A DNA stretch of 64,000 bases from positions 1 through 64,000 of the forward strand of contig BEHT01000009.1 in assembly GCA_002898575.1 (NCBI GenBank), given 5' to 3'. This stretch comes from a bacterium HR17 (lineage in GTDB: Bacteria > Armatimonadota > Fervidibacteria > Fervidibacterales > Fervidibacteraceae). Both the position numbers and the translations under genes were made by a program. Of this stretch, positions 1 to 64,000 are shown piece by piece. How positions within the stretch are numbered: the first letter of the stretch is position 1; every line of letters starts with the position of its first letter. Below the pieces are notes generated by a model. That model saw nothing but the letters and a program-made list of their open reading frames with translations. It was not told the DNA's origin and did no database searches.

Positions 1-2645
1 GCCAATTCCTGCGGTGTCCCGACGGCGACGAGGTTGCCGTTGTCCAGCACCAACACGCGGTCGGCGAGGCGACGCACTTCATCGGCGCGATGGGAGCAAA
101 GGACAATCGTTTTGCCTTGCCGCTTCAAGCGTTCCACGAACGCCCACACTTCGGAACGAGTGCGGGCGTCCAAGTTCGCGGTCGGTTCGTCCAGCAGCAA
201 AATTGGTGGATCGGACAGCAACGCTAACGCAAACGCCAGCCGTTGGCGCATACCACCCGACAAACTGCTGACAGGTTTATCGGCGATGTCGTTTAACCGC
301 CATTCGTCCATTGCTGCTGCGATGTGTTCCGCGGGCGCGCGGCGCAAGCGGGCGAAAAAGTGCAGCGTTTCGGCGACCGTCCAGTCGTTGGGCAAACGGA
401 TGTCCTGCGGCAGGTAACCGACCAAACGACGCACTGCCTTGCCGTCAAGGCGCGGGTCGTGACCCATCACGCGCACTGCACCGTCAAACGCCAACACGCC
501 TAACAGGCAACGCAACAGCGTCGTTTTGCCTGCTCCGTTCGGTCCCCACAGCGCCAGCGTTTCACCACTGGCGACGGCAAAACTGACATCATTGAGGGCG
601 ACGACACCGCCGAAGTGTTTAGTCAAATGCGCTGCGACGATAGCGTCAATGCGGGCATCGGGTTGTGTCGTGGCAATAGTTGCCAACGCTTTGTGTGGGC
701 TGAAGCGGGGCAAGTGTAGCAAAGTGGCGCAAAGGATCATGGCGATGCCCGCGGCGACCCACGCCAACGAAACGGACGGGCGACGGACACCGACGCGGGG
801 CAAGAGGGGCGCCATGCGCGGTGCATTGTCCACCAGTTGCGGTTGCGGGGCAAAGACGGGAAAACAGCGAGCGGCGAAGTCAACGGCGTGAGCGGCGAGG
901 CTGAAGGCGAAAAAGCGCGTTGCGCTTTGTCGCTCTGTCAACCGCTCAAACCACCGAAAGGCTTTGTAAGGCACATCGCCGATGCCGTCGCCGTCGGCAT
1001 CGTAGCCCCCATAGTCGCTCCAAAAGTTGCCTCGCCAACGGTTGGCTTGAGGAGACAAAACGCCTTCTATTGCCACTTGCTCCCCGTTGTCCACAAAACT
1101 GTTGGCGGTCAGCGTGTTGGTGGAGGAGGACGGAAATAGCAGGATGCCGATATCGTTGTGGGCGATGAAGTTGCGCTCAAAATGGCTGAGGGTCGCCCCT
1201 TCGGCAAAGATTCCGACACGGTTGGCAGCGATCAAATTGTCGGCGATAAGGGCACGATACATGTCCTTCAAACCGATGCCGTAGCCGCTGGGTCCGCGAT
1301 TGTGCACCAGCAAGTTGCGGCGCAGCCGTAAGTTGCGGCTATACATCAGGTAGATGCCGACGGCGTTGTCTCTCAGGCGATTGCCCTCCACAAGGGCGTC
1401 GTCGCAATACATGAAATGAATGCCATAGCGCCCTTGCGTGACCGTGTTGTGGCGGACGGTTAAAGTGCGGGAGAACCACAAGACGGCGTCGCGTCCGCCG
1501 ACGACTTTGTTGCCTTCAAGGCACACACCATCGCTATACCACACCTTGATGAGGTCGCCCCGACGAGGTAGCGGCAAGGGTTTGCCATGCAACTCGTTGT
1601 GGCGCACAACCGTTTGAGGGGCGTTGCGGAGCACGATGCCAAACAGCACATCGTCAAGGCGATTGTTTTCCACGACGCATCGTGACGCTTCAACGGCGAT
1701 GCCCGCATCTTCCGTTGACAGCGTTGAACCGCTATTGCGGATGACAAAGCCTTTCAAAGTGGTGCGTGGCGCTTTCAAGGTTATGACCGTGCCGTTGCCA
1801 CCACCATCCAGAACGGGCGAGTTTTCGCCGATGAGGGTGAGCGATTTGGTCACGACGAAGTTGCCCCGATGAACGCCACCGCTCACGACGACGGTCGCTC
1901 CGTTGGGAGCCCGCTTGAGGGCGTCGGTGAAAGTGGCGACGGTTGTCGGATGCGCAAAAGTTGGCGTGATAATGCGGATGGACGAAGGGACCGCGAAGGT
2001 TTCCTGCGCAGTCGCAGCAACGAGCGACACAACGAGGCTGACCACAAGCAATTGCACTTCGTTCCGCTGACGACGCAAGGAGTATCGCCAGCGCGTTATG
2101 ACGCTCGCAACCGCTAACAGTGCGGCGACTGTCGCCATGACGAAGCCGCCGTGGAAAGTCGCGATGGCTTGAAACTGGGCGATTTTGCCCGTGCCTATCA
2201 GGGGCGGGACGAACGGCGGGATACGCATCGGCGCTTTGGGGTCAAGGTGCGTTCCATAGCGGTGCAGCCACCAATGCAAATCCAACACGAACGTGATGGG
2301 AAACACGACAGCGGGCAAAATCAGCAACCACATGAAACGGTAGGGCGCAAAAGCGGCGAGGAGCAGCAACGCCGCACTCAACGCGATGGCGGGCATTGCC
2401 ATCGCCCGTTCTCGCTGCGCCGCTTGGGCTAACGGCTTCATGCCGATGTAGTGGTTGAGGATGTCCAACTCTCGCACATCGCCGTCCAAGCGGTGAACGA
2501 ACACTGTCAGGCGTAGTCCCTGCGGATACTGCGGGGCGATGACCCGCACCTGCCAGTAAGGCAACGCGCTGGACGCGATGAGTAACAGCGCGCTGAGCAC
2601 CAACCCGATGCGTCCCAACCGTTCGCCCGCGTTGCCCTGCACCAT
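1..2645 (-). CDS. NosB-NosD-NosF fusion protein, nitrous oxide reductase maturation (3' end beyond window)
   Basis: One uninterrupted minus-strand frame of at least 881 codons runs from ATG at 2645 off the left edge. Residues 1-190 are a membrane domain with the motif LNHYIGMKPL, like the NosB protein that follows nosZ in clade II operons. Residues 197-212 are a hydrophobic stretch resembling a former NosD signal peptide. Residues 215-560 are right-handed beta-helix repeats of NosD type, which serves copper-site assembly in the periplasm. After another membrane helix near 590 comes a NosF-type ABC ATPase: Walker A GPNGAGKTT at residues 701-709, LSGG near 793, then LLLDEPTANLD. In the known families these are separate proteins. 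The start follows GGGTGA and lies 30 nt after the nosZ stop, so the two are likely co-transcribed. The end of the ATPase and any NosY lie outside the window. Confidence 0.85.
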   Translation of the reverse strand, partial: MVQGNAGERLGRIGLVLSALLLIASSALPYWQVRVIAPQYPQGLRLTVFVHRLDGDVRELDILNHYIGMKPLAQAAQRERAMAMPAIALSAALLLLAAFAPYRFMWLLILPAVVFPITFVLDLHWWLHRYGTHLDPKAPMRIPPFVPPLIGTGKIAQFQAIATFHGGFVMATVAALLAVASVITRWRYSLRRQRNEVQLLVVSLVVSLVAATAQETFAVPSSIRIITPTFAHPTTVATFTDALKRAPNGATVVVSGGVHRGNFVVTKSLTLIGENSPVLDGGGNGTVITLKAPRTTLKGFVIRNSGSTLSTEDAGIAVEASRCVVENNRLDDVLFGIVLRNAPQTVVRHNELHGKPLPLPRRGDLIKVWYSDGVCLEGNKVVGGRDAVLWFSRTLTVRHNTVTQGRYGIHFMYCDDALVEGNRLRDNAVGIYLMYSRNLRLRRNLLVHNRGPSGYGIGLKDMYRALIADNLIAANRVGIFAEGATLSHFERNFIAHNDIGILLFPSSSTNTLTANSFVDNGEQVAIEGVLSPQANRWRGNFWSDYGGYDADGDGIGDVPYKAFRWFERLTERQSATRFFAFSLAAHAVDFAARCFPVFAPQPQLVDNAPRMAPLLPRVGVRRPSVSLAWVAAGIAMILCATLLHLPRFSPHKALATIATTQPDARIDAIVAAHLTKHFGGVVALNDVSFAVASGETLALWGPNGAGKTTLLRCLLGVLAFDGAVRVMGHDPRLDGKAVRRLVGYLPQDIRLPNDWTVAETLHFFARLRRAPAEHIAAAMDEWRLNDIADKPVSSLSGGMRQRLAFALALLSDPPILLLDEPTANLDARTRSEVWAFVERLKRQGKTIVLCSHRADEVRRLADRVLVLDNGNLVAVGTPQEL

Positions 2646-2675
2646 CGTTGTCACCCTTTCCCGTGAAGGCAAGGC

Positions 2676-4727
2676 TCACGGTTCCACGAGCAAGTAGCCT
2701 GCAAACTCCAAATGCAGTGCCGAGCAAAATTCAGAGCAGTAGAAGGGGAAGACGCCGGGCGTGTCGGCGGTGAACTCCATTGTCACCGTTTCGCCAGGCT
2801 CTATGGACGCGTTGATGTTGAAGGGACCGAGAGCGAAGCCGTGGGTGGCGTCTTTAGTGCGTTCCAAGTTGGTGATGTGCAGGATGACGCGGTCGCCTCT
2901 CTTGACGCGGATATGCTCCGGCTCAAAGTGACTGCGGATGACGGTCATGAACACTTCCACTGTCCTGCCGTTGCGAACGATGCGCCCCTTCGTCGTCGCT
3001 TTGGGGTGTTTCGCTTCTGCCAGCGGGTTCCACCCGACTTCGGGATAAATCTCCCAAGCCTTGAGTTTGTCTGCCTTGATGATTTGGGCGTAATGGGGTT
3101 CACCGATGCCGATGGGCATCGTGTAAACGACGCGTCCTGATTCGCCCGTCTTGCTGATGTCAATCAGTTGGAAGGTCTGAGGCAGGAGCGGTCCGACACC
3201 GACGAAGTTGTCAATGGACCATTTGTTCAATGCCACGAGCCACTTGCCGTGCGGGTTCACCGTGTCGCCGTGAGCGGCAGCGATGTGTCCGACATTGTAG
3301 CGGACGGGGATTTTCTGGACCAGCGTCCACGGTTTTTCAGGGGCTTTGAACTTGCAATCGCCCATCGTCCATCTGGCGACGGCGCTATCCAAAAACAGGC
3401 TGGTGTAGGCATAACCCTGATTGTCCCATTGGGTGTGCAGCGGACCCAAGCCGACTTCCACTTGCGCCGCGCGCACCGCGTCAAAGCGCAAAATGGGCAC
3501 ACCGTAGGGGTCGCGCCCTTCAAAGTCCTTGCGTTTGACGGCGTCCAAAATCTTGCGCATGGAGTAAACGGTCACATGCGGGTCCAACTTTCCACCGACA
3601 ACGATGTGGTTGCCGCAGGGGCAAACATCCACGCCGTGGGGGCTCTTCGGTTCGGGCGCAAAGAAGAGGATGCCTTCATCCGCCGCGACTTTCAGCGGGA
3701 TAACCTTCAAACCGTTGACCGTGACGGCTTTGCCCGCTTTGACCAGTTGTTCGGCTTTCTTCCAATTGACGATGTGCAGGTAGTCCATATCGCGTTCAGC
3801 GGTCCCCGCTTCAAAAGGCGGGTTGCCTTCTTCAATGCCCCCTGTCGCCATTTCGGTGTTAAAGGAGTTGCAGAATGCCCAACCGTCGCTGACGCCTTTG
3901 CCGCAGTCGGCAAGGTCTTGCCAATAAGGGGGCAATTCAATGGCAAAGGATTGTTCGGGGACGATGCGCCCTTGCTTGCGGTCAAACTTCCAAAAGGTCA
4001 TCCAGCCCCGATACTCTTCCTTGTAGCGCTCAATGGGCGCGTAGCGCCCACCCAACGGCGCTGCGTATTGCGAGACTTCCACGACATATTCGGTGTTGGG
4101 CGTCACGAAGGCGGCACCGTGACTGGAGTAACCCAGTGGGTTTTTGACGATTTGCTTCGTCTCAAAGTCCCGCAGGTCAACGACGGCGAGGCGGGCGCTG
4201 GCTTTGTCACCGATGAACAGAAATTGCCCGTCATAATCGCCGTCGGTTTCGCTGAGGTTAGGGTGGTGCGTGTCACCCCACGCGATAACCTTGCCGTTCA
4301 CCTTGACCCCGTTGAAGGGATTGCGCCCGTCCAACAAACCGGCGGTGAACGCCGTCTCTTGAACGCCATAGCCGTAACCCTGCCATGGTTCTGGGGTGAA
4401 CACGCCGATAACTTTCAGCAGTCGCATGGACGGGATGCCAACGACTAACACTTGCCCACTGTGACCGCCCGACGCGAACATGACATACTCATCGTGACGA
4501 CCTGCGGGCATGTAAGTTTCCAGTGCAGCGGTGACATCCTCAGGGGTCAATTTGCGGGCACGCACCAACTCCATCGCTTCAGCGGGCACACCGACTGCAG
4601 GGCGCCGACTGGGAGGCAAGGTTGCACCTTTTGGTGCTGATTGCTGCCTACCTAACAGGTAACCGATGGCGAGGGCAAAGGCGGCAGTTGCTGCCAACGC
4701 TCCCCACCAATGCCAGTTTCGTCGCAT
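2676..4727 (-). CDS. nosZ: nitrous-oxide reductase, Sec-type (clade II-like)
   Basis: Reduces N2O to N2 in the periplasm, the last step of denitrification. The 683-residue protein starts with a plain hydrophobic export signal (residues 9-26) and no twin-arginine motif, which fits clade II NosZ. Likely CuZ histidines are visible in the DTHHP (154-155), SSHG (203), SPHG, GPLHTQ, VGH and GEPHY motifs. The C-terminal cupredoxin domain holds the CuA site: THGF (His629), Cys664, Cys668 and His672. The residue where the CuA methionine is expected, three after that histidine, is Phe675. Downstream is the NosBDF fusion; upstream are a palindrome and an Rrf2 regulator, so control by redox or nitrogen oxides is plausible. 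Confidence 0.93.
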   Translation of the reverse strand: MRRNWHWWGALAATAAFALAIGYLLGRQQSAPKGATLPPSRRPAVGVPAEAMELVRARKLTPEDVTAALETYMPAGRHDEYVMFASGGHSGQVLVVGIPSMRLLKVIGVFTPEPWQGYGYGVQETAFTAGLLDGRNPFNGVKVNGKVIAWGDTHHPNLSETDGDYDGQFLFIGDKASARLAVVDLRDFETKQIVKNPLGYSSHGAAFVTPNTEYVVEVSQYAAPLGGRYAPIERYKEEYRGWMTFWKFDRKQGRIVPEQSFAIELPPYWQDLADCGKGVSDGWAFCNSFNTEMATGGIEEGNPPFEAGTAERDMDYLHIVNWKKAEQLVKAGKAVTVNGLKVIPLKVAADEGILFFAPEPKSPHGVDVCPCGNHIVVGGKLDPHVTVYSMRKILDAVKRKDFEGRDPYGVPILRFDAVRAAQVEVGLGPLHTQWDNQGYAYTSLFLDSAVARWTMGDCKFKAPEKPWTLVQKIPVRYNVGHIAAAHGDTVNPHGKWLVALNKWSIDNFVGVGPLLPQTFQLIDISKTGESGRVVYTMPIGIGEPHYAQIIKADKLKAWEIYPEVGWNPLAEAKHPKATTKGRIVRNGRTVEVFMTVIRSHFEPEHIRVKRGDRVILHITNLERTKDATHGFALGPFNINASIEPGETVTMEFTADTPGVFPFYCSEFCSALHLEFAGYLLVEP

Positions 4728-4799
4728 GGCTTTCGCCCCCTTTCGGGTTTACGAGCATGCGTTCCGAAAATCAAGATGGTGAGGCGATGAGCGGTCGCT

Positions 4800-4841
4800 A
4801 TCGGGGAAAATCCCTAAAGGCGTGTCAGGCAAATCCCCGAT
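4800..4841. promoter_or_regulatory. inverted repeat upstream of nosZ, possible operator
   Basis: The arms ATCGGGGA (4800-4807) and TCCCCGAT (4834-4841) are separated by 26 nt and lie between nosZ and the Rrf2 gene. The left arm continues as AAAATCCC. This resembles the stronger palindrome at 5353-5381 on the other side of the regulator. A shared Rrf2 operator is an inference; termination of the rrf2 transcript is the alternative. Confidence 0.4.
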
Positions 4842-4865
4842 GACATGAGATGGCGGCGGGCGTTT

Positions 4866-5285
4866 TTAAAAGTGCGCCGTGATAGCGATGTCGGACACCC
4901 GCACTTTTTGCAGGAACTCGCGCTGGTGTGCGCGGTGAGGCACCCAAAGGTCGTGTAAAGGGCAGGGGTGAGCCTCGTTGCACTGCACCCATCCCAACAC
5001 GCAACGGTTCAACCAGGGCGCTCCCTCAACGGCTGCCACTACATCCAGCAGCGTAACGGCGTCGGGCGGACGGCGCAAACGAAATCCGCCCTTCGGACCG
5101 CGCTGCGATTGCACTAATCCCGCTTGCACCAACTTCTGCAACACCTTTGCTACCATCGGTTCGGGCAACCCGAAGGTGTCAGCGATTTCTGCGGCTTTCA
5201 GCCACCGTCGGCTCTGCCATGCCTTTGCCAACGCTATCATCGCCCACAAGGCATGTTGGCAAACGCGCGAAAACATCATGCCCAT
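4866..5285 (-). CDS. Rrf2-family transcriptional regulator
   Basis: A 139-residue winged helix-turn-helix protein of Rrf2 type (IscR/NsrR/RirA relatives). The N-terminal half carries the DNA-binding helices (LKAAEIADTFGLPEPMVAKVLQKL) followed by the wing (GPKGGFRL). The C-terminal half has three cysteines, C-x7-C-x5-C (CVLGWVQC then HPC), the usual ligands for an Fe-S cluster that senses NO, O2 or iron. It lies between nosZ and the divergent nitrite/sulfite reductase gene and has palindromes on both sides, so it probably regulates one or both. Starts at codons 1, 3 and 4 are all possible. Confidence 0.9.
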   Translation of the reverse strand: MGMMFSRVCQHALWAMIALAKAWQSRRWLKAAEIADTFGLPEPMVAKVLQKLVQAGLVQSQRGPKGGFRLRRPPDAVTLLDVVAAVEGAPWLNRCVLGWVQCNEAHPCPLHDLWVPHRAHQREFLQKVRVSDIAITAHF

Positions 5286-5352
5286 CGCCCCACATCGGAA
5301 GGACTGAGCGAAACCCCACGGAGCACTTTGCGATGTAGGTCGTCAAAGGCTA

Positions 5353-5381
5353 TCAGGGAAAACTTGACAGGTTTTCCCTGA
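5353..5381. promoter_or_regulatory. perfect 11-bp palindrome in the divergent rrf2 / nitrite reductase promoter region
   Basis: TCAGGGAAAAC (5353-5363) and GTTTTCCCTGA (5371-5381) are exact reverse complements with a 7-nt spacer that includes TTGACA (5364-5369), which could be a -35 box. The palindrome sits 50 nt before the reductase start and 68 nt before the Rrf2 start. This is the expected place for an operator bound by the neighbouring Rrf2 dimer. The binding protein is inferred. Confidence 0.55.
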
Positions 5382-5430
5382 CAGCGCACGGGTGCTGTGA
5401 CGCCAAAATGGCAAGGCGAGGTGATTGAGC

Positions 5431-7119
5431 GTGGCGGACAGCAAGACGGCATTGCGCCCGTGCCAGGAGATTGCCCGCGCCATCGCTGAGGCGCTGGCGG
5501 CGATGGACAACCAGCCCACCGACGAGTTAGTCTTGAAGCGCAACTACATTGAGCGGCTGAAACGGGAGAAAAATCCCGAGCGCATCGTGGACGAATTGCC
5601 CCAACTGGCGAAATGCGACTACCAAGCCATTCCTGAAGATGACCTCGTGCGGTTGCATTGGTGGGGCATTTTCCACGATAAACCCAAAGTCGGCTACTTC
5701 TGCTTGCGCATCAAGTGCCCTGGTGGCATCGTGCAGCCGGCGCAATTGCGCGGCGTTGGCGAATTGGCGGTCCGCTACGGGCAAAACTATGTGGAGTTGA
5801 CGACGCGCCAAAACTTCCAACTTCATTACATTCACCTGACGCAATTGCCTGAAGTCTTTGACCGCATCCAAGCGTTGGGATTGACGACGAAAGGCGGTTG
5901 TGGTGATACTGTGCGCAACATCACGGGTTGCCCCGTCGCCGGGCTTGACCCTCACGAACTCTTTGACCCGACGCCTCTCCTCGTGGAAGCGTCGCGGTTG
6001 TTTGACGCAACGCCCGAATACAGCGATCTGCCCCGCAAGCACAAAATCACCGTCAGCGCGTGCCCGTTTTGGTGCACGGCGCCGGAAATCAACTGCGTCG
6101 CATTTGTCGGCGTGGAAAAGGACGGGCGTAAAGGATTCACCGTGTTGGTCGGAGGTGGGCTGGCATCTACACCGCGTTTGGCGAAACCGTTGGGGGTGTT
6201 CATTGAGCCGCAAGACGCTCTCCCCGTCATGGTCGCCATCTTGGAACTATGGCGCACGAACAAGCGTTACCGCGTTTCGCGGGTCAAAGCCCGCTTCAAG
6301 TTCATGGTGGACGATTACGGTCCCGAGCACATCCGCCAAATGATTGAACAAGCGTTGGGACGCAAGTTGGAAGACTACCCTACAACACCCCGCCCCATCG
6401 GCTTCACCAACCACATGGGCGTCCATGAGCAGAAGGGGCGTGGGACAAGGGACGGGGAGCGAAGGTTTTACATCGGTGTGCCCGTGTTGGTCGGGCAGAT
6501 GAAAGGCGAAGACTTGATCGTGCTGGCAGATTGGTTGGAGCGTTTCGGCGGAGAATTTCGCATCACTCGCCAGCAAAACTTTGTCCTGACCCATGTGCCC
6601 GAAAGTAAATTGGACGACACCGTCGCTTTGTTGCAGGAGTTGGGCTATTCGCCTTTCGCTTGCCCTTTGATTGCCAACGGCATCGCCTGCACAGGTGACC
6701 CCTTCTGCAATTACGCCGTGACGGACGCCAAGCACCATTTGCGGGCGCTCATTGATCATTTGCGTGCGGTTTTCGGCGATGAAATTTGGCGGCAGGTGCG
6801 GTTGACTTTGCACATGGACGGCTGCCCCCACGCTTGCGCGCAGCATTGGGTCGGCGACATCGGGTTGCAAGGGACGGCAGCGACGCTGCCGGATGGCACG
6901 AAGCATGAGGGCTTTGACATCATCGTAGGTGGCGGGTTGGGCACGATGCCCCGCATCGGGCGACAAGTCTTGCGGCGCGTCCCTGCCACTGAACTCAAAT
7001 TCGTCATTGAGCGATTGGTGCGGGCATATTTGCGGGAGCGCCACGCAGGCGAAACCTTTCAGCAATGGTGCTTGCGGGTCGGCGATGAGCATTTGAAAGC
7101 CGCTGTCGGCGACGGTTAG
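5431..7119 (+). CDS. ferredoxin-type nitrite/sulfite reductase (NirA/Sir family)
   Basis: Siroheme and [4Fe-4S] enzyme reducing nitrite to ammonium or sulfite to sulfide, likely cytoplasmic and ferredoxin-dependent. The protein is about 562 residues and shows the two-half organisation of the family: ferredoxin-like half domains (ELTTRQNFQLHYI; ITRQQNFVLTHV) alternate with the catalytic halves. The cluster cysteines are ACTGDPFC (C-x5-C) and GCPHAC (C-x3-C), followed by VGDIGLQG. GTG at 5431 is preferred because GAGGTGA lies at normal distance; the TTG at 5425 is too close to it. The neighbouring nos genes favour nitrite as substrate, but sulfite cannot be excluded. Confidence 0.85.
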   Translation: MADSKTALRPCQEIARAIAEALAAMDNQPTDELVLKRNYIERLKREKNPERIVDELPQLAKCDYQAIPEDDLVRLHWWGIFHDKPKVGYFCLRIKCPGGIVQPAQLRGVGELAVRYGQNYVELTTRQNFQLHYIHLTQLPEVFDRIQALGLTTKGGCGDTVRNITGCPVAGLDPHELFDPTPLLVEASRLFDATPEYSDLPRKHKITVSACPFWCTAPEINCVAFVGVEKDGRKGFTVLVGGGLASTPRLAKPLGVFIEPQDALPVMVAILELWRTNKRYRVSRVKARFKFMVDDYGPEHIRQMIEQALGRKLEDYPTTPRPIGFTNHMGVHEQKGRGTRDGERRFYIGVPVLVGQMKGEDLIVLADWLERFGGEFRITRQQNFVLTHVPESKLDDTVALLQELGYSPFACPLIANGIACTGDPFCNYAVTDAKHHLRALIDHLRAVFGDEIWRQVRLTLHMDGCPHACAQHWVGDIGLQGTAATLPDGTKHEGFDIIVGGGLGTMPRIGRQVLRRVPATELKFVIERLVRAYLRERHAGETFQQWCLRVGDEHLKAAVGDG

Positions 7120-7169
7120 GAGTGAGCGGGCAAAAAGCGTGCTCAGCCTCTATGCCCTGTCGCACCGTC

Positions 7170-8042
7170 TCATCGCTGCAACTGTAAAGCGCGCCGGTAA
7201 GCAACGGCGCGCGGGATGGAGAAGCGCCGCGCTGTTTCTTTGGCAGCGTCGCGGACTGACCAACCTTGCGCCAACAATTGATGTAAAAACGCGTCCACAT
7301 CTTCGTCACGAACCGGTGGGGACGATGGGACGGCACCCTCAATGACGAGGGTGAATTCGCCGACAGGTTCTTCGTTTTCAAACCGTTTGTGGAGTGCGCT
7401 AAGCGTAGTCAGTGCGATTTCTTCATGCACCTTGGTGAGTTCGCGGCAGAGAGTGACGGTGCGGTCGCCTAATATCGTCCAAAGGTCGTGCAGCGTCGCT
7501 CGCAAACGGTGTGGGGATTCGTAAAGGACGAGGGTGAAAGGAACAGCCCGCACCTGTTCCAGCAGCGCTTGCCGTTCCTTTCTGTTGCGCGGCAAAAAGC
7601 CTAAAAACAGGAAGCGCTGGCCGTCCATGCCAGAGACAGACAACGCCGCTGTCACCGCTGACGGACCGGGCACGGGCACAACTTGCACGCCCGCTTTTAG
7701 CGCTTCCCGCACCAGCGGCACACCGGGGTCTGACACACCTGGCGTGCCAGCGTTACAGACCAACGCGATAGATGCACCGGCACGCAACCGCTCCAACAAA
7801 TAGCGCGTTCGTCGTGGAGACGAATGTTGGTGGTAACTGATCAACGGCTTGCGGATGCCGAAGCGGTTGAGGAGTTTGAGCGCGACGCGGGTATCCTCTG
7901 CGGCGATCAGGTCAACCTGCCGCAAAGTGTCCAACACCCGCAGGGTCACATCTTGCAGATTCCCGATAGGCGTAGCGCACACGAACAAAACACCGTGTCG
8001 TGCCCCCGATGACAGGCTTGACAAACCTTTCACCTCCGTCAT
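7170..8042 (-). CDS. rsmI: 16S rRNA (cytidine(1402)-2'-O)-methyltransferase
   Basis: The 290-residue tetrapyrrole-methylase-fold protein methylates the ribose of C1402 in 16S rRNA using SAM. Motifs typical of RsmI are visible in order: VCATPIGNLQDVTLR, AAEDTR, ISYHQHS, AGTPGVSDPG, PVPGPSAV, FLGFLPR, LYESPHRL and CRELTKVHEE. The usual SDAGTP reads CNAGTP here, a D-to-N change just before the glycine-rich loop. The C-terminal 60 residues form the helical tail of the family. It is convergent with the nitrite reductase gene and divergent from the next gene. Confidence 0.93.
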   Translation of the reverse strand: MTEVKGLSSLSSGARHGVLFVCATPIGNLQDVTLRVLDTLRQVDLIAAEDTRVALKLLNRFGIRKPLISYHQHSSPRRTRYLLERLRAGASIALVCNAGTPGVSDPGVPLVREALKAGVQVVPVPGPSAVTAALSVSGMDGQRFLFLGFLPRNRKERQALLEQVRAVPFTLVLYESPHRLRATLHDLWTILGDRTVTLCRELTKVHEEIALTTLSALHKRFENEEPVGEFTLVIEGAVPSSPPVRDEDVDAFLHQLLAQGWSVRDAAKETARRFSIPRAVAYRRALQLQR

Positions 8043-8153
8043 GATTTAACGGCAGGTGCGATAAATGGCGATGCGCGATTGCATCCCAAAAACCGAACCC
8101 ACCCGCTGTAAAACGCTGGGATTGTATCCTGCCATGTAGGAGGGTGACTGGTA

Positions 8154-8678
8154 ATGCCGCGTCGGACACGCAAAGAGTGGCTGACAGAACGGGAAGCTGC
8201 CGATTTGCTGGGAGTGCGTCCCAGTTTGCTGAGCACTTGGCGCAAGAAAGGGTTGATCGCTGTCCATGAGAACCCGCACCGGCGGGGTGTCCTTTACGAC
8301 GCGCAGGAGCTGATACGCATTAAACAGTTGGCAGACCGGCTGGCTCAACTGGGTATGCCATCGCCTGTCAGCGCTGCTGTGCGGGGGCGAGTGCCTGTCC
8401 GATGGCTTTCTCGTCTTTTAGGCATCTCGCGCCAGCGCATTTACCAACTAACCCCAGGGTCGTTGACTTGGGATCACGCCCTCACCCTCATAGAGCGGCG
8501 CATGTCGCAAAACCCGGCGCTCAAAAACATCTACCAAACGATGAAACGATTGCAGACCGCCGTTGCGGAAGGAGTCCGACAGAGGGTGGGCAGGGGAGAG
8601 CCGCCGAGGGCGTCTCGGACACGAACCCGACGAACGAAGGTGGCGGCGAGGACGGTGGGTAAACCGTCACAGCGTTGA
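8154..8678 (+). CDS. MerR-like helix-turn-helix protein
   Basis: A 174-residue probable DNA-binding protein. The N-terminal part (about residues 9-60) reads as an excisionase/MerR-type winged helix (LTEREAADLLGVRPSLLSTWRKKGLI). A second helix-turn-helix is likely at residues 80-100 (RWLSRLLGISRQRIYQLT). The C-terminal 35 residues are rich in arginine and lysine and probably disordered. There is a good ribosome site, AGGAGGGTGA, before the ATG. Target and ligand are unknown. It is divergent from rsmI, with a 111-nt intergenic region. Confidence 0.7.
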   Translation: MPRRTRKEWLTEREAADLLGVRPSLLSTWRKKGLIAVHENPHRRGVLYDAQELIRIKQLADRLAQLGMPSPVSAAVRGRVPVRWLSRLLGISRQRIYQLTPGSLTWDHALTLIERRMSQNPALKNIYQTMKRLQTAVAEGVRQRVGRGEPPRASRTRTRRTKVAARTVGKPSQR

Positions 8679-8692
8679 ATCGCTCTTGCCGA

Positions 8693-10645
8693 TCAAAACA
8701 GTTGCCACCATCCTACACCCAGCGGCGGTAACTGTGCCCATGCGATCCCGTCGCGCAAAGTTGCGCTGCCGTCGGTAGCGATCGGCTTGAGAAAACGCCA
8801 GTCCTGACCGGTCAACCATCGCAGAAAGACGGGTGTGCGTTGGGGCGTGTAACTCGCATTGACTGCTAAGAGGTAGGTCGCCCCACCGCTGTCCCACACA
8901 GCGTAGTAAAGGGCACCCTCCCGTCCCACGGCTCGTTCAAAGGCGTCCGGGCGGGTGAGCAACGCCGCCAGTTTTTGCACCTCGGCGGCGATGGACGGCA
9001 TCGCCCGCCACAATTGGTGGCTCATCGGCTTGTAGACGAACCAGTATATCAACCGACCGCCCAGGATCAAAGTCAGCCAGGTGTGGGCACGGGCTTCGTC
9101 CGCGGTCGGTTCACGCACGGCGTCGTCATAACCATACATCTGCTGCCAGAAAGCGACAGGTTTACCCAGCGGGCGGCAATCGCGGTTCATCCGCCACAGA
9201 ACATCGGCGACCTGTCCCATCGGGTTCTCCACACGCCCGAAGGGGTAATAGTCCAGTGACCCGAAATCACTGGCTTGTAGCGACCCGTAACCACCTTTGC
9301 CATCCGTCCAACGATACCAGTTCAATTGGGCGGGTCGGTAAGGATCCGTTTGCTTGGCGGTGCGGTAAACGGTCAGCAACTCCTCCTCCCGCCGCCCGTC
9401 TCGTTCCCACCACCCTTCAGGTTCGTCCAGTAAATACCACGCGATAACAGCGGGATGGTCGCGCAACGCCGCGACCGTTTCGGCAATAGCGTCGGCGATC
9501 GCAGCGGCTGATTGGTCGCCGGGCGGACGCAACCACGCGATCACTTTGAGTCCCCGCCGATGGGCTTCGTCCATGAAGGCGCGGGTCGTCGCCCAAGTGG
9601 CAGGATCGGTGGGCACCATTGGGATGACAGCGTTGAACCCGTGGGCTGCGATGTCGCTCAGCCACCAATCGCGCGGGCTGGCGTGAATGCCTTGCGCAAA
9701 AACGACGAAAGGCGCGCCGTTAACGACCAAATGTCGGCGCACACGGTCCACTTGCACGAAAGCGCCGCTGCTCGGTGGCGTCAACTTCGTCAATCGGTCG
9801 GTCGTCGTCGCCACCACCTCCCCTTGTGTCGTGACAGTTTCAACGGTCAATACATGTGTGCCGATGGGCACTTCGGCAAGGCTGAAGGGCACAAAGCGCC
9901 GCATATTCGGCGGCAAGGTTGCGTCGCCCATCGGTTTGAGCCAATTGTCGCCCAGCCGGCACCGCACCGTCACAGGGACGCTCAAGTTGCTTTCGCACCA
10001 CAGACGAAATTGCGACTCAGTAGCGTAAGCGTCACACTCCACAATCGCTCGTAACGGTTGAGCGCGGGGCGGCAACAACACATCGCCCGCGTAAAGGGGT
10101 GTGTAATCCGAAGGGCTTTCGCCCGCTTCCAGTTGCGGTGCGGCGAGCCAAATCGTGCCTGCTTGCTCAATAGTTACAGTGACGATCAACCGTCCTCGCG
10201 CCCAATGCCCGCGCTGTGGTGTCGCTGTGAACGCGAATCGACGCCACACAGGTTGTGCCAACACGGTCGTGCGCCTGTCATAGCCGATGCCCAAAGTGAC
10301 GGGAAAATCAGGGCGCTCCGACCGCAGGTAAACTGAAAAGGTGTAAGGTTTGCCGGACGGCAGCACATAAGCGAAGGATTGCCACCGCAGCGCCGTGCCC
10401 GCCTGCGGGTTGAACAGCCGCAGCGCCCGCGTGCCTTGAATGGGTGAACTGTCTTCCACCGAAACACAGCCGGTCCACTCCCGCACCAATTCGGGGGCGT
10501 TCGTGCCCCACCAGTCAGGCACCTCGCCGTTGGTGCGGAACCAAAAATGCGAGTTGCGCAACAAGTTGCGGGGCGGTTCCACACTTTGCCCCATCACCGC
10601 AGCCCAATTCAGCACCATCCCAATGGCGAGAATAGCCCACCGCAT
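8693..10645 (-). CDS. secreted glycoside hydrolase-like protein, TIM-barrel (clan GH-A-like)
   Basis: About 650 residues. The ATG at 10645 is chosen because AAAGGAGG lies 6 nt upstream and a signal peptide follows (MRWAILAIGMVLNWAAVMGQ). The N-terminal third looks like a carbohydrate-binding jelly-roll (NLLRNSHFWF, then the SVYLRSE region) and is followed by an Ig-like stretch. From VNGAPFVVFAQGIHAS a TIM barrel begins, with HGFNAV, HRRGLKVIAWLRPPGD, HPAVIAWYLLDEPEGWW (a likely acid/base glutamate in DEPE) and LDYYPFGR. The substrate cannot be told; a beta-galactosidase or mannanase-like activity is possible, and loss of catalysis cannot be excluded. Confidence 0.7.
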   Translation of the reverse strand: MRWAILAIGMVLNWAAVMGQSVEPPRNLLRNSHFWFRTNGEVPDWWGTNAPELVREWTGCVSVEDSSPIQGTRALRLFNPQAGTALRWQSFAYVLPSGKPYTFSVYLRSERPDFPVTLGIGYDRRTTVLAQPVWRRFAFTATPQRGHWARGRLIVTVTIEQAGTIWLAAPQLEAGESPSDYTPLYAGDVLLPPRAQPLRAIVECDAYATESQFRLWCESNLSVPVTVRCRLGDNWLKPMGDATLPPNMRRFVPFSLAEVPIGTHVLTVETVTTQGEVVATTTDRLTKLTPPSSGAFVQVDRVRRHLVVNGAPFVVFAQGIHASPRDWWLSDIAAHGFNAVIPMVPTDPATWATTRAFMDEAHRRGLKVIAWLRPPGDQSAAAIADAIAETVAALRDHPAVIAWYLLDEPEGWWERDGRREEELLTVYRTAKQTDPYRPAQLNWYRWTDGKGGYGSLQASDFGSLDYYPFGRVENPMGQVADVLWRMNRDCRPLGKPVAFWQQMYGYDDAVREPTADEARAHTWLTLILGGRLIYWFVYKPMSHQLWRAMPSIAAEVQKLAALLTRPDAFERAVGREGALYYAVWDSGGATYLLAVNASYTPQRTPVFLRWLTGQDWRFLKPIATDGSATLRDGIAWAQLPPLGVGWWQLF

Positions 10646-10762
10646 GCGCATCCTCCTTTGGTGCCGATTTCGACCACCACAAATTGTGACAACACCCCTG
10701 CCGTTGCCTGGTGTGTCTAACTCAATGGCAGTGGCGGAACGAGAAAAGCCACTCAAAGGAGC

Positions 10763-11032
10763 GTGACAGTCTTGGTGAGTTTTCCCATCTCGTCCATGCA
10801 ACCGTCTCACAGAACGGGTATGCTGGTCGCATTGATGGATGCCCTGCGCACTGAACTGAAAACGGGGGGAATCGTTGACAGTTTGATCGTCGCTACCGTC
10901 GGGTTGATCGTGTTAATCATGTTGAGCGTCTGCTCTGCGGTGGCGCCTATCATCGCTCTCCCGCAGCAGCGTGAGGGACCCTCCCTCTGGCAATCTGCTG
11001 ACGAACCCTCCGTGTTGCCGGCAACTCAATAA
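10763..11032 (+). CDS. small hypothetical membrane protein
   Basis: An 89-codon frame starting at GTG, divergent from the glycosidase-like gene. A single strongly hydrophobic helix is predicted around residues 38-65 (SLIVATVGLIVLIMLSVCSAV), with a charged amphipathic stretch before it. An internal ATG at residue 20 could be the true start. I recognise no family, and it could be a chance frame. The hydrophobic helix and a GGAG before the GTG are the only support. Confidence 0.35.
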   Translation: MTVLVSFPISSMQPSHRTGMLVALMDALRTELKTGGIVDSLIVATVGLIVLIMLSVCSAVAPIIALPQQREGPSLWQSADEPSVLPATQ

Positions 11033-11080
11033 AGCGGAGCAAACGGCACAAGGCACCACCGCGCCATTGACCGAAGAGTA

Positions 11081-11932
11081 TCAGAGGGCTAACTGGAACG
11101 GTTGTGTCCATGCGGCGCTACCGCGTTCACCGTAAGCCTCCACGCGCACATAGCCTTCGTCACCTCGGAAAAGGTATTCTGCACGGGGTGCATCCACCCA
11201 TTTGAGCCATCGTCCATGTTTGCCGACGAATGCGATGCGGCTGGCGTTGCGTGTTTCAATGCGAAGCCTCGTTCCATCGCATTCAATCGTTTCGAACGAC
11301 ACGCCGGTTGAAGCGTAGCAACGCCCGTCACGCAACGCTTGCACGAGGGCGTGGGGTGTCAGTTCGTCAACTTGCACCATCGTCCACCCGTTAGCGATAT
11401 CCAACTCATTGTGCGTGTCGTCGGTGCCGTAACCCCAGCACAGACGCCCACCAGACAGCAACATATCCCAACGATCGCTGGCAAGGGGGCTACCGCTATC
11501 GCGCAGAATGTTGCCGTTGAAGACCTCAATGCCAGCGTAACCTTGTAATGTCACCAATTCCTCTTGCCGCCAATGGCAGAACCGTTCGCCCCAATTGGGA
11601 TGGGCTAAGACGGCGATGCCACCTTGCGCGTTGATGGCATCAATAACCGTTTGGCGAGGCTGGTGCGGTTCAATCGGTGCGGTGACGCCGATCGCCACGA
11701 TATGTCCGCCGCCCGCAGTCACCTCACATCCGGACAACAAAATCAGCGGCGTGCTCACATCGTTAAGGGGCGTGATCTTATCGTGGTCGGTGATCACGAG
11801 GAAATCGTAACCGCACTCTTCGTAGCGGCGGACTAATTCCGCCAAGGAGAAAACACCGTCGCTATTCGTCGTATGCGCATGTAGGTTGCCTCGCAACCAC
11901 CGCCCATTGTCCTGATAAGGGTGCACAACCAT
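11081..11932 (-). CDS. PHP-domain metal-dependent phosphoesterase
   Basis: The 283-residue protein has the metal-binding signature of the PHP superfamily: HAHTTNSDG (residues 18-26), ITDHDK, GCEVTA, LAHPNWGE, and a late GYGTDDTH in place of the usual D-x-H. Such enzymes hydrolyse phosphoesters with a di- or trinuclear metal centre (for example nucleoside 3',5'-bisphosphate phosphatases), but the substrate cannot be read from the sequence. The C-terminal 70 residues form an extra beta-rich domain. It is probably co-transcribed with the hydrolase upstream, 39 nt away. Confidence 0.85.
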   Translation of the reverse strand: MVVHPYQDNGRWLRGNLHAHTTNSDGVFSLAELVRRYEECGYDFLVITDHDKITPLNDVSTPLILLSGCEVTAGGGHIVAIGVTAPIEPHQPRQTVIDAINAQGGIAVLAHPNWGERFCHWRQEELVTLQGYAGIEVFNGNILRDSGSPLASDRWDMLLSGGRLCWGYGTDDTHNELDIANGWTMVQVDELTPHALVQALRDGRCYASTGVSFETIECDGTRLRIETRNASRIAFVGKHGRWLKWVDAPRAEYLFRGDEGYVRVEAYGERGSAAWTQPFQLAL

Positions 11933-11971
11933 TCGCCCACCACCTCTCCTTCAAGTGTCGTAACGGCGTGA

Positions 11972-12577
11972 CTATCGTTTAGCGGCGATACCATCAGAAG
12001 TCGTGATAACACCGCGATAGAGGAAATGGATCTGACGCAGGGTCGCTTCCATGTCAAAGTCTGTCAGCGCGGATATACCGTCTTTGGGAACGACAACTTT
12101 GAACCACCTCAATGCGGCGCTGCCTGCGGTGTGCAGGACGCAAATGTTTGCGACGGTGCCCGTGATGATCACGGTGTCAACGCCAGCGACCCGCAGGTCA
12201 TGGTCCAGCGTCGTCCCGTAAAAGCCGTCGTAGCGACGCTTTTGAACGACTAACTCGTTGGGCTGCGGCTTCAGTTCATCCACAATTTCCCAACCCCAGG
12301 TGCCGATGAGGCAGTGCTCGCCCCAGATAGGAAACTCGGGGTCGTTGGGCAGGTGGGTGTCCTGCGTGTAGGCAACCAACATGCCGTGTTGACGGGCTAA
12401 ATCCAGCAATTTGCGGATGACAGGAACGGTGTCTTTTGCCGTCGGCACGACCAATTTGCCGCCCTCTTTGACAAAGTCGTTTTGCATGTCCACGATGAGC
12501 AACGCCGTCTTCCGTGGGTCTAATTCCACGCGCTCAGTGACAGTGTATTCTGGCACAGTGACGGTGCGCTCCAGCAT
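11972..12577 (-). CDS. isochorismatase/nicotinamidase-family cysteine hydrolase
   Basis: About 201 residues of Rossmann-like fold. The catalytic triad is visible: Asp in LLIVDMQNDF, Lys in VVQKRRYDGFYGT and Cys in TGTVANICVLHTA. The cis-peptide element before the cysteine (GTVANICV) resembles nicotinamidase-type members. Substrates of the family include nicotinamide, isochorismate, ureidoacrylate and N-carbamoylsarcosine, so the exact reaction is not assigned. AGGAGGTGA lies upstream; ATG at 12577 or GTG at 12580 could initiate. Confidence 0.87.
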   Translation of the reverse strand: MLERTVTVPEYTVTERVELDPRKTALLIVDMQNDFVKEGGKLVVPTAKDTVPVIRKLLDLARQHGMLVAYTQDTHLPNDPEFPIWGEHCLIGTWGWEIVDELKPQPNELVVQKRRYDGFYGTTLDHDLRVAGVDTVIITGTVANICVLHTAGSAALRWFKVVVPKDGISALTDFDMEATLRQIHFLYRGVITTSDGIAAKR

Positions 12578-12638
12578 CACCCTTCACCTCCTATAAGCCA
12601 CATGGCAAGACCTTAAGAAATTGTGGCACGGTCGGACT

Positions 12639-13013
12639 TCATCGCGGTGCTCTCTGTTGAGGGGTGTTTGTGCTTAGCGCCATCCCGACTATCGCTGCTG
12701 GGACGGTTATCAGAGCACTCCAATGGTAAGACAGCAAGGTGTGAATGTCGTAAGGAAACAAAGATGCAATTTGCACCATCAAGCCCAAAAGCAACCCGTT
12801 CAAAGCCCAATGACCAACTGTCAAGGGGCGAAGCCAAAAGGCAATGTGAAGGACGATCAAACCTTCTAAGACCAGCATCGGCGGGCTGTAAGGCAACAAG
12901 GCTAAATTCGTCCACCTGGGCAAAAATGCCCGCGCAGCAGCGATCAACGCTCCCGCAAAAACGCCTCCAACGAACAGAACTGCCGCTGCCAACCGAACTT
13001 CTCGCCATTTCAT
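12639..13013 (-). CDS. hypothetical four-helix membrane protein
   Basis: About 124 residues with four predicted membrane segments (LAAAVLFVGGVFAGALI, PPMLVLEGLIVLHIAFWL, ALNGLLLGLMVQIASLF and ALITVPAAIVGMAL). ATG at 13013 is preferred, just after the stop of the DUF2079 gene at 13021, so translation may be coupled. I recognise no family. It ends the long minus-strand cluster that starts near 24.7 kb. Confidence 0.6.
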   Translation of the reverse strand: MKWREVRLAAAVLFVGGVFAGALIAAARAFLPRWTNLALLPYSPPMLVLEGLIVLHIAFWLRPLTVGHWALNGLLLGLMVQIASLFPYDIHTLLSYHWSALITVPAAIVGMALSTNTPQQRAPR

Positions 13014-13020
13014 TGCTTCA

Positions 13021-14676
13021 TCACCATCCAACACTTTTTAATTGCTCCCAAGCGATTTGAACTGCTTCCCTCAAACGCTCCCTCGGTAAACTGGGGTTGA
13101 CATTAATTCGCCTCAAACCTTCAACGAAATTTGCTCCACGCTTGAGAAGGAGCAGGTCTTTACGAACCGCTACGATTCCGTATTCGGAGCAGGTGAGGGC
13201 GTGGATTGCCAATGTGTCGTAAGCGTCTGCACCCAACGGCCAAAAGTTCGTCCTCGCCTTCAAAACGATGAAATCTACCGACTGCTCCTTCATCCTGCGG
13301 TGGAACTCGTTTTCTGGCAACGGTTTGGGTCTCATCTCAATTTGATGTTTGAGCGCTTCAACTGAAGGACCAAAGGCAACTTGCTGGAATGGGTTTGGAA
13401 ACAAGTAAATGCGTTCGCGATGAGCCAAAGGCGGAACCAAACTCGTCGGCGCTGTCACCGACGCGTCAGGTGGGATGTGATGATTTAAGAAGTTGACTAT
13501 GGCTGCTGCTTCCTTCGGTGGCACCATGTCGCTCGTGAACCTCTGAATAACGGGCGGTCCGTAGCGATAGGCGCTGAACGAAACGCAAACGAGCCAAGCG
13601 AGCGCAACGAGAAACTGCCAACGCCGATGCGAAGTTTGAGGCAATTCGTTACCCAACTTCAACAATCGCGTCCACGCCACGACGCTTGCCAACGCCAACC
13701 AAGGGATAAGCGTGGATGCATATTGATAGCCCAATTCACGAAGGGTCACGCGTTCGTTGAGGGCGTTGAGAGCGTAGTTGGGCAAACCGAAGAGCAAAAC
13801 CTCTGGCGCTAAAAGGGGAAAGAACGAGAAAGGTGAGAGCAGCAAAAGAGGGTAAACGCCGGGCGCTGTGGCATGTCCTTGACAAAACACTAACTCCTTT
13901 AATGCTTCCATTGGACGACTTAAGATGCCCCAAACGATGCCCAACGGAGTTGTCCCCCAACGGGCGTAAAGAGAAAGGTAAGCGGACTGTTCGGCGCCAG
14001 CCAAGTAAGGCATTATTTTCAACGCTGCAAACGCCCAAGTGATGCCCCCTAAAACTCCCCACCATGCCCATCGCCTCTTCCAAAAGAGGGCAGCATAAGC
14101 GCTCAACGAAGAAACGGTAAGAGCAATCTCCTGCTTGCACGCCATCGCCAAAACCGCTGCCATCGCAAAGACTTTGGGTTTCCCTTCATCTGCTGCGTCC
14201 ATAGCCCAAAGCACAAAAGGGACGGAGAGCAAAACAGGGTGAAAGTCAAACAAAGGCATTGTGAAAAGAGCAGGATGGAGAAGGTAACCGATGGCAATTA
14301 GTGCCGCAGCCCATTCTTTTTGTGTCCGCCGCAAAGCCAACCGATATAGGGGCAACGCTCCTGCTGCCAGAGCAAGGGTTTGAGCGAGAAAGAGCCAAAA
14401 AGGATGCGACCAGAAGCGGTAGAACGGAGCAATGAGGTAAAGGATGGGCGTGAAGTGGTCACCGAGAATGTTCATTCCACGAACAGTCACGAATGGCGTT
14501 TTACCTTGTGCCATCAACCAAACGGCTTGCTGAAAGATGCCTAGATCAAAAGCATAAGCACCCAACTGAGCGTAGCGACGCATTTGCAACCAGAGAAAAT
14601 AACCGATGAAAGCGAGACAAGCACAAAGCACGAAACCCATAGCAACAAATTGATTTTTCTCTCGCCCTCTTTTCAT
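13021..14676 (-). CDS. DUF2079 family polytopic membrane protein, copy 1
   Basis: About 551 residues with many membrane helices. The N-terminal signature of DUF2079 is clear: AFDLGIFQQAVWLM, then RGMNILGDHFTPILYL. The family looks like GT-C-fold membrane glycosyltransferases, but no activity is established. The C-terminal soluble part (from SDMVPPKEAAAIVNFL) has a periplasmic-domain character. ATG at 14676 is chosen: GGCTGGAGAG precedes it and the paralogue at 15810-17456 starts at the matching place. It lies 10 nt after a HEAT-repeat gene. A remnant of a third copy is fused into the frame at 15499-15735. Confidence 0.88.
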   Translation of the reverse strand: MKRGREKNQFVAMGFVLCACLAFIGYFLWLQMRRYAQLGAYAFDLGIFQQAVWLMAQGKTPFVTVRGMNILGDHFTPILYLIAPFYRFWSHPFWLFLAQTLALAAGALPLYRLALRRTQKEWAAALIAIGYLLHPALFTMPLFDFHPVLLSVPFVLWAMDAADEGKPKVFAMAAVLAMACKQEIALTVSSLSAYAALFWKRRWAWWGVLGGITWAFAALKIMPYLAGAEQSAYLSLYARWGTTPLGIVWGILSRPMEALKELVFCQGHATAPGVYPLLLLSPFSFFPLLAPEVLLFGLPNYALNALNERVTLRELGYQYASTLIPWLALASVVAWTRLLKLGNELPQTSHRRWQFLVALAWLVCVSFSAYRYGPPVIQRFTSDMVPPKEAAAIVNFLNHHIPPDASVTAPTSLVPPLAHRERIYLFPNPFQQVAFGPSVEALKHQIEMRPKPLPENEFHRRMKEQSVDFIVLKARTNFWPLGADAYDTLAIHALTCSEYGIVAVRKDLLLLKRGANFVEGLRRINVNPSLPRERLREAVQIAWEQLKSVGW

Positions 14677-14686
14677 CTCTCCAGCC

Positions 14687-15202
14687 TCATTCCTTTTGTC
14701 GTCTATGGGTTTCACTGCTTTCTACAGAATAGCCAAAACGGGTCAAGGTTTTAAGGACAACCTTCCTCACATCAGGATCTGGATCGTTGAGGAGAGGAAG
14801 AAGATCTGGGACAGTTTCTCTTGCTTGAAGTCGGTCAAGGGCAAGGACAGCGTAGAACCGAACGACTCCCTCTTTGTCCCTCAGCCTTTGCACCGCAATT
14901 TGAATAGCCTCTTTCCGTTGTTGGTCCGTTTGGGCGTAGGAAAGGGCGCGAAGGGCACGACACCTTATCATCCATATGGGGTCTCTGGCGAACTCCCGCA
15001 ACTTTGCCATTTCATCGCTGGTGAACGGTCTTCTTCCCTTTAACTCTTCCAACCATTCCACAATTTCCCTTTTAGCGAGATAATCGGGCGTCAACCAGGG
15101 TCGCTGCCCCGCTTGCTGGAACGACTTGTTCCCCACCCCTTTCCAAGCCAGAAATATGGCTATACCCAAAGCGAACGCGCTGAAGAAAACCAACAGCCTC
15201 AT
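14687..15202 (-). CDS. membrane-anchored HEAT-repeat protein, copy 1
   Basis: The 171-residue protein has an N-terminal helix acting as signal or anchor (residues 3-20), then PDYLAKREIVEWLEELKGRRPF and HEAT/armadillo-like repeats: DPIWMIRCRALRALSYAQ, DKEGVVRFYAVLALDRLQ and DPDPDVRKVVLKTLTRFG. Such repeats bind other proteins. It is clearly paralogous to the gene at 22632-23123 and to the pseudogene at 23419-23924. It follows a broken cysteine-rich peptide gene by 13 nt, the same order and spacing as in the 23.1 kb pair, so peptide and HEAT protein probably form a unit. Confidence 0.82.
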   Translation of the reverse strand: MRLLVFFSAFALGIAIFLAWKGVGNKSFQQAGQRPWLTPDYLAKREIVEWLEELKGRRPFTSDEMAKLREFARDPIWMIRCRALRALSYAQTDQQRKEAIQIAVQRLRDKEGVVRFYAVLALDRLQARETVPDLLPLLNDPDPDVRKVVLKTLTRFGYSVESSETHRRQKE

Positions 15203-15215
15203 ATTCCCCTCATCC

Positions 15216-15417
15216 TCAGACGATTATCGGGCACCTTTTGTAGCAAGCCTGTAGGTCATACCAATCCCCACACAGTTGGTCGCAACAACGAAGGCACGCC
15301 CTATCTGAGTAATGTTTAGGGCAATAGACATCGCAAGGTTCCTGTGCCATTGCTCCAACGATGCCAAAGAGCAAGGCTGTAAGGAAGGGTTAGTCGCAAT
15401 TTTCTTACCTTGTCCAT
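15216..15417 (-). pseudogene. frameshifted small secreted eight-cysteine peptide gene
   Basis: ATG at 15417 follows GGGAGGTG and encodes MDKVRKLRLT. Removing one base in the TTCC region gives a signal helix (LLTALLFGIVGAMAQ) and then eight cysteines to the stop at 15216. The cysteine spacing is C-x3-C-x8-C-x2-CC-x3-C-x8-C-x3-C. This is almost the spacing of the intact peptide at 23137-23337, whose N-terminus (MKKVGKLWLT) also matches. As written, translation stops early. A real frameshift or a sequencing error are both possible; the coding pattern on both sides is clear. Confidence 0.6.
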
Positions 15418-15506
15418 CACAACGCACCTCCCAAATTGCGAGTTGTTTGGCAACCTTTTCCCCGCTGCCAATTATATAATTGCAGCGGAGAGCAAATTTT
15501 ATTCAC
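15418..15506 (-). promoter_or_regulatory. conserved peptide-gene leader, copy A
   Basis: About 85 nt nearly identical to 20008-20095 and 23338-23425, each directly before a small secreted cysteine-rich peptide gene. In transcript direction it holds GAATAAAATTTG, the palindromic core AATTATATAATT (15470-15481) that contains a TATAAT-like -10 box, then the hairpin GGCAGC / GTTGCC (15449-15469), then GGGAGGTG. The far end overlaps the 3' end of the preceding frame. It is probably promoter plus 5' leader. Confidence 0.65.
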
Positions 15507-15735
15507 GAACTTGGTGTCCTAACTTCTTTAGTGCATCCCCAACCTCAAGGCAAGGGTCATTCAAAGGAGGGAGAAGGGAGATAGCATCTTTCACTTGCAA
15601 CCGAGCCAATGCCCTGACCGCATAACTCCTTACCTCCTTAAGGCTATGCGCGCCCAATTGAGCGTAGCGACGCACCTGCCACCCAAAAATAGACGATGAA
15701 AGTAAGACAAGCGCAAAGCATGAAACCCACGGCAA
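15499..15735 (-). pseudogene. chimeric remnant: DUF2079 5' end joined to HEAT-repeat 3' end
   Basis: The first part matches, at DNA level and in shifted frames, the start of the DUF2079 gene at 14676 (both contain a segment ending in RRYAQLGA). After that point the sequence turns into the last HEAT repeat and tail of the HEAT family (SYAVRALARLQVKDA, LLPPLNDP, LKKLGHQV). It looks like a deletion between two duplicated modules that joined one gene start to another gene end. The 78-codon frame is probably not functional. Confidence 0.55.
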
Positions 15736-15809
15736 CTAATTGTTTTTTCCTCCTGTTTCCCTTTTCTCTCCATTGTCTCCTTTCTATCGTCCATGTTCTT
15801 CACCACTCC

Positions 15810-17456
15810 TTACTCCTGCAACTGCCTCCATATAGCGCTGACGGCAGCGGTGATTTGTTTCGGACCTTCACGAATTTGCCTTACATTAACGCCCAAAATA
15901 TACAACCCATGTGCGAAATCCGCCTTATGCTTCAAAATGATGGTGTTTCCCTTGCGGGCAATAACTCCATACTCGGGACATGACAAGAGATAGATCGCAA
16001 TAGTTTCGTATGTTTCCAATTGCAGTGGCTGAGTGTTTGTTTGCTTCCTTAAAACGATAAAGTCTACAGGAGCAGATTTGATTCTTTGGTAAAATTGTTG
16101 AGCAGTAATGTGAAAAGATTGAGGTTTCATCTGTTGCTTCACAGCATTCACTGATGGTCCAAAAACAACTTGATAGAAAGGATTAGGGAACAAATAAATA
16201 TGCTCACGGTGGGCTAAAAGCGGCACCAAATTGCTAGGAGCTGTAACACTGGCATCAGGTGGAATATGCTTACGAAGAAAGGCCATAATGGCTCTTGCCT
16301 CTTCTGGAGGCAGGGTGCTAAGCATAAACCGTTGAATAACGGGCGATCCGTAATGACAGGTGCCCAGAGCCAAACAATTGATCCAAGTTAGAGCAAGCGT
16401 AACCTCCCAACGCCGTTGCAATGAAACTGCGAGATGTTTTCCCCATCTCAAGAGCCGTTCCCATGTTGAAATACTGGCAAAAGCCAACCAGGGCACAATC
16501 AATGCTCCATATTGATAGCCTATTTCCCTCATGACAGGACGCTCACTTAGCGCTATGAGGGCATAACTAGGTAATCCCCAAACTAACACCTCTGGCGCTA
16601 ATAAGGGGAAAAGAGCGAAAGGCACCACTAAGAGCAGGGGGTAAATGCCAGGGGTCTGAACATACCCGTGACATAAAGTTAGCGATTTAATCACTTCAAT
16701 GGGGTGAGTGATAATACCCCAAATAATACTTGTAAGTGTTTTTCCCCATTGATCATATAACGATAAATAAGCAGATTGCTCAGTATTGCTCAGATAGGTC
16801 ATAATTTTCATCGTTATCGAAAACCAAACGAAACTAAAAATCAAACCACCCCAAGCCCAATGGCGTTTCCGGACAAAAATGCCATACATGCTAATCCCTG
16901 CCAGTGGGATGGCAACATCCTGCCTGCATAAGGCTGCACAACAAGCACCAACAATGAAGTGAACAACTCGTCCTGACTCAATAGCGTCCATTGCCCAAAG
17001 GACAAAAGGGACAGAAAGCAAAACGGGATGGAAGTCAAATAGCAACATTGTGAACAAAGCGGGGTGCAAAAGGTAGCCAATAACGACCAAAACAGCCGCC
17101 CATTCGTGTTGTGTTGTTCGCATGGTTAACCGATAAAGTGGAAAAGCCCCTGCTGCTAAAGCAATTGTTTGGGCGAGGAAAAGCCAAAATGGGTGAGCCC
17201 AAAAGCGGTAAGGGACGGCAAGCAAATAAAGAATAGGCGTGAAATGGTCGCCAAGAATGTGCATTCCTCGGACAGTCACAAACGGTGTTTTACCTTGAGA
17301 CATCAACCAGACGGCTTGTTGAAAGATGCCTAAATCAAACGCAGATGCACCTAAACGATTAAAGCGCAAGATTTGCAGTATTAGGAGACAAACGCTCCAA
17401 CTGACAGTTATTACTATAACTACCAAGGCCCCACATCGCTCAGTTTTTGTCTTCAT
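15810..17456 (-). CDS. DUF2079 family polytopic membrane protein, copy 2
   Basis: 548 residues, paralogous along its length to the copy at 13021-14676. It shares AFDLGIFQQAVWLMSQGK, RGMHILGDHFTPILYL, FWLFLAQTIALAAGAFPLYRL and LFPNPFYQVVFGPSV. It has about ten membrane helices and a C-terminal soluble part. Its DNA is clearly more AT-rich than copy 1, as are its upstream neighbours. Its start overlaps the end of the DUF1573 frame by 17 nt, so translational coupling is likely. GT-C-type glycosyl transfer is an inference from the fold family. Confidence 0.88.
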   Translation of the reverse strand: MKTKTERCGALVVIVITVSWSVCLLILQILRFNRLGASAFDLGIFQQAVWLMSQGKTPFVTVRGMHILGDHFTPILYLLAVPYRFWAHPFWLFLAQTIALAAGAFPLYRLTMRTTQHEWAAVLVVIGYLLHPALFTMLLFDFHPVLLSVPFVLWAMDAIESGRVVHFIVGACCAALCRQDVAIPLAGISMYGIFVRKRHWAWGGLIFSFVWFSITMKIMTYLSNTEQSAYLSLYDQWGKTLTSIIWGIITHPIEVIKSLTLCHGYVQTPGIYPLLLVVPFALFPLLAPEVLVWGLPSYALIALSERPVMREIGYQYGALIVPWLAFASISTWERLLRWGKHLAVSLQRRWEVTLALTWINCLALGTCHYGSPVIQRFMLSTLPPEEARAIMAFLRKHIPPDASVTAPSNLVPLLAHREHIYLFPNPFYQVVFGPSVNAVKQQMKPQSFHITAQQFYQRIKSAPVDFIVLRKQTNTQPLQLETYETIAIYLLSCPEYGVIARKGNTIILKHKADFAHGLYILGVNVRQIREGPKQITAAVSAIWRQLQE

Positions 17457-18495
17457 GCTGTCCTTGACAGCAACCTCCGATACGATTGGGATTTTGAATT
17501 ACACCAACGATAGGTAACCTGATGAGCGACTGCTCTTGGTCTTTAGTTTCAATGAAAACATCGCCTTTGATCTCCTCAGAGGTTTCTACCTTCAATTTCG
17601 TTAGGTCCAAATTAACGGTTAACTCTATGCCGTCGGGAAGAGGGACAATATCTACAGTGGCTATAGGTGTCGTTGTCCACACCCTTTTAACTGCTGTAAG
17701 GGGCAGTCCTCTAACCCTTACTTTGCGGCTTATCCGATTGCCCACATTAACGAAGCCGAAGAAGAATTCGGTGTCAGACAAGTCTCACTTGCAAGCAACA
17801 TTTGCTTGGATGGGAACATCAATTTGGGAGCGTTCTGGGAGGGAGGTGTAAATGTATAAACGGTCATATAATTTGCCAACTGGCGGGTTAACCGATTCTA
17901 CGCGGATAGTCGGTTCGTCCCCATCTTTGAGCACTGAGGCTTTTATGTATTCCTTGAAGGTTTCTAATCGGGTGACACGAACTTGCCTGCCTGAGGTGTT
18001 CCTCAAAACGAGGGTAGTTGAGACAGGTTGACAGGATGGGATTTGACCGAAATTGATTTTCTCTGGGATCGGTTGTAGTAAGGGATTAACATTTGCTTTG
18101 AGGTAAAGAGTGATGGGTGATTTGTAGCCCTTAATCCAAACTTGCACCATTTGGGAGACTTGCCCACCGAAACCTGTTGGCAGAAAACGCAGGATTAAGA
18201 CACCTTGCTCACCAGGACGGAAACGAGATGCAGATAGGGAAACAACAGTGCAACCACAACTGTTAGTGATGTGTTCTATCGTGAGTTCACGATGTGTTGC
18301 ATTAATGAAGTAAAAATTCGCATCAACAGAAGTGCCCCACTTAACTTCCCCGAAGTCATGGATGGTCTTATTAAATCGCAAAGGCGCATTCTGAGGTAAC
18401 TTGTATTTGTATGAAGTATTAAAGCAATAAAATACGACGATAATGGGAATAACAAGGAGCATGCCCCACAAGGCTTTGAACGCTGTGCCCTTCAT
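17440..18495 (-). pseudogene. DUF1573 protein gene with in-frame TGA, copy 1
   Basis: ATG at 18495 follows AGGAGGAG. An anchor helix (residues 5-22) is followed by two or three ASPM/SPD-2/Hydin-like beta domains. The first has the DUF1573 signature HDFGEVKWG and NSCGCTVV; the second starts EKINFGQIPS. At 17785-17787 a TGA interrupts the frame (after QANVACK). The same frame then continues with DLSDTEFFFGFVNVGN for 114 more codons to 17440. The uninterrupted length, 351 residues, matches the restored paralogue at 21497-22566 (356). The gene is therefore a nonsense mutant, a read-through gene, or carries a sequence error. DUF1573 proteins are exported and of unknown function. Confidence 0.75.
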
Positions 18496-18527
18496 TGCTT
18501 TTCTCCTCCTGAAAGGGCATCTCATAA

Positions 18528-19523
18528 TCACGACATTCGTTTACGGTAAACTCTGCGAGCCATGTAGATAGAGATAACTGTTAAGAGCAATCCGATGCCT
18601 GCAATGAGATAACCCAGAAGCGTTGCTTTACCTGTAGGCATTTCGTAGCCCATCCACTTAGGGTCTTCCAACAGTTCGCGGTTTTTCGCCATCTGGAAAA
18701 GTTCCTCATCGGTAAATTGCCTGTAGCCTTGACGATAGACCAAAGGGGGGTTGAAACGATTGTCTTGAACAAAAGCACCTACGGGAATATCGTCAATTCT
18801 AAAATCCTTGTCCGTCAATTGTATATTTAGATCTACTTTTTTTACAATATATGTTGCTCTCCCTAAATAAACTACTTGCTTAGGATACCAAATTTCTTGA
18901 TACATTTGATAGAAAATTTCACCTTGTAATTCCACTTTATTAGTATCTCTATTGATTACTTGGAGCTTAACAGGTAAATACTTTTTCTGATCAAGCCATA
19001 TTATTTCTCTATATCTTTTTCCTGGCGGCAGCAACAAAATTATGTAATTACCTTTTAGTTTAGCCTTGGATCTAAGCAGGTCCTCTTTTCTAAAGAAATC
19101 CCAAAAGCGTCCCCGTAAGAGTTTCTTCTCCCATCCTTCGTGATATGACGATGGATAGTCTCTAAAGTCTCTAAAGTCTCTAAATACCTGAAGTTTTCCA
19201 AGGGAATAATAGGTCATCATTGAAATCTTTGGTGTTAACAATATTCTAAATTCACTTTGTGGGATTATTGTTTGATTATGACCGATTTTCTTGGATTCTT
19301 CAAAAATCTTTTTATTTTGGTTATCAAAGATATAGATCACTTCTTGATACTTCTGTGGATTTCCTGGTTTAAAAACATGAAGAATCACCTTCCCGGTCTT
19401 TATAGAACTTTCTCGCAAAATCGCAGTTTTGACAATATCATGCACAATATCCTCTGCTCCTAATGCTTCTGGATTAGTACAAAGTAACACTAATAAACTT
19501 AACAACCAAAATTGCCTCATCAT
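18528..19523 (-). CDS. LolA/RseB-like exported protein with C-terminal anchor
   Basis: 331 residues: signal peptide (residues 4-23), a beta-rich region resembling outer-membrane lipoprotein-sorting or RseB folds (residues 25-260), and a C-terminal membrane helix (GYLIAGIGLLLTVISIYM) with a basic tail. Blocks such as KTGKVILHVFKPG and WLDQKKYLPVKLQVINRD are typical of LolA-like domains that bind lipid-like ligands. The assignment is by fold impression only. A 9-nt unit is repeated three times (FRDFRDFRD). The base composition is very AT-rich for this window. The stop is 33 nt before the DUF1573 start. Confidence 0.6.
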   Translation of the reverse strand: MMRQFWLLSLLVLLCTNPEALGAEDIVHDIVKTAILRESSIKTGKVILHVFKPGNPQKYQEVIYIFDNQNKKIFEESKKIGHNQTIIPQSEFRILLTPKISMMTYYSLGKLQVFRDFRDFRDYPSSYHEGWEKKLLRGRFWDFFRKEDLLRSKAKLKGNYIILLLPPGKRYREIIWLDQKKYLPVKLQVINRDTNKVELQGEIFYQMYQEIWYPKQVVYLGRATYIVKKVDLNIQLTDKDFRIDDIPVGAFVQDNRFNPPLVYRQGYRQFTDEELFQMAKNRELLEDPKWMGYEMPTGKATLLGYLIAGIGLLLTVISIYMARRVYRKRMS

Positions 19524-19614
19524 AAATCAACTCCCCTCACAGAATATTGGGGGCACGCGGTTGAAGGACATACAACCGCGCGCCTCCTACCATAGCAACG
19601 ATTTGTTGTCAAGT

Positions 19615-20007
19615 TTAAGGACAAGAAACAGTTTCGTAATGCTTCACACTTCCACCCCCACCAGCTGGTTGCTCGGAACATGTCCAAACTTTATTGACTC
19701 CATCGTAATTACATTCAGCCCACTCATAGCTGAAGTGCGTTCCATCCCACTTGCATTTGACCTACCTCCATGTAGAAACGCACGAATCTGGGTATCTGTA
19801 CCTAACGCAGTGGCGATGCCCTTCATGACCTGAATCGGAACTTTCATTACAGGATCCCCATGCTCCCCATCCTCCACATACTCCTTTAACTTGTGGGCAT
19901 TGCCCGGTCTGTGCCTTCACCACTTCCAGAGTGCCTGCCACCATGAGTAATATTCCCAGTAACCCTACAAGCATCCAGACGCCAATACGACCATCTTTCC
20001 ATGTCAT
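19615..20007 (-). pseudogene. secreted cysteine- and tryptophan-rich peptide gene with in-frame TAG
   Basis: ATG at 20007 follows AGGAGGTG. A signal peptide (GVWMLVGLLGILLMVAGTL, ending near KAQ) precedes CPQVKGVCGGWGAWGSC, which resembles the W-x-x-W-x-x-C start of thrombospondin type 1 repeats. At 19762-19764 an in-frame TAG follows STWR. The same frame then continues with VKCKWDGTHFSYEWAEC and further cysteines to TAA at 19615. The continuation clearly matches the style of the first half, so the stop looks secondary. Without it the product would be about 130 residues with nine cysteines. Read-through, decay or sequence error are open. Confidence 0.6.
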
Positions 20008-20095
20008 CACAAAACACCTCCTATCGGTTAGATTGTTGGCAGTCTTTTCTCACTGCCAATTATATAATTGCAGCGAAGGGCAAATTTTATTCACT
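20008..20095 (-). promoter_or_regulatory. conserved peptide-gene leader, copy B
   Basis: Same layout as at 15418-15506: GAATAAAATTTG, AATTATATAATT (20058-20069), then hairpin GGCAGT / ACTGCC (20038-20043 with 20052-20057) and AGGAGGTG before the start codon. The closing hairpin pair is T-A here and C-G in the other two copies, so the pairing is kept while the bases change. Confidence 0.65.
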
Positions 20096-20861
20096 GACCT
20101 TGCAGGACAGGTGAACCTAACCAATGTCCCGTCAAGCGCCACCATGTCATCTTGAGCAAAACTGCCGTCGCTTCAGCAACGATGCGCCACGACATTTTGG
20201 AGCGACCAAGTTTTCGCTCACGGAAGGTGATGGGCACTTCTACGACATTTAATCCTTCCCAAACTGCCAGCGCTGCGCTGGCGAATTGACAAGCATAACC
20301 GTCAACATTAATTCGTCCCAAATTTAACCGTTCCAGCGCCCTTCGGCGAAAAACGCGAAAACCGCTGGTGGTATCGTGGATAGGCAATCTCAACAAGAAC
20401 CGAACCAACCAGTTGGCGCATTGTGACAGGACTTTCCTCTGCCACGCCCAACCGACGATTTGCCCGCCATTGACATAACGCGAACCGATTGCGATATCTG
20501 CGCCGTTTTGCACCGCTTCTATCAACAAAGGCAGAGCCTTCGGGTCATGAGACAAATCGGCATCCATGTAACCGATAACTGAAGCGCCGTCTGACAGCGC
20601 AAACTGCAGTCCTGTCACAACCGCTGAAGCGTAGCCTAACTTCTTGGGACGACGAAGCAAATGAACCCGACCGTCTTGTTGAGCGAACTTTTCTACGACT
20701 TTTGCCGTCTCGTCCGGTGACCCATCGTCCACTATAACCAAATGCGCTAACGGCGTGGTTGTCAAGACTTGTTCAACAAGCATCGCTATGTTGTCTGATT
20801 CGTTATAAGTCGGAACAACCATCCAGAGAGCCTGGTAGTCAGTTACAACATCCTTGCTCAT
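20091..20861 (-). CDS. polyprenol-phosphate mannosyltransferase-like GT2 glycosyltransferase
   Basis: About 256 residues of GT-A fold. Motifs: VVPTYNESDNI at the start, VDDGSPDET, LLRRPKKLGYASAVVTGL, the metal-binding YMDADLSHDP, GSRYVNGG, DTTSGFRVFRR and PITFRERKLGRSKM. This is the pattern of dolichol/polyprenol-phosphate mannose synthases (DPM1-like), which load a sugar on a lipid carrier at the cytoplasmic membrane face. ATG at 20861 is preferred (AGGTG upstream); the longer frame would need a TTG start. Two DUF2079 membrane proteins downstream could in principle use such lipid-linked sugars, which is inference. Confidence 0.87.
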   Translation of the reverse strand: MSKDVVTDYQALWMVVPTYNESDNIAMLVEQVLTTTPLAHLVIVDDGSPDETAKVVEKFAQQDGRVHLLRRPKKLGYASAVVTGLQFALSDGASVIGYMDADLSHDPKALPLLIEAVQNGADIAIGSRYVNGGQIVGWAWQRKVLSQCANWLVRFLLRLPIHDTTSGFRVFRRRALERLNLGRINVDGYACQFASAALAVWEGLNVVEVPITFRERKLGRSKMSWRIVAEATAVLLKMTWWRLTGHWLGSPVLQGQ

Positions 20862-20918
20862 CGCAAAGCACCTTGAAGTTTCTTCAGTATTCAAGTCTGT
20901 CGTCAACAAGGGACAACG

Positions 20919-21500
20919 CTATTGGTCGGAAGCCAAGTGTTCTCTCGTTTGTCTGGGCAATTCGCTTTCTAGCATTTGCCTCAACTTTTGCAGCACTTTT
21001 TGTTTCCATCGGCTCACCGTCGGTTGGCTGATTCGGAGTTCATCGGCGACTTCCCTTTCCGTTGCCCCATCAATAAAGAACCGTTCCGCAAGGTAATGCT
21101 CTTTCGGGGGGAGACGGGCAAGCAAGTCTCTCACTTCCACTTTCCACCAGAATGCTTGCTCAGCGGAGATAGCGGCGAGTTCCTCAAGAGGCATTGCTTC
21201 CACTTCACCAGATTCTTCATCTTGCTGAGAAGATGGATAGCAGCAGCACCGTCCGGCGAACCGCCATTCCTCGCGGTAGCGCTGTAGCAGCGCAGCCCTC
21301 ACGCGCGTTTTTATAAACTGCTTTATTGGGATCCCACAGTGAGGGTCGTAGGAACACAGTGCTGCCCAACCAGCTAGCAAAGCAGTCCCTTTCATTTCCT
21401 CCCACCAATCAGCATCCGTCCAGTTGGGCGGTGTCCTCCAACGGCGCACTTCACGAAGGCACTCTTCTATCCATTCTTCCCACCCGACAGGGCAATTCAC
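20919..21500 (-). CDS. RNA polymerase sigma-70 family factor (ECF-like)
   Basis: 193 residues. The N-terminal half has a region-2-like helical pattern (TALLAGWAALCSYDPHCGIPIKQFIKTRVRAALLQRY). The C-terminal half is a clear sigma region 4 helix-turn-helix: LLARLPPKEHYLAERFFIDG, then TEREVADELRISQPTVSRWK. The GTG start overlaps the DUF1573 stop by 4 nt (GTGA), so the two are translated together. It sits in the middle of the peptide/HEAT/DUF1573 cluster and may direct transcription from the repeated leaders. That link is an inference. Confidence 0.82.
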   Translation of the reverse strand: MNCPVGWEEWIEECLREVRRWRTPPNWTDADWWEEMKGTALLAGWAALCSYDPHCGIPIKQFIKTRVRAALLQRYREEWRFAGRCCCYPSSQQDEESGEVEAMPLEELAAISAEQAFWWKVEVRDLLARLPPKEHYLAERFFIDGATEREVADELRISQPTVSRWKQKVLQKLRQMLESELPRQTREHLASDQ

Positions 21501-22566
21501 CGTCGCTTCGCATAGGCTTCACTTCCCTTTGCTTCTCCCTGCCTGGTCGCTGAAAGTGCCTTTGACCCTTCCACCGCCGCAAAGAACGGCACTTCCAGCA
21601 ACGGTTGCAGGGGAAGGTTTGTCGTGAAAACAATTTTGCCACTCAACACTTGCGATAGGGAAGGGTTGGACGGAACTTTCAATCGTCCTTGCCATACAGT
21701 CACATTAGGGTTAATGGGGACGGTTTCCACGAAAGGGGGATGCGACGCCAAACGCAATTTGACGGGCTTACCTGACCGATTGACGACCCGAAAGGTCAAA
21801 ACTTTCACCTGCCCCGAAACCACCGAACCGAAATTGAGGAAATTAGGGTCGGTGTCCAAAACACCTTCCACCATCCCCTTAAAGGGCACAGTGACTTCCT
21901 TGCGACGAAGCCCTTTCAACCTCAGTTTGATTTTCCCCTCGCGCCAACCGGGACGCTCGCGTGGACGGAAAGAAATATGAAGTCGTATCGTTGAGCCTGA
22001 GGAAGTAAGAGAAGACACATTAAGCTCAGGCGGTGCTTCTATTCCGTCAACTGTGAAAGTTCGCCCAGTCAAACTTTGTAACGAAAGAGTCCGAGTAGTT
22101 ACCCCCCCAATATAACTGTGCCGAAGTCAAGAAAAGCAGGGTTGACAGCAATTTCGCGGAGCACTTTGCCCGTCAGTGCGACTGCTGGGGTGAATACCAC
22201 TCCTAACGAATCGGTTAAGACAAGGGTCAAGCGCTCCTGGAAACGGTCGGGCAGCTTCTCCGCGTTCAAACCGAAGTTTAAGGGCACTTTTGATTTGGGC
22301 GGTATCGTTTCAGGCAACTTGTGCCGCTCAAAGAAACAACCGCATATGGAAGCCTGAAAGCGGGTTAATTGTAAGGATCGGTCAGTGTTGTTGAGGATTT
22401 GGACAGTGAATGGGACACTTTCGCCTTCAACCACTTCACCCAGCGAAACGGACGAAGGCTCCACTTTTACGGGCGCAATTTGCAAGACAAGATACCGCGC
22501 CACATTCACGCTTCCCCATCCAACGATTAGCCCGAGCAAAGCAATTAAGCCGTAATGCCAACGCAT
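21497..22566 (-). pseudogene. DUF1573 protein gene with frameshift at a G7 run, copy 2
   Basis: ATG at 22566 starts a signal/anchor helix (WHYGLIALLGLIVGWGSVNV) and a DUF1573-like domain (VSLGEVVEGESVPF, ASICGCFF). After FGTVILGG the frame stops at 22099 directly behind a run of seven G (22102-22108 on the plus strand as C). One additional G gives a continuous reading (VILGGVTTRTLSLQSLTGRT) into the second half, which has further beta domains (FLNFGSVVSGQVKVLTFRV). The restored length is 356 residues, like the paralogue at 17440-18495. Homopolymer miscounting, slippage or a real mutation are possible. Confidence 0.72.
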
Positions 22567-22568
22567 GT

Positions 22569-22616
22569 CTATTTCACCTTGTAGCCTAATTCTTGAAGCG
22601 CCCTGTCCACCATCTT
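22569..22616 (-). pseudogene. 3'-end remnant of a HEAT-repeat gene
   Basis: Just before the DUF1573 start, one frame reads KMVDRALQELGYKVK and a stop. This matches the C-terminal end of the HEAT proteins in this cluster (KKTFQKLGYQVSK and similar). No upstream part is left; the intact HEAT gene at 22632 ends 15 nt away with its own version of the same ending. It is a scar of tandem duplication and deletion. Confidence 0.45.
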
Positions 22617-22631
22617 CTACTGCCAATTACT

Positions 22632-23123
22632 TTACTTACTAACTTGGTAGCCCAACTTTTGGAAGGTTTTCTTAACCTCCTCGCGAACCTCTGGTTGCGG
22701 GTCATTGAGCAAAGGGAGAATTTGAGGGACATATTCCTTTGCCCCTTGGGCTGCCAGAACCCGCAATGCATAGTTTCGCACAACCCATTCAGGGTCTTTC
22801 AACCGTTCCAAAGCAATTTGAATTGCTTCCTGCCTCTGTTGAGGATCACGGACATAACGAAGTGCTGAAAGGGCACGGCAACGGATGTATTTGTCTGGGT
22901 CACGGGAAAATTTCCTAAGCAGTTCCATTTCTTGTGGCGTAAAGAGACGACGCCCTCGCACCTTTTGCAAAGGTGCTACTAAATCACGCTTTGCTAAGTA
23001 TACTGGGTCAAGGTGCACTCCGCTTTCGGGTTTACTCCTTCTTCCCAATCCAAACCACATCATCACCAGCACTGCTATAATACCCAAGAAAGAGACAACG
23101 ACAATTTTGCGAAATGGGAACAT
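22632..23123 (-). CDS. membrane-anchored HEAT-repeat protein, copy 2
   Basis: 163 residues from ATG at 23123 (GAAGGGGG upstream). An N-terminal anchor helix (KIVVVSFLGIIAVLVMMWFG) is followed by DPVYLAKRDLVAPLQKVRGRR and HEAT repeats: DPDKYIRCRALSALRYVR, DPEWVVRNYALRVLAAQG and DPQPEVREEVKKTFQKLG. It is highly similar in layout to the gene at 14687-15202. It follows the eight-cysteine peptide gene by 13 nt, so the two are probably one transcript. A scaffolding or peptide-binding role outside the membrane is possible but unproven. Confidence 0.82.
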   Translation of the reverse strand: MFPFRKIVVVSFLGIIAVLVMMWFGLGRRSKPESGVHLDPVYLAKRDLVAPLQKVRGRRLFTPQEMELLRKFSRDPDKYIRCRALSALRYVRDPQQRQEAIQIALERLKDPEWVVRNYALRVLAAQGAKEYVPQILPLLNDPQPEVREEVKKTFQKLGYQVSK

Positions 23124-23136
23124 TGTCAAGCCCCCT

Positions 23137-23337
23137 TCAAGGGCAATTGTTGTAGCATTTGTCTTTTGCAATAGCGTTTGGGCATTTCTCATCGCAGCAT
23201 TGTTGACACCTATCTGTGTCGTTTGGGTAGTTCCGTGGGCAAGTGTCCCAACAAGGCGCTGTGATTGTCCACGCCCCAGTAATGCCTAACAACATTGCCA
23301 CAATGAAAGTCAGCCATAACTTTCCCACTTTCTTCAT
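23137..23337 (-). CDS. small secreted eight-cysteine peptide
   Basis: 66 residues from ATG at 23337 (AGGAGGTG upstream). A signal peptide of about 27 residues (LWLTFIVAMLLGITGAWT) is followed by a 40-residue mature part with eight cysteines spaced C-x3-C-x10-C-x2-CC-x3-C-x8-C-x3-C. The paired C-x3-C motifs at both ends suggest a disulfide-linked helical hairpin. The same spacing occurs in the broken gene at 15216-15417. I recognise no described family. It is preceded by the conserved leader and followed by a HEAT-repeat gene. Confidence 0.7.
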   Translation of the reverse strand: MKKVGKLWLTFIVAMLLGITGAWTITAPCWDTCPRNYPNDTDRCQQCCDEKCPNAIAKDKCYNNCP

Positions 23338-23425
23338 CTCAATGCACCTCCTAAGTTGTGAAGTGTTCGGCAGCCTTTCCCCCGCTGCCACTATATAAAT
23401 TGCACTGAGGGACAAATTTTATTCA
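23338..23425 (-). promoter_or_regulatory. conserved peptide-gene leader, copy C
   Basis: Third copy: GAATAAAATTTG, a slightly changed core AATTTATATAGT, hairpin GGCAGC / GCTGCC (23369-23374 with 23384-23389) and AGGAGGTG. The core palindrome is partly lost here while the hairpin is perfect, which suggests that the hairpin is what is kept. Confidence 0.65.
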
Positions 23426-23924
23426 CGGGCTTGATAGCCCAACTTTTGGAGCGTTTTCTTGACTTCTTCGCGAACCTTCAGTTGAGGATCATTGAGCAGG
23501 GGGGAGGATTTGAGGGATGTATTCTTTTGCCCCTTGGATTGTCAGAACCCGCAATGCATAAACTCGCACGACCCATTCAGGGTCTTTTAACTTCTCTAGA
23601 TAGAGCAATTTGAATCGCCTCTTGCCTCTGCTGTTGACTGCGGATCGGAAACATGGCGGTCAAAGCCCTGACCCTCACTGCCCAATTTGGGTCGTTTGCC
23701 AGTTTCTTGACGATCTCCATTTCGGACGGGTTGAGGTAACCTTTTCAGCGGGCTTTGTGGTATAGCGACTTCAGGTTTTCTTTCTTTACTTGGTAGTCAG
23801 GTGTCATCCATTCCGAAGGCGAAACATTACCCCTTCGCAAACCAAATCCACGCCAAACTGAAATAGCAACCAAAACCAATCCAGCAAGTGTCAAAGCCAT
23901 CGATCCCAATGTTCGTAATGACAT
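23419..23924 (-). pseudogene. decayed HEAT-repeat gene, copy 3
   Basis: ATG at 23924 opens a normal anchor helix (LGSMALTLAGLVLVAISVW) and the family segment MTPDYQVKKENLKSL. An in-frame TGA then follows HKAR. The same frame continues with NPSEMEIVKKLANDP and RQEAIQIAL. A 4-nt duplication (CTATCTAG) and an extra base in a G6/C6 run (23499-23504) shift the frame twice more before the family ending LQKLGYQARE at 23419. Three separate lesions make this a real pseudogene rather than one sequencing error. Confidence 0.72.
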
Positions 23925-23988
23925 CTGCTCTCACCCCCTTGACATTACATCATGAGGGGCGAATTTTATTTGCCCATCGGGCAAAGCG

Positions 23989-24738
23989 CTACAAATCAGG
24001 TTTGCCGACGATGGGTTCTATCTCCCATCCGTTTCGTGGCCAGTGGTAATCCCAACCTTGTCCTGTCCACCATGCGGCGCGTTGCAAAATTTGTCCGACG
24101 CTGACCATCTTGACATGACCGTCAAGGAAAGCGAACTGCATCCCTGCTGACGGGCTCCATTCAGGCTGTCCCGTTGATTGGTTTTGCGTTAACTCTTGCC
24201 GATGGTAAACTCCCAACTCGTGAAAGGCGAAGATGCCTGCGGGCTGCTGAAACATCGCCAATCGCGGGACATGACCCCGAACCCATTGAACCAAAGGCTC
24301 AAAAGGGCAAAGCCAGTGGAAGCCGACGACGAAATAGTGGCGGTAATGATACGAAGTCCACCTTTTGCCCAACTCGTAACTTGGAAGAACTTTCACATCG
24401 TTGGGATCGCTGGGGCATCGCCAAATTTGCCCGTTCTTGCTGTAAGTCAAAAGTTGGTTACCGTAAGTGAGAACACCGTTGAATGGTTCGTGCCCTTCGT
24501 AAACTTCGGCGCATTCATCTATAGACAAAAGGTTCGCATCAGGTATAGGGAAAGACTCGTCCCAATCGTTGACATATTGCCCAAACGCCATTCCAATTTG
24601 TCGCAAGTATGTCAAGCAACTTGATTGCCTCGCGCTCTCGCGCACCCTCATGAACACGGGAAGCAGAAGCGCCGCCAGCACCGCGATAACCGCGATGACG
24701 GTCAAAAGTTCAATCAGAGTGAAACCCCGCTTTTTCAC
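23989..24738 (-). CDS. prepilin-like protein with N-terminal methylation motif (DUF1559-type)
   Basis: 249 residues. The class III signal KKRGFTLIELLTVIAVIAVL is cut after the glycine by prepilin peptidase and leaves a methylated phenylalanine and a long hydrophobic helix. Then follow CLTYLRQIGMAFGQYVNDWDESFP and the late FAFLDGHVKMVS, typical of the abundant prepilin-like proteins of Armatimonadota and Planctomycetota. These are thought to be pseudopilins of type II secretion-like systems. Its upstream region (about 24775-24810) holds a partial copy of the leader motif (ATTGCACTG, then GATTTTATTCA on the plus strand). The rest of the stretch up to 25011 shows no convincing gene. Confidence 0.88.
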   Translation of the reverse strand: MKKRGFTLIELLTVIAVIAVLAALLLPVFMRVRESARQSSCLTYLRQIGMAFGQYVNDWDESFPIPDANLLSIDECAEVYEGHEPFNGVLTYGNQLLTYSKNGQIWRCPSDPNDVKVLPSYELGKRWTSYHYRHYFVVGFHWLCPFEPLVQWVRGHVPRLAMFQQPAGIFAFHELGVYHRQELTQNQSTGQPEWSPSAGMQFAFLDGHVKMVSVGQILQRAAWWTGQGWDYHWPRNGWEIEPIVGKPDL

Positions 24739-25011
24739 ATTTCAACGCCTCCCGCTTTTTAGGTTTTACCCCTGTATCTAATATTGCACTGAAGCGGAGA
24801 TTTTATTCAAGCCATGCGTAATGGAGACGGTAATTTTTTGTGCCAAAGAACCACGGCGCTGCAGGGACAGCGTCCTCTGAACTGGATCGTGCCGAGGCGT
24901 GTGACCTCGGAATCGGGAGGTAGTCTTTTGCCCGGCTGCAATTGAATCAGCGTGTCGGAAAAAACGCATCCTCCAAGACGACGATGCAGCACGAACGATT
25001 TTGCTTTCCGA

Positions 25012-25809
25012 TTACTTATTCTTCAGAAACACAAGGATAGGACCGAAAGGCTCATCTTGCCGGGCGCCCGCGATGCCGCGGCGCACTAATTCCAACACGG
25101 CGAGGAAAGTCACGATCACCTCCAGTAGGCTCGTGCAATCGGCGCACAAGGCGTCGAAAGTCGTCGTGCTATCGGGTAAAGACCGCAACTGTTGCAGTAA
25201 CATTTTAAGTCGTTGCGGGACAGTTAAACGCCGGCGGGGCATACGCCCTTGCGCGCCTGATAAGCGCGCCACGACTCGGCGCAACGCTTCGGTCAACAAC
25301 GCTAAAGGTTCATCGCCTACCGTCAACTCTTTCAGGGGCGTTAAGGTCGTTTCTTCCGGCGAACGGGGGTACATTTGCGACCACACTTTGTGGCGTTCTG
25401 CCAGGAACCGCGCCGCCAAACCGTAAGCGGCATGTCGTAGCAACCGTCGGCGCAGCGGTTCTCCGTCTGTCGGTTCGTCGTCGGAGACCTGTAACGCTTC
25501 CGCTTCGGGCTGGGGTAACAGGAGCGCAGACTTCATCCAAGCCAACTCGGCAGCGACGGCGACTTCATCTGCGACTTGCAGAGGGTCATCGCACTGCCAG
25601 CCTATCTGATGTGCGATCGTGTCAACAGGCACCTCATCAACGGTAACTAATTGGCGCCGTAACAACCACATTAGCAGTTCAGCGGGACCTTCGTAGTCAG
25701 AAAGGTGGACCGGTAGTCGCCGAAAAGCGAACGGGGCTGGTAACGCCACAGTTTTTTCCGTCGGCGTCTGATGGCTAAGGGTGATACGGACGGTTGTCAA
25801 CGCTGCCAC
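25012..25809 (-). CDS. scpA: segregation and condensation protein A
   Basis: 265 residues. The kleisin subunit of the SMC-ScpAB condensin complex. The N-terminal signature is LSDYEGPAELLMWLLRRQLVTVDEVPVDTIA (family: FEGPLDLLLHLI...). The C-terminal winged-helix part ends with the usual FLAVLELVRRG and QDEPFGPI. The middle is acidic and variable, as in other ScpA. No scpB is seen next to it in this window. The gene follows the PP2C gene with a 20-nt gap, so the two are probably co-transcribed. Confidence 0.85.
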   Translation of the reverse strand: MAALTTVRITLSHQTPTEKTVALPAPFAFRRLPVHLSDYEGPAELLMWLLRRQLVTVDEVPVDTIAHQIGWQCDDPLQVADEVAVAAELAWMKSALLLPQPEAEALQVSDDEPTDGEPLRRRLLRHAAYGLAARFLAERHKVWSQMYPRSPEETTLTPLKELTVGDEPLALLTEALRRVVARLSGAQGRMPRRRLTVPQRLKMLLQQLRSLPDSTTTFDALCADCTSLLEVIVTFLAVLELVRRGIAGARQDEPFGPILVFLKNK

Positions 25810-25829
25810 TTTAGGTCACCTTCCTGCCC

Positions 25830-27512
25830 TTACACGGCGTCGGCGCGGGCTATCACAACGGTGATGTTATCGTCGCCGCCGGCGGCGTTTGCCAGTTGCA
25901 CCAACCGCGCGGCAGCGAGTTCCAAGTCGGGCTCGCTGAGCAGCACGCGTTCAATGTCTGCGTCGTCCACCATATCCACCAACCCATCGGAGCACAACAG
26001 AATGATGTCGCCCTTTTGCAGGGCGATTTCAAAAATGTCCACTTCCACGGCAGGGTCAATACCGATGGCGCGGGTGATGATGTTGCCTTGCGGGTGGTGA
26101 CGGGCTTGTTCAGGGGTGAGCATCCCTAAATCTACCAATTGCTGGACATAAGAGTGGTCTTTCGTCACTTGCTTTAAGGACCCGTCTCGCACGATATAAC
26201 CGCGACTGTCTCCTACATTGGCGAACAGGGCACGGCTGTGGCAGACGACCGCTGCGACCAGCGTTGTCCCCATGTTGTTCCGCATCGTTTGCGCCTCCGC
26301 AAACACCTGCCGGTTGGCTTCCATCGCGGCTTGGCGCAACGCTTCCGCCCAATCGGGGTCGTTGAAATTGACCCATTGTTTGACGGCGTTGAGTAAACTG
26401 TCCGCGAAGACTTGCAGGCAAAGCCGTGATGCCACTTCGCCGGCTGCGTGTCCACCCATACCGTCGGCGACCGCTAAAAGCGCCAGCGTCTCCGTGCGGT
26501 CTAGATGACACCGTTCCACTTGCAGCACCCAATAACTGTCCTCGTTGTGTTCCCGCCGGCGCCCCACATCGGTCGCGCTGGCAACCGTTAAGCGCAAAGT
26601 TGGAGGGGCATGCAGTTCCGTCAACAAATGGGCTATCGTTTCAGCGATTTGCTGCCAGTCGTTGGCAGACGCCAACAAATTCTCCACGCGTTGCGCCAAA
26701 GGTGCAGCGCCCACACCCATTAACCAGCGACGCACAGCGTCCTGAAACGCTTCCCGAACAGGTGCCCAGTCGCCGGGCTCTGGGCGGAGAGCGTCGCTTA
26801 CAAGGAACGGCGTTCCGTCATCGGTAAAAATGACCGCTTCCGTCAAAGGGCGCGAAAGGCTTACGCCTTTTGCGTTCAGGAGAGCGAACACCTCAGCGAT
26901 ATCGCGCGCCCATGCCAGCGCCGTGTCGGCGTCATCGGCTTCCACTTGTGCCAGCGGTGTCCCGTCAATTGCGGGGAAAACGGCGTAATGGCGTTCATCG
27001 TAAGGCGTTGCGGTGAACAAAGCCAACGGTGCTGCTATACGGGGGTGATGCAACTCTTTGTCAAAGAGCGCTCGTTCCGCCTGCAGCGCTGTCGGCGTCG
27101 CCGCTTCCCGCAAACGCACAAAGAAGGGGACAGCCTCGGCGGCACTTAACTCACCCCCGCACTGCTCACAAAAGTTGCTGTCAGAAGGGTTCATGGTGTG
27201 GCAGACAGGGCAGCGTTTACGGGGGGTCGTTTCAACGGCGTGATATTCATTGACCCCGTCGCGCGCGCCGAGAAAAGCCAGAATTTCGTAGCGCCGTTCG
27301 TTCAAAAGTGTTCCTTCAGGCAACGGTGGCGGGGGTTCAGGTGGTGTTACTGGTTCCACCGCCCCCCCGTCGGTTAGCGTTTCCGCGTTTGGCGCTATTC
27401 CTGCCCCATCGGTGGCGGTTGCATTTAAGCCTGTCCCACACCGCGCGCAAAAGCGCGCCTCTAAGCGGTTCTCTGCCCCACACTGTGGGCACAGTGTTTG
27501 CCCTGACGCCAT
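25830..27512 (-). CDS. PP2C-family serine/threonine phosphatase with zinc ribbons and degenerate kinase-like domain
   Basis: About 560 residues. An N-terminal zinc ribbon (CPQCGAENRLEARFCARCG) is followed by a protein-kinase-like region (LNERRYEILAFLGARDGVNEYHAV) that is itself interrupted by a second ribbon (CPVCHTMNPSDSNFCEQCG). It keeps HPRIAAPLAL and VSLSRPL but not the catalytic HRD and DFG motifs. The C-terminal 250 residues are a complete PP2C/Stp1-type phosphatase: GRRREHNEDSY, VADGMGGHAAGE, NVGDSRGYIVRDG, TKDHSYVQQLV, LLCSDGLVD and GGDDNITVVI, with the metal-binding aspartates. It probably reverses Ser/Thr phosphorylation, with the pseudokinase as a sensor or scaffold. Start is ATG at 27512, after GGAGG. 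Confidence 0.88.
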   Translation of the reverse strand: MASGQTLCPQCGAENRLEARFCARCGTGLNATATDGAGIAPNAETLTDGGAVEPVTPPEPPPPLPEGTLLNERRYEILAFLGARDGVNEYHAVETTPRKRCPVCHTMNPSDSNFCEQCGGELSAAEAVPFFVRLREAATPTALQAERALFDKELHHPRIAAPLALFTATPYDERHYAVFPAIDGTPLAQVEADDADTALAWARDIAEVFALLNAKGVSLSRPLTEAVIFTDDGTPFLVSDALRPEPGDWAPVREAFQDAVRRWLMGVGAAPLAQRVENLLASANDWQQIAETIAHLLTELHAPPTLRLTVASATDVGRRREHNEDSYWVLQVERCHLDRTETLALLAVADGMGGHAAGEVASRLCLQVFADSLLNAVKQWVNFNDPDWAEALRQAAMEANRQVFAEAQTMRNNMGTTLVAAVVCHSRALFANVGDSRGYIVRDGSLKQVTKDHSYVQQLVDLGMLTPEQARHHPQGNIITRAIGIDPAVEVDIFEIALQKGDIILLCSDGLVDMVDDADIERVLLSEPDLELAAARLVQLANAAGGDDNITVVIARADAV

Positions 27513-27660
27513 CACGATCGCCTCCAGCCATCAATTGTCCCAGCAAATGATGATGTCGCACCTCCCAGAACACATGTTTTTCAATTGGCTCGGCAAGCGC
27601 CGGCGCCCCTTAATGGGGCTGTAAACGACGACGGCGTTACTTTCCCAAATGTGCCCTTGA

Positions 27661-29769
27661 CTACCGACCCATTCCGATGCCGACGACGAACGGTGTTCGG
27701 GGCAGAGGCGCCTGAACGGCGGTAAGTTGTAGGCAATAGTTGCCCGCAGGCAGCGGTCCAGCGATGTGCAAAATCAACGGCATTGTGCGCCCCCGTCGCT
27801 CCCAGCGGTGCTGCGGGTTCCGCTCACTCCAGACGGTGACGGCGAATTCACCCCCGCCGCCTTCCCAGCCGATAACAATTTTGAGGGGTGACGGTTGGAC
27901 CAATGTGAAGCGGTAAATCGGTGATCGGTGCCCGTCGCTGATCGTTCCAACGATTTCGCGCCGCAAAACCATTTGCTGCCCCGTAAGCAGACCGCTGCTT
28001 TGTCGCGCGCCTAAAGCGCCGATTTCCATCGGTTGGGTGACGAGTTGCGTCACTTGACGCGAGAGTTGCATGGTCAAGGGACGAAGGGCGAGAAATTCAA
28101 TGAGCCGTCGTTCCGTCGCAGACGGCTGCGCCTTGTTGTGAAACGCCGTGTAAACGACAAAGCCTCGCCCGTAAGCGAACGAAACCAGCAAAGCCCGCTG
28201 ACTTCCTAAACTGTTGGCGGTCAAGTAAACCCGGCAAGGCTGATGCCACGCGGCGACATGCCGCCATGCCGGTAAGTCAAAGTGCAGGCGCACTTGCGTG
28301 CCCACGACATCCGCCAGTGTCGGGTCAACGACGGTTGCGTTGACCGTTTCGCCCCACAAGGCAAAAACGCCGCTGAAGCCGAAGTCCAGCATGCGCGGGA
28401 ACGCCGCTTGAACGACATCGCAGGCGTAATCGGACGCATAGAGCACACCGCCTTCAGCGACATATTGGGCAATGGCTTGCCCGTGTCTAAATCCCTGCAG
28501 GTCTCGGTGGCAATTAACGAAAACGGCGTCGTAGCGGCGCAGCCGAACGACATCGCGCAAATCGGCAAAATCTATGGTGTCCGTCGTGAAGCCCAGTTGG
28601 TGCAACACGCTGCCAATATCGTCGTAGCCGGCGGGTGTGACGGCGAGTTGCAAGGGGCGTTGCCTCCTCACAAAATCTGCCGGCTTTGGCGCCGCGGTGC
28701 CCGTTAGAACGGGCGTTTGCCCCAGTCGGCTGCCTAAGGCGAAATTGGCGCTCAAGCAAATTGCCAAAACCCCCAGCGCTGTCAGCACTTGCTTGCCCCA
28801 AGAAGCGCTGTCGCCTTTGGGCGGTTTTAGCGGCACGAAGGGGTGTCCGCAGTGACGGCAAAACTTGGCGTCTTTGCGGTTTGCGCCGTAACACGCCGCG
28901 CACGAAAAGGTAATTGCCGTTTCGGCACAGAGTCGGTAAACAAGCCGTGTGTTGCCGACGACGATGACATCGTTGTGGCTCAGATCTTTGACAAGCACCG
29001 CTTGCCCGTTGACAGTGACGACCGCCTTGCCGATCGGTGCGACGCGATAACTGGCGCCTGTCCACTCCAGCGTTGCGTGGTGGGGCAAGACAGCGGCGTC
29101 ATAGTAAAGGGCGATATCACAGCGTTCATCGCGTCCGACGACCAGGCGGGGTTTGTCAAGGACAAATTCTCTGCCTTCCAGTTTGCCCGACGCGACCTTG
29201 AGTGTGGCGTTGGCTAGCAAGCGTTCAAAAAGTGCCGACGCGCTGCCGATGAGGGCGCCCATCAACACCCACGCCAACCCGCGACAGGTCGGGTCAGGGA
29301 ACGATGTGATTGTTGGCAGCAATGCGAACAGCGCCCCGCCAATGCCGCCGCCGAGAGCGCCGCCGAAACCGGCGCGCACCGCGCCGACGGTGGAGCCCCG
29401 CACCACGCCTTGCGAAGAACCCAGGGCAAACCCGACGAGGCACCACCCTGCGACGCGCGCGGGCACTTCTGCGAACCGCAGAAGTTGATACAGCGTCTCG
29501 CCCCACAACAACCCGGCAACCCCACCGACGCCGCCCAAGAGTGCCGACAGGGCTGGCAACCACCGCCGTCGCCCAGCCATCCACTGTCCTACGCCGAAAA
29601 TGAGCCCCACTAAAACACCTGTCACCCAACCGTAGCCAGCGTCCAACACAAACCGTTCCAGTGGGGACAACTCGCGCACCAACAACTTGCCGAAGAGCAA
29701 CTCGCCGAAAATCCAAGCCACCAAGCCGCCTATCGTTCCAGTGACGGTGAACACGCTGGGTTGGCTCAT
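27661..29769 (-). CDS. membrane FHA-domain protein with zinc ribbon and ThuA/GATase-like domain
   Basis: 702 residues. Six or so glycine-rich membrane helices fill residues 1-190. An FHA phosphothreonine-binding domain follows (LVVGRDERCDIAL, HHATLEWTG, VNGQAVLVKDLSHNDVI), then a zinc ribbon (CAACYGANRKDAKFCRHCG) and one membrane helix. The outer part has a ThuA/GATase-like domain (RYDAVFVNCHRDL, YVAEGGVLYASDYACD, GRGFVVYTAFHNK) and a C-terminal beta domain. It lies directly upstream of the PP2C gene and shares the zinc-ribbon style, so both likely belong to one phospho-signalling pathway. No intact Ser/Thr kinase is visible nearby. Confidence 0.75.
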   Translation of the reverse strand: MSQPSVFTVTGTIGGLVAWIFGELLFGKLLVRELSPLERFVLDAGYGWVTGVLVGLIFGVGQWMAGRRRWLPALSALLGGVGGVAGLLWGETLYQLLRFAEVPARVAGWCLVGFALGSSQGVVRGSTVGAVRAGFGGALGGGIGGALFALLPTITSFPDPTCRGLAWVLMGALIGSASALFERLLANATLKVASGKLEGREFVLDKPRLVVGRDERCDIALYYDAAVLPHHATLEWTGASYRVAPIGKAVVTVNGQAVLVKDLSHNDVIVVGNTRLVYRLCAETAITFSCAACYGANRKDAKFCRHCGHPFVPLKPPKGDSASWGKQVLTALGVLAICLSANFALGSRLGQTPVLTGTAAPKPADFVRRQRPLQLAVTPAGYDDIGSVLHQLGFTTDTIDFADLRDVVRLRRYDAVFVNCHRDLQGFRHGQAIAQYVAEGGVLYASDYACDVVQAAFPRMLDFGFSGVFALWGETVNATVVDPTLADVVGTQVRLHFDLPAWRHVAAWHQPCRVYLTANSLGSQRALLVSFAYGRGFVVYTAFHNKAQPSATERRLIEFLALRPLTMQLSRQVTQLVTQPMEIGALGARQSSGLLTGQQMVLRREIVGTISDGHRSPIYRFTLVQPSPLKIVIGWEGGGGEFAVTVWSERNPQHRWERRGRTMPLILHIAGPLPAGNYCLQLTAVQAPLPRTPFVVGIGMGR

Positions 29770-29900
29770 CAGGATTCACCCCCAGAGCCGGCGCTCCCTC
29801 CTGTCGCAACATTTTAACGACGCTGATATGCGGCGCGGAGCCGTTTGCGGCACCGCATTTCGGAGGGTCTTGCCTTCCGACCGCATTGAGGTGAGGTCTC

Positions 29901-30692
29901 ATGAAATGGGTCGCTGACGCAGTGCGTCAAACGCAGTGGCTCGGCAAAGCGTGGCGGTTTTACGAGCGGGTGGCATCCACGCAAGATGAAGCCAAAGCGT
30001 GGGTGCAAAGGGGAGCGCCACACGGTGCCCTCGTTGTCGCCGACGCCCAGACACAAGGGCGGGGGCGTTGGGGTCGGTCGTGGTTCTCACCACCGCAAAC
30101 GAACCTTTACCTGACCGTCGCAGTGCGCTTGCCGTCACATCACCCACCGTTGGGCACGCTGAGTTTGCTCGTCGGTGTCGCTGTCGCGGAAGCGTTGCGG
30201 CGGCGTTTCGCCGTCCCCGCTGAGGTCAAATGGGCGAACGATGTCGTCGTGGGCGGCAAGAAATTGGCGGGCGTTTTGGTGGAGCGATTTACTGCGTGGG
30301 CGCTCATCGGTCTCGGGCTCAATGTCAACTTGCCGCCAGACGCTTTCCCCGAAGAGCTAAAGATGACAGCGACTTCCGTTCAAGCCGTGTCGGGTAAACC
30401 CGTTGACCGCAGTGAGGCGTTGGCGGCGATATTGGTAGGGTTGGAAGCGTGGTGGGACCGTTGGGCGAGGGACGATATAGACCCCTTGTGGTCGGCGTTT
30501 GCCGCGTTGGACTTTTTGCGGGGTAAGGAGGTGCAAGTGGTGCTTCCTGACGGCTCAACGGTAAAAGGCAGCGCCGACGGCGTCGCCTCGGACGGTGCCT
30601 TGCGGTTGCGCTTGACCGACGGCACGGTGCGGCTGTTCGTCGCCGGCGATGTGACGGTGCGCCTGACCGCTATATGCCCTGCTGCTCCTTGA
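29901..30692 (+). CDS. birA: biotin-[acetyl-CoA-carboxylase] ligase
   Basis: 263 residues. Attaches biotin to the carboxyl carrier protein of acetyl-CoA carboxylase. Motifs: VASTQDEAKAWV, ADAQTQGRGRWGRSWFSPP (biotin/adenylate-binding loop), VKWANDVVVGGKKLAGVLVE and GLGLNVNLP, plus the C-terminal SH3-like domain. There is no N-terminal DNA-binding domain, so this is a class I, non-regulatory BirA. Divergent from the FHA gene. Its last 23 nt overlap the convergent secA end. Confidence 0.93.
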   Translation: MKWVADAVRQTQWLGKAWRFYERVASTQDEAKAWVQRGAPHGALVVADAQTQGRGRWGRSWFSPPQTNLYLTVAVRLPSHHPPLGTLSLLVGVAVAEALRRRFAVPAEVKWANDVVVGGKKLAGVLVERFTAWALIGLGLNVNLPPDAFPEELKMTATSVQAVSGKPVDRSEALAAILVGLEAWWDRWARDDIDPLWSAFAALDFLRGKEVQVVLPDGSTVKGSADGVASDGALRLRLTDGTVRLFVAGDVTVRLTAICPAAP

Positions 30693-33600
30693 CCATGCAG
30701 CACTTTTTGTATTTTTTGCCGCTACCGCAAGGGCACGGGTCGTTGGGACCGACTTTGCGACTTGCGCGGGCGGGGCGTTGCTTGCTGGCGCGGCGGGTGC
30801 GTGCCCCATCGCCGCTGGCGTTTGCACCGTCACTACCGCTCACTTCGGAAACGACTTGCACCCGCACCCGCTGCTGCGCCGACTCTGCGACGGGTTCGGC
30901 GTAAAACACCCACCGCAAAGTCTCCTCGCGGATGCGCTGCAACATCCCTTGGAACATCTCGTAGGCTTCCCGCTGATACTCTACGAAGGGGTCTTGTTGT
31001 CCGTAGGCGCGCAAATGGATATGCTCTCGCAGGTAGTCCATGTCCGCAAGGTGCTCCATCCATTTTTGGTCAATCGCCCACAGCAAGACGCGCCGTTCAA
31101 AGTCGCGCATGAAATCCTCACCCAACCGCTCCTCTTTTTCCTCGTAGTAGCGGACGCAAGTCTCGTAAAGGCGCTCAACGATTTCGGGCTTACTCAGCCC
31201 GCGCAAGTCTTCAGGGCGGTAGAAAGCAGCGACGGGCAAAAACGGGTGCAGTGTGCTGAGAAAGCCCTCGTAGTCCCATTGATCGGGCGGCAATGTATCG
31301 GGCAAATAGGTCTCCGCGTAGGTCTCAATCGTTTTGCGGGCGAAGTCCAAGATGTTCGCGCGCATATCGGCGCCTTCCAAGATGCGTCGGCGGCTGGCGT
31401 AAATTTGCTCCCGTTGAATGTTGAGCACATCGTCGTAGCGCAGAACCTGGCGGCGAATTTCAAAGTTGTGCCCTTCCACCCGCTTCTGGGCGATTTCAAT
31501 GGACTTACTGACGATGGGGTGGGCGATCGGCTCCTCTTCGGGCCAATTGCGCAGCCACTTGTGTTCGCTCAACCCTTTGTCGCCGTAGAGGCGCCACAGT
31601 TCGTCGTCCAGCGCGACATAAAACCGCGAGCTGCCAGGGTCACCTTGTCGTCCGCTGCGCCCACGCAACTGATTGTCAATGCGGCGGGCTTCGTGGCGTT
31701 CTGTGCCCAGCACATGCAACCCGCCCAACGCCTTGACGGCGTGATACTCCTTGTTGTGTATGAAGTCCACATCGCAGTCGGGGTCATCGCACAGTTCCTC
31801 GGGCGCATTTTCGGGGTCAGGTTTGCCGCCCAAGATGATGTCCACGCCTCGCCCCGCCATGTTGGTGGCGACGGTGATTTTGCCCAACCGCCCCGCTTCG
31901 GCGATGATTTGCGCCTCGCGTTCATGGTGTTTGGCGTTCAACACATTGTGCGGGACACCCTCTCGCAGTGCCTCTGCGAGGCGGGGCAGGGCTTTCTCCC
32001 AGTGTTCAGCGGGAACTTGGATGAGTTCGGCAAACCGCTTCAGGTTGTCGGGGTGCAACGGGTCGGGGTCCAGTCCTATCTTGCGGGCGATTTGGCGCAC
32101 CCGCCCAATTTCCACCTCCTCCAAGCGCGCGTTGACGACCTGCCGAATTTGGTTCAACTCGTCAGCGCTCAACTGTTTTTTGTTGTGGAGCTGCCATGTC
32201 CTGTCTAACACCAAGGTGCACAGCGCCAATGCTTGCAGGTAATGGGGCGACAGCCGCAGGGAAATCAACTCGTTGACCTCAATAGAGCGCGTGCCGACCA
32301 AGACGGGGCGCTGAATGGCGTAAAGTTGCAAGATTTCGCGCACCACGCCCCGATACTTTTGCTCTTGCACCTTGTAAACCACATCAGGGTAGTCCTTGCG
32401 AATCATCGGTTTGTGGGTCGGAATGACGACGACGGGCATGCCGTAAATCTTGACGAACTCCTGCTCTTCGGTTTTCGCCGTGCCCGTCATGCCCGCCAGT
32501 TTGAAATACATGCGAAAGAAGTTCTGCAGCGTGATGGTGGCGATGGTTTGCATCTCTTGTTTGATGGGGATGCCTTCTTTCGCCTCAACGGCTTGGTGCA
32601 GCCCGTCGCTCCAACGCCGTCCCCACTGCAACCGTCCCGTGAACTCGTCCACGATAATGACCTCGCCGTCCTTGACGACATAGTGGACATCGCGCTTGAA
32701 CAAATGGTGGGCTTTGAGGGCGTTCAAGATGGCGTGGTAGATGGCGAAGTTGGCGGGGTCGGACAAGTTGGACAAGCCCCACAGTTGTTCCACCCGCCGC
32801 ACGCCTTCGTCGGTCAACGCCACCGTGCGATGTTTTTCCTCAACGGTGAAGTCCACATCCTTGCGCAATTGGCGCACGATGTGGTCGGCGCGCTCAATGA
32901 TGTCCGTCGGCTTCTCCACCATCCCGCCAATGATGTGGGGCGTGCGGGCTTCGTCAATCAGGATGCTGTCCACTTCGTCCACGATGGCGTAGTGCAACTC
33001 CCGCAGAACTACTTCGTCCAAACTCTGCGCTAAGTTGTCCCGCAGGTAGTCAAACCCCAGTTCGCTGTTGGTCACATAAGTCACATCGCAGGCATACATT
33101 GCCTTGCGCTCAGCCGTCTCCATGAAGTGCTGGATGTAGCCGACGGTCAGCCCCAAGTAGCGGTAAATCGGTCCCATCCACTCGGCGTCGCGTTTGGCGA
33201 GGTAGTCGTTGACGGTAACGATGTGGACGCCCCGCCCTGTCAAAGCGTTCAAGTAAGCGGGCAAAGTCGCCACCAGGGTTTTCCCCTCGCCCGTCTTCAT
33301 CTCGGCGATTTTGCCCTCGTGCAGGACGATGCCGCCCATCAACTGGACATCAAAGTGGCGCATCTTGACGGTGCGCCGCCCCGCTTCCCGCACCATCGCG
33401 AACGCCAACGGCAAAATGCTGTTGAGGAACTCTTGCTCTTTGCGTTTAACCGCCAAGTCCAGTTTGGCGACCTCTTCCTCAAGGCGGAACCGCTCTTCGG
33501 GTTCTTTGCAAGCGCGGTATGCCTGTAACTGCGCCTCATACTCCGCCCGCAACTCCGCTGTGTAGGCGCGCAGTTGCGCCCGAAACTCCTGAGTCTTAGC

Positions 33601-33771
33601 GACGAAATCCTCATCGCGCCATCGCCGAACTTCGCTTTCCAGCGCGTTGATGGCTTGAATGCGGCGGCGCAACCGCCGCACTTGCCACTCGTTCGGATCA
33701 ACCAACCGCACGATGGGGCGGACAATCTTGCCGGCGATTTCCCACCAATCAATGGCGTTCAGGTTGACCAT
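30670..33771 (-). CDS. secA: protein translocase ATPase subunit SecA
   Basis: 1033 residues. The motor that pushes preproteins through SecYEG. Visible: MRHFDVQLMGGIVLHEGKIAEMKTGEGKT (Walker A), VHIVTVNDYLAKRDAEWM, DEVDSILIDEARTPHIIGG (Walker B), TGTAKTEEQEF, ATNMAGRGVDIILG, GTERHEARRIDNQLRGRSGRQGDPG, the helical scaffold, and a C-terminal SEC-C zinc motif CPCGSGKKYKKCC. A stretch at about residues 520-600 (LALCTLVLDRTWQLHNKKQL and following) enlarges the region before HHEREAQIIAEAG, as in some other non-model phyla. Overlaps birA at the 3' end. Confidence 0.97.
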   Translation of the reverse strand: MVNLNAIDWWEIAGKIVRPIVRLVDPNEWQVRRLRRRIQAINALESEVRRWRDEDFVAKTQEFRAQLRAYTAELRAEYEAQLQAYRACKEPEERFRLEEEVAKLDLAVKRKEQEFLNSILPLAFAMVREAGRRTVKMRHFDVQLMGGIVLHEGKIAEMKTGEGKTLVATLPAYLNALTGRGVHIVTVNDYLAKRDAEWMGPIYRYLGLTVGYIQHFMETAERKAMYACDVTYVTNSELGFDYLRDNLAQSLDEVVLRELHYAIVDEVDSILIDEARTPHIIGGMVEKPTDIIERADHIVRQLRKDVDFTVEEKHRTVALTDEGVRRVEQLWGLSNLSDPANFAIYHAILNALKAHHLFKRDVHYVVKDGEVIIVDEFTGRLQWGRRWSDGLHQAVEAKEGIPIKQEMQTIATITLQNFFRMYFKLAGMTGTAKTEEQEFVKIYGMPVVVIPTHKPMIRKDYPDVVYKVQEQKYRGVVREILQLYAIQRPVLVGTRSIEVNELISLRLSPHYLQALALCTLVLDRTWQLHNKKQLSADELNQIRQVVNARLEEVEIGRVRQIARKIGLDPDPLHPDNLKRFAELIQVPAEHWEKALPRLAEALREGVPHNVLNAKHHEREAQIIAEAGRLGKITVATNMAGRGVDIILGGKPDPENAPEELCDDPDCDVDFIHNKEYHAVKALGGLHVLGTERHEARRIDNQLRGRSGRQGDPGSSRFYVALDDELWRLYGDKGLSEHKWLRNWPEEEPIAHPIVSKSIEIAQKRVEGHNFEIRRQVLRYDDVLNIQREQIYASRRRILEGADMRANILDFARKTIETYAETYLPDTLPPDQWDYEGFLSTLHPFLPVAAFYRPEDLRGLSKPEIVERLYETCVRYYEEKEERLGEDFMRDFERRVLLWAIDQKWMEHLADMDYLREHIHLRAYGQQDPFVEYQREAYEMFQGMLQRIREETLRWVFYAEPVAESAQQRVRVQVVSEVSGSDGANASGDGARTRRASKQRPARASRKVGPNDPCPCGSGKKYKKCCMVKEQQGI

Positions 33772-33968
33772 CAGTTCTCACCTTCGTCGTTTCGCCACGC
33801 GGCAGCGTTGACATCTTGCCAAGTGCCCGTTTGAAAAGGCGCACCGAGCGTGCCAGCGTTAGCGATTGTAGCGCATTGCTCTCCCCAGTTGCCAGGGGAC
33901 GGGGTGACCTCAAGGTATCGCCAAGGTCGCTGCACGCCATGTTACAATTGCGTGGCGTGGTGACGCCG

Positions 33969-35270
33969 ATGCGGTTAAAAGTGTGCGGACCTGCCAAACT
34001 GATGGGCGCATTCACCGTCGCAGGCGACAAATCCATTTCCCATCGGGCGCTACTGTTGGGCGCTATCGCTGACGGTGTGACTGTCGTGGACAACTGTTCG
34101 GACGCCGACGATGTGCGGAGCACTGTCCGTTGCTTGCAGCAATTGGGCGTGCGCCTTGACGGCATCGGCACGCCGACGGTGACCGTGCACGGCGTCGGCG
34201 GCGCGCGTTTTCGCGCCAGCGACGCCCCCTTAGACTGCGGCAATTCGGGCACGACGATGCGTTTGTTGATGGGCATTTTAGCGGCGCACCTTTTTGAGAG
34301 TCGGTTGACGGGCGATGCGTCGCTGCAGCAACGCCCGATGGACCGTGTCGCCATCCCGCTGCAGCGGATGGGCGCGCAAGTGGAAGGGCGCACGGATCGC
34401 TTTTTGCCGCCCATCCGAATGCGTGGCGCCAAGTTGCGCCCGATTGAGTGGGCGTTGCCCATCGCCAGCGCTCAAGCCAAATCGGCGATTTTGCTGGCAG
34501 GTCTGTTCGCCGACGGCACGACCGTCGTCCACGAGCCCGCACCCTCCCGTGACCACACGGAGCGCATGCTGCACGCGTTTGGCGCAAAAGTTACCGCGCG
34601 CAACCTGACCGTTGCCGTCATCGGTCCCGCCAAGTTGCGCGGCACGCATCTCGTCGTCCCGAACGACCCCTCGTCGGCGGCGTTCTTTTTGTGCGCGGCA
34701 GCAGCCATGCCCGACGCGGAAGTGACGGCGTTGGGCATCAGTGTCAACCCGACCCGCACCGGCTACCTGGAAGTCCTTCAGCAAATGGGCGCAACGGTCA
34801 TCGTGCACAACGAACGGGTGCAAGGGGGAGAGCCCGTCGCCGATGTGACGGTGCGGGGTGGAAAATTGCGGGGCACAACGATAGCGGGTGAACTGGTCCC
34901 GCGCACCATTGACGAGTTGCCCGTTTTGGCTGCCATTGCGACGGTCGCCGATGGCATAACGGTCATCCGCGACGCCCGTGAATTGCGGGTCAAAGAGAGC
35001 GACCGCATCGCGGCGATGGTCAGCGAACTGCGAAAGTCGGGCGCACAAGTGGAGGAATTGCCCGACGGTATGGTCGTTCGCGGCAGCAGCAAACTGCACG
35101 GCGCCGAGGTGGAAAGTCACGGCGACCATCGCGTCGCAATGGCGTTGGTGGTCGCAGGCTTGCTCGCCGACGGCGAAACCGTCATTCACGACGCCGATTG
35201 TATCGCCGTTTCGTTCCCGCAATTTCCGCAGGTGCTGGCGTCGCTTGGGGCGCAGGTGGAGATGGCATGA
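33969..35270 (+). CDS. aroA: 3-phosphoshikimate 1-carboxyvinyltransferase (EPSP synthase)
   Basis: About 433 residues. Sixth step of the shikimate pathway, joining PEP and shikimate 3-phosphate. Motifs: GDKSISHRALLLGAIADG, DCGNSGTTMRLLMGIL, LTGDASLQQRPMDRV, LPIASAQAKSAILLAGL, VPNDPSSAAFFLCAAA, RTIDELPVLAAIATVADG, ELRVKESDRIAAM and GDHRVAMALVVAGL. ATG at 33969 gives the usual family length and begins right before the first beta strand; the frame is open upstream to 33816. Translationally coupled to cmk (ATGA overlap). Confidence 0.96.
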   Translation: MRLKVCGPAKLMGAFTVAGDKSISHRALLLGAIADGVTVVDNCSDADDVRSTVRCLQQLGVRLDGIGTPTVTVHGVGGARFRASDAPLDCGNSGTTMRLLMGILAAHLFESRLTGDASLQQRPMDRVAIPLQRMGAQVEGRTDRFLPPIRMRGAKLRPIEWALPIASAQAKSAILLAGLFADGTTVVHEPAPSRDHTERMLHAFGAKVTARNLTVAVIGPAKLRGTHLVVPNDPSSAAFFLCAAAAMPDAEVTALGISVNPTRTGYLEVLQQMGATVIVHNERVQGGEPVADVTVRGGKLRGTTIAGELVPRTIDELPVLAAIATVADGITVIRDARELRVKESDRIAAMVSELRKSGAQVEELPDGMVVRGSSKLHGAEVESHGDHRVAMALVVAGLLADGETVIHDADCIAVSFPQFPQVLASLGAQVEMA

Positions 35271-35959
35271 AACGACCCAACGGCATCGTCATCGCCATTG
35301 ACGGACCCGCTGGTGCGGGCAAAAGCACAGTCGCCAAACTCGTCGCCCGACGGCTGGGCTACTTATATGTGGACACGGGTGCGATGTATCGCGCTGTCGC
35401 CTTGAAAGCCCTACGGTTGGGCATGGAGATCGGCGACGAAGTGACGATGAGCCATTTGGCGCAAATGACCGACATCGCATTGTGCCCCGAATCGGACGGC
35501 AGCGTTCGCGTGGTGCTGGACGGCGAAGATGTAACCGAAGCCATTCGCGCGCCCGAAGTGTCCGAAGCGGCGTCGCTCGTCAGCGCTCACGCGGGTGTGC
35601 GGGACGCGTTGACGGTGAAGCAAAAATTGCTGGCGGAGCAAGGTGGCGTTGTCATGGAGGGGCGGGATGTGCAAACCGTCGTTGCACCCGACGCTGAAGT
35701 CAAAATTTTCCTGACAGCGAGCCTGCCTGAGCGGGCGAAACGGCGTTGGAGCGAGTTGCGCCAACGGGGTGTGGACATCTCTTACGAGCAAGTGTTGCGG
35801 GAGTTGCTGGAGCGCGACGAACGCGACCGCACCCGTGCTATTGCCCCGTTGCGCAAAGCGCCCGACGCCGTTGAGATTGACACGACGCACCTCACGCCTG
35901 AGGCGGTCGCCGACCGCATCGTCGCTTTAGCGGAAAGCGCACTGAAACGCCGGTCGTAG
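35267..35959 (+). CDS. cmk: cytidylate kinase
   Basis: 230 residues. Phosphorylates CMP/dCMP. P-loop GPAGAGKSTVAKLVARRLGYL (residues 12-20 for the loop), YVDTGAMYRAV, VSAHAGVRDALTVKQ, VMEGRDVQTVVAPDAEVKIFLTAS and RDRTRAIAPLRKAPDAVEIDTTHLT. The start overlaps the aroA stop by 4 nt (ATGA). The aroA-cmk pairing is common in bacteria. Confidence 0.95.
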   Translation: MKRPNGIVIAIDGPAGAGKSTVAKLVARRLGYLYVDTGAMYRAVALKALRLGMEIGDEVTMSHLAQMTDIALCPESDGSVRVVLDGEDVTEAIRAPEVSEAASLVSAHAGVRDALTVKQKLLAEQGGVVMEGRDVQTVVAPDAEVKIFLTASLPERAKRRWSELRQRGVDISYEQVLRELLERDERDRTRAIAPLRKAPDAVEIDTTHLTPEAVADRIVALAESALKRRS

Positions 35960-36027
35960 CAACGCCCGATGACGCATCCCTCAAAAAAACGCCCGCGATA
36001 CACGCGACGACACGGAGGTGTCCGACG

Positions 36028-36405
36028 ATGCGTTGGAGCTGGGCAATTTTAGGGGTATCGTTGCTCATCTTGTTGGTCGCGGGGCTTGCGCAATACATGC
36101 CGCAAGCCCGTGACCGTGCCGCCATCCGTGAAGCGGTGCGAGACTACCTTGCCAAGCAATACTACACCAAACCCCAAATTTTGGGCATCCGCATCGCCGA
36201 CGGTTACGCAACGGCGTTAGTCTACGATTACGAGACGCTGGTGCTGTTTCTGCAGAAGCGGCAGGGTAAATGGGAAGTCGTCACGCACGGCAACTTGCTG
36301 ACACGCGAGACGGTCCGCCTGAAAGCGAAAGGTGTGCCTGACCGCATCTTTGACCAGTTGGAAATCCCGCGCGCCGGCACGATCGGGGGGGCGACGGTGG
36401 AATGA
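36028..36405 (+). CDS. hypothetical exported or membrane-anchored protein
   Basis: 125 residues after GGAGGTG. One N-terminal hydrophobic helix (ILGVSLLILLVAGLAQYM) is followed by a small alpha+beta domain with a helix (RAAIREAVRDYLAKQYY) and three or four strands. The pattern recalls small NTF2-like or cystatin-like folds, without a recognisable family. Its stop overlaps the HAD start by 4 nt (ATGA), so both are translated together. Confidence 0.75.
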   Translation: MRWSWAILGVSLLILLVAGLAQYMPQARDRAAIREAVRDYLAKQYYTKPQILGIRIADGYATALVYDYETLVLFLQKRQGKWEVVTHGNLLTRETVRLKAKGVPDRIFDQLEIPRAGTIGGATVE

Positions 36406-37070
36406 GCCGCTTTGCGTGGGTGACCTTTGACTGCTACGGCACGCTCATTGATTGGGACGCAGGCGTTCGCAACTTCCTGCGCGACCTGCTCACCCGCAAG
36501 GGGGTCACCGTTGACCTTGATGCGCTGCACCGGCGCTGGGAAGCCGTCCAGTTTGACCTCATCCGGCAAGCCTATCGCCCCTACAAGGAGATCCTGCGGT
36601 TGAGTTTGGAAGCGGCGCTGAAGGAATTTGGCATCCCGTATGCGCCCGAAGACGGCGACGCTTTCGCCGCGTCCATGCCGACTTGGCAACCCTTCCCCGA
36701 TGTCCCGCCGACGCTGCACGAACTCAAGCGCCATGCCCGCATCGCTATCATCAGCAACACCGACAACGACATTTTGCGCGAAAGCGTTAGGCTGATGGGT
36801 GTGGTGTTTGATGCGCTCATCACTGCCGAAGACGCCCGCGTTTACAAACCTGACCTGCGGATCTTCGCCTTCGCTTTGGAGCGGTTGGGAGAAGCGCCCG
36901 ACCGAATCTTGCATGTCGCTTTCGGCTTTCATTACGACCTTGCTCCCGCCAAGCAAGTCGGCATGGTCACCTGTTGGCTCAACCGCACGGGTGAACCGAA
37001 GCCTGAGGGCGTTGAGCCCGATTTTATCGTTGGCGGGCTACCTGAAGTTTGCGCCTTGCTGAGCGCGTGA
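36402..37070 (+). CDS. HAD-superfamily hydrolase (haloacid dehalogenase type II-like)
   Basis: 222 residues. HAD motif I FDCYGTLIDWDAG (nucleophile Asp10), motif II IISNTDNDIL (Ser/Thr), motif III Lys in VYKPDLRIF, and a late HVAFGFHYDLAPAKQVGM where the usual acidic pair is reduced to one Asp. The cap is helical (C1). Substrate unknown; phosphoglycolate- or haloacid-like compounds are typical of the subgroup. In a row with aroA, cmk and a membrane glycosyltransferase gene. Confidence 0.88.
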   Translation: MSRFAWVTFDCYGTLIDWDAGVRNFLRDLLTRKGVTVDLDALHRRWEAVQFDLIRQAYRPYKEILRLSLEAALKEFGIPYAPEDGDAFAASMPTWQPFPDVPPTLHELKRHARIAIISNTDNDILRESVRLMGVVFDALITAEDARVYKPDLRIFAFALERLGEAPDRILHVAFGFHYDLAPAKQVGMVTCWLNRTGEPKPEGVEPDFIVGGLPEVCALLSA

Positions 37071-37088
37071 GCGCGGCGGTGGTGGGTT

Positions 37089-38543
37089 ATGACGGCATCG
37101 GGGGAACAACCTCAGCCCAACAGGGTCTGGATGGAGTGGGCTGCCCTCGCGCTTATCGGTAGCAGTTTGCTCCTTCTGCTGCACTGCTACGGCACGGTGT
37201 TGTTGCCCTTTGTCCCCGATGAAAGCCTGTTTTTACAAGCAGCGCATAACCTCGCGAACGGTAAGGGTATGGGGACGCCTGCCTTGGACGATTTGCTGCC
37301 CGGCATTGCGCAACGCACCTATTGGCAACCCCCCGTTTACTTTCTCGCCCTCGCCGCATGGGGCTCCATGACAGGCTTTGATGTCGTGGCAGCGCGATGG
37401 CTTAGCCGCCTTTGCGCCGTCGGCGTGTTAGCGCTTTTGTGGTTGCTGGCGCGCCAGTGGGGGCTCGGGCGATGGGCAGGATTGCTGTGTGTTCTGTGGA
37501 CAGCGTCCGACTTAGCGTTCCAATACAACGCCAATATCGCTCGGATGGACATGCTCAGTGCTTTGGGATTGACGGCGTGCTTGCTGGCTTTCACGCTATA
37601 TCAACGGGACGGGAAAGAGTGGCAGGTAGCGCTGGCGGGAGTCTGCGGTGCTTTAGCGACCCTGACACATTTCATCACCCTGCCAGCGGTAGCGGTTTTG
37701 GGCATGGTGTTGTGTCGGCGGCGGCGTTGGCGCGCATCGGTTTGGTTTGCGCTACCGATCGCGATAGGTTGGCTTTTGTGGTTGACATACGCCGCGCAAG
37801 ATTGGCACGGATGGTCAGGACAATTGGCTGCTCAATTCATCCGCAAAGGCGCAAGCGGTCTGACACCGATGGCGCTGCGATTGCTTTTCCTACACAGTGC
37901 TATGCCTCTTTGGGGCGTGTTTAAGACGAACGCGTTGCCTCTTGGGTCCATTCTCCTTGTGGGGTCACTGGTGGCAGCGTGGCGGAGGAACCCGCTCTTT
38001 TCGCGTTGGCAGATAGCAGCGCTGTTTGCGACCTACACGGCAGCGGCGATAGGCGGTGAGTTTTGGTATGTCGGCTGGTGGACACCGTTCGGCTACTTGC
38101 TGTTGGGGCGATGGCTGCACGCTGTCGACGCTCGGTGGAAGCCCAAAGTCGGTTTGGTCGTGTTTTGCGCCGCATTGGTCGGCTGGCAAGCGGTGACGGT
38201 CGCCCAAACGCTGACGAGCGTCCCGCGGCTGCGGGACGATGTCGCCCGCTTTTTCGCCGAGGTGTCTTCGGTGTTGCCAAAGGGAGCGACTGTGGTTTTG
38301 CACAGTGTTCCTGACCCCTTTCCGGTGTTGCAACGGGTGCGCCCCGATTTGCACTTGGTGCAGTTGAGCCCGACGCCGATGCTGCCAGCAGCGTTGGCGC
38401 ACAATTTTCAACGGGCACAAGCGTTTGTGGGAGTGACAGAGTGGGTCAAAGGTAGACCAGGCGCTTCCCTGCCGCCAGCGCAAAAAGCGTGGCGCTTCCA
38501 CGCTACAGAGGGCACATGGGTCGTACATTTGCATCCTCTCTAA
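37089..38543 (+). CDS. GT39/ArnT-like membrane glycosyltransferase
   Basis: 484 residues with about ten membrane helices. The first periplasmic loop has PDESLFLQAAHNLANGKGMG, the acidic motif of GT-C glycosyltransferases of the PMT/ArnT type, which transfer sugars from lipid carriers. The helices WLARQWGLGRWAGLLCVLW and QYNANIARMDMLSALGLTACL follow in family order. The C-terminal soluble part (PKGATVVLHSVPDPFPVLQRV) lies in the periplasm. Acceptor unknown. Confidence 0.82.
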   Translation: MTASGEQPQPNRVWMEWAALALIGSSLLLLLHCYGTVLLPFVPDESLFLQAAHNLANGKGMGTPALDDLLPGIAQRTYWQPPVYFLALAAWGSMTGFDVVAARWLSRLCAVGVLALLWLLARQWGLGRWAGLLCVLWTASDLAFQYNANIARMDMLSALGLTACLLAFTLYQRDGKEWQVALAGVCGALATLTHFITLPAVAVLGMVLCRRRRWRASVWFALPIAIGWLLWLTYAAQDWHGWSGQLAAQFIRKGASGLTPMALRLLFLHSAMPLWGVFKTNALPLGSILLVGSLVAAWRRNPLFSRWQIAALFATYTAAAIGGEFWYVGWWTPFGYLLLGRWLHAVDARWKPKVGLVVFCAALVGWQAVTVAQTLTSVPRLRDDVARFFAEVSSVLPKGATVVLHSVPDPFPVLQRVRPDLHLVQLSPTPMLPAALAHNFQRAQAFVGVTEWVKGRPGASLPPAQKAWRFHATEGTWVVHLHPL

Positions 38544-38742
38544 GGTCGCAACCGGCGCTGCCAGGTTGCCGCGCTTTATCCGACGACACCTCCGATCGTC
38601 CCTTTTTAAACATGCAACGCGTTAAACAATCATCGTGCCCTGCCGATCGCTGTATGTGTGAGATCACATGCCGAAGGATTTTTGCGCCGCCGGTTCCCGA
38701 AGCACAGTGTGCTTAAAAGGCTGAGCGGGGCGTGAAGACATC

Positions 38743-39830
38743 GTGACGGGACAAGACGGCAAAGGGTTGTTCCTTCGGAGGATCCTGCCTTGTGCGCTGT
38801 TCCTCTGTGGTGTCGCTTTACTGCTGTTCTTAGAGAAAGCGGTAGCGGGCGAGTGGGGTTTCCCTTTTGACGACAGTTGGATATTTGCGCAATACGCACG
38901 GCATCTTGCGGAAGGGCAAGGGTTCTGCTTCAATCGGGGCGAACCGTCCAGCGGGTTCACTTCGTTTTTGTGGGTTTTGCTGTGTGCCTTAGGGTATAAG
39001 CTGACGGGAGCGTTTGGGGCGCCGATGAAGGTGATGGGTGTCCTGTTCGGTGTGGGCAGCGTTATCGTGACCCAGCGGATTATCGCGGCGCTGACTAACG
39101 ACGCAACGAAAGCGCGATGGTGCAGGCATTTGACCGCGCTGTTCCCGCCCCTTATCGCCAACGCTTTGGCGGGCATGGAGGAAAGTCCCTATGTGTTCAC
39201 GGCGTTACTGGGCGTGTGGATGCACTTGCGCTGGAGGGGACACCGTCACCCCGATGGATATGGGAAGGGGTCTGGTGGGGCGTGGGCGATTTGGGGCAAC
39301 TGGGGGCGCTACTTGTTGCCCGCTTACTTGATGGTGGGCTGGGTATTAGCGGTCAGTCTATCGTCTGCGCGTTGGCTTCTTTTTTAGCGACGCTCTTAGG
39401 GGCTGCCCCAAGTTACGGTGTCGTCCTAAACGAATATGTCCAACGGGTTGCACCAATGCGACGACTGCATGTGTGTTTTGGACGATGGTTGCAGACCCAC
39501 ACGCCGCACGACGCCGTCGTGGCGACACACGATATCGGGGCGATCGGCTTTTTCTCGCGTCGCTATATTTTTGGCACGCAGGCGCTCATCCACGCCGATG
39601 TCGCCCGGCGTTTACCGACCTTGTGGGAAGACGCGGAGGCTATGCTTACCGAGTTGCGCCGGCACAAAGTCGCTTACCTCGTCGTCAATGACGCCTGGCG
39701 GCTGGTCGTTGAGCGTCCTGAATTGTTTGAACGGTTACACGGCGCGCCAGGCTGGAATTTGGACGACAAAGTGCGGTTTTGTGTCTTCCGCCTCCATCGG
39801 GAGCGAAGGGGTCATGAAGCGGGTCGTTAG
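38743..39830 (+). pseudogene. membrane glycosyltransferase-like gene with frameshift at a T6 run
   Basis: From GTG at 38743: an anchor helix, then FPFDDSWIFAQYARHLAEGQGF and PSSGFTSFLWVLLCALGY, the DDxW-type first loop of GT-C proteins. Frame 1 ends at 39387 right after a run of six T (39380-39385). One extra T joins WVLAVSLSSARWLLF to LATLLGAAPSYGVVLNEYVQ. The protein then continues through HTPHDAVVATHDIGAIGFFS to 39830. The restored product is about 362 residues, shorter than typical relatives, because the middle membrane helices appear deleted. It may be a sequencing error on top of a real internal deletion. Confidence 0.55.
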
Positions 39831-40734
39831 TGTCAGTTTGGGTTCGTCCAAGCGTGACAAGCGCGTTGAAGCGGTGTTTTTCGGCGAACGGTTCTTGATT
39901 GAACGCATCGGCACCGACGGCGACTTGCACAAGTTTGCCCGATGGCTGCGCCAATTGGACGGCAGAGTGGACGCCATTTGCTTTGGCGGCATGGATATTT
40001 GGCTGCGGTGCGGTGGGCGGCGCTATGCGCTGCGACAGGCGTGGCAACTGGCCCAAACGGTGCAAAAAACGCCGGTCGTGGACGGGTCGGGCGTCAAAGA
40101 CACGGTGGAGCGCGAAGCGGTCCATTGGCTGCAACGCAACGGCGTCGTGGATTTTCGCCGCCGCAAAGTGTTGCTGGTCAGCGCTGTTGACCGCTTCGGT
40201 ATGGCAGACGAACTGTGGGGCTTGGGTGCGGATTTGCGGGTCGGCGATCTGGCGTTCGGGCTGGGCATCCCGATTTTGCTGCGGTCGCGGCGCGTCTACG
40301 AAACGCTGGGGCGATTGCTGTTGCCCATCGTCACGCAATTACCCATCCGTTGGCTTTACCCGACGGGCAAAAACCAAGAGCGCATCACCCCCAAGTTTGA
40401 AAGCGCCTACCGCTGGGCGGAGGTGGTCGCCGGCGACTTTTTGCTCATTCGCAAACACCTGCCTGTCTCCCGACCTTCCGCGCCGTTGCTTAACAAGGTC
40501 GTTTTGACCAACACGACGACGCCCGACGATGTGGCGTTGCTGCGACAGTTGGGCGTTGCATTGCTCATCACGACGACGCCCGAGTTGGATGGACGGACCT
40601 TTGGGACGAATGTGCTGGAAGGGGTCATCGTCGCTCACTTGGGCAAACACCCTGATGCCCTGACCCGTGACGATTACCTGCAAGCGTTGCGCGCAATGGG
40701 ATGGCAACCGACAGTGCGCAAGTTGCAACCGTGA
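39814..40734 (+). CDS. conserved protein of the family named quinate 5-dehydrogenase in databases
   Basis: 306 residues from ATG at 39814. The start MKRVVSVSLGSSKRDKRVE, then IERIGTDGDLHKFARWLRQLDG, TPVVDGSGVKDTVEREAVHWL and RVLLVSAVDRFGMADE-like text, belong to a conserved family that some annotation pipelines call quinate 5-dehydrogenase. I see no clear Rossmann GxGxxG motif, so the dehydrogenase name is doubtful. The C-terminal third (TTPDDVALLRQLGVALLITTTPELDGRTFGTNVLE) resembles a sugar-nucleotide or lipid-carrier-related fold. Its start overlaps the preceding frame by 17 nt. Confidence 0.7.
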   Translation: MKRVVSVSLGSSKRDKRVEAVFFGERFLIERIGTDGDLHKFARWLRQLDGRVDAICFGGMDIWLRCGGRRYALRQAWQLAQTVQKTPVVDGSGVKDTVEREAVHWLQRNGVVDFRRRKVLLVSAVDRFGMADELWGLGADLRVGDLAFGLGIPILLRSRRVYETLGRLLLPIVTQLPIRWLYPTGKNQERITPKFESAYRWAEVVAGDFLLIRKHLPVSRPSAPLLNKVVLTNTTTPDDVALLRQLGVALLITTTPELDGRTFGTNVLEGVIVAHLGKHPDALTRDDYLQALRAMGWQPTVRKLQP

Positions 40735-40755
40735 AAGTCAACCGTGTCGCGTTTC

Positions 40756-41622
40756 CTACGGGGACGATTGGAGCAACTCGCCGGCGCGCTCTTTGAGTTG
40801 CTGCCACAGTTGGCGCATCTTTTCGGAGTCTAGGGCGTCGCGTAACACTTGTGGCGCTGCCTTGAGGGCATCGCCGTAGGCTTTCAGCGCCGCTTTGTAA
40901 TCGCCGTGCTGATAATGCCAGAGCGCCAATCGGGTGTTGGCTTTCGCCGCTTCTGCCGATTGCGGATAGCGCTCCACGAGTTTGCGGTAGAGGAGCAATG
41001 CCTGCTGTTCGTCGCCCTTTTGTTCCGCTAGCTCTGCTAACGCCCACAGGGCTTTGGGTGCGAAAGGTGAAGCGGGGTAGTTGGCGCTGATTTTCTCAAA
41101 GCAGCGGCGGGCTTTGTCGGCGCGGTCAACTTGCCGATAACTTTCACCCGCTGCGAACAGGGCTTTTGCAGCGCGCTCGTCGTCGGGGAAAGTTTTGGCG
41201 AAGGTTTCAAAACGGCGGGCAGCGTCCAACGGCATGCCACTTTGCTGGAAGCACTCGGCGATTTTCAGCAACGCCTCGCGCTTTTGTTCTGGCGTCAAAC
41301 CGCCTTCCAAGGCTTTGCCGAAATGACCGACAGCCTCGCGATAGCGCCCTCGCGCGAAGAGTAACTCTGCCAACTCGTAATGCCCTTGCGGGGCGAAACG
41401 GCTGCGGGGATACTGCTGCAAGCCGAGGCGATACCAATGCTCGGCTTCATCGGTTTTGCCGATTTTGGCGTAAAAGCGAGCCCGCCAAAATTCGTCCAGC
41501 GGCGTCAAGCGCAACACGAGGTAAACAACGCCGAACAGCAACAGCAATGTGACGGCGGTGCGGATGAGCCCGCCGAAGAGCCACCAGAACAGCCGCAACG
41601 GCCATCGCCACAGCATCGGCAT
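40756..41622 (-). CDS. membrane-anchored tetratricopeptide-repeat protein
   Basis: 288 residues. One N-terminal membrane helix (LIRTAVTLLLLFGVVYLVL), then five or six TPR units, for example AEHWYRLGLQQYPRSRFAPQ, ELLFARGRYREAVGHFGKAL, FETFAKTFPDDERAAKALF, RCFEKISANYPASPFAPKAL and ALWHYQHGDYKAALKAYGDAL. The spacing resembles BamD/YbgF-type proteins of envelope assembly, but no specific partner can be named. Downstream of the HEAT lipoprotein gene and probably in the same transcript. Confidence 0.83.
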   Translation of the reverse strand: MPMLWRWPLRLFWWLFGGLIRTAVTLLLLFGVVYLVLRLTPLDEFWRARFYAKIGKTDEAEHWYRLGLQQYPRSRFAPQGHYELAELLFARGRYREAVGHFGKALEGGLTPEQKREALLKIAECFQQSGMPLDAARRFETFAKTFPDDERAAKALFAAGESYRQVDRADKARRCFEKISANYPASPFAPKALWALAELAEQKGDEQQALLLYRKLVERYPQSAEAAKANTRLALWHYQHGDYKAALKAYGDALKAAPQVLRDALDSEKMRQLWQQLKERAGELLQSSP

Positions 41623-41653
41623 CGCACTCCATCGGTGCCTTTAGCATGCACCC

Positions 41654-43321
41654 CTACGGTGTCGCGAGTCGGTGCAAAGCGAGTTGAAGGGCGGCGCGAA
41701 CGCGTTCGTCAGGGTCAATGCGCAACCGTTCTGCCAGCAGCGATTGCGCGTCGGTCGCTTTCAATTTGCCCAACGCCAAGGCAGCTTCGCGGCGGACATC
41801 GGCGCTGTTGTCGGAGAGCGCCGCTTGTAGGGCAGCGATGGCGCGACGGTCACCGATTTCGCCCAGCGCCCACGCCGCCATCGCTCGCACTCGGGGGTTA
41901 GGGTCCTTCAAGCCCTCAAGGAGCGTTGAGACAGCGCGACGGGTTTTCAACCGCCCCATCAACCGGAAGATGCGCCACCGCAGCGAAGAGCGCTCCGCGC
42001 CTTTTTGTAATGCGGGCAAGGCGTCGTCACCGAGGCGCTCCAATGCCCATTCGGCGTGGGCTTGAACGCGTTCGTTGGGGTCGCCCAACGCCCGCACGAG
42101 TTGTGGTGCGGCTTGGCGGTAGCGCAATTTGCCCAGCGCCGCTGCCGCAACGGCGCGCACATCCGGGCTTTGGTCGCGCAATGCCCGCAACAGCACAGGC
42201 GCCACGCGCGGGTCACCCGTCTCGCCCAATGCCGCCAACGCGCCCCAGCGTTGCAAAGGGTCATCGCCGCGAGCGGCTTGCATCAGCAAACGGGCAGCGG
42301 GTTTGCCGATGGTGCGCAATGCGTCAACGGCGGCAGCCCGCACTTTTTCGTCGGTGGACTTGAGTTGGTCAATGAGGAAGCGAACGCCCGCCATGTCGCC
42401 GATTTGCCCCAACGCGACTGCTGCCGCCACGCGCACGGGCATCTCCTCTTTGCCGTCCTCCATGATCTTGCGCAACTGTGACGCGGCAGTTTTGGCTTTC
42501 ATGTTGCCCAATGCGTAGGCACATGCCGTACGCACTTCGGGATCAACATCGCTCAAGCCTTTGATGAGGTCGGGGATCGCAGGACGGTAACGCAACTCAC
42601 CCAAATACCGCGCCGTATCGCGACGGGCGAGACGGTCGGTATTCTTTTGCGGGTCTAAGTCTGCCCGCAACGCCTCACAAATTTGCCGAAAGGCTTTCGC
42701 CGCCTCCACGCGGGCGACAGGCGAGCCGTGTTCTCGCACTTTGGCGAGTGCTTGCAGGGACCATTGGCGCAGTTTCACCAACCCATTGACGGCGGCTTGG
42801 CGGATAAGCGGGTGAGGGTCATCTAACGCCGTGACCAAATGGGGCAACACTTCCCGCAGGTAGGGCGGGGCATCGCGCCCGCCTGGTCCTGCCAACCCCT
42901 CCACTGCTGCCGCCCGGACGCGAGGGTCAGGGTCACGCAAGCGTTCCATGATGGGGCGAACGGTTGTGGGGCTGCCAAACGCCGCCAGCGTTTGAATGGC
43001 AGCGATACGCACTTGGGGGTCAGGCGATTCTGCCGCCGCTGCGATATCGTCCACAACTGACAAGCGCTTCAGTTGCGCCAAAACTTTCAAGGCTGCAATC
43101 TGCACCTTGCGGTCGCGCTCTTTCAGCAGACCGGCAAAGGCAGGGGCAGCGATATCGGCATAGTCGGTCAGTTGCTTGGTGAACGCCTCTTTGTCCGCCA
43201 GCGACGGATCCGCTTTCAGTTGCGCGACCCAGCCGGCAACCTTCGCGCGCTTGGCTTGCTCGCTTTCCCCGCAACCGACCACCAGCATGAGGGCAAGGGC
43301 AAAGAGCACCGTCCTGCGCAT
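41654..43321 (-). CDS. HEAT-repeat lipoprotein
   Basis: About 555 residues from ATG at 43321, after AAAAGGAGG. The signal peptide ends in a lipobox (ALMLVVGC), so the mature protein is lipid-anchored at its cysteine. The rest is about fourteen HEAT repeats in the PBS-lyase style, e.g. [53 protein letters not shown] and [20 protein letters not shown]. The array is a regular solenoid for protein binding; enzymatic activity is not expected. The open frame continues upstream through the repeat at 43366-43459, but that part is not coding. Confidence 0.87.
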
Positions 43322-43365
43322 GAGCGCCGCCTCCTTTTCGCGTGCAGGCTCGTTTAAAAGTATGC

Positions 43366-43459
43366 CGACCGTCACACAATTTTTGTCCGGTGACTCGGAG
43401 GGCGCGTCTCCTGACGCGCCGACTGACGACCGACCGTCACACAATCTTTGTCCGGTGAC
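43366..43459. repeat. 29-bp direct repeat flanking a one-hairpin repeat element, before glgB
   Basis: The sequence starting CGACCGTCACACAAT at 43366-43394 recurs at 43431-43459 with one mismatch. Between them lies TCGGAGGGCGCGTCTCCTGA and the rest of a hairpin (GGCGCGTC, loop TCCT, GACGCGCC; 43395-43422). This hairpin belongs to the family seen at 56105, 62741 and 62840. The right copy supplies GGTGA, the likely ribosome site of glgB. Confidence 0.75.
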
Positions 43460-43463
43460 GGGC

Positions 43464-45746
43464 ATGATTGACCCGCTTTTCACAGCGCCACCTGAACAAG
43501 TCGCTGCGGTTTGCGGCGGCTACTGTGACGACCCATTCGCCGTTCTGGGCATCCACACAGTAGACATTGGGAGGGAGGAAGCGCATTTTGCGTTCCCTGC
43601 CCCTCGCCCCGCGCCCCGTGTTGTGGTAGTGCGGGCTTTTTTCCCGTTCGCCGAAAGCGTGGCGGTGCGCGCCCTTGATAGCGGCGAAGTCGTCCCGATG
43701 CAAAGGATTCACCCCGAGGGCTTCTTTGAGGCGATGTTCTGGGAGCGCAGCGAACCTTTCGCCTATCGGATCATCGTAAACGGAACGCAGGAGTTTTACG
43801 ACCCCTACGCATTTCCGCCGCTGCTCAGCGACTTTGATCTGCACCTGATTGCCGAAGGCAACCACTTCCGCTTGTGGCAAGTTTTGGGCGCTCACATCGT
43901 GGAACTGGATGCACCCAACGGTTTGGGAGAGAAAGTGCGTGGTGTCCGCTTCGCTGTTTGGGCGCCGAATGCCCTGCGCGTTAGTGTCGTCGGCGATTTC
44001 AACCGCTGGGATGGGCGTGTCCATCCGATGAGATTTAGGCACGAAGCAGGTGTTTGGGAGTTGTTCCTGCCCGAAGAGGTTTTAGGCGGGACGGAAGGGC
44101 TGCTTTACAAGTTTGAGGTTAAGGGACGCTACGGTGGTTACTTGCAATTGAAAGCCGACCCCATCGGCTTCTATCACGAAGTCCGCCCCAAATCGGCATC
44201 TGTCCTTTGGGATTTGAGCCGCTACCGTTGGAACGATGAGGATTGGCTCGCTCGCCGAGGGGAAATCCAAAGCCTTGACAAACCCATCAGCATCTACGAA
44301 GTCCATCTCGGTTCGTGGAGGCGGGTGCAAGAGAGTGATGGCAGTTGGCGCTGGATGACTTACCGCGAGTTAGCGGAACAACTTGTGCCGTATGCGAAGG
44401 ACATGGGCTTCACTCACATTGAGTTGCTGCCCGTGATGGAACATCCCCTTGACGAATCTTGGGGCTATCAAGTGACTGGCTATTTTGCACCGACCTCACG
44501 CTACGGCTCGCCCGACGATTTCAAAGCGTTTATGGACGCTTGTCACCAAGCGGGAATTGGCGTGATTTTGGATTGGGTGCCGGCGCACTTTCCCAAAGAC
44601 ATGCATGGGCTTGTTTTCTTTGACGGCACGAACCTTTACGAGTATGGAGATTGGCGTGGCGACCATCCCGATTGGCACACGAAAGTTTTCAACTTCGGTC
44701 GCAACGAAGTCCGCAACTTTTTGATTGCCAGCGCTCTCTTTTGGCTGTCGGAGTATCACGCTGATGGTCTGCGCATTGACGCCGTTGCGTCCATGCTTTA
44801 CCTTGACTACTCCCGCAAGCCCGGCGAGTGGCAGCCAAACATTTACGGGGGCAACGAGCACCTTGAAGCCATTGACTTTTTAAAGCGGCTCAACGAAATC
44901 GTGCACCAGCAAGTTCCGGGCATCCTGATGATTGCTGAGGAGTCAACAGCGTGGCCGATGGTAACTCGTCCGACTTATGTCGGTGGGCTCGGGTTTGACT
45001 TCAAGTGGAATATGGGCTGGATGCACGACACGCTCTTTTACTTCAGCAAAGACCCGATTTACCGCAAGTATCATCACGGGGCTTTGACTTTTTCGCTGTG
45101 GTATGCTTTCAGCGAAAACTTCATCTTGCCCCTTTCCCACGACGAGGTTGTGCACGGGAAAGCGAGTTTGCTCGGCAAAATGCCCGGCGATTTGTGGCAA
45201 AAGTTCGCCAACTTGCGGGCTTTGTTTGGTTACATGTGGGCACATCCCGGCAAAAAACTTCTGTTCATGGGCGGCGAAATTGCGCAATGGCGCGAGTGGG
45301 ATTACGCGTCAAGTGTTGACTGGCATCTGCTTCAATGGGAGAGCCATCAAGGAATTCAACGGCTGGTGCGCGACTTGAATTGGCTGTATCGCAACGAAAC
45401 CGCATTGCACGAGTGGGATTGCGACCATCGCGGGTTTGAGTGGATTGATTTTTCTGACGCTGACAACTCAGTCGTTTCGTTTATCCGTTGGGCGAGAGAT
45501 TGGCGCGACTGTGTTGTCGTCGTTTGCAACTTTACACCTGTAGTTCGCCGCGATTACCGCATCGGTGTGCCGTTCGGTGGAGTTTGGCGTGAAGTGCTCA
45601 ACACTGATTGGCAACACTATGGCGGCAGCAATGTCGGCAACGGTGAAGTAATTGCGGAAGCGTTGCCTTGGCAAAACCGTCCCTTTTCGGTTCGGTTGAC
45701 TTTGCCGCCGCTGGCGGTGGTTTTTCTAAAGCGAGCGGAAAGTTGA
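43464..45746 (+). CDS. glgB: 1,4-alpha-glucan branching enzyme
   Basis: About 760 residues. Makes alpha-1,6 branches in glycogen. An N-terminal beta domain precedes the CBM48 ([24 protein letters not shown]) and the GH13 barrel: [43 protein letters not shown] (nucleophile Asp439), IAEESTAWP (acid/base Glu492) and [12 protein letters not shown], then the C-terminal beta domain. Start at ATG 43464, 4 nt after the repeated GGTGAC; the frame is open upstream but that part is the repeat. Enolase follows 18 nt downstream. Confidence 0.95.
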
Positions 45747-45764
45747 CGGAAAGGAGCGGGCAGC

Positions 45765-47057
45765 ATGACCATTCAACAAGTGCACGCACGGGAAGTGTTG
45801 GATTCGCGGGGTTACCCGACAGTGGAAGCGGAAGTCGTTTTAGACAATGGTGCAGTCGGTTGGGCGATGGTGCCGTCGGGAGCGTCAACGGGCACGCATG
45901 AAGCGACGGAGTTGCGGGATGGCGATTTGGCGCGTTGGGACGGTAAGGGTGTGCTGGTGGCGGTGCACAACATCAATGAGCACATTGCCCCTGCGCTGCG
46001 GGGGGTGCCAGCGGATGTCAAGGCTGTGGATGCCCGATTGCGGGAACTGGATGGCACGCCAAACAAAAGGCGCTTAGGAGCAAATGCGGTTCTCGCTGTT
46101 TCGCTGGCGACGGCGCGCGCGGTCGCTTACGCTCACGGTTTGCCGCTCTACCGTTTCATCGCCGAATTGGCAGGCACGACGGACCGCATGGCGCTCCCGA
46201 CGCCGATGGTCAACATCGTCAGCGGTGGCTTGCACGCAGGTGGCAATTTGGACATGCAAGACTTCCTCGTCATCCCGTTGGGCGCGACTTCGTTTCGGCA
46301 GGCGCTGGATTGGGTCGGCAAGGTTTACCACACGGTCAAGCGGTTGTTGCGCGAACAGGGCATGACAACTTTGGTCGCCGATGAAGGTGGATTCGGACCG
46401 CCCCTGCCAGACCACGAAGCGGTGTTGCGGTTGCTTTGTGAAGCCGTTGAACGAGTCGGGTTGCGACAGGGCGATGATGTAGCGTTGGCGGTGGATGTGG
46501 CGGCGACGCACTTTTACCACGATGGGCACTATGTGTTGCGTCAGGAAGGGCGCGCACTTAGCGGCGACGAACTGGTAGCGCTGTTGACGGAGTGGTGTCA
46601 GCGCTACCCTGTCCTCTCTGTGGAAGATGGCTGTGCAGAAGAGGATTGGGATGGGTGGCGGAAATTGACGCAGCGGTTGGGGCAACGGGTGCAACTTTTG
46701 GGTGATGACCTGTTCGTTACCAACCCAGAGCGCATCCGCAAGGGCGCCGCGGAAGGGATCGCGAACGCAGTGCTCATCAAGGTGAACCAGATCGGAACTT
46801 TGACGGAGACGCTGGAAGCCATGCAGGCTGGTTGGGACGCAGGCTATGCGTTAGTTGTCTCAGCGCGGTCAGGCGAGACCGAAGACCCGTTCATCGCCGA
46901 TTTGGCTGTTGGGACGGGTGCGGGGCAAATCAAGATTGGCTCTGTCGCCCGCAGTGAGCGGACGGCGAAATACAATCAGTTGCTGCGGATAGAGGAGCGG
47001 GGGGCGTTGTCTTACGCGGGGAAGCAACCGTTTGAACGGTTGTGCAGGGGTGCGTAA
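45765..47057 (+). CDS. eno: enolase
   Basis: 430 residues. Converts 2-phosphoglycerate to PEP in glycolysis. Motifs: [156 protein letters not shown] and [20 protein letters not shown]. The metal-binding first Asp after SVED is replaced in wording by the GCAEEDW segment but the Asp-Glu-Asp set looks complete. Ribosome site GGAAAGGAG. Confidence 0.96.
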
Positions 47058-47063
47058 AGGGGG

Positions 47064-47099
47064 TCGCGAAAATTGGGGGAAAATCGCAAATTTTCGCGA
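47064..47099 (+). terminator. inverted repeat after eno, probable terminator
   Basis: TCGCGAAAATT (47064-47074) and AATTTTCGCGA (47089-47099) are exact reverse complements (11 bp) around a 14-nt loop, followed by TTTT within a few bases. It separates eno from the rRNA promoters. The T tract is short, so efficiency is uncertain. Confidence 0.55.
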
Positions 47100-47109
47100 T
47101 TTTGGGGTC

Positions 47110-47137
47110 TTTACAAGCGGTCGGGGTGTGTTATCAT
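47110..47137 (+). promoter_or_regulatory. rRNA operon promoter P1 (candidate)
   Basis: TTTACA (47110-47115) and TATCAT (47132-47137) with a 16-nt spacer, about 230 nt before 16S rRNA. Assigned by consensus only. Confidence 0.4.
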
Positions 47138-47201
47138 TTGAGGCGCCGCAGGCGAAAGCACCTTGTAAACAGTGTCGGACGCTGTGTGAGCCGCATGGCT
47201 C

Positions 47202-47230
47202 TTGACATCGTTACGGTTCGTGATTAAAAT
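47202..47230 (+). promoter_or_regulatory. rRNA operon promoter P2 (candidate)
   Basis: A perfect -35 box TTGACA (47202-47207), a 17-nt spacer, and TAAAAT (47225-47230). This is the best sigma-70-type promoter before the rRNA genes, and transcripts from it would include the processing arm at 47251. Confidence 0.55.
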
Positions 47231-47250
47231 TGTTTGTGGATGTCGGACCT

Positions 47251-47275
47251 TGACAATTAAATAGCGCTGAGCAGT
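47251..47275 (+). other. 16S processing stem, 5' arm (3' arm at 49119-49143)
   Basis: This 25-nt arm (TGACAATTAAATAGC, then GCTGAGCAGT) pairs with 49119-49143 over its whole length with a single G-U pair. The arms bracket 16S rRNA, and the 3' arm touches the first base of tRNA-Ile. This is the position of the RNase III-type 16S processing stalk. Confidence 0.7.
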
Positions 47276-47368
47276 CAGAGCGCTGCGAAGTGGCGGGTGG
47301 ATCTGCGTACTCCCTGAAGTCCAGGTGAAGCCAATGACCCCATCGCTGTGTGCGATGGGCAAACTCTC

Positions 47369-48992
<1,624 letters not shown>

Positions 48993-49143
48993 TCTAAGGA
49001 GTCCCCAGCACCGGCACACATGCCGTAGGGAGGGCAGTGATGCCCTCCCTACACGCTGTCTCTTTTGTGTCGGTGCCGATGCGCTGACGCGCCCGTTTCG
49101 CTTTGCAGCGATGTCTGCACTGCTCAGTGCTATTTAATTGTCA

Positions 49144-49219
49144 GGGCCCGTAGCTCAGGTGGCAGAGCGCACCCCTGATAAGGGTGAGGTCTCAGGTTCA
49201 AGTCCTGACGGGCCCACCA
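49144..49219 (+). tRNA. tRNA-Ile (GAT)
   Basis: Acceptor GGGCCCG pairs with CGGGCCC. Anticodon loop CTGATAA (GAT) in the stem CCCCT/AGGG. The T-arm has GGTTCAAGTCC. The CCA end is encoded. It starts directly after the 16S processing arm. Confidence 0.96.
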
Positions 49220-49260
49220 ATGTGTGGGTGCCGTCGTCACGCGAGCGGGTTTGAACCGAT

Positions 49261-49333
49261 GGGCCCGTAGCTCAGTTGGGAGAGCACCGGCTTTGCACGC
49301 CGGGGGTCAGCGGTTCAAATCCGCTCGGGTCCA
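49261..49333 (+). tRNA. tRNA-Ala (TGC)
   Basis: Acceptor GGGCCCG / CGGGTCC includes the G3-U70 wobble pair that is the identity element of alanine tRNA. The anticodon is TGC in CTTTGCACG. No CCA is encoded, unlike the neighbouring tRNA-Ile. Confidence 0.96.
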
Positions 49334-51550
49334 CAGTGTCATTTGACAATTGGGTCTTTGACAATCCAAGAGGGGAGCCACCGTCCGGTCGCTGGCTGGA
49401 CGGAACAACGCAGAAGCCGGGTATCCGCGTGCCAATGCTCTCTTCGCTGAGCGCAGTCAAGCTACAAAGGGCATGCGGTGGATGCCTCGGCACCAGGGGC
49501 CGAAGAAGGGCGTGGCAAGCTGCGAAAAGCCCCGGGGAGCCGCAAGCAGGCTGTGATCCGGGGATGCCCGAATGGGGAAACCTGGCGGGGAAAATCCCCG
49601 TCACCGTTGGGTGAATCCATAGCCCAACGGGGGGCAGCCCGCGAACTGAAACATCTTAGTAGCGGGACGAAAAGAAAGCAACCGCGATGCCCCGAGTAGT
49701 GGCGAGCGAAAGGGGCACAGCCTAAACCGTCACCGTGTCAAAGCCCGCAGGCGTTGCGGTGACGGGGTAGCGGGACGGCACTGGAGGGGGCTGCGGACCC
49801 CTCAGGGAGTTACAAAACCTGGACCTAGCCGAAGCGGCCTGGAACGGCCCGCCGTAGAGGGTGAGAGCCCCGTAGGCGAAAGGTCAAAGGTCTCCCGGAG
49901 TGCCGCTCCCAAGTAGCTCGGGCCCCGTGAAAGCCTGAGCGAATCTGGGGGGACCACCCCCTAAGGCTAAATACCCCTGGTGACCGATAGTGCACCAGTA
50001 CCGTGAGGGAACGGTGAAAAGAACGGTGAGAAGCCGAGTGAAAGAGAACCTGAAACCGCATGCCTACAAGCAGTCGGAGGGCTATGCCCCACTTGTGTGG
50101 GGCACTGCCTGACGGCGTGCCTCTTGAAGAATGAGCCGGGGAGTTGCCGTCGGTGGCGAGGTTAAGTGCCATAAGGCACGGAGCCGTAGGGAAACCGAGT
50201 CTGAACAGGGCGTTGAGTCGCCGGCGGCAGACCCGAAACCGAGCGAGCTACCCCTGCCCAGGGTGAAGTGTCCTTAACCGGACACGGAGGCCCGAACCCA
50301 TCGGTGTTGCAAAACCGTGGGATGAGGTGGGGGTAGCGGTGAAACGCCAACCGAGCTCGGAGATAGCTGGTTCTCCCCGAAACACGTGTAGGCGTGGCGT
50401 CAGGACCTTCAGCGGTGGAGGTAGAGCGACGGATGGGGGTAGGGGGTTGACAGCCTACCAAACCCCGTCCAACTCCGAATGCCACCGCTGGTCCCTTGAG
50501 GGGCTAAGTCCTGGCAGTCGGACATCGGGGGATAAGCTCCGATGTCGCGAGGGAAACAGCCCAGACCGCCAGCTAAGGTCCCTAAGTCTCGGCTCAGTGG
50601 AGAACGCAGTGGGACTCCGAAGACAGCCGGGAGGTTGGCTTAGAAGCAGCCATCCTTTAAACAGTGCGTAACAGCTGACCGGCCGAGGAGTCCTGCGCGG
50701 AAGATGTAGCGGGGCTAAGCCGAGCACCGAAGCTGCGGGCTTGGCGAGGTTGCTGCTTCGCAGCACTTCGTCAGGCGGTAGGGGAGCGTTCCGCTTGCTG
50801 CGAAGCCCGACCGAAAGGACGGGTGGAGCGGGCGGAAGTGAGAATCCCGGCACGAGTAGCGATAAGGCAGGTGAGAATCCTGCCCGCCGGAAGCCCAAGG
50901 TTTCCGACGCAACGCTCGTCGGCGTCGGGTGAGGCGGTCCTAAGCCGAGGCCGTTCGGCGTAGGCGATGGGCAGCGGGTTGATATTCCCGCCCCACCAAC
51001 CTCCGCCATCAGGGATGGGTGACGCACCCAAGGGAGCCTACGCGGCGATGGTCGTCCGCGGCGACCGTGGAGTCAGCCGTTTCTTGTGAACGGCTGGCTT
51101 GGCGGGAGTGAGCCGCCTTTGTGCGGCGAAGTGGCGACCCAAGGGGGCCAAGAAAAACCCTTACCGAGTCCGTCCCGAAAGGGACGGCGCGGAGCGTTGG
51201 TGACCGTACCGGAAACCGCCACAGGTGGGCGAGGAGAGTATCCACAGGCGCGCGGGATAACCCCCGCCAAGGAACTCTGCAAAATGTCCCCGTAACTTCG
51301 GGAGAAGGGGAGCCGTAGTAGGGTGAAAGGACCTTCGCGTCCGAGTAGCCCGAGGCGGTCGCAGATAAGCGGCCGGGGCGACTGTTTAACAAAAACACAG
51401 GTTCCTGCCAACCCGAAAGGGGAGGTATAGGGGCCGACGCCTGGCCAGTGCCCGAAGGTTAAGGGGACGGGTTCGCCAGGTTCTCGCCTGGCAAAGCTCG
51501 CGCCCCGAAGCCCGGGTAAACGCCGGCCGTAACCCTGACGGTCCTAAGGT

Positions 51551-52250
51551 AGCCGAACGCTGCCCTTCATCCCGGCAACGGGATGAATGCAGCCGGCTGT
51601 ATGCGGGGAAGTCCTTAGAGCCTGGCTTACGAGGCGCTGTAAAAGTGCCCGTAAAAATAGCCAGGATTGGACAACCCGCAGGAAACCTACCAAACGGTAG
51701 GGATCCTCAGAGACTATACGCTGGCCTCCAATCTGAAGGTGAGTGCCTATGCACCTTTCGCCCGACTGGGTTGTCGGTTTCACAGACGGTGAAGGTTGCT
51801 TCTTTGTCGGTATTAACCGAAACCCAGCCACCGCAACCGGTTACCAAGTTCTGCCTGAGTTCGTGATTGTCCAGCACAAACGGGATATCCAAATTCTCTA
51901 CGCGCTCAAACGCTTCTTCCGGCATGGAGTTGTCCGACCCAACCACGGTGACCGATACGCCTATCGTGTCCGAGACCTACAGGGGCTTCGGAAAATATGC
52001 GATTTCTTCCTCAAACACCCGCTAAAGACGAAAAAGCGGGTTGACTTCCTTCGTTTCAATCGTATCCTCACGATGATGGAGCGCGGTGACCACCTAAGGC
52101 TCGACGGATTGTTGGAAATCGCTAAAATCGCCCTTCGCATGAATACAGAAAACCGCTCTCAGTTGGAGCAGATCGTAGCGGGAATTAGGCAACGCCTTCA
52201 GATTGGATGAAGAGATAGTCCACCCCCAGCCGAAAGGTTGGGACAAGGTG
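51551..52250 (+). mobile_element. group I self-splicing intron in 23S rRNA, position equivalent to E. coli 1931
   Basis: A 700-nt insertion splits the universal GGTCCTAAGGT / AGCGAAATTCC sequence. Exon 1 ends with T at 51550 and the intron ends with G at 52250, as the group I rule demands. The catalytic core is visible: R element TCAGAGACTATACG (P7, near 51707-51721) and the S-like strand AGAGATAGTCC (52211-52221). The endonuclease gene sits between them, in a peripheral loop. Position 1931 is a known intron site, also used by Thermotoga introns, and overlaps the I-CeuI target region. Confidence 0.9.
51749..52210 (+). CDS. intron-encoded LAGLIDADG homing endonuclease
   Basis: About 153 residues with one LAGLIDADG-type motif near the start ([12 protein letters not shown], residues 7-18), so it should act as a homodimer. 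The family pattern continues with [20 protein letters not shown], a G-V-V-R turn ([16 protein letters not shown]), [21 protein letters not shown] and a C-terminal helix. AAGGTGAG precedes ATG at 51749; GTG at 51743 is an alternative. The product should cut intronless 23S genes at the insertion site to spread the intron. Confidence 0.92.
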
Positions 52251-52302
<52 letters not shown>

Positions 52303-52743
52303 TCGGCGCTGTCTCGGCGGGGGGCCCGGTGAAACTGTGGTGTCCGTGAAGACGCGGACTACCCGCGGCGGGACGGAAAGACCCCGTGGAGCTTTACTGC
52401 AGCCTGGCCTTGGGCTTTGGGGCGGGATGCAGAGGATAGGTGGGAGCCGGTGAAGCTCGCCCTCCGGGGCGGGTGGAGGCGCCCGTGGAATACCACCCTT
52501 CCCGCTCTTGGGTCCTAACTTGGTCCCGTGAATCCGGGTCAAGGACAGGGTCAGGTGGGCAGTTTGGCTGGGGCGGCGGCCTCCTAAAAGGTAACGGAGG
52601 CGTCCAAAGGTTCCCTCAGGGCGGATGGAAATCGCCCGTGGAGTGCAAAGGCAGAAGGGAGCCTGACTGTGAGGCTTACAAGCCGAGCAGCCGCGAAAGC
52701 GGGGCTTAGTGACCCGGCGGTTCGGAAGTGGGACTGCCGCCGA

Positions 52744-52779
<36 letters not shown>

Positions 52780-52810
52780 ATGGCGCCCGAGCGTCCCCAG
52801 CGACGGCGCC

Positions 52811-52853
<43 letters not shown>

Positions 52854-52855
52854 CC

Positions 52856-52891
<36 letters not shown>

Positions 52892-52896
52892 TACGT

Positions 52897-52931
<35 letters not shown>

Positions 52932-53052
52932 CCTATCCGCCGCGGGCGCAGGAGGCTTGCGGGGGGCTCGCCCTAGTACGAGAGGACCGGGCGGGACCAG
53001 CCTCTGGTGTCCCGGCTGTCGCGCCAGCGGCACGCGCCGGGTAGCCATGCTG

Positions 53053-53093
<41 letters not shown>

Positions 53094-53319
53094 CCCAAGA
53101 TAAGGCCTCCCACGGGGTTAACCCGGTAAGGGCCCGGGAAGACGACCCGGTTGATGGGCTGGAGGTGGAAGCTCGGCAACGGGTGAAGCTGACCAGTCCC
53201 AATCGCCCGAGGGCTTGACTGTGCCTTTTCCTCTCCATCGCAAGGATACTGAGGCTTCTGCGTCAGGCTCCCCTCACTTCGCCATTATTTCATCTTGTCG
53301 TCATTTCGTCATTATCGGC

Positions 53320-53442
<123 letters not shown>

Positions 53443-53933
53443 CTGTTTTTATTTTATGTGCGGATGGGCATTGAGTCCAATTACCAACATATCTCGTGGT
53501 AAAACGGGCGCGTTCCATCACGAGGTGTTTAATGGTCAGTTATCGCCCTCTCCGAACCTCTATCCTTTTGACAGTCTGCCGCCCGAACTACGACTCCCTC
53601 TCAAGCGTGCCGCAGCCAAGCCTAAATGTTGGAAGCCTAGCCCGTTTGAGCGGAGTTTCTTTATGCATGACACAACGGGAGGCAGTTGAGACGGTAATTT
53701 GAATTAGCGACCAGCCTATATCTTCGTGCGCTATTTACGCTTCTGATCAACGGGCCCTTGCTACTTTCGTCATTCACCCACTTTTCAAATTTGCTGATGT
53801 GTTTGTGGGCTTGCTTAGGGGAGGCACCTTTTCTCGGATCGCGGCGTCCTTGACAAGCGCCGCGTCGTGCATTAGCGTTCCGAGGTGGCGGCAGAGGTAG
53901 TTTACACCAGACTTTGTGTGTGGGGTGAGTAGG
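53443..53933. other. 490-nt intergenic stretch without a clear gene
   Basis: It begins with the T-rich end of the rRNA transcript. A minus-strand frame around 53700-53830 (KHISKFEKWVNDESSKG) reads somewhat like coding sequence but has no start, stop context or family, and may be a remnant. The last 15 nt hold the ribosome site of the next gene (GGGGTGAGTAGG). Confidence 0.4.
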
Positions 53934-55649
53934 ATGACACGGTGGCTCATCGGCATTGCTGGGATTGTCCTGGTGCTGGCTGTCGGATGTGGCGGAGGGC
54001 GCTCGCGACAACCCGTTAAGGGACAAGGAGAAATTGTCCTGCAAATAGACTGGCGCTCTTCTCGTTCCCGTCTCATCCCCGAAGGGACAGCGAGGGTGGA
54101 CATTACGATCACCGGTGACGGATTAACGACACCCCTGCTCGATTCTATTGATCGTCCCTCAACTGATACTGCCATCACCAGGGTGTATGTAGTTCCAGTC
54201 GGCTTTAAAGAAATCGCGGCGCAGGCTAAGGACACCAGCGGTCAAGTCCTCGCCTCAGGGAAAGCCACAGTGACAGTGCTGCCGAATCAGCGGGCGACAG
54301 CAGAGGTTGTTTTAGTTTCGCCGACGGCAAAGACAGTTTTGGTGCGAACTTTTCGCGGATCACAACCTGCACCCCCTGCGTTCCTGGCTTTTCAAGACGG
54401 CGATGGTCCATGGCAATCAGTGCCCTTATCGGGCGCAGAATACTCGCTGCCCGTTACGGACCCATCTGGTCGGTATGGTGTCGCCATCGTTAGCGACAAC
54501 GGCGGAAGTGTGACCGTGTCAATTTTTCACGCCACGGTGAATGAACTTCCCGTGATAAATCACGCCAGCGCAGGTCCACCAGTAAGTGAGCAACCAACGG
54601 TTACTGTGTCTGGTACATTGCTGGGCATTAATGAGGGCGACCAAGCATCTGTTTTCGTCAACGGGGCAAGCACATACATCTTCGTAAGTTTTCCAAATCC
54701 CCCTTATGACCTTTCAGTTCCACCGGGGATTTACGACATCATCGCTTTGAGAGCCTCAGTATCGCCGGAATCGCCAAGAAATGTGAACAAGGTGTTCATC
54801 CGCCGTAATGTTGCGATCCAGCAAAACACGACTGTAGATATTGACTTCAATGACCCATCAACCACATTTGCCCCTGAGACACGATCTATCGTGATCAACG
54901 GTGTCATGACGGACGAATATGTCGTAGGCAATGTGTCGTTTTTGAGCGACCTCGGCACAACGGCGACCTTAGCAGAATTTGGAAGCGCTGAAGGTACAAT
55001 TGTGCAGACCCAATTTGCCGGAATTCCTGTTGATCGCCAAATCGGCAAGGACATCCACCAATTGTTCGTTTTTGCGACGCAAATTTCTACCGGTTCTACC
55101 GAGCTGAGGCGTTCCCTTACCCGCTTTTTTAGGGCACCAGCCAACCAGACGGTCAATTTGCCGGAGCAATTTTCTTCACCGCAAGTGACTTTAGCAACCG
55201 CCACGCCTTACTTGCGGCTTACGGCGCAGTGGAGCGCCTACCCGGGCTCTGCGCAAGCCTACCACTTGGGCTACGCGCAGCAGGTTAACTTTGGCAAACG
55301 GCGTCGTCTCTCCCGTCCTCCTTTATCCCTTCGCCCTTTGCGTGCGCCTCTCTCCGACGGACGGCGCCGCCAAACGACAACGGCTGGGACGCTGGTGTGG
55401 AATGTATGGTTGACCAATGAGTGGTTCGGCAACACAACCGAGTTCACCTACACTTTGCCGGACTTCAGCACCCTCAGTGGTTGGAGCGGGCAATGGGGAC
55501 TAAGCAACGCGGTTACTTCGTGGGATGTGACTGCGCTCTCCTCCAACCGCACAGTCGCAGACCTTTTAGAGGCTGAGCAGAGTCCATCCACTTCAAGCAA
55601 TCTTGACGGGCTTGAAGTGCGCCGTTCAACGAAGTCTGGGCTCTTTTGA
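53934..55649 (+). CDS. hypothetical lipoprotein with beta-sandwich domains
   Basis: About 571 residues from ATG at 53934. The signal peptide ends in a lipobox (IVLVLAVGC) followed by GGGRSR. The mature part has several beta-rich segments, e.g. GEIVLQIDWRSSRSRLIPEG and VYVVPVGFKEIAAQAKDTSG (a carboxypeptidase-regulatory-like or invasin-like pattern), then KTVLVRTFRGSQPAPP and further strands. The final 120 residues contain an arginine-rich low-complexity patch (RRRLSRPPLSLRPLRAPLS). No enzymatic motif seen; a surface structural or binding protein is likely. It carries its own promoter region after the rRNA operon. Confidence 0.7.
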   Translation: MTRWLIGIAGIVLVLAVGCGGGRSRQPVKGQGEIVLQIDWRSSRSRLIPEGTARVDITITGDGLTTPLLDSIDRPSTDTAITRVYVVPVGFKEIAAQAKDTSGQVLASGKATVTVLPNQRATAEVVLVSPTAKTVLVRTFRGSQPAPPAFLAFQDGDGPWQSVPLSGAEYSLPVTDPSGRYGVAIVSDNGGSVTVSIFHATVNELPVINHASAGPPVSEQPTVTVSGTLLGINEGDQASVFVNGASTYIFVSFPNPPYDLSVPPGIYDIIALRASVSPESPRNVNKVFIRRNVAIQQNTTVDIDFNDPSTTFAPETRSIVINGVMTDEYVVGNVSFLSDLGTTATLAEFGSAEGTIVQTQFAGIPVDRQIGKDIHQLFVFATQISTGSTELRRSLTRFFRAPANQTVNLPEQFSSPQVTLATATPYLRLTAQWSAYPGSAQAYHLGYAQQVNFGKRRRLSRPPLSLRPLRAPLSDGRRRQTTTAGTLVWNVWLTNEWFGNTTEFTYTLPDFSTLSGWSGQWGLSNAVTSWDVTALSSNRTVADLLEAEQSPSTSSNLDGLEVRRSTKSGLF

Positions 55650-55719
55650 CTAATTCCCAAAGCCCAACGATGTATTGACGGTCAGCGCAAAGTGCGCTAA
55701 TTATTTTGATGTCCATCGC

Positions 55720-55795
55720 TCCGGGGTAGCTCAACAGGCAGAGCAGCGGGCTGTTAACCCGCGGGTTGCAGGTTCGAGTCCTGCCCCCGGAGCCA
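55720..55795 (+). tRNA. tRNA-Asn (GTT)
   Basis: Acceptor TCCGGGG pairs with CCCCGGA, discriminator G and encoded CCA. Anticodon GTT in CTGTTAACC. T-arm GGTTCGAGTCC. Confidence 0.96.
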
Positions 55796-56104
55796 GACGG
55801 GACGAAGGAGACGAACAAGGACTTCGGCGTCGTCTTTCCTGACAGTGATTTTCTCTATGAACTGCTTGAGGATCTGGGGCTCTTGCTGAATCTTCTTCCC
55901 GAATTCTTCCCAGGGCAAGTTGTCGGGGTTGATCGCTGCCACCATCGCCAACCATCTCTCTCGTTCTCCGATGACTTGCCGCCATCGTTCTCCCTCCTTT
56001 TCCAATTGTTGTATTCTCCCTTCCACAACCTGCCAGGGCGCTCCTTCCTCTACGACTTGCAGCCACCGTTCTCGCCTCTGTTGAATGTGTGCAAGTTGGT
56101 TTAG
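55796..56104 (-). pseudogene. truncated coiled-coil remnant, possibly of a serine recombinase
   Basis: An open minus-strand frame reads RRERWLQVVEEGAPWQVVEG and on to NPDNLPWEEFGKKIQQEP, then LKQFIEKITVRKDDAEVLV. This resembles the C-terminal coiled-coil and last strand of large serine recombinases. The 5' side is cut off by the repeat element at 56105-56180 and the 3' side runs into the antisense of tRNA-Asn. There is no proper start or stop. The family name is a guess; that this is a remnant of a longer coding region is fairly clear. Confidence 0.4.
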
Positions 56105-56180
56105 TCGGAGGGCGGCTCTCCTGAGCCGCCGAAAAATGGGGTGAAAACCGTAACGGCGCGTCAGGAGATGCGCCCTCCGA
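56105..56180. repeat. two-hairpin repeat element, copy 1
   Basis: The ends TCGGAGGGCG / CGCCCTCCGA form 10-bp terminal inverted repeats. Inside are hairpin 1 (GGCGGCTC, loop TCCT, GAGCCGCC) and hairpin 2 (GGCGCGTC, loop AGGA, GATGCGCC), joined by about 24 nt. The two loops are complementary to each other. Confidence 0.8.
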
Positions 56181-56271
56181 GGCGCTGCTGAAAGGAAAAT
56201 TCAACTGCAAGGGGGAGTTTGGATGAAACGAAAGTGTCAAGGGTGGGGAGTAAAAACGCGCCAAGCGAAAG

Positions 56272-56356
56272 TGCCGGGGGCGGGAGTTGAACCCGCACGG
56301 GCGTTAAGCCCAGGGGATTTTGAGTCCCCCGCGTCTGCCGGTTCCGCCACCCCGGC
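56272..56356 (-). tRNA. tRNA-Leu (CAA)
   Basis: 85 nt with a long variable arm. Acceptor GCCGGGG pairs with CCCCGGC. Anticodon CAA in the loop CTCAAAA, closed by GGGGA/TCCCC. T-arm GGTTCAACTCC. No encoded CCA. Confidence 0.95.
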
Positions 56357-56496
56357 ACAACCGGCATCCAAATTATAACATCTGTTTGCACCTACCGCTA
56401 TATTCCTTCCCTGTGACATTGACGCTGCTGTGCGCCATTATGATAGCGTCGTGTTGATGATTTTGGCACGCACCGAGCGCAGGGGGGCAGACAGGA

Positions 56497-58650
56497 ATGG
56501 AACTGATGGCGACGCCAGTGAGTCGGTTGGGGTCGCGCTTCACCCTCGTCTTTGACCCAGATGCCCGCCATGTCCTTCACTCCGCGCTGGGACGCTGGCT
56601 GGATTTCCCGACCGATTGTGCCATCGGGGTGGAAAGTGAGGACGGTGAGGTGCGGGCGTTGCCGTTTACCCGCCGTTTCCCGCTTTTTGAGGTAACCGAA
56701 CAGCACCTGCGGCTATGCGGCGTCAGTTACACGGCGCGGTCCGTGGCGTTAGGCATCGGATTGCGAGCGGACATCGTTGCGCCTTTCTACCCCCGTGATG
56801 AGTGGGCGTCGTTGGCACCGCTTTTTGTGGTGCGATTGGAAGTGTTTCCTCAAGGGGAGCGGGTGTTTTGGACGACCCCGTCCCGTGTGACCCAGCGTGG
56901 GCGCGTGTTTTTGCGGCTGCAGCGGGACGGGTTGCACTTCACGCCTGCCCACGACCGTCTCAAATTGGGCTACTCCGTTCCCAAAAGGGTTTGGCAAGGC
57001 GAACGCCAGCCGCCCACCGACTGGGGGCGCGGTGAGGAAGCGTGGTGGTGCGAGGAACGCTTGGTGCCCCTCGCGCCGGGTGCCGAGTTGCTGGACGATG
57101 GCATCGCATTCCGCTTTGATTTAGATGACCCCGCCCGCCGTCGATTTGAGTTGGTCTGGTGCGCTTTCGTAGACGAACCGGTGCTGACGGTCTTCGGTCA
57201 ACCGGCGTCTTTCAAGTACCGCTGGCTGTTCACCGATGTGGACGCCGTCGCCGATTTCGCTGTCCGCCACCGCGATGAACTGCTGAGCAAAACCCAGACG
57301 ATGGAAAACCTGCTGGACGAAGCAGGGCTGACGAAAGCCCAAGCGGATTTGATCCGCTTTGCGTTCCAAAACTTTCTACTCAATTCGTGGTGGGTCGTCC
57401 GCGACGACGGCAACGAGTGGTTCAGCGTGTGGGAAGGCTCTTGCCACTTCCACAGCACCGTTGATGTGGAATACAACGATGCCCTCATTTACATCGCCCT
57501 TTGGTCCGAGTTGCTGGAATTGCTGCTGGACGAGTGGGCACTGTTTGAGATGCGCGACGAAGTCGGCAATTACCTCGCCCACGACATGGGCGGTCAGTTG
57601 GAAGTCGGTCGGCAGGCTTACCACCATCCGATGCCGGTGGAGGAAAACGCCAACTTTTTGCTGATGCTGCACTGCCTTTGGCGCTGGACGGGCAAGCGTG
57701 AACTGGTTGAGCGCCATGCCGACTTAGCCAAACGCCTGACCGATTACTTGGAGCGGAGCGACACGACGGGCAACGGTTTTCCTAATCGCGGCACGGCAAA
57801 CACGATTGACGACGCGTCGCCCGCTGTGCAATTTGCCCGCGAGCAAGTTTACCTCGCCGTCAAGACCCTTTGCGCGTGCCATGCGGCGGCGCAAATGGCG
57901 GACGCGCTAGGCGACGCGGTGTGGGCGGAGCGGTGCCGCACCATTGTCGCCCGAATCCGCAAGACGCTGGACGATCAAGCGTGGCTGGGCGACCATTACG
58001 CTGTCTGCTTGGAGCGCACCGCCGACGGGTTGGTGGACGCATGGACAGGACAGCCACTGCAAGGGGCACTTATCGGATGGGACGCCTATTCCATCTACAC
58101 CGCTAACGGGTTGCTCTACCTGCTGCTGAGCGACAACTTGCCGCCGTTAGACTACGACCGCCTGCGGGTTGACATCGTGCAGGCGTATCGGGCGGCGTTG
58201 AGCGAATACGGTTGCACCCACACCAGTGCCGATCGGAGCAATGTTTGGGTTTCGCAAAACCTCTGGCGCGATTTCATTGCCGCCTACCTTAACGCTCCGC
58301 TGCCCGACAACGCACCCCGCTACTTCGCCCTTCAAGCCTTCATGAACACCGCTGGGCTCACGAAAGGCTTTATTGACACCTACCTGACCAACAACTTGTG
58401 CTTCTACCCCCGCGGTATCACCAGCGTCGGTTACCTGATGGCGTTGTGTGGGTTGCAAATTGACCGCGTGAGAGGTGTCGTGCGGGTGAGGCGGCAGGCG
58501 CCTTACCCGTGCCGAGTGCCTTTGTTGCCGCTGGCGGACTGGGAGCGGGGCGTCATACCGACTGTCGTTTACCGTTGGGTCGGCGACCGTATGGAAGCCA
58601 CGCTGGAGAACGCCGACGCCATAGAAGGGCTGCAGTGGGAATGGTATTGA
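56497..58650 (+). CDS. (alpha/alpha)6-barrel glycoside hydrolase-like protein
   Basis: 717 residues, no signal peptide. The N-terminal 240 residues form a beta-sandwich (ARSVALGIGLRADIVAPFYP and so on), as in six-hairpin glycosidases. The helical barrel begins near residue 290 with ADLIRFAFQNFLLNSWWVVRDDG, EGSCHFHSTVDVEYNDALIY, PVEENANFLLMLHCLWRWTG, NTIDDASPAVQFAREQVYLAVK and TSADRSNVWVSQNLWRDFIA. The asparagine/glutamate-rich EENANF and DVEYND segments are probable substrate or catalytic sites. GH52 or DUF4965-related families come to mind; I cannot fix the family or substrate. Confidence 0.68.
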   Translation: MELMATPVSRLGSRFTLVFDPDARHVLHSALGRWLDFPTDCAIGVESEDGEVRALPFTRRFPLFEVTEQHLRLCGVSYTARSVALGIGLRADIVAPFYPRDEWASLAPLFVVRLEVFPQGERVFWTTPSRVTQRGRVFLRLQRDGLHFTPAHDRLKLGYSVPKRVWQGERQPPTDWGRGEEAWWCEERLVPLAPGAELLDDGIAFRFDLDDPARRRFELVWCAFVDEPVLTVFGQPASFKYRWLFTDVDAVADFAVRHRDELLSKTQTMENLLDEAGLTKAQADLIRFAFQNFLLNSWWVVRDDGNEWFSVWEGSCHFHSTVDVEYNDALIYIALWSELLELLLDEWALFEMRDEVGNYLAHDMGGQLEVGRQAYHHPMPVEENANFLLMLHCLWRWTGKRELVERHADLAKRLTDYLERSDTTGNGFPNRGTANTIDDASPAVQFAREQVYLAVKTLCACHAAAQMADALGDAVWAERCRTIVARIRKTLDDQAWLGDHYAVCLERTADGLVDAWTGQPLQGALIGWDAYSIYTANGLLYLLLSDNLPPLDYDRLRVDIVQAYRAALSEYGCTHTSADRSNVWVSQNLWRDFIAAYLNAPLPDNAPRYFALQAFMNTAGLTKGFIDTYLTNNLCFYPRGITSVGYLMALCGLQIDRVRGVVRVRRQAPYPCRVPLLPLADWERGVIPTVVYRWVGDRMEATLENADAIEGLQWEWY

Positions 58651-58723
58651 CGCCTCTTTTGGAAAGCCCACCTCCAGCGTGCGGCATTTCGTTGCGGGAA
58701 GGGCTGCCGCCACAACAAAACGC

Positions 58724-59977
58724 TTACGCTGGTCGGACTGTTTCCGTTCGCTCGTCGAAGGTCATGGCACGCCCTTCCCAGAACGACCGAATACCCATGT
58801 GCAGAGCGGTCATGACATAGTAGCCCAACTGTGCGTTGCTGCGGGGCTGTTCACGGGTGCGGACGCAACGCAAAAAATCGCGCCAATGCTCTTCCAGCGA
58901 CCCTGGGCGCGTGCGGGCGATCTCCTTGCGAGGCGCATCGCCGAGGATTTCCCTTTGTGGGTAGATGACAGCCCCTTGCCCTTCAAAAACGAGGGTCGCT
59001 TTGCTGCCGCGGATGAGCATGGGGGCACCCCAGTTATTGCCCAAGCACGCCATGAGGTGAATGGACGGACCGTCGGGATACTCCACGACCATCTGGAAAG
59101 TGTCGGGCACCTCCCACCGCTCCTTGTGATCAGGGTGATAGAGCCCGCCGGACGCGACGACGCGTTTGGGGAACCGTAACCCCATCGCCCGCACCAGCGG
59201 CGTCAGGATGTGGGGAAACCAGTCGGTAGCGAGTCCGCCCGAATAGTCCCAAAAGACGCGGAAGGCGAAAAAGCGTGCCGGCTCCCATCGGCGCCGGGGC
59301 GCCAACCCGAACTGCCAACCCAGCCACATGTCCCAATCCAAGTTTACATTAGGCTTTGCGTCGGGGTCAATGTCCTTTTCGCACCCGCACAACACGCTCC
59401 AATGTCCTGTCCGCATGTCCGCCGCTTGCGCCTGCATCAACGCCCCGATGTCGCCCGCCTTAATGAGATCAGCGACCTGTTCCCAGATGCTGTCGGACAT
59501 GCCTTGCGTGCCGACCTGTAGCACCCGTCGGGTGCGATTGACTGTCGCCACGATGCGCTTCGGTTGGCTCAGCGTCTTCCAATGCGTCATCGGCTTTTCG
59601 CAGTAAACGTCCTTGCCCGCTTCCATTCCTTCAACGGCGATTTGGGCATGCCAATGGTCAGGTGTGGCGATACAAACGGCGTCCACTCGCTTGTCGTCCA
59701 GCACCCGCCGGTAGTCGCTGACAGGTTGGGCGCCCGTCCGTTGGGCGGCGGCGTCCCGTCGCTTTTGCCACACATCGCACACCGCCACGATGTCAACGGG
59801 TTCGCCCTTTTCTTTGAGCGCCAACAGGGTGTTGATGTGGGCGTTACCCATGCCACCGCAACCGATGACAGCGACACCGATGCGTTCGTTAGCGCCCCGC
59901 ACCGATCGGCTCAACACACTTACTGACGCCAATGCCATTGTCTGCTGTAAAAAAGCACGCCGCGTTTGCTTTTGCAT
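58724..59977 (-). CDS. Tat-exported Gfo/Idh/MocA-family oxidoreductase
   Basis: 417 residues. A twin-arginine signal TRRAFLQQTMALASVSVL starts the protein. The NAD(P)-binding fold follows (VAVIGCGGMGNAHINTLLAL, VAVCDVWQKRRDAA), then DAVCIATPDHWHAQIAVEGM and the family lysine in VYCEKPMTHW. The C-terminal alpha/beta domain includes FWDYSGGLATDWFPHILTPL. Substrates of such exported members are usually sugars or inositols; the specific one is unknown. Related proteins are numerous in Planctomycetota and Armatimonadota. Confidence 0.88.
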   Translation of the reverse strand: MQKQTRRAFLQQTMALASVSVLSRSVRGANERIGVAVIGCGGMGNAHINTLLALKEKGEPVDIVAVCDVWQKRRDAAAQRTGAQPVSDYRRVLDDKRVDAVCIATPDHWHAQIAVEGMEAGKDVYCEKPMTHWKTLSQPKRIVATVNRTRRVLQVGTQGMSDSIWEQVADLIKAGDIGALMQAQAADMRTGHWSVLCGCEKDIDPDAKPNVNLDWDMWLGWQFGLAPRRRWEPARFFAFRVFWDYSGGLATDWFPHILTPLVRAMGLRFPKRVVASGGLYHPDHKERWEVPDTFQMVVEYPDGPSIHLMACLGNNWGAPMLIRGSKATLVFEGQGAVIYPQREILGDAPRKEIARTRPGSLEEHWRDFLRCVRTREQPRSNAQLGYYVMTALHMGIRSFWEGRAMTFDERTETVRPA

Positions 59978-60077
59978 CCCTTTGCACCTCCGTGCCGATA
60001 CGCCGTGTGGCTTCTATTGCGACATCGTGCCAATTTTGTCATGCGTTCAACGCCACAACAGCGGGGTAGTGACTGGC

Positions 60078-60851
60078 ATGCAAGTCAAGGTCATGACACT
60101 GAACATTTGGGGCTACAACGGTGATTGGGAACGACGCAAGCGGCTTATCGCGGAGTTGCTGCGCCGTGAGCAGCCGGACATCGTCGGATTGCAGGAAGCC
60201 TGTGATTGGCGAGAGTTCAACCCGCCCGGCGACCACCAAGCGGTGCAACTGGCGCGGATAGCGGGCTACCCCTTCGTGCACTTTCAGCCCGCTTACCGTC
60301 GCCCCGACAAAATGCTGGGGCAAGCCGTCCTGAGCCAACACCCCATCGTCGCGGCGGCGCGGCTGCCCTTTCCCCGCGACCCGTCCGACCCCAGAGATAC
60401 CGAAGACCGCGTTGCCGTGTGGGTGCAAGTGGAACTGCCCGACGGGTTGGTGGAATTTTGCGTCACCCACTTGTCCCTGTCGCGTGTCGCCCGCGAACGC
60501 AGCGTCGCCCAACTGATACAGTGGCTATGGCAACGCAGCGACCGACCCAAGATTTTGGTCGGCGACTTCAACGACACGCCCGACGCGCCACCGCTGCGGC
60601 TGCTGCGCGGCGCCCGACCACCTTTCGCCGATGCGTGGCAACTGGGACGCGGGGACGCCGATGGGTTCACTTTCCCCAGCCACGCCCCGCAGCACCGCAT
60701 TGACTATGTGCTATTGGCGCCCTCGGACGCTTTCACCGTGGACGAAATCCGTCTCGTCGGTGACGCCCCTGATGCCGACGGCACCTATCCATCCGACCAT
60801 TTGGGCATTGTCGCCGTCTTGCGCCTTAACGGTCCTAAACGGCACGGATAG
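60078..60851 (+). CDS. endonuclease/exonuclease/phosphatase-family hydrolase
   Basis: 257 residues from ATG at 60078. The EEP fold motifs are all there: VMTLNIWGYNGDWERR, DIVGLQEACDW (metal-binding Glu), CVTHLSLSRVARERSVAQL (His), ILVGDFNDTPDAPPL (Asp and Asn), and the final SDHLGIVAVL (Asp-His pair). Such enzymes cleave phosphodiesters of nucleic acids or phospholipids; the substrate is not evident. No signal peptide. Divergent from the oxidoreductase gene. Confidence 0.9.
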   Translation: MQVKVMTLNIWGYNGDWERRKRLIAELLRREQPDIVGLQEACDWREFNPPGDHQAVQLARIAGYPFVHFQPAYRRPDKMLGQAVLSQHPIVAAARLPFPRDPSDPRDTEDRVAVWVQVELPDGLVEFCVTHLSLSRVARERSVAQLIQWLWQRSDRPKILVGDFNDTPDAPPLRLLRGARPPFADAWQLGRGDADGFTFPSHAPQHRIDYVLLAPSDAFTVDEIRLVGDAPDADGTYPSDHLGIVAVLRLNGPKRHG

Positions 60852-60904
60852 CGAAAGTGCGGCACATTTATGAGCGGTAGCGATAAGCGAAGGAGGGAGC
60901 CATT

Positions 60905-61306
60905 TTGGCGGAGTTGCGGTTTCCCGATGCATTGCTTTATTCACCGACGCACGAGTGGGTGCGCGTGGAAAACGACCGCGCTGTCATCGGCATCACCGAT
61001 TACGCCCAAAGCGAACTGGGCGATGTCACCTACCTTGAGTTGCCTAAAATCGGCGATCGCGTTCAAGCGGGGCAACCCTTTGGCGTGATTGAGTCGGTTA
61101 AAGCCGACGAAGAATTGTTTGCACCCGTTTCGGGCACCGTCGCTGCCGTCAATCAAAACGCTATTGACCATCCCGAAATCATCAACGATGACCCTTACGG
61201 CGATGGCTGGCTCATCGTCGTGGAGATGAGCGACCCTGACGAACTCAAATCGCTGATGAGCGCCGAACAGTATCGGCGCATGTTGGAGCAGGAGGGGCGA
61301 TTATGA
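60905..61306 (+). CDS. gcvH: glycine cleavage system H protein
   Basis: 133 residues from TTG at 60905, with AAGGAGGGAG upstream. Carries the lipoyl group that moves the aminomethyl unit between GcvP and GcvT. Motifs: YSPTHEWVRVENDRAVIGIT, YAQSELGDVTYLELPKIGD, FGVIESVKADEELFAPVSG with the lipoylated lysine in SVKA, and NDDPYGDGWLIVVEM. Its stop overlaps the gcvPA start by 4 nt (ATGA). Confidence 0.96.
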   Translation: MAELRFPDALLYSPTHEWVRVENDRAVIGITDYAQSELGDVTYLELPKIGDRVQAGQPFGVIESVKADEELFAPVSGTVAAVNQNAIDHPEIINDDPYGDGWLIVVEMSDPDELKSLMSAEQYRRMLEQEGRL

Positions 61307-62703
61307 GCGAGCGACGCTATTTCCCCTACTTGCCCAACACAGACGATGACCGCGCTGAAATGCTGCGCGCCATCGGTGCAAAAAGCGTTGACGATCTGTT
61401 CGCCGATATTCCCGCTGAGTTGCGAGAGAAAGCGACACTCAATTTACCTCCTGCATTGAGCGAACCGGAACTGATGCGTCACCTTCGTTCCCTCGCCGCT
61501 CAAAACATACCGCTCGGTGAGTTACAAGATGATCTTGTCCCTCGTCCCCCGTCCCTCGTCCCGTTTCTCGGCGCTGGCATTTACGACCACTACATCCCTT
61601 CTGCCGTCCAGCACATCACCAGTCGCAACGAATTCTACACCGCCTACACGCCCTACCAAGCGGAAGCGTCGCAAGGGACGCTGCAAGCGACTTTTGAGTA
61701 TCAGTCGCTTATTTGTGACTTGACAGGCATGGAAGTATCCAACGCGTCGCTTTACGATGGCGCTTCTGCTTTGGCGGAAGCGGTTCTGATGGCGCACAGC
61801 ATTAACGGGCGGCAGAAAGTTCTTTTGCCCAAGACACTGCACCCCCATTGGACACAAGTTATCAAGACCTACGCTGCGGGCATGAAACTTCAATTCGTTG
61901 AAGTGCCTTATTTGCCTGATGTAGGTGTGTCCGATGTTGAATTTGTGCGGAAGCAATGTGACGATCAAACTTGTTGTGTTATCGTTCAGCACCCGAACTT
62001 TTTCGGTTGCCTTGAACCTGTGAACGAATTGGAAACGATGGCGCACCGAGTTGGCGCATTGTTCATCGTCGCTTTTGATCCCATCAGTTTGGGAGTGCTG
62101 AAACCACCTGGCGAATACAACGCCGACATTGCTGTCGCTGAGGGGCAGAGTTTGGGTTTGCCACCGAGTTTCGGTGGACCGCTTCTGGGGATTTTCACTT
62201 GCAAAAAGGAGTTCATCCGCAAAATGCCCGGGCGACTGGTCGGCGAAACGGTGGATGCGAAAGGGCAGCGAGGGTTCGTCCTGACTTTGCAAGTTCGCGA
62301 GCAACACATAAGACGCGAGCGGGCAACCAGCAACATTTGCACGAACCAAGCCTTGTGTGCCATCACCGCTGCAGCCTACCTAGCCTTGATGGGCAAACAG
62401 GGCATTCGTCAAGTGGCAGAACTTTGCACGCAGAAAGCCCATTACCTCGCAGAGCAACTTCAAAACATCGGCATACCGCTCCTGTTCAACGCCCCATTTT
62501 TCAAAGAATTCGCCGTCAAGTTGCCTGTTGATCCCAAACAACTCAACAAGTCCCTCATCAGCAAAGGCTTTCTCGGTGGCTTACCGTTGCGTCGCTATTA
62601 CCCCGAACTTGAAAATGGCTGGCTTCTCGCCGTCACAGAAAAACGCACAAAAACCGAAATGGATGCCTTCGTTCAAGCGGTGAAAGCATTCAAGTTGGGG
62701 TAG
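61303..62703 (+). CDS. gcvPA: glycine dehydrogenase (decarboxylating), subunit 1
   Basis: 466 residues, the first half of the split P protein that decarboxylates glycine with PLP. Motifs: RYFPYLPNTDDDRAEMLRAIG, FLGAGIYDHYIPSAVQHI, YTPYQAEASQGTLQATFEYQ, LTGMEVSNASLYDGASALAEAV, VIVQHPNFFGCLEP and LGLPPSFGGPLLGIF, with REQHIRRERATSNICTNQAL near the end. The lysine that binds PLP is in subunit 2 (gcvPB), which is not in this window; the gene after it is unrelated. A small insertion (LQDDLVPRPPSLVP) precedes FLGAG. Confidence 0.94.
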   Translation: MSERRYFPYLPNTDDDRAEMLRAIGAKSVDDLFADIPAELREKATLNLPPALSEPELMRHLRSLAAQNIPLGELQDDLVPRPPSLVPFLGAGIYDHYIPSAVQHITSRNEFYTAYTPYQAEASQGTLQATFEYQSLICDLTGMEVSNASLYDGASALAEAVLMAHSINGRQKVLLPKTLHPHWTQVIKTYAAGMKLQFVEVPYLPDVGVSDVEFVRKQCDDQTCCVIVQHPNFFGCLEPVNELETMAHRVGALFIVAFDPISLGVLKPPGEYNADIAVAEGQSLGLPPSFGGPLLGIFTCKKEFIRKMPGRLVGETVDAKGQRGFVLTLQVREQHIRRERATSNICTNQALCAITAAAYLALMGKQGIRQVAELCTQKAHYLAEQLQNIGIPLLFNAPFFKEFAVKLPVDPKQLNKSLISKGFLGGLPLRRYYPELENGWLLAVTEKRTKTEMDAFVQAVKAFKLG

Positions 62704-62740
62704 ACGATAATTCTGCCTGCGGTTGAATGATGGGATTTGG

Positions 62741-62808
62741 TCGGAGGGCGGCTCTCCTGAGCCGCCGAAAAAGAGAGAAATCGGCGCGTCAGGAGACGCG
62801 CCCTCCGA
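62741..62808. repeat. two-hairpin repeat element, copy 2
   Basis: Same design as at 56105-56180 with a shorter linker: TCGGAGG ends, hairpin GGCGGCTC (loop TCCT) GAGCCGCC, linker GAAAAAGAGAGAAATC, hairpin GGCGCGTC (loop AGGA) GACGCGCC. Both hairpins are perfect here. Located between gcvPA and the esterase gene. Confidence 0.82.
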
Positions 62809-62839
62809 ACGGCAACGGTGCTTCTCGGGGAGTGGCTCT

Positions 62840-62907
62840 TCGGAGGACGGCTCTCTTGAGCCGCCGAAAAAGAGAGAAATCGGCGCGTCGGGAGACGCGC
62901 CCTCCGA
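62840..62907. repeat. two-hairpin repeat element, copy 3
   Basis: A tandem neighbour of copy 2, 31 nt away, with the same linker. The loops read TCTT and GGGA, so hairpin 1 has a changed loop, and the first stem has one mismatch (GACGGCTC). Confidence 0.82.
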
Positions 62908-62929
62908 GGCGCTGCCGAGGTGAAACGGG

Positions 62930-64000
62930 ATGTTGTGGGTGTTGCTTGTGGCATTGGCTCAAGTTGTAGGTGAAGGACAGCAAGGGTGGCAGCCCAATCC
63001 TGAACTTGTCAAAAAAACTCAGCGAAAGGAGACCAGATGTCATCTACGATGAGGCAAAAGTCCTATCCTACACGCTCCCTGATCCACTCATTTGCCTTGA
63101 CGGGACAAAAGTGACGACACCCGAACTTTGGCGAACCAAACGAAGACCCGAAATTCTTGAGTTGTTCCGAACCCACATGTATGGCAGAGCGCCCATCGGC
63201 AAACCTGCGGGCATGACCTTTGAGGTCTTTGATCTTGACAGAAATGCGCTGAATGGTAAAGCAACTCGCAAGCAAGTTCGCATCTTGTTCACAGGTAAAC
63301 CTGACGGACCGAACATGGATTTGCTGATTTACTTGCCCAACGATGTCAAGCGCCCCGTGCCTGTTTTCCTGCTGCTGAACTTTTTCGGCAACCACGCAAT
63401 CGCTGATGATCCTGCCATTCGCCTCAAACCGATTTGGTGGGGGAGTTGGCGGTTCACGCCTCCCGCGTTAATGAGGGGCAAAGACCCTTGGTGTCCTCTC
63501 AGAAAAATCCTCGCGCGCGGTTACGGCATAGTGACGGCTTACTATGGCGACATCGTTCCTGATTTCGCCGAATGTTTCCGCTATGGCGTGTTTTCGGCAT
63601 TTGACCGTTTGTTTGGCGCAAAGCGACTTGACGACGCATGGGGTGCAACAGCAGCATGGGCATGGGGCTTGAGTCGTGCTATGGACTACCTTGAAACGGA
63701 CAAAGATGTGGATGTCAACCGTGTCATTGTGTTAGGCTTTTCGCGCTTAGCACGGGCAGCGTTGTGGGCAGCGGCGCAAGATGAACGCTTCGCTATCGCT
63801 AACTGTGGGGGCGGTTTGTGGCGGTTGAACCGTCGTCAAACGCTGGCGCAAGTCATCGCACAATTCCCCCATTGGTTTTGCGAAAACTTCAAAGGCTATC
63901 GCGACCGTGAAAGCGATTTACCCGTTGACCAACATATGCTCATCGCGTTAGTAGCACCTCGTCCCGTTTACATTGCCAGCGCCGCCGATGATGCATGGTC
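62930..64000 (+). pseudogene. CE15 glucuronoyl esterase-like gene, frameshift at an A7 run; 3' end beyond window
   Basis: ATG at 62930 encodes a signal peptide (LWVLLVALAQVVGEG) and WQPNPELVKK. Seven A at 63011-63017 then put the frame out. With six A it runs on as LSERRPDVIYDEAKVLSYTL and stays open to the window end. The product matches CE15 esterases, which cut lignin-glucuronoxylan ester links: LELFRTHMYGRAP, VPVFLLLNFFGNH, YGDIVPDF, the nucleophile region VIVLGFSRLARAALWAAAQD, FPHWFCENFKGY, LPVDQHMLIALVAPRPVYIA. The serine elbow reads GFSRLAR where relatives have G-x-SRxGK. Secreted activity on plant cell walls is likely if the frame is restored. Confidence 0.7.

Follow-up and report, generated by a model that had tools for sequence, protein, structure and literature searches.

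A nosBDF gene fusion in a clade II nitrous oxide reductase operon of the bacterium HR17

In the bacterium HR17, a member of the Armatimonadota, a single gene of a clade II nos operon encodes NosB, NosD and NosF, which are normally separate parts loading copper into nitrous oxide reductase. The fusion probably arose by stop-codon loss; NosB is probably cut off again, and the remaining NosD-NosF chains would pair with NosY, a reading to which we assign a probability of about 0.8. Clade II organisms are major sinks of nitrous oxide, a greenhouse gas. Natural fusions fix which parts of a system touch each other and in which ratio, and the present ones bear on how ATP use by NosF passes to NosD and then to the copper loading of NosZ.

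The fused gene and its operon

Within the window (the whole stretch analysed, the first 64,000 nucleotides of contig BEHT01000009.1), the fused gene occupies positions 3..2645 of the minus strand as a single stop-free frame. It runs from an ATG at 2645, 30 bases past the nosZ stop, to base 3 at the contig edge, and encodes NosB, NosD, a transmembrane helix and the NosF ATPase in that order. An earlier note, made from the sequence alone, had proposed this arrangement, which the open frame and the domain matches bear out, and had advised extending the contig toward the 3' end and nosY. Contig C33 (G000:C33) opens with the window contig's last 99 bases as an exact overlap and carries the frame on, adding 75 residues and the stop (L009:100-325) to the 881 aa encoded in the window and giving a complete protein of 956 aa. 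A nosY homologue (L009:432-1265; match to 7o0y_D at 2e-27) and nosL (L009:1299-1733; PF05573) come next on C33. The operon order is nosZ - nosBDF - nosY - nosL; the final 75 residues and the placement of nosY depend on the 99-nt contig overlap, and a relative (L010/L026) displays the same order on one contig.

All parts of the protein within the window lie on the minus strand. The NosB domain (residues 1-190; 2076..2645) comprises four transmembrane helices and a periplasmic beta-sheet. Pfam holds no model for NosB; the domain adjoins a clade II nosZ and carries at residues 63-69 an exact copy of LNHYIGM, one of the two published NosB signature stretches, while the other, YGHN, is partially matched by YGTH (PMC9697520). 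Aligned with 45 other NosB proteins, it keeps all invariant columns. The predicted structure of this domain (2076-2645, pLDDT 96) resembles the claudin/TARP fold, with four helices and an extracytoplasmic beta-sheet; among PDB entries it comes closest to TARP gamma-5 and claudin-19 (E about 1e-4, TM about 0.4-0.5).

The former NosD signal peptide follows as an internal helix (residues 197-217; 1995..2057), in which residue 213 precedes a candidate site for signal peptidase (ATA↓QE). The periplasmic NosD region (residues 240-611; 813..1928) scores 408 bits with TIGR04247 against a cut-off of 300, matches 7o0y_A at 4e-29 and adopts a beta-helix in the predicted model. Behind it, a transmembrane helix (residues about 625-643; 717..773) corresponds to the anchor at the C-terminus of unfused NosD from related lineages. 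The NosF ABC ATPase (residues 669-881; 3..641, continuing into C33) is identified by ABC_tran (E 2e-31), by its best NosF match, PDB 7o0y_B at 2.5e-40, and by the motifs read from its sequence: Walker A GPNGAGKTT, signature LSGGMRQRL, Walker B LLLDEPT and H-loop CSHR. The full-chain model (mean pLDDT 82) is confident for the NosB, NosD and NosF domains and of low confidence for the linkers 215-236 and 644-664; a fold search with the full chain returned only ABC ATPases as top matches.

Directly upstream lies nosZ (2676..4727, minus strand), whose product scores 828 bits with TIGR04246 (cut-off 625). With a Sec-dependent NosZ and a NosB, here fused, this is by its gene content a clade II nos system. 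An Rrf2 regulator (4866-5285, minus strand) adjoins nosZ, and a nitrite/sulfite reductase-type gene (5425-7116, plus strand) is divergently transcribed. Downstream of nosL, L009:2922-9147 on C33 holds a hemerythrin and three multihaem cytochromes (MtrC/NrfB-like), which are possible electron donors.

The nosBDF frame is a genuine gene fusion and not an artefact, since two Omnitrophota genomes and a second genus of the family carry the triple fusion as well. The window does lie at the edge of a draft contig from a 75-contig assembly, where an assembly or sequencing error might have joined separate genes. Both joins are, however, internal to the contig, and the triple fusion recurs in three other genomes from separate assemblies and two phyla, with a quadruple fusion found on contigs as long as 391 kb; such an error is so improbable as to be negligible, and the relatives rule out a frame error or chimaera. 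Codon usage at both joins prefers the reading frame of the fusion over the five others. The frame might still be open while separate proteins are made from internal translation starts, and in-frame GTG and TTG codons do lie close to where the old signal peptide begins. Yet the Shine-Dalgarno match reaches at most 3 bases at every candidate codon, the NosF start lacks ATG and GTG, and the NosD-NosF join shows zero gap columns between close fused NosD-NosF relatives, read in frame. The scan for internal starts gave no convincing site, and we regard separate translation as quite improbable.

Recurrence and origin of nos fusions

A search for the same domain order, also suggested in the earlier note, recovered it in three genomes. 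The first (G003; JANXBO010000034, Armatimonadetes SKYB36) belongs to another genus of the same family and encodes a complete protein of 937 aa (L010:1480-4293) that is 52% identical to the window protein across the NosB-NosD part; the other two are the Omnitrophota fusions L028 (921 aa, stop to stop) and L125 (960 aa). The departure from the usual arrangement as separate genes, described in the earlier note, thus stands for this operon but is not singular, as nos fusions are recurrent.

Among 291 Armatimonadota genomes, eight have a nos system, and some fusion is present in all eight: NosB-D-F in two, NosB-D-F-Y in three, NosD-F-Y in two (L029, L119) and NosD-F in one. The quadruple NosB-NosD-NosF-NosY frames (L115:4218-8222; L116:4239-8144; L117:4406-8308, minus strand) span 1301-1335 aa and come from three genera. 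In the Omnitrophota sample, 10/285 genomes have the system, divided into NosB-D-F (2), NosB-D with a separate NosF (5), one cut by a contig end and separate genes (2). The corresponding figure for Chloroflexota is 26 of 400, with NosD-F in 12, NosB-D in 5 and separate genes in 9, so that NosD-F is common in the sampled Chloroflexota; it is also present in Calditrichota and KSB1. In a first tree, the window protein falls into a group of Armatimonadota and Omnitrophota (support 100/96) in which all members are fused, and a larger quick tree places two unfused Omnitrophota rows inside that group. The minimum number of changes on the NosD tree is six for the B-D join, nine for the D-F join and one for the F-Y join. 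NosB-like frames of ~400-450 aa were also seen in Alphaproteobacteria (L050, L053-L055, L058-L060, L063-L065, L067) and seem to carry an insertion of ~150 aa between the two halves of NosB; one of these, L060, gave no Pfam match.

Comparison of these sequences suggests that the fusion probably arose via stop-codon loss between adjacent genes. Unfused NosD of Chloroflexota, Dadabacteria and their relatives has at its C-terminus a transmembrane helix and, after it, a short tail that is often basic; this helix also ends the Omnitrophota NosB-D form and is missing from most proteobacterial and Bacteroidota NosD. At L027, NosB-D is followed by a NosF whose frame overlaps the end of NosB-D. The stop-loss route would be easy because NosD already ended in a membrane anchor, with its tail in the cytoplasm beside NosF: loss of one stop codon with the frame kept would yield a NosD-NosF protein of the right topology.

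Fate of NosB and stoichiometry of the complex

The predicted topology agrees with that given in the earlier note, in which NosD is anchored at both ends and the ATPase lies inside. The chain would enter the membrane as NosB with its four helices, after which the old NosD signal peptide would start export of the beta-helix; the sixth helix would return the chain to the inside, where NosF would fold in the cytoplasm and pair with NosY. Signal peptidase I would probably cut after residue 213, freeing NosB as a subunit in fixed ratio and leaving a covalent NosD-NosF protein.

Although the signal segment of NosD is internal in the fused chain, a candidate signal-peptidase motif is present. Across the NosB-D fusions, a small residue-x-Ala within 12 residues after the internal hydrophobic segment was found in 16/18 (for example AYA↓AT, AIA↓KT, AWA↓KT and VYA↓AE), compared with 3/18 and 6/18 after two other outward-going NosB helices taken as controls, these being simple motif counts in alanine-rich sequences. 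In Bradyrhizobium, the cytochrome b/c1 precursor is likewise cut at an internal signal peptide. Since the motif is kept in so many fusions, NosB is probably cut off while NosD-NosF stays joined, and a lasting fusion of NosD and NosF is the most likely outcome.

Were the chain left uncut, the three domains would remain in one polypeptide, as the earlier note proposed, and the mature complex would hold NosB at 1:1 with both NosD and NosF. The helix at 198-217 in the window protein is long enough for a membrane span, and NosB evidently tolerates fusion, as NosB-NosL fusions exist elsewhere (PMC9697520; L103). Apart from the retained consensus, it speaks against an uncut chain that the internal segment of L010 has too little hydrophobicity to be scored as a membrane-spanning helix and that the linker behind the internal helix is variable and of low confidence. 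We therefore consider persistence of the full chain the less probable outcome, if a serious one, and favor release of NosB. The former signal peptide is thus an internal helix as the earlier note described, but it still looks cleavable rather than kept uncut, so that NosB may leave the chain; the idea of one polypeptide holds for NosD-NosF and probably not for NosB.

The solved Pseudomonas stutzeri NosDFY complex contains 1 NosD : 2 NosF : 2 NosY, as judged from PDB chain counts (16 NosD chains per 16 entries, 30 NosF per 15 and 34 NosY per 17). The argument that the fusion supports coupling of NosF energy to NosD overlooks this ratio. A NosD-NosF chain holds the two proteins at 1:1, and NosD-F-Y goes further, to equal numbers of all three; with fused chains, each complex should therefore carry two copies of NosD, or else lose one of them. 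The genome encodes one NosD only, and no close second NosF was found in it, which again leaves two NosD per complex or the removal of one. The nearest ATPases (C20, C1) score 187 and 179 against a NosF profile with a self-score of 570, on which unfused NosF of related lineages mostly reach 200-300, and are weak candidates for restoring 1:2:2.

Two NosD-NosF chains and two NosY would then form the ABC complex that assembles the NosZ copper site, with two NosD. We tentatively propose, as a possibility rather than an expectation, that such a symmetric, two-armed NosD2F2Y2 could serve both halves of dimeric NosZ; its extreme form would be a dimer of one ~1,300-aa NosB-D-F-Y protein. The known complex is, in contrast, asymmetric with a single NosD.

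Relation to known systems

The NosD-F-Y and NosB-D-F-Y single chains associate NosB with the ABC complex for copper assembly, a point relevant to the role of NosB, and force a NosD:NosF:NosY ratio unlike that of the only solved complex. Surveys that look for nosB, nosD and nosF as separate genes would be misled by such fusions. Our search of the open literature found no report of a NosD-NosF or NosB-NosD fusion, the only nos fusion encountered being NosB-NosL of Flavobacterium and Dyadobacter (PMC9697520). There, as here, NosB is joined to another maturation protein, but its partner is the copper chaperone NosL and the chain has no ABC ATPase, whereas in HR17 the partners are NosD and NosF.

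The operon of the Wolinella succinogenes type, in which nosB adjoins nosZ, shares with that of HR17 a Sec-type NosZ followed by the NosB, NosD, NosF, NosY and NosL functions; its genes are described as separate, while in HR17 NosB, NosD and NosF form one gene. The NosD, NosF and downstream NosY of HR17 are homologous to the chains of P. stutzeri NosDFY (PDB 7o0y and related), which consists of three separate proteins at 1:2:2; in HR17, NosD and NosF are one chain at 1:1, with NosB in front.
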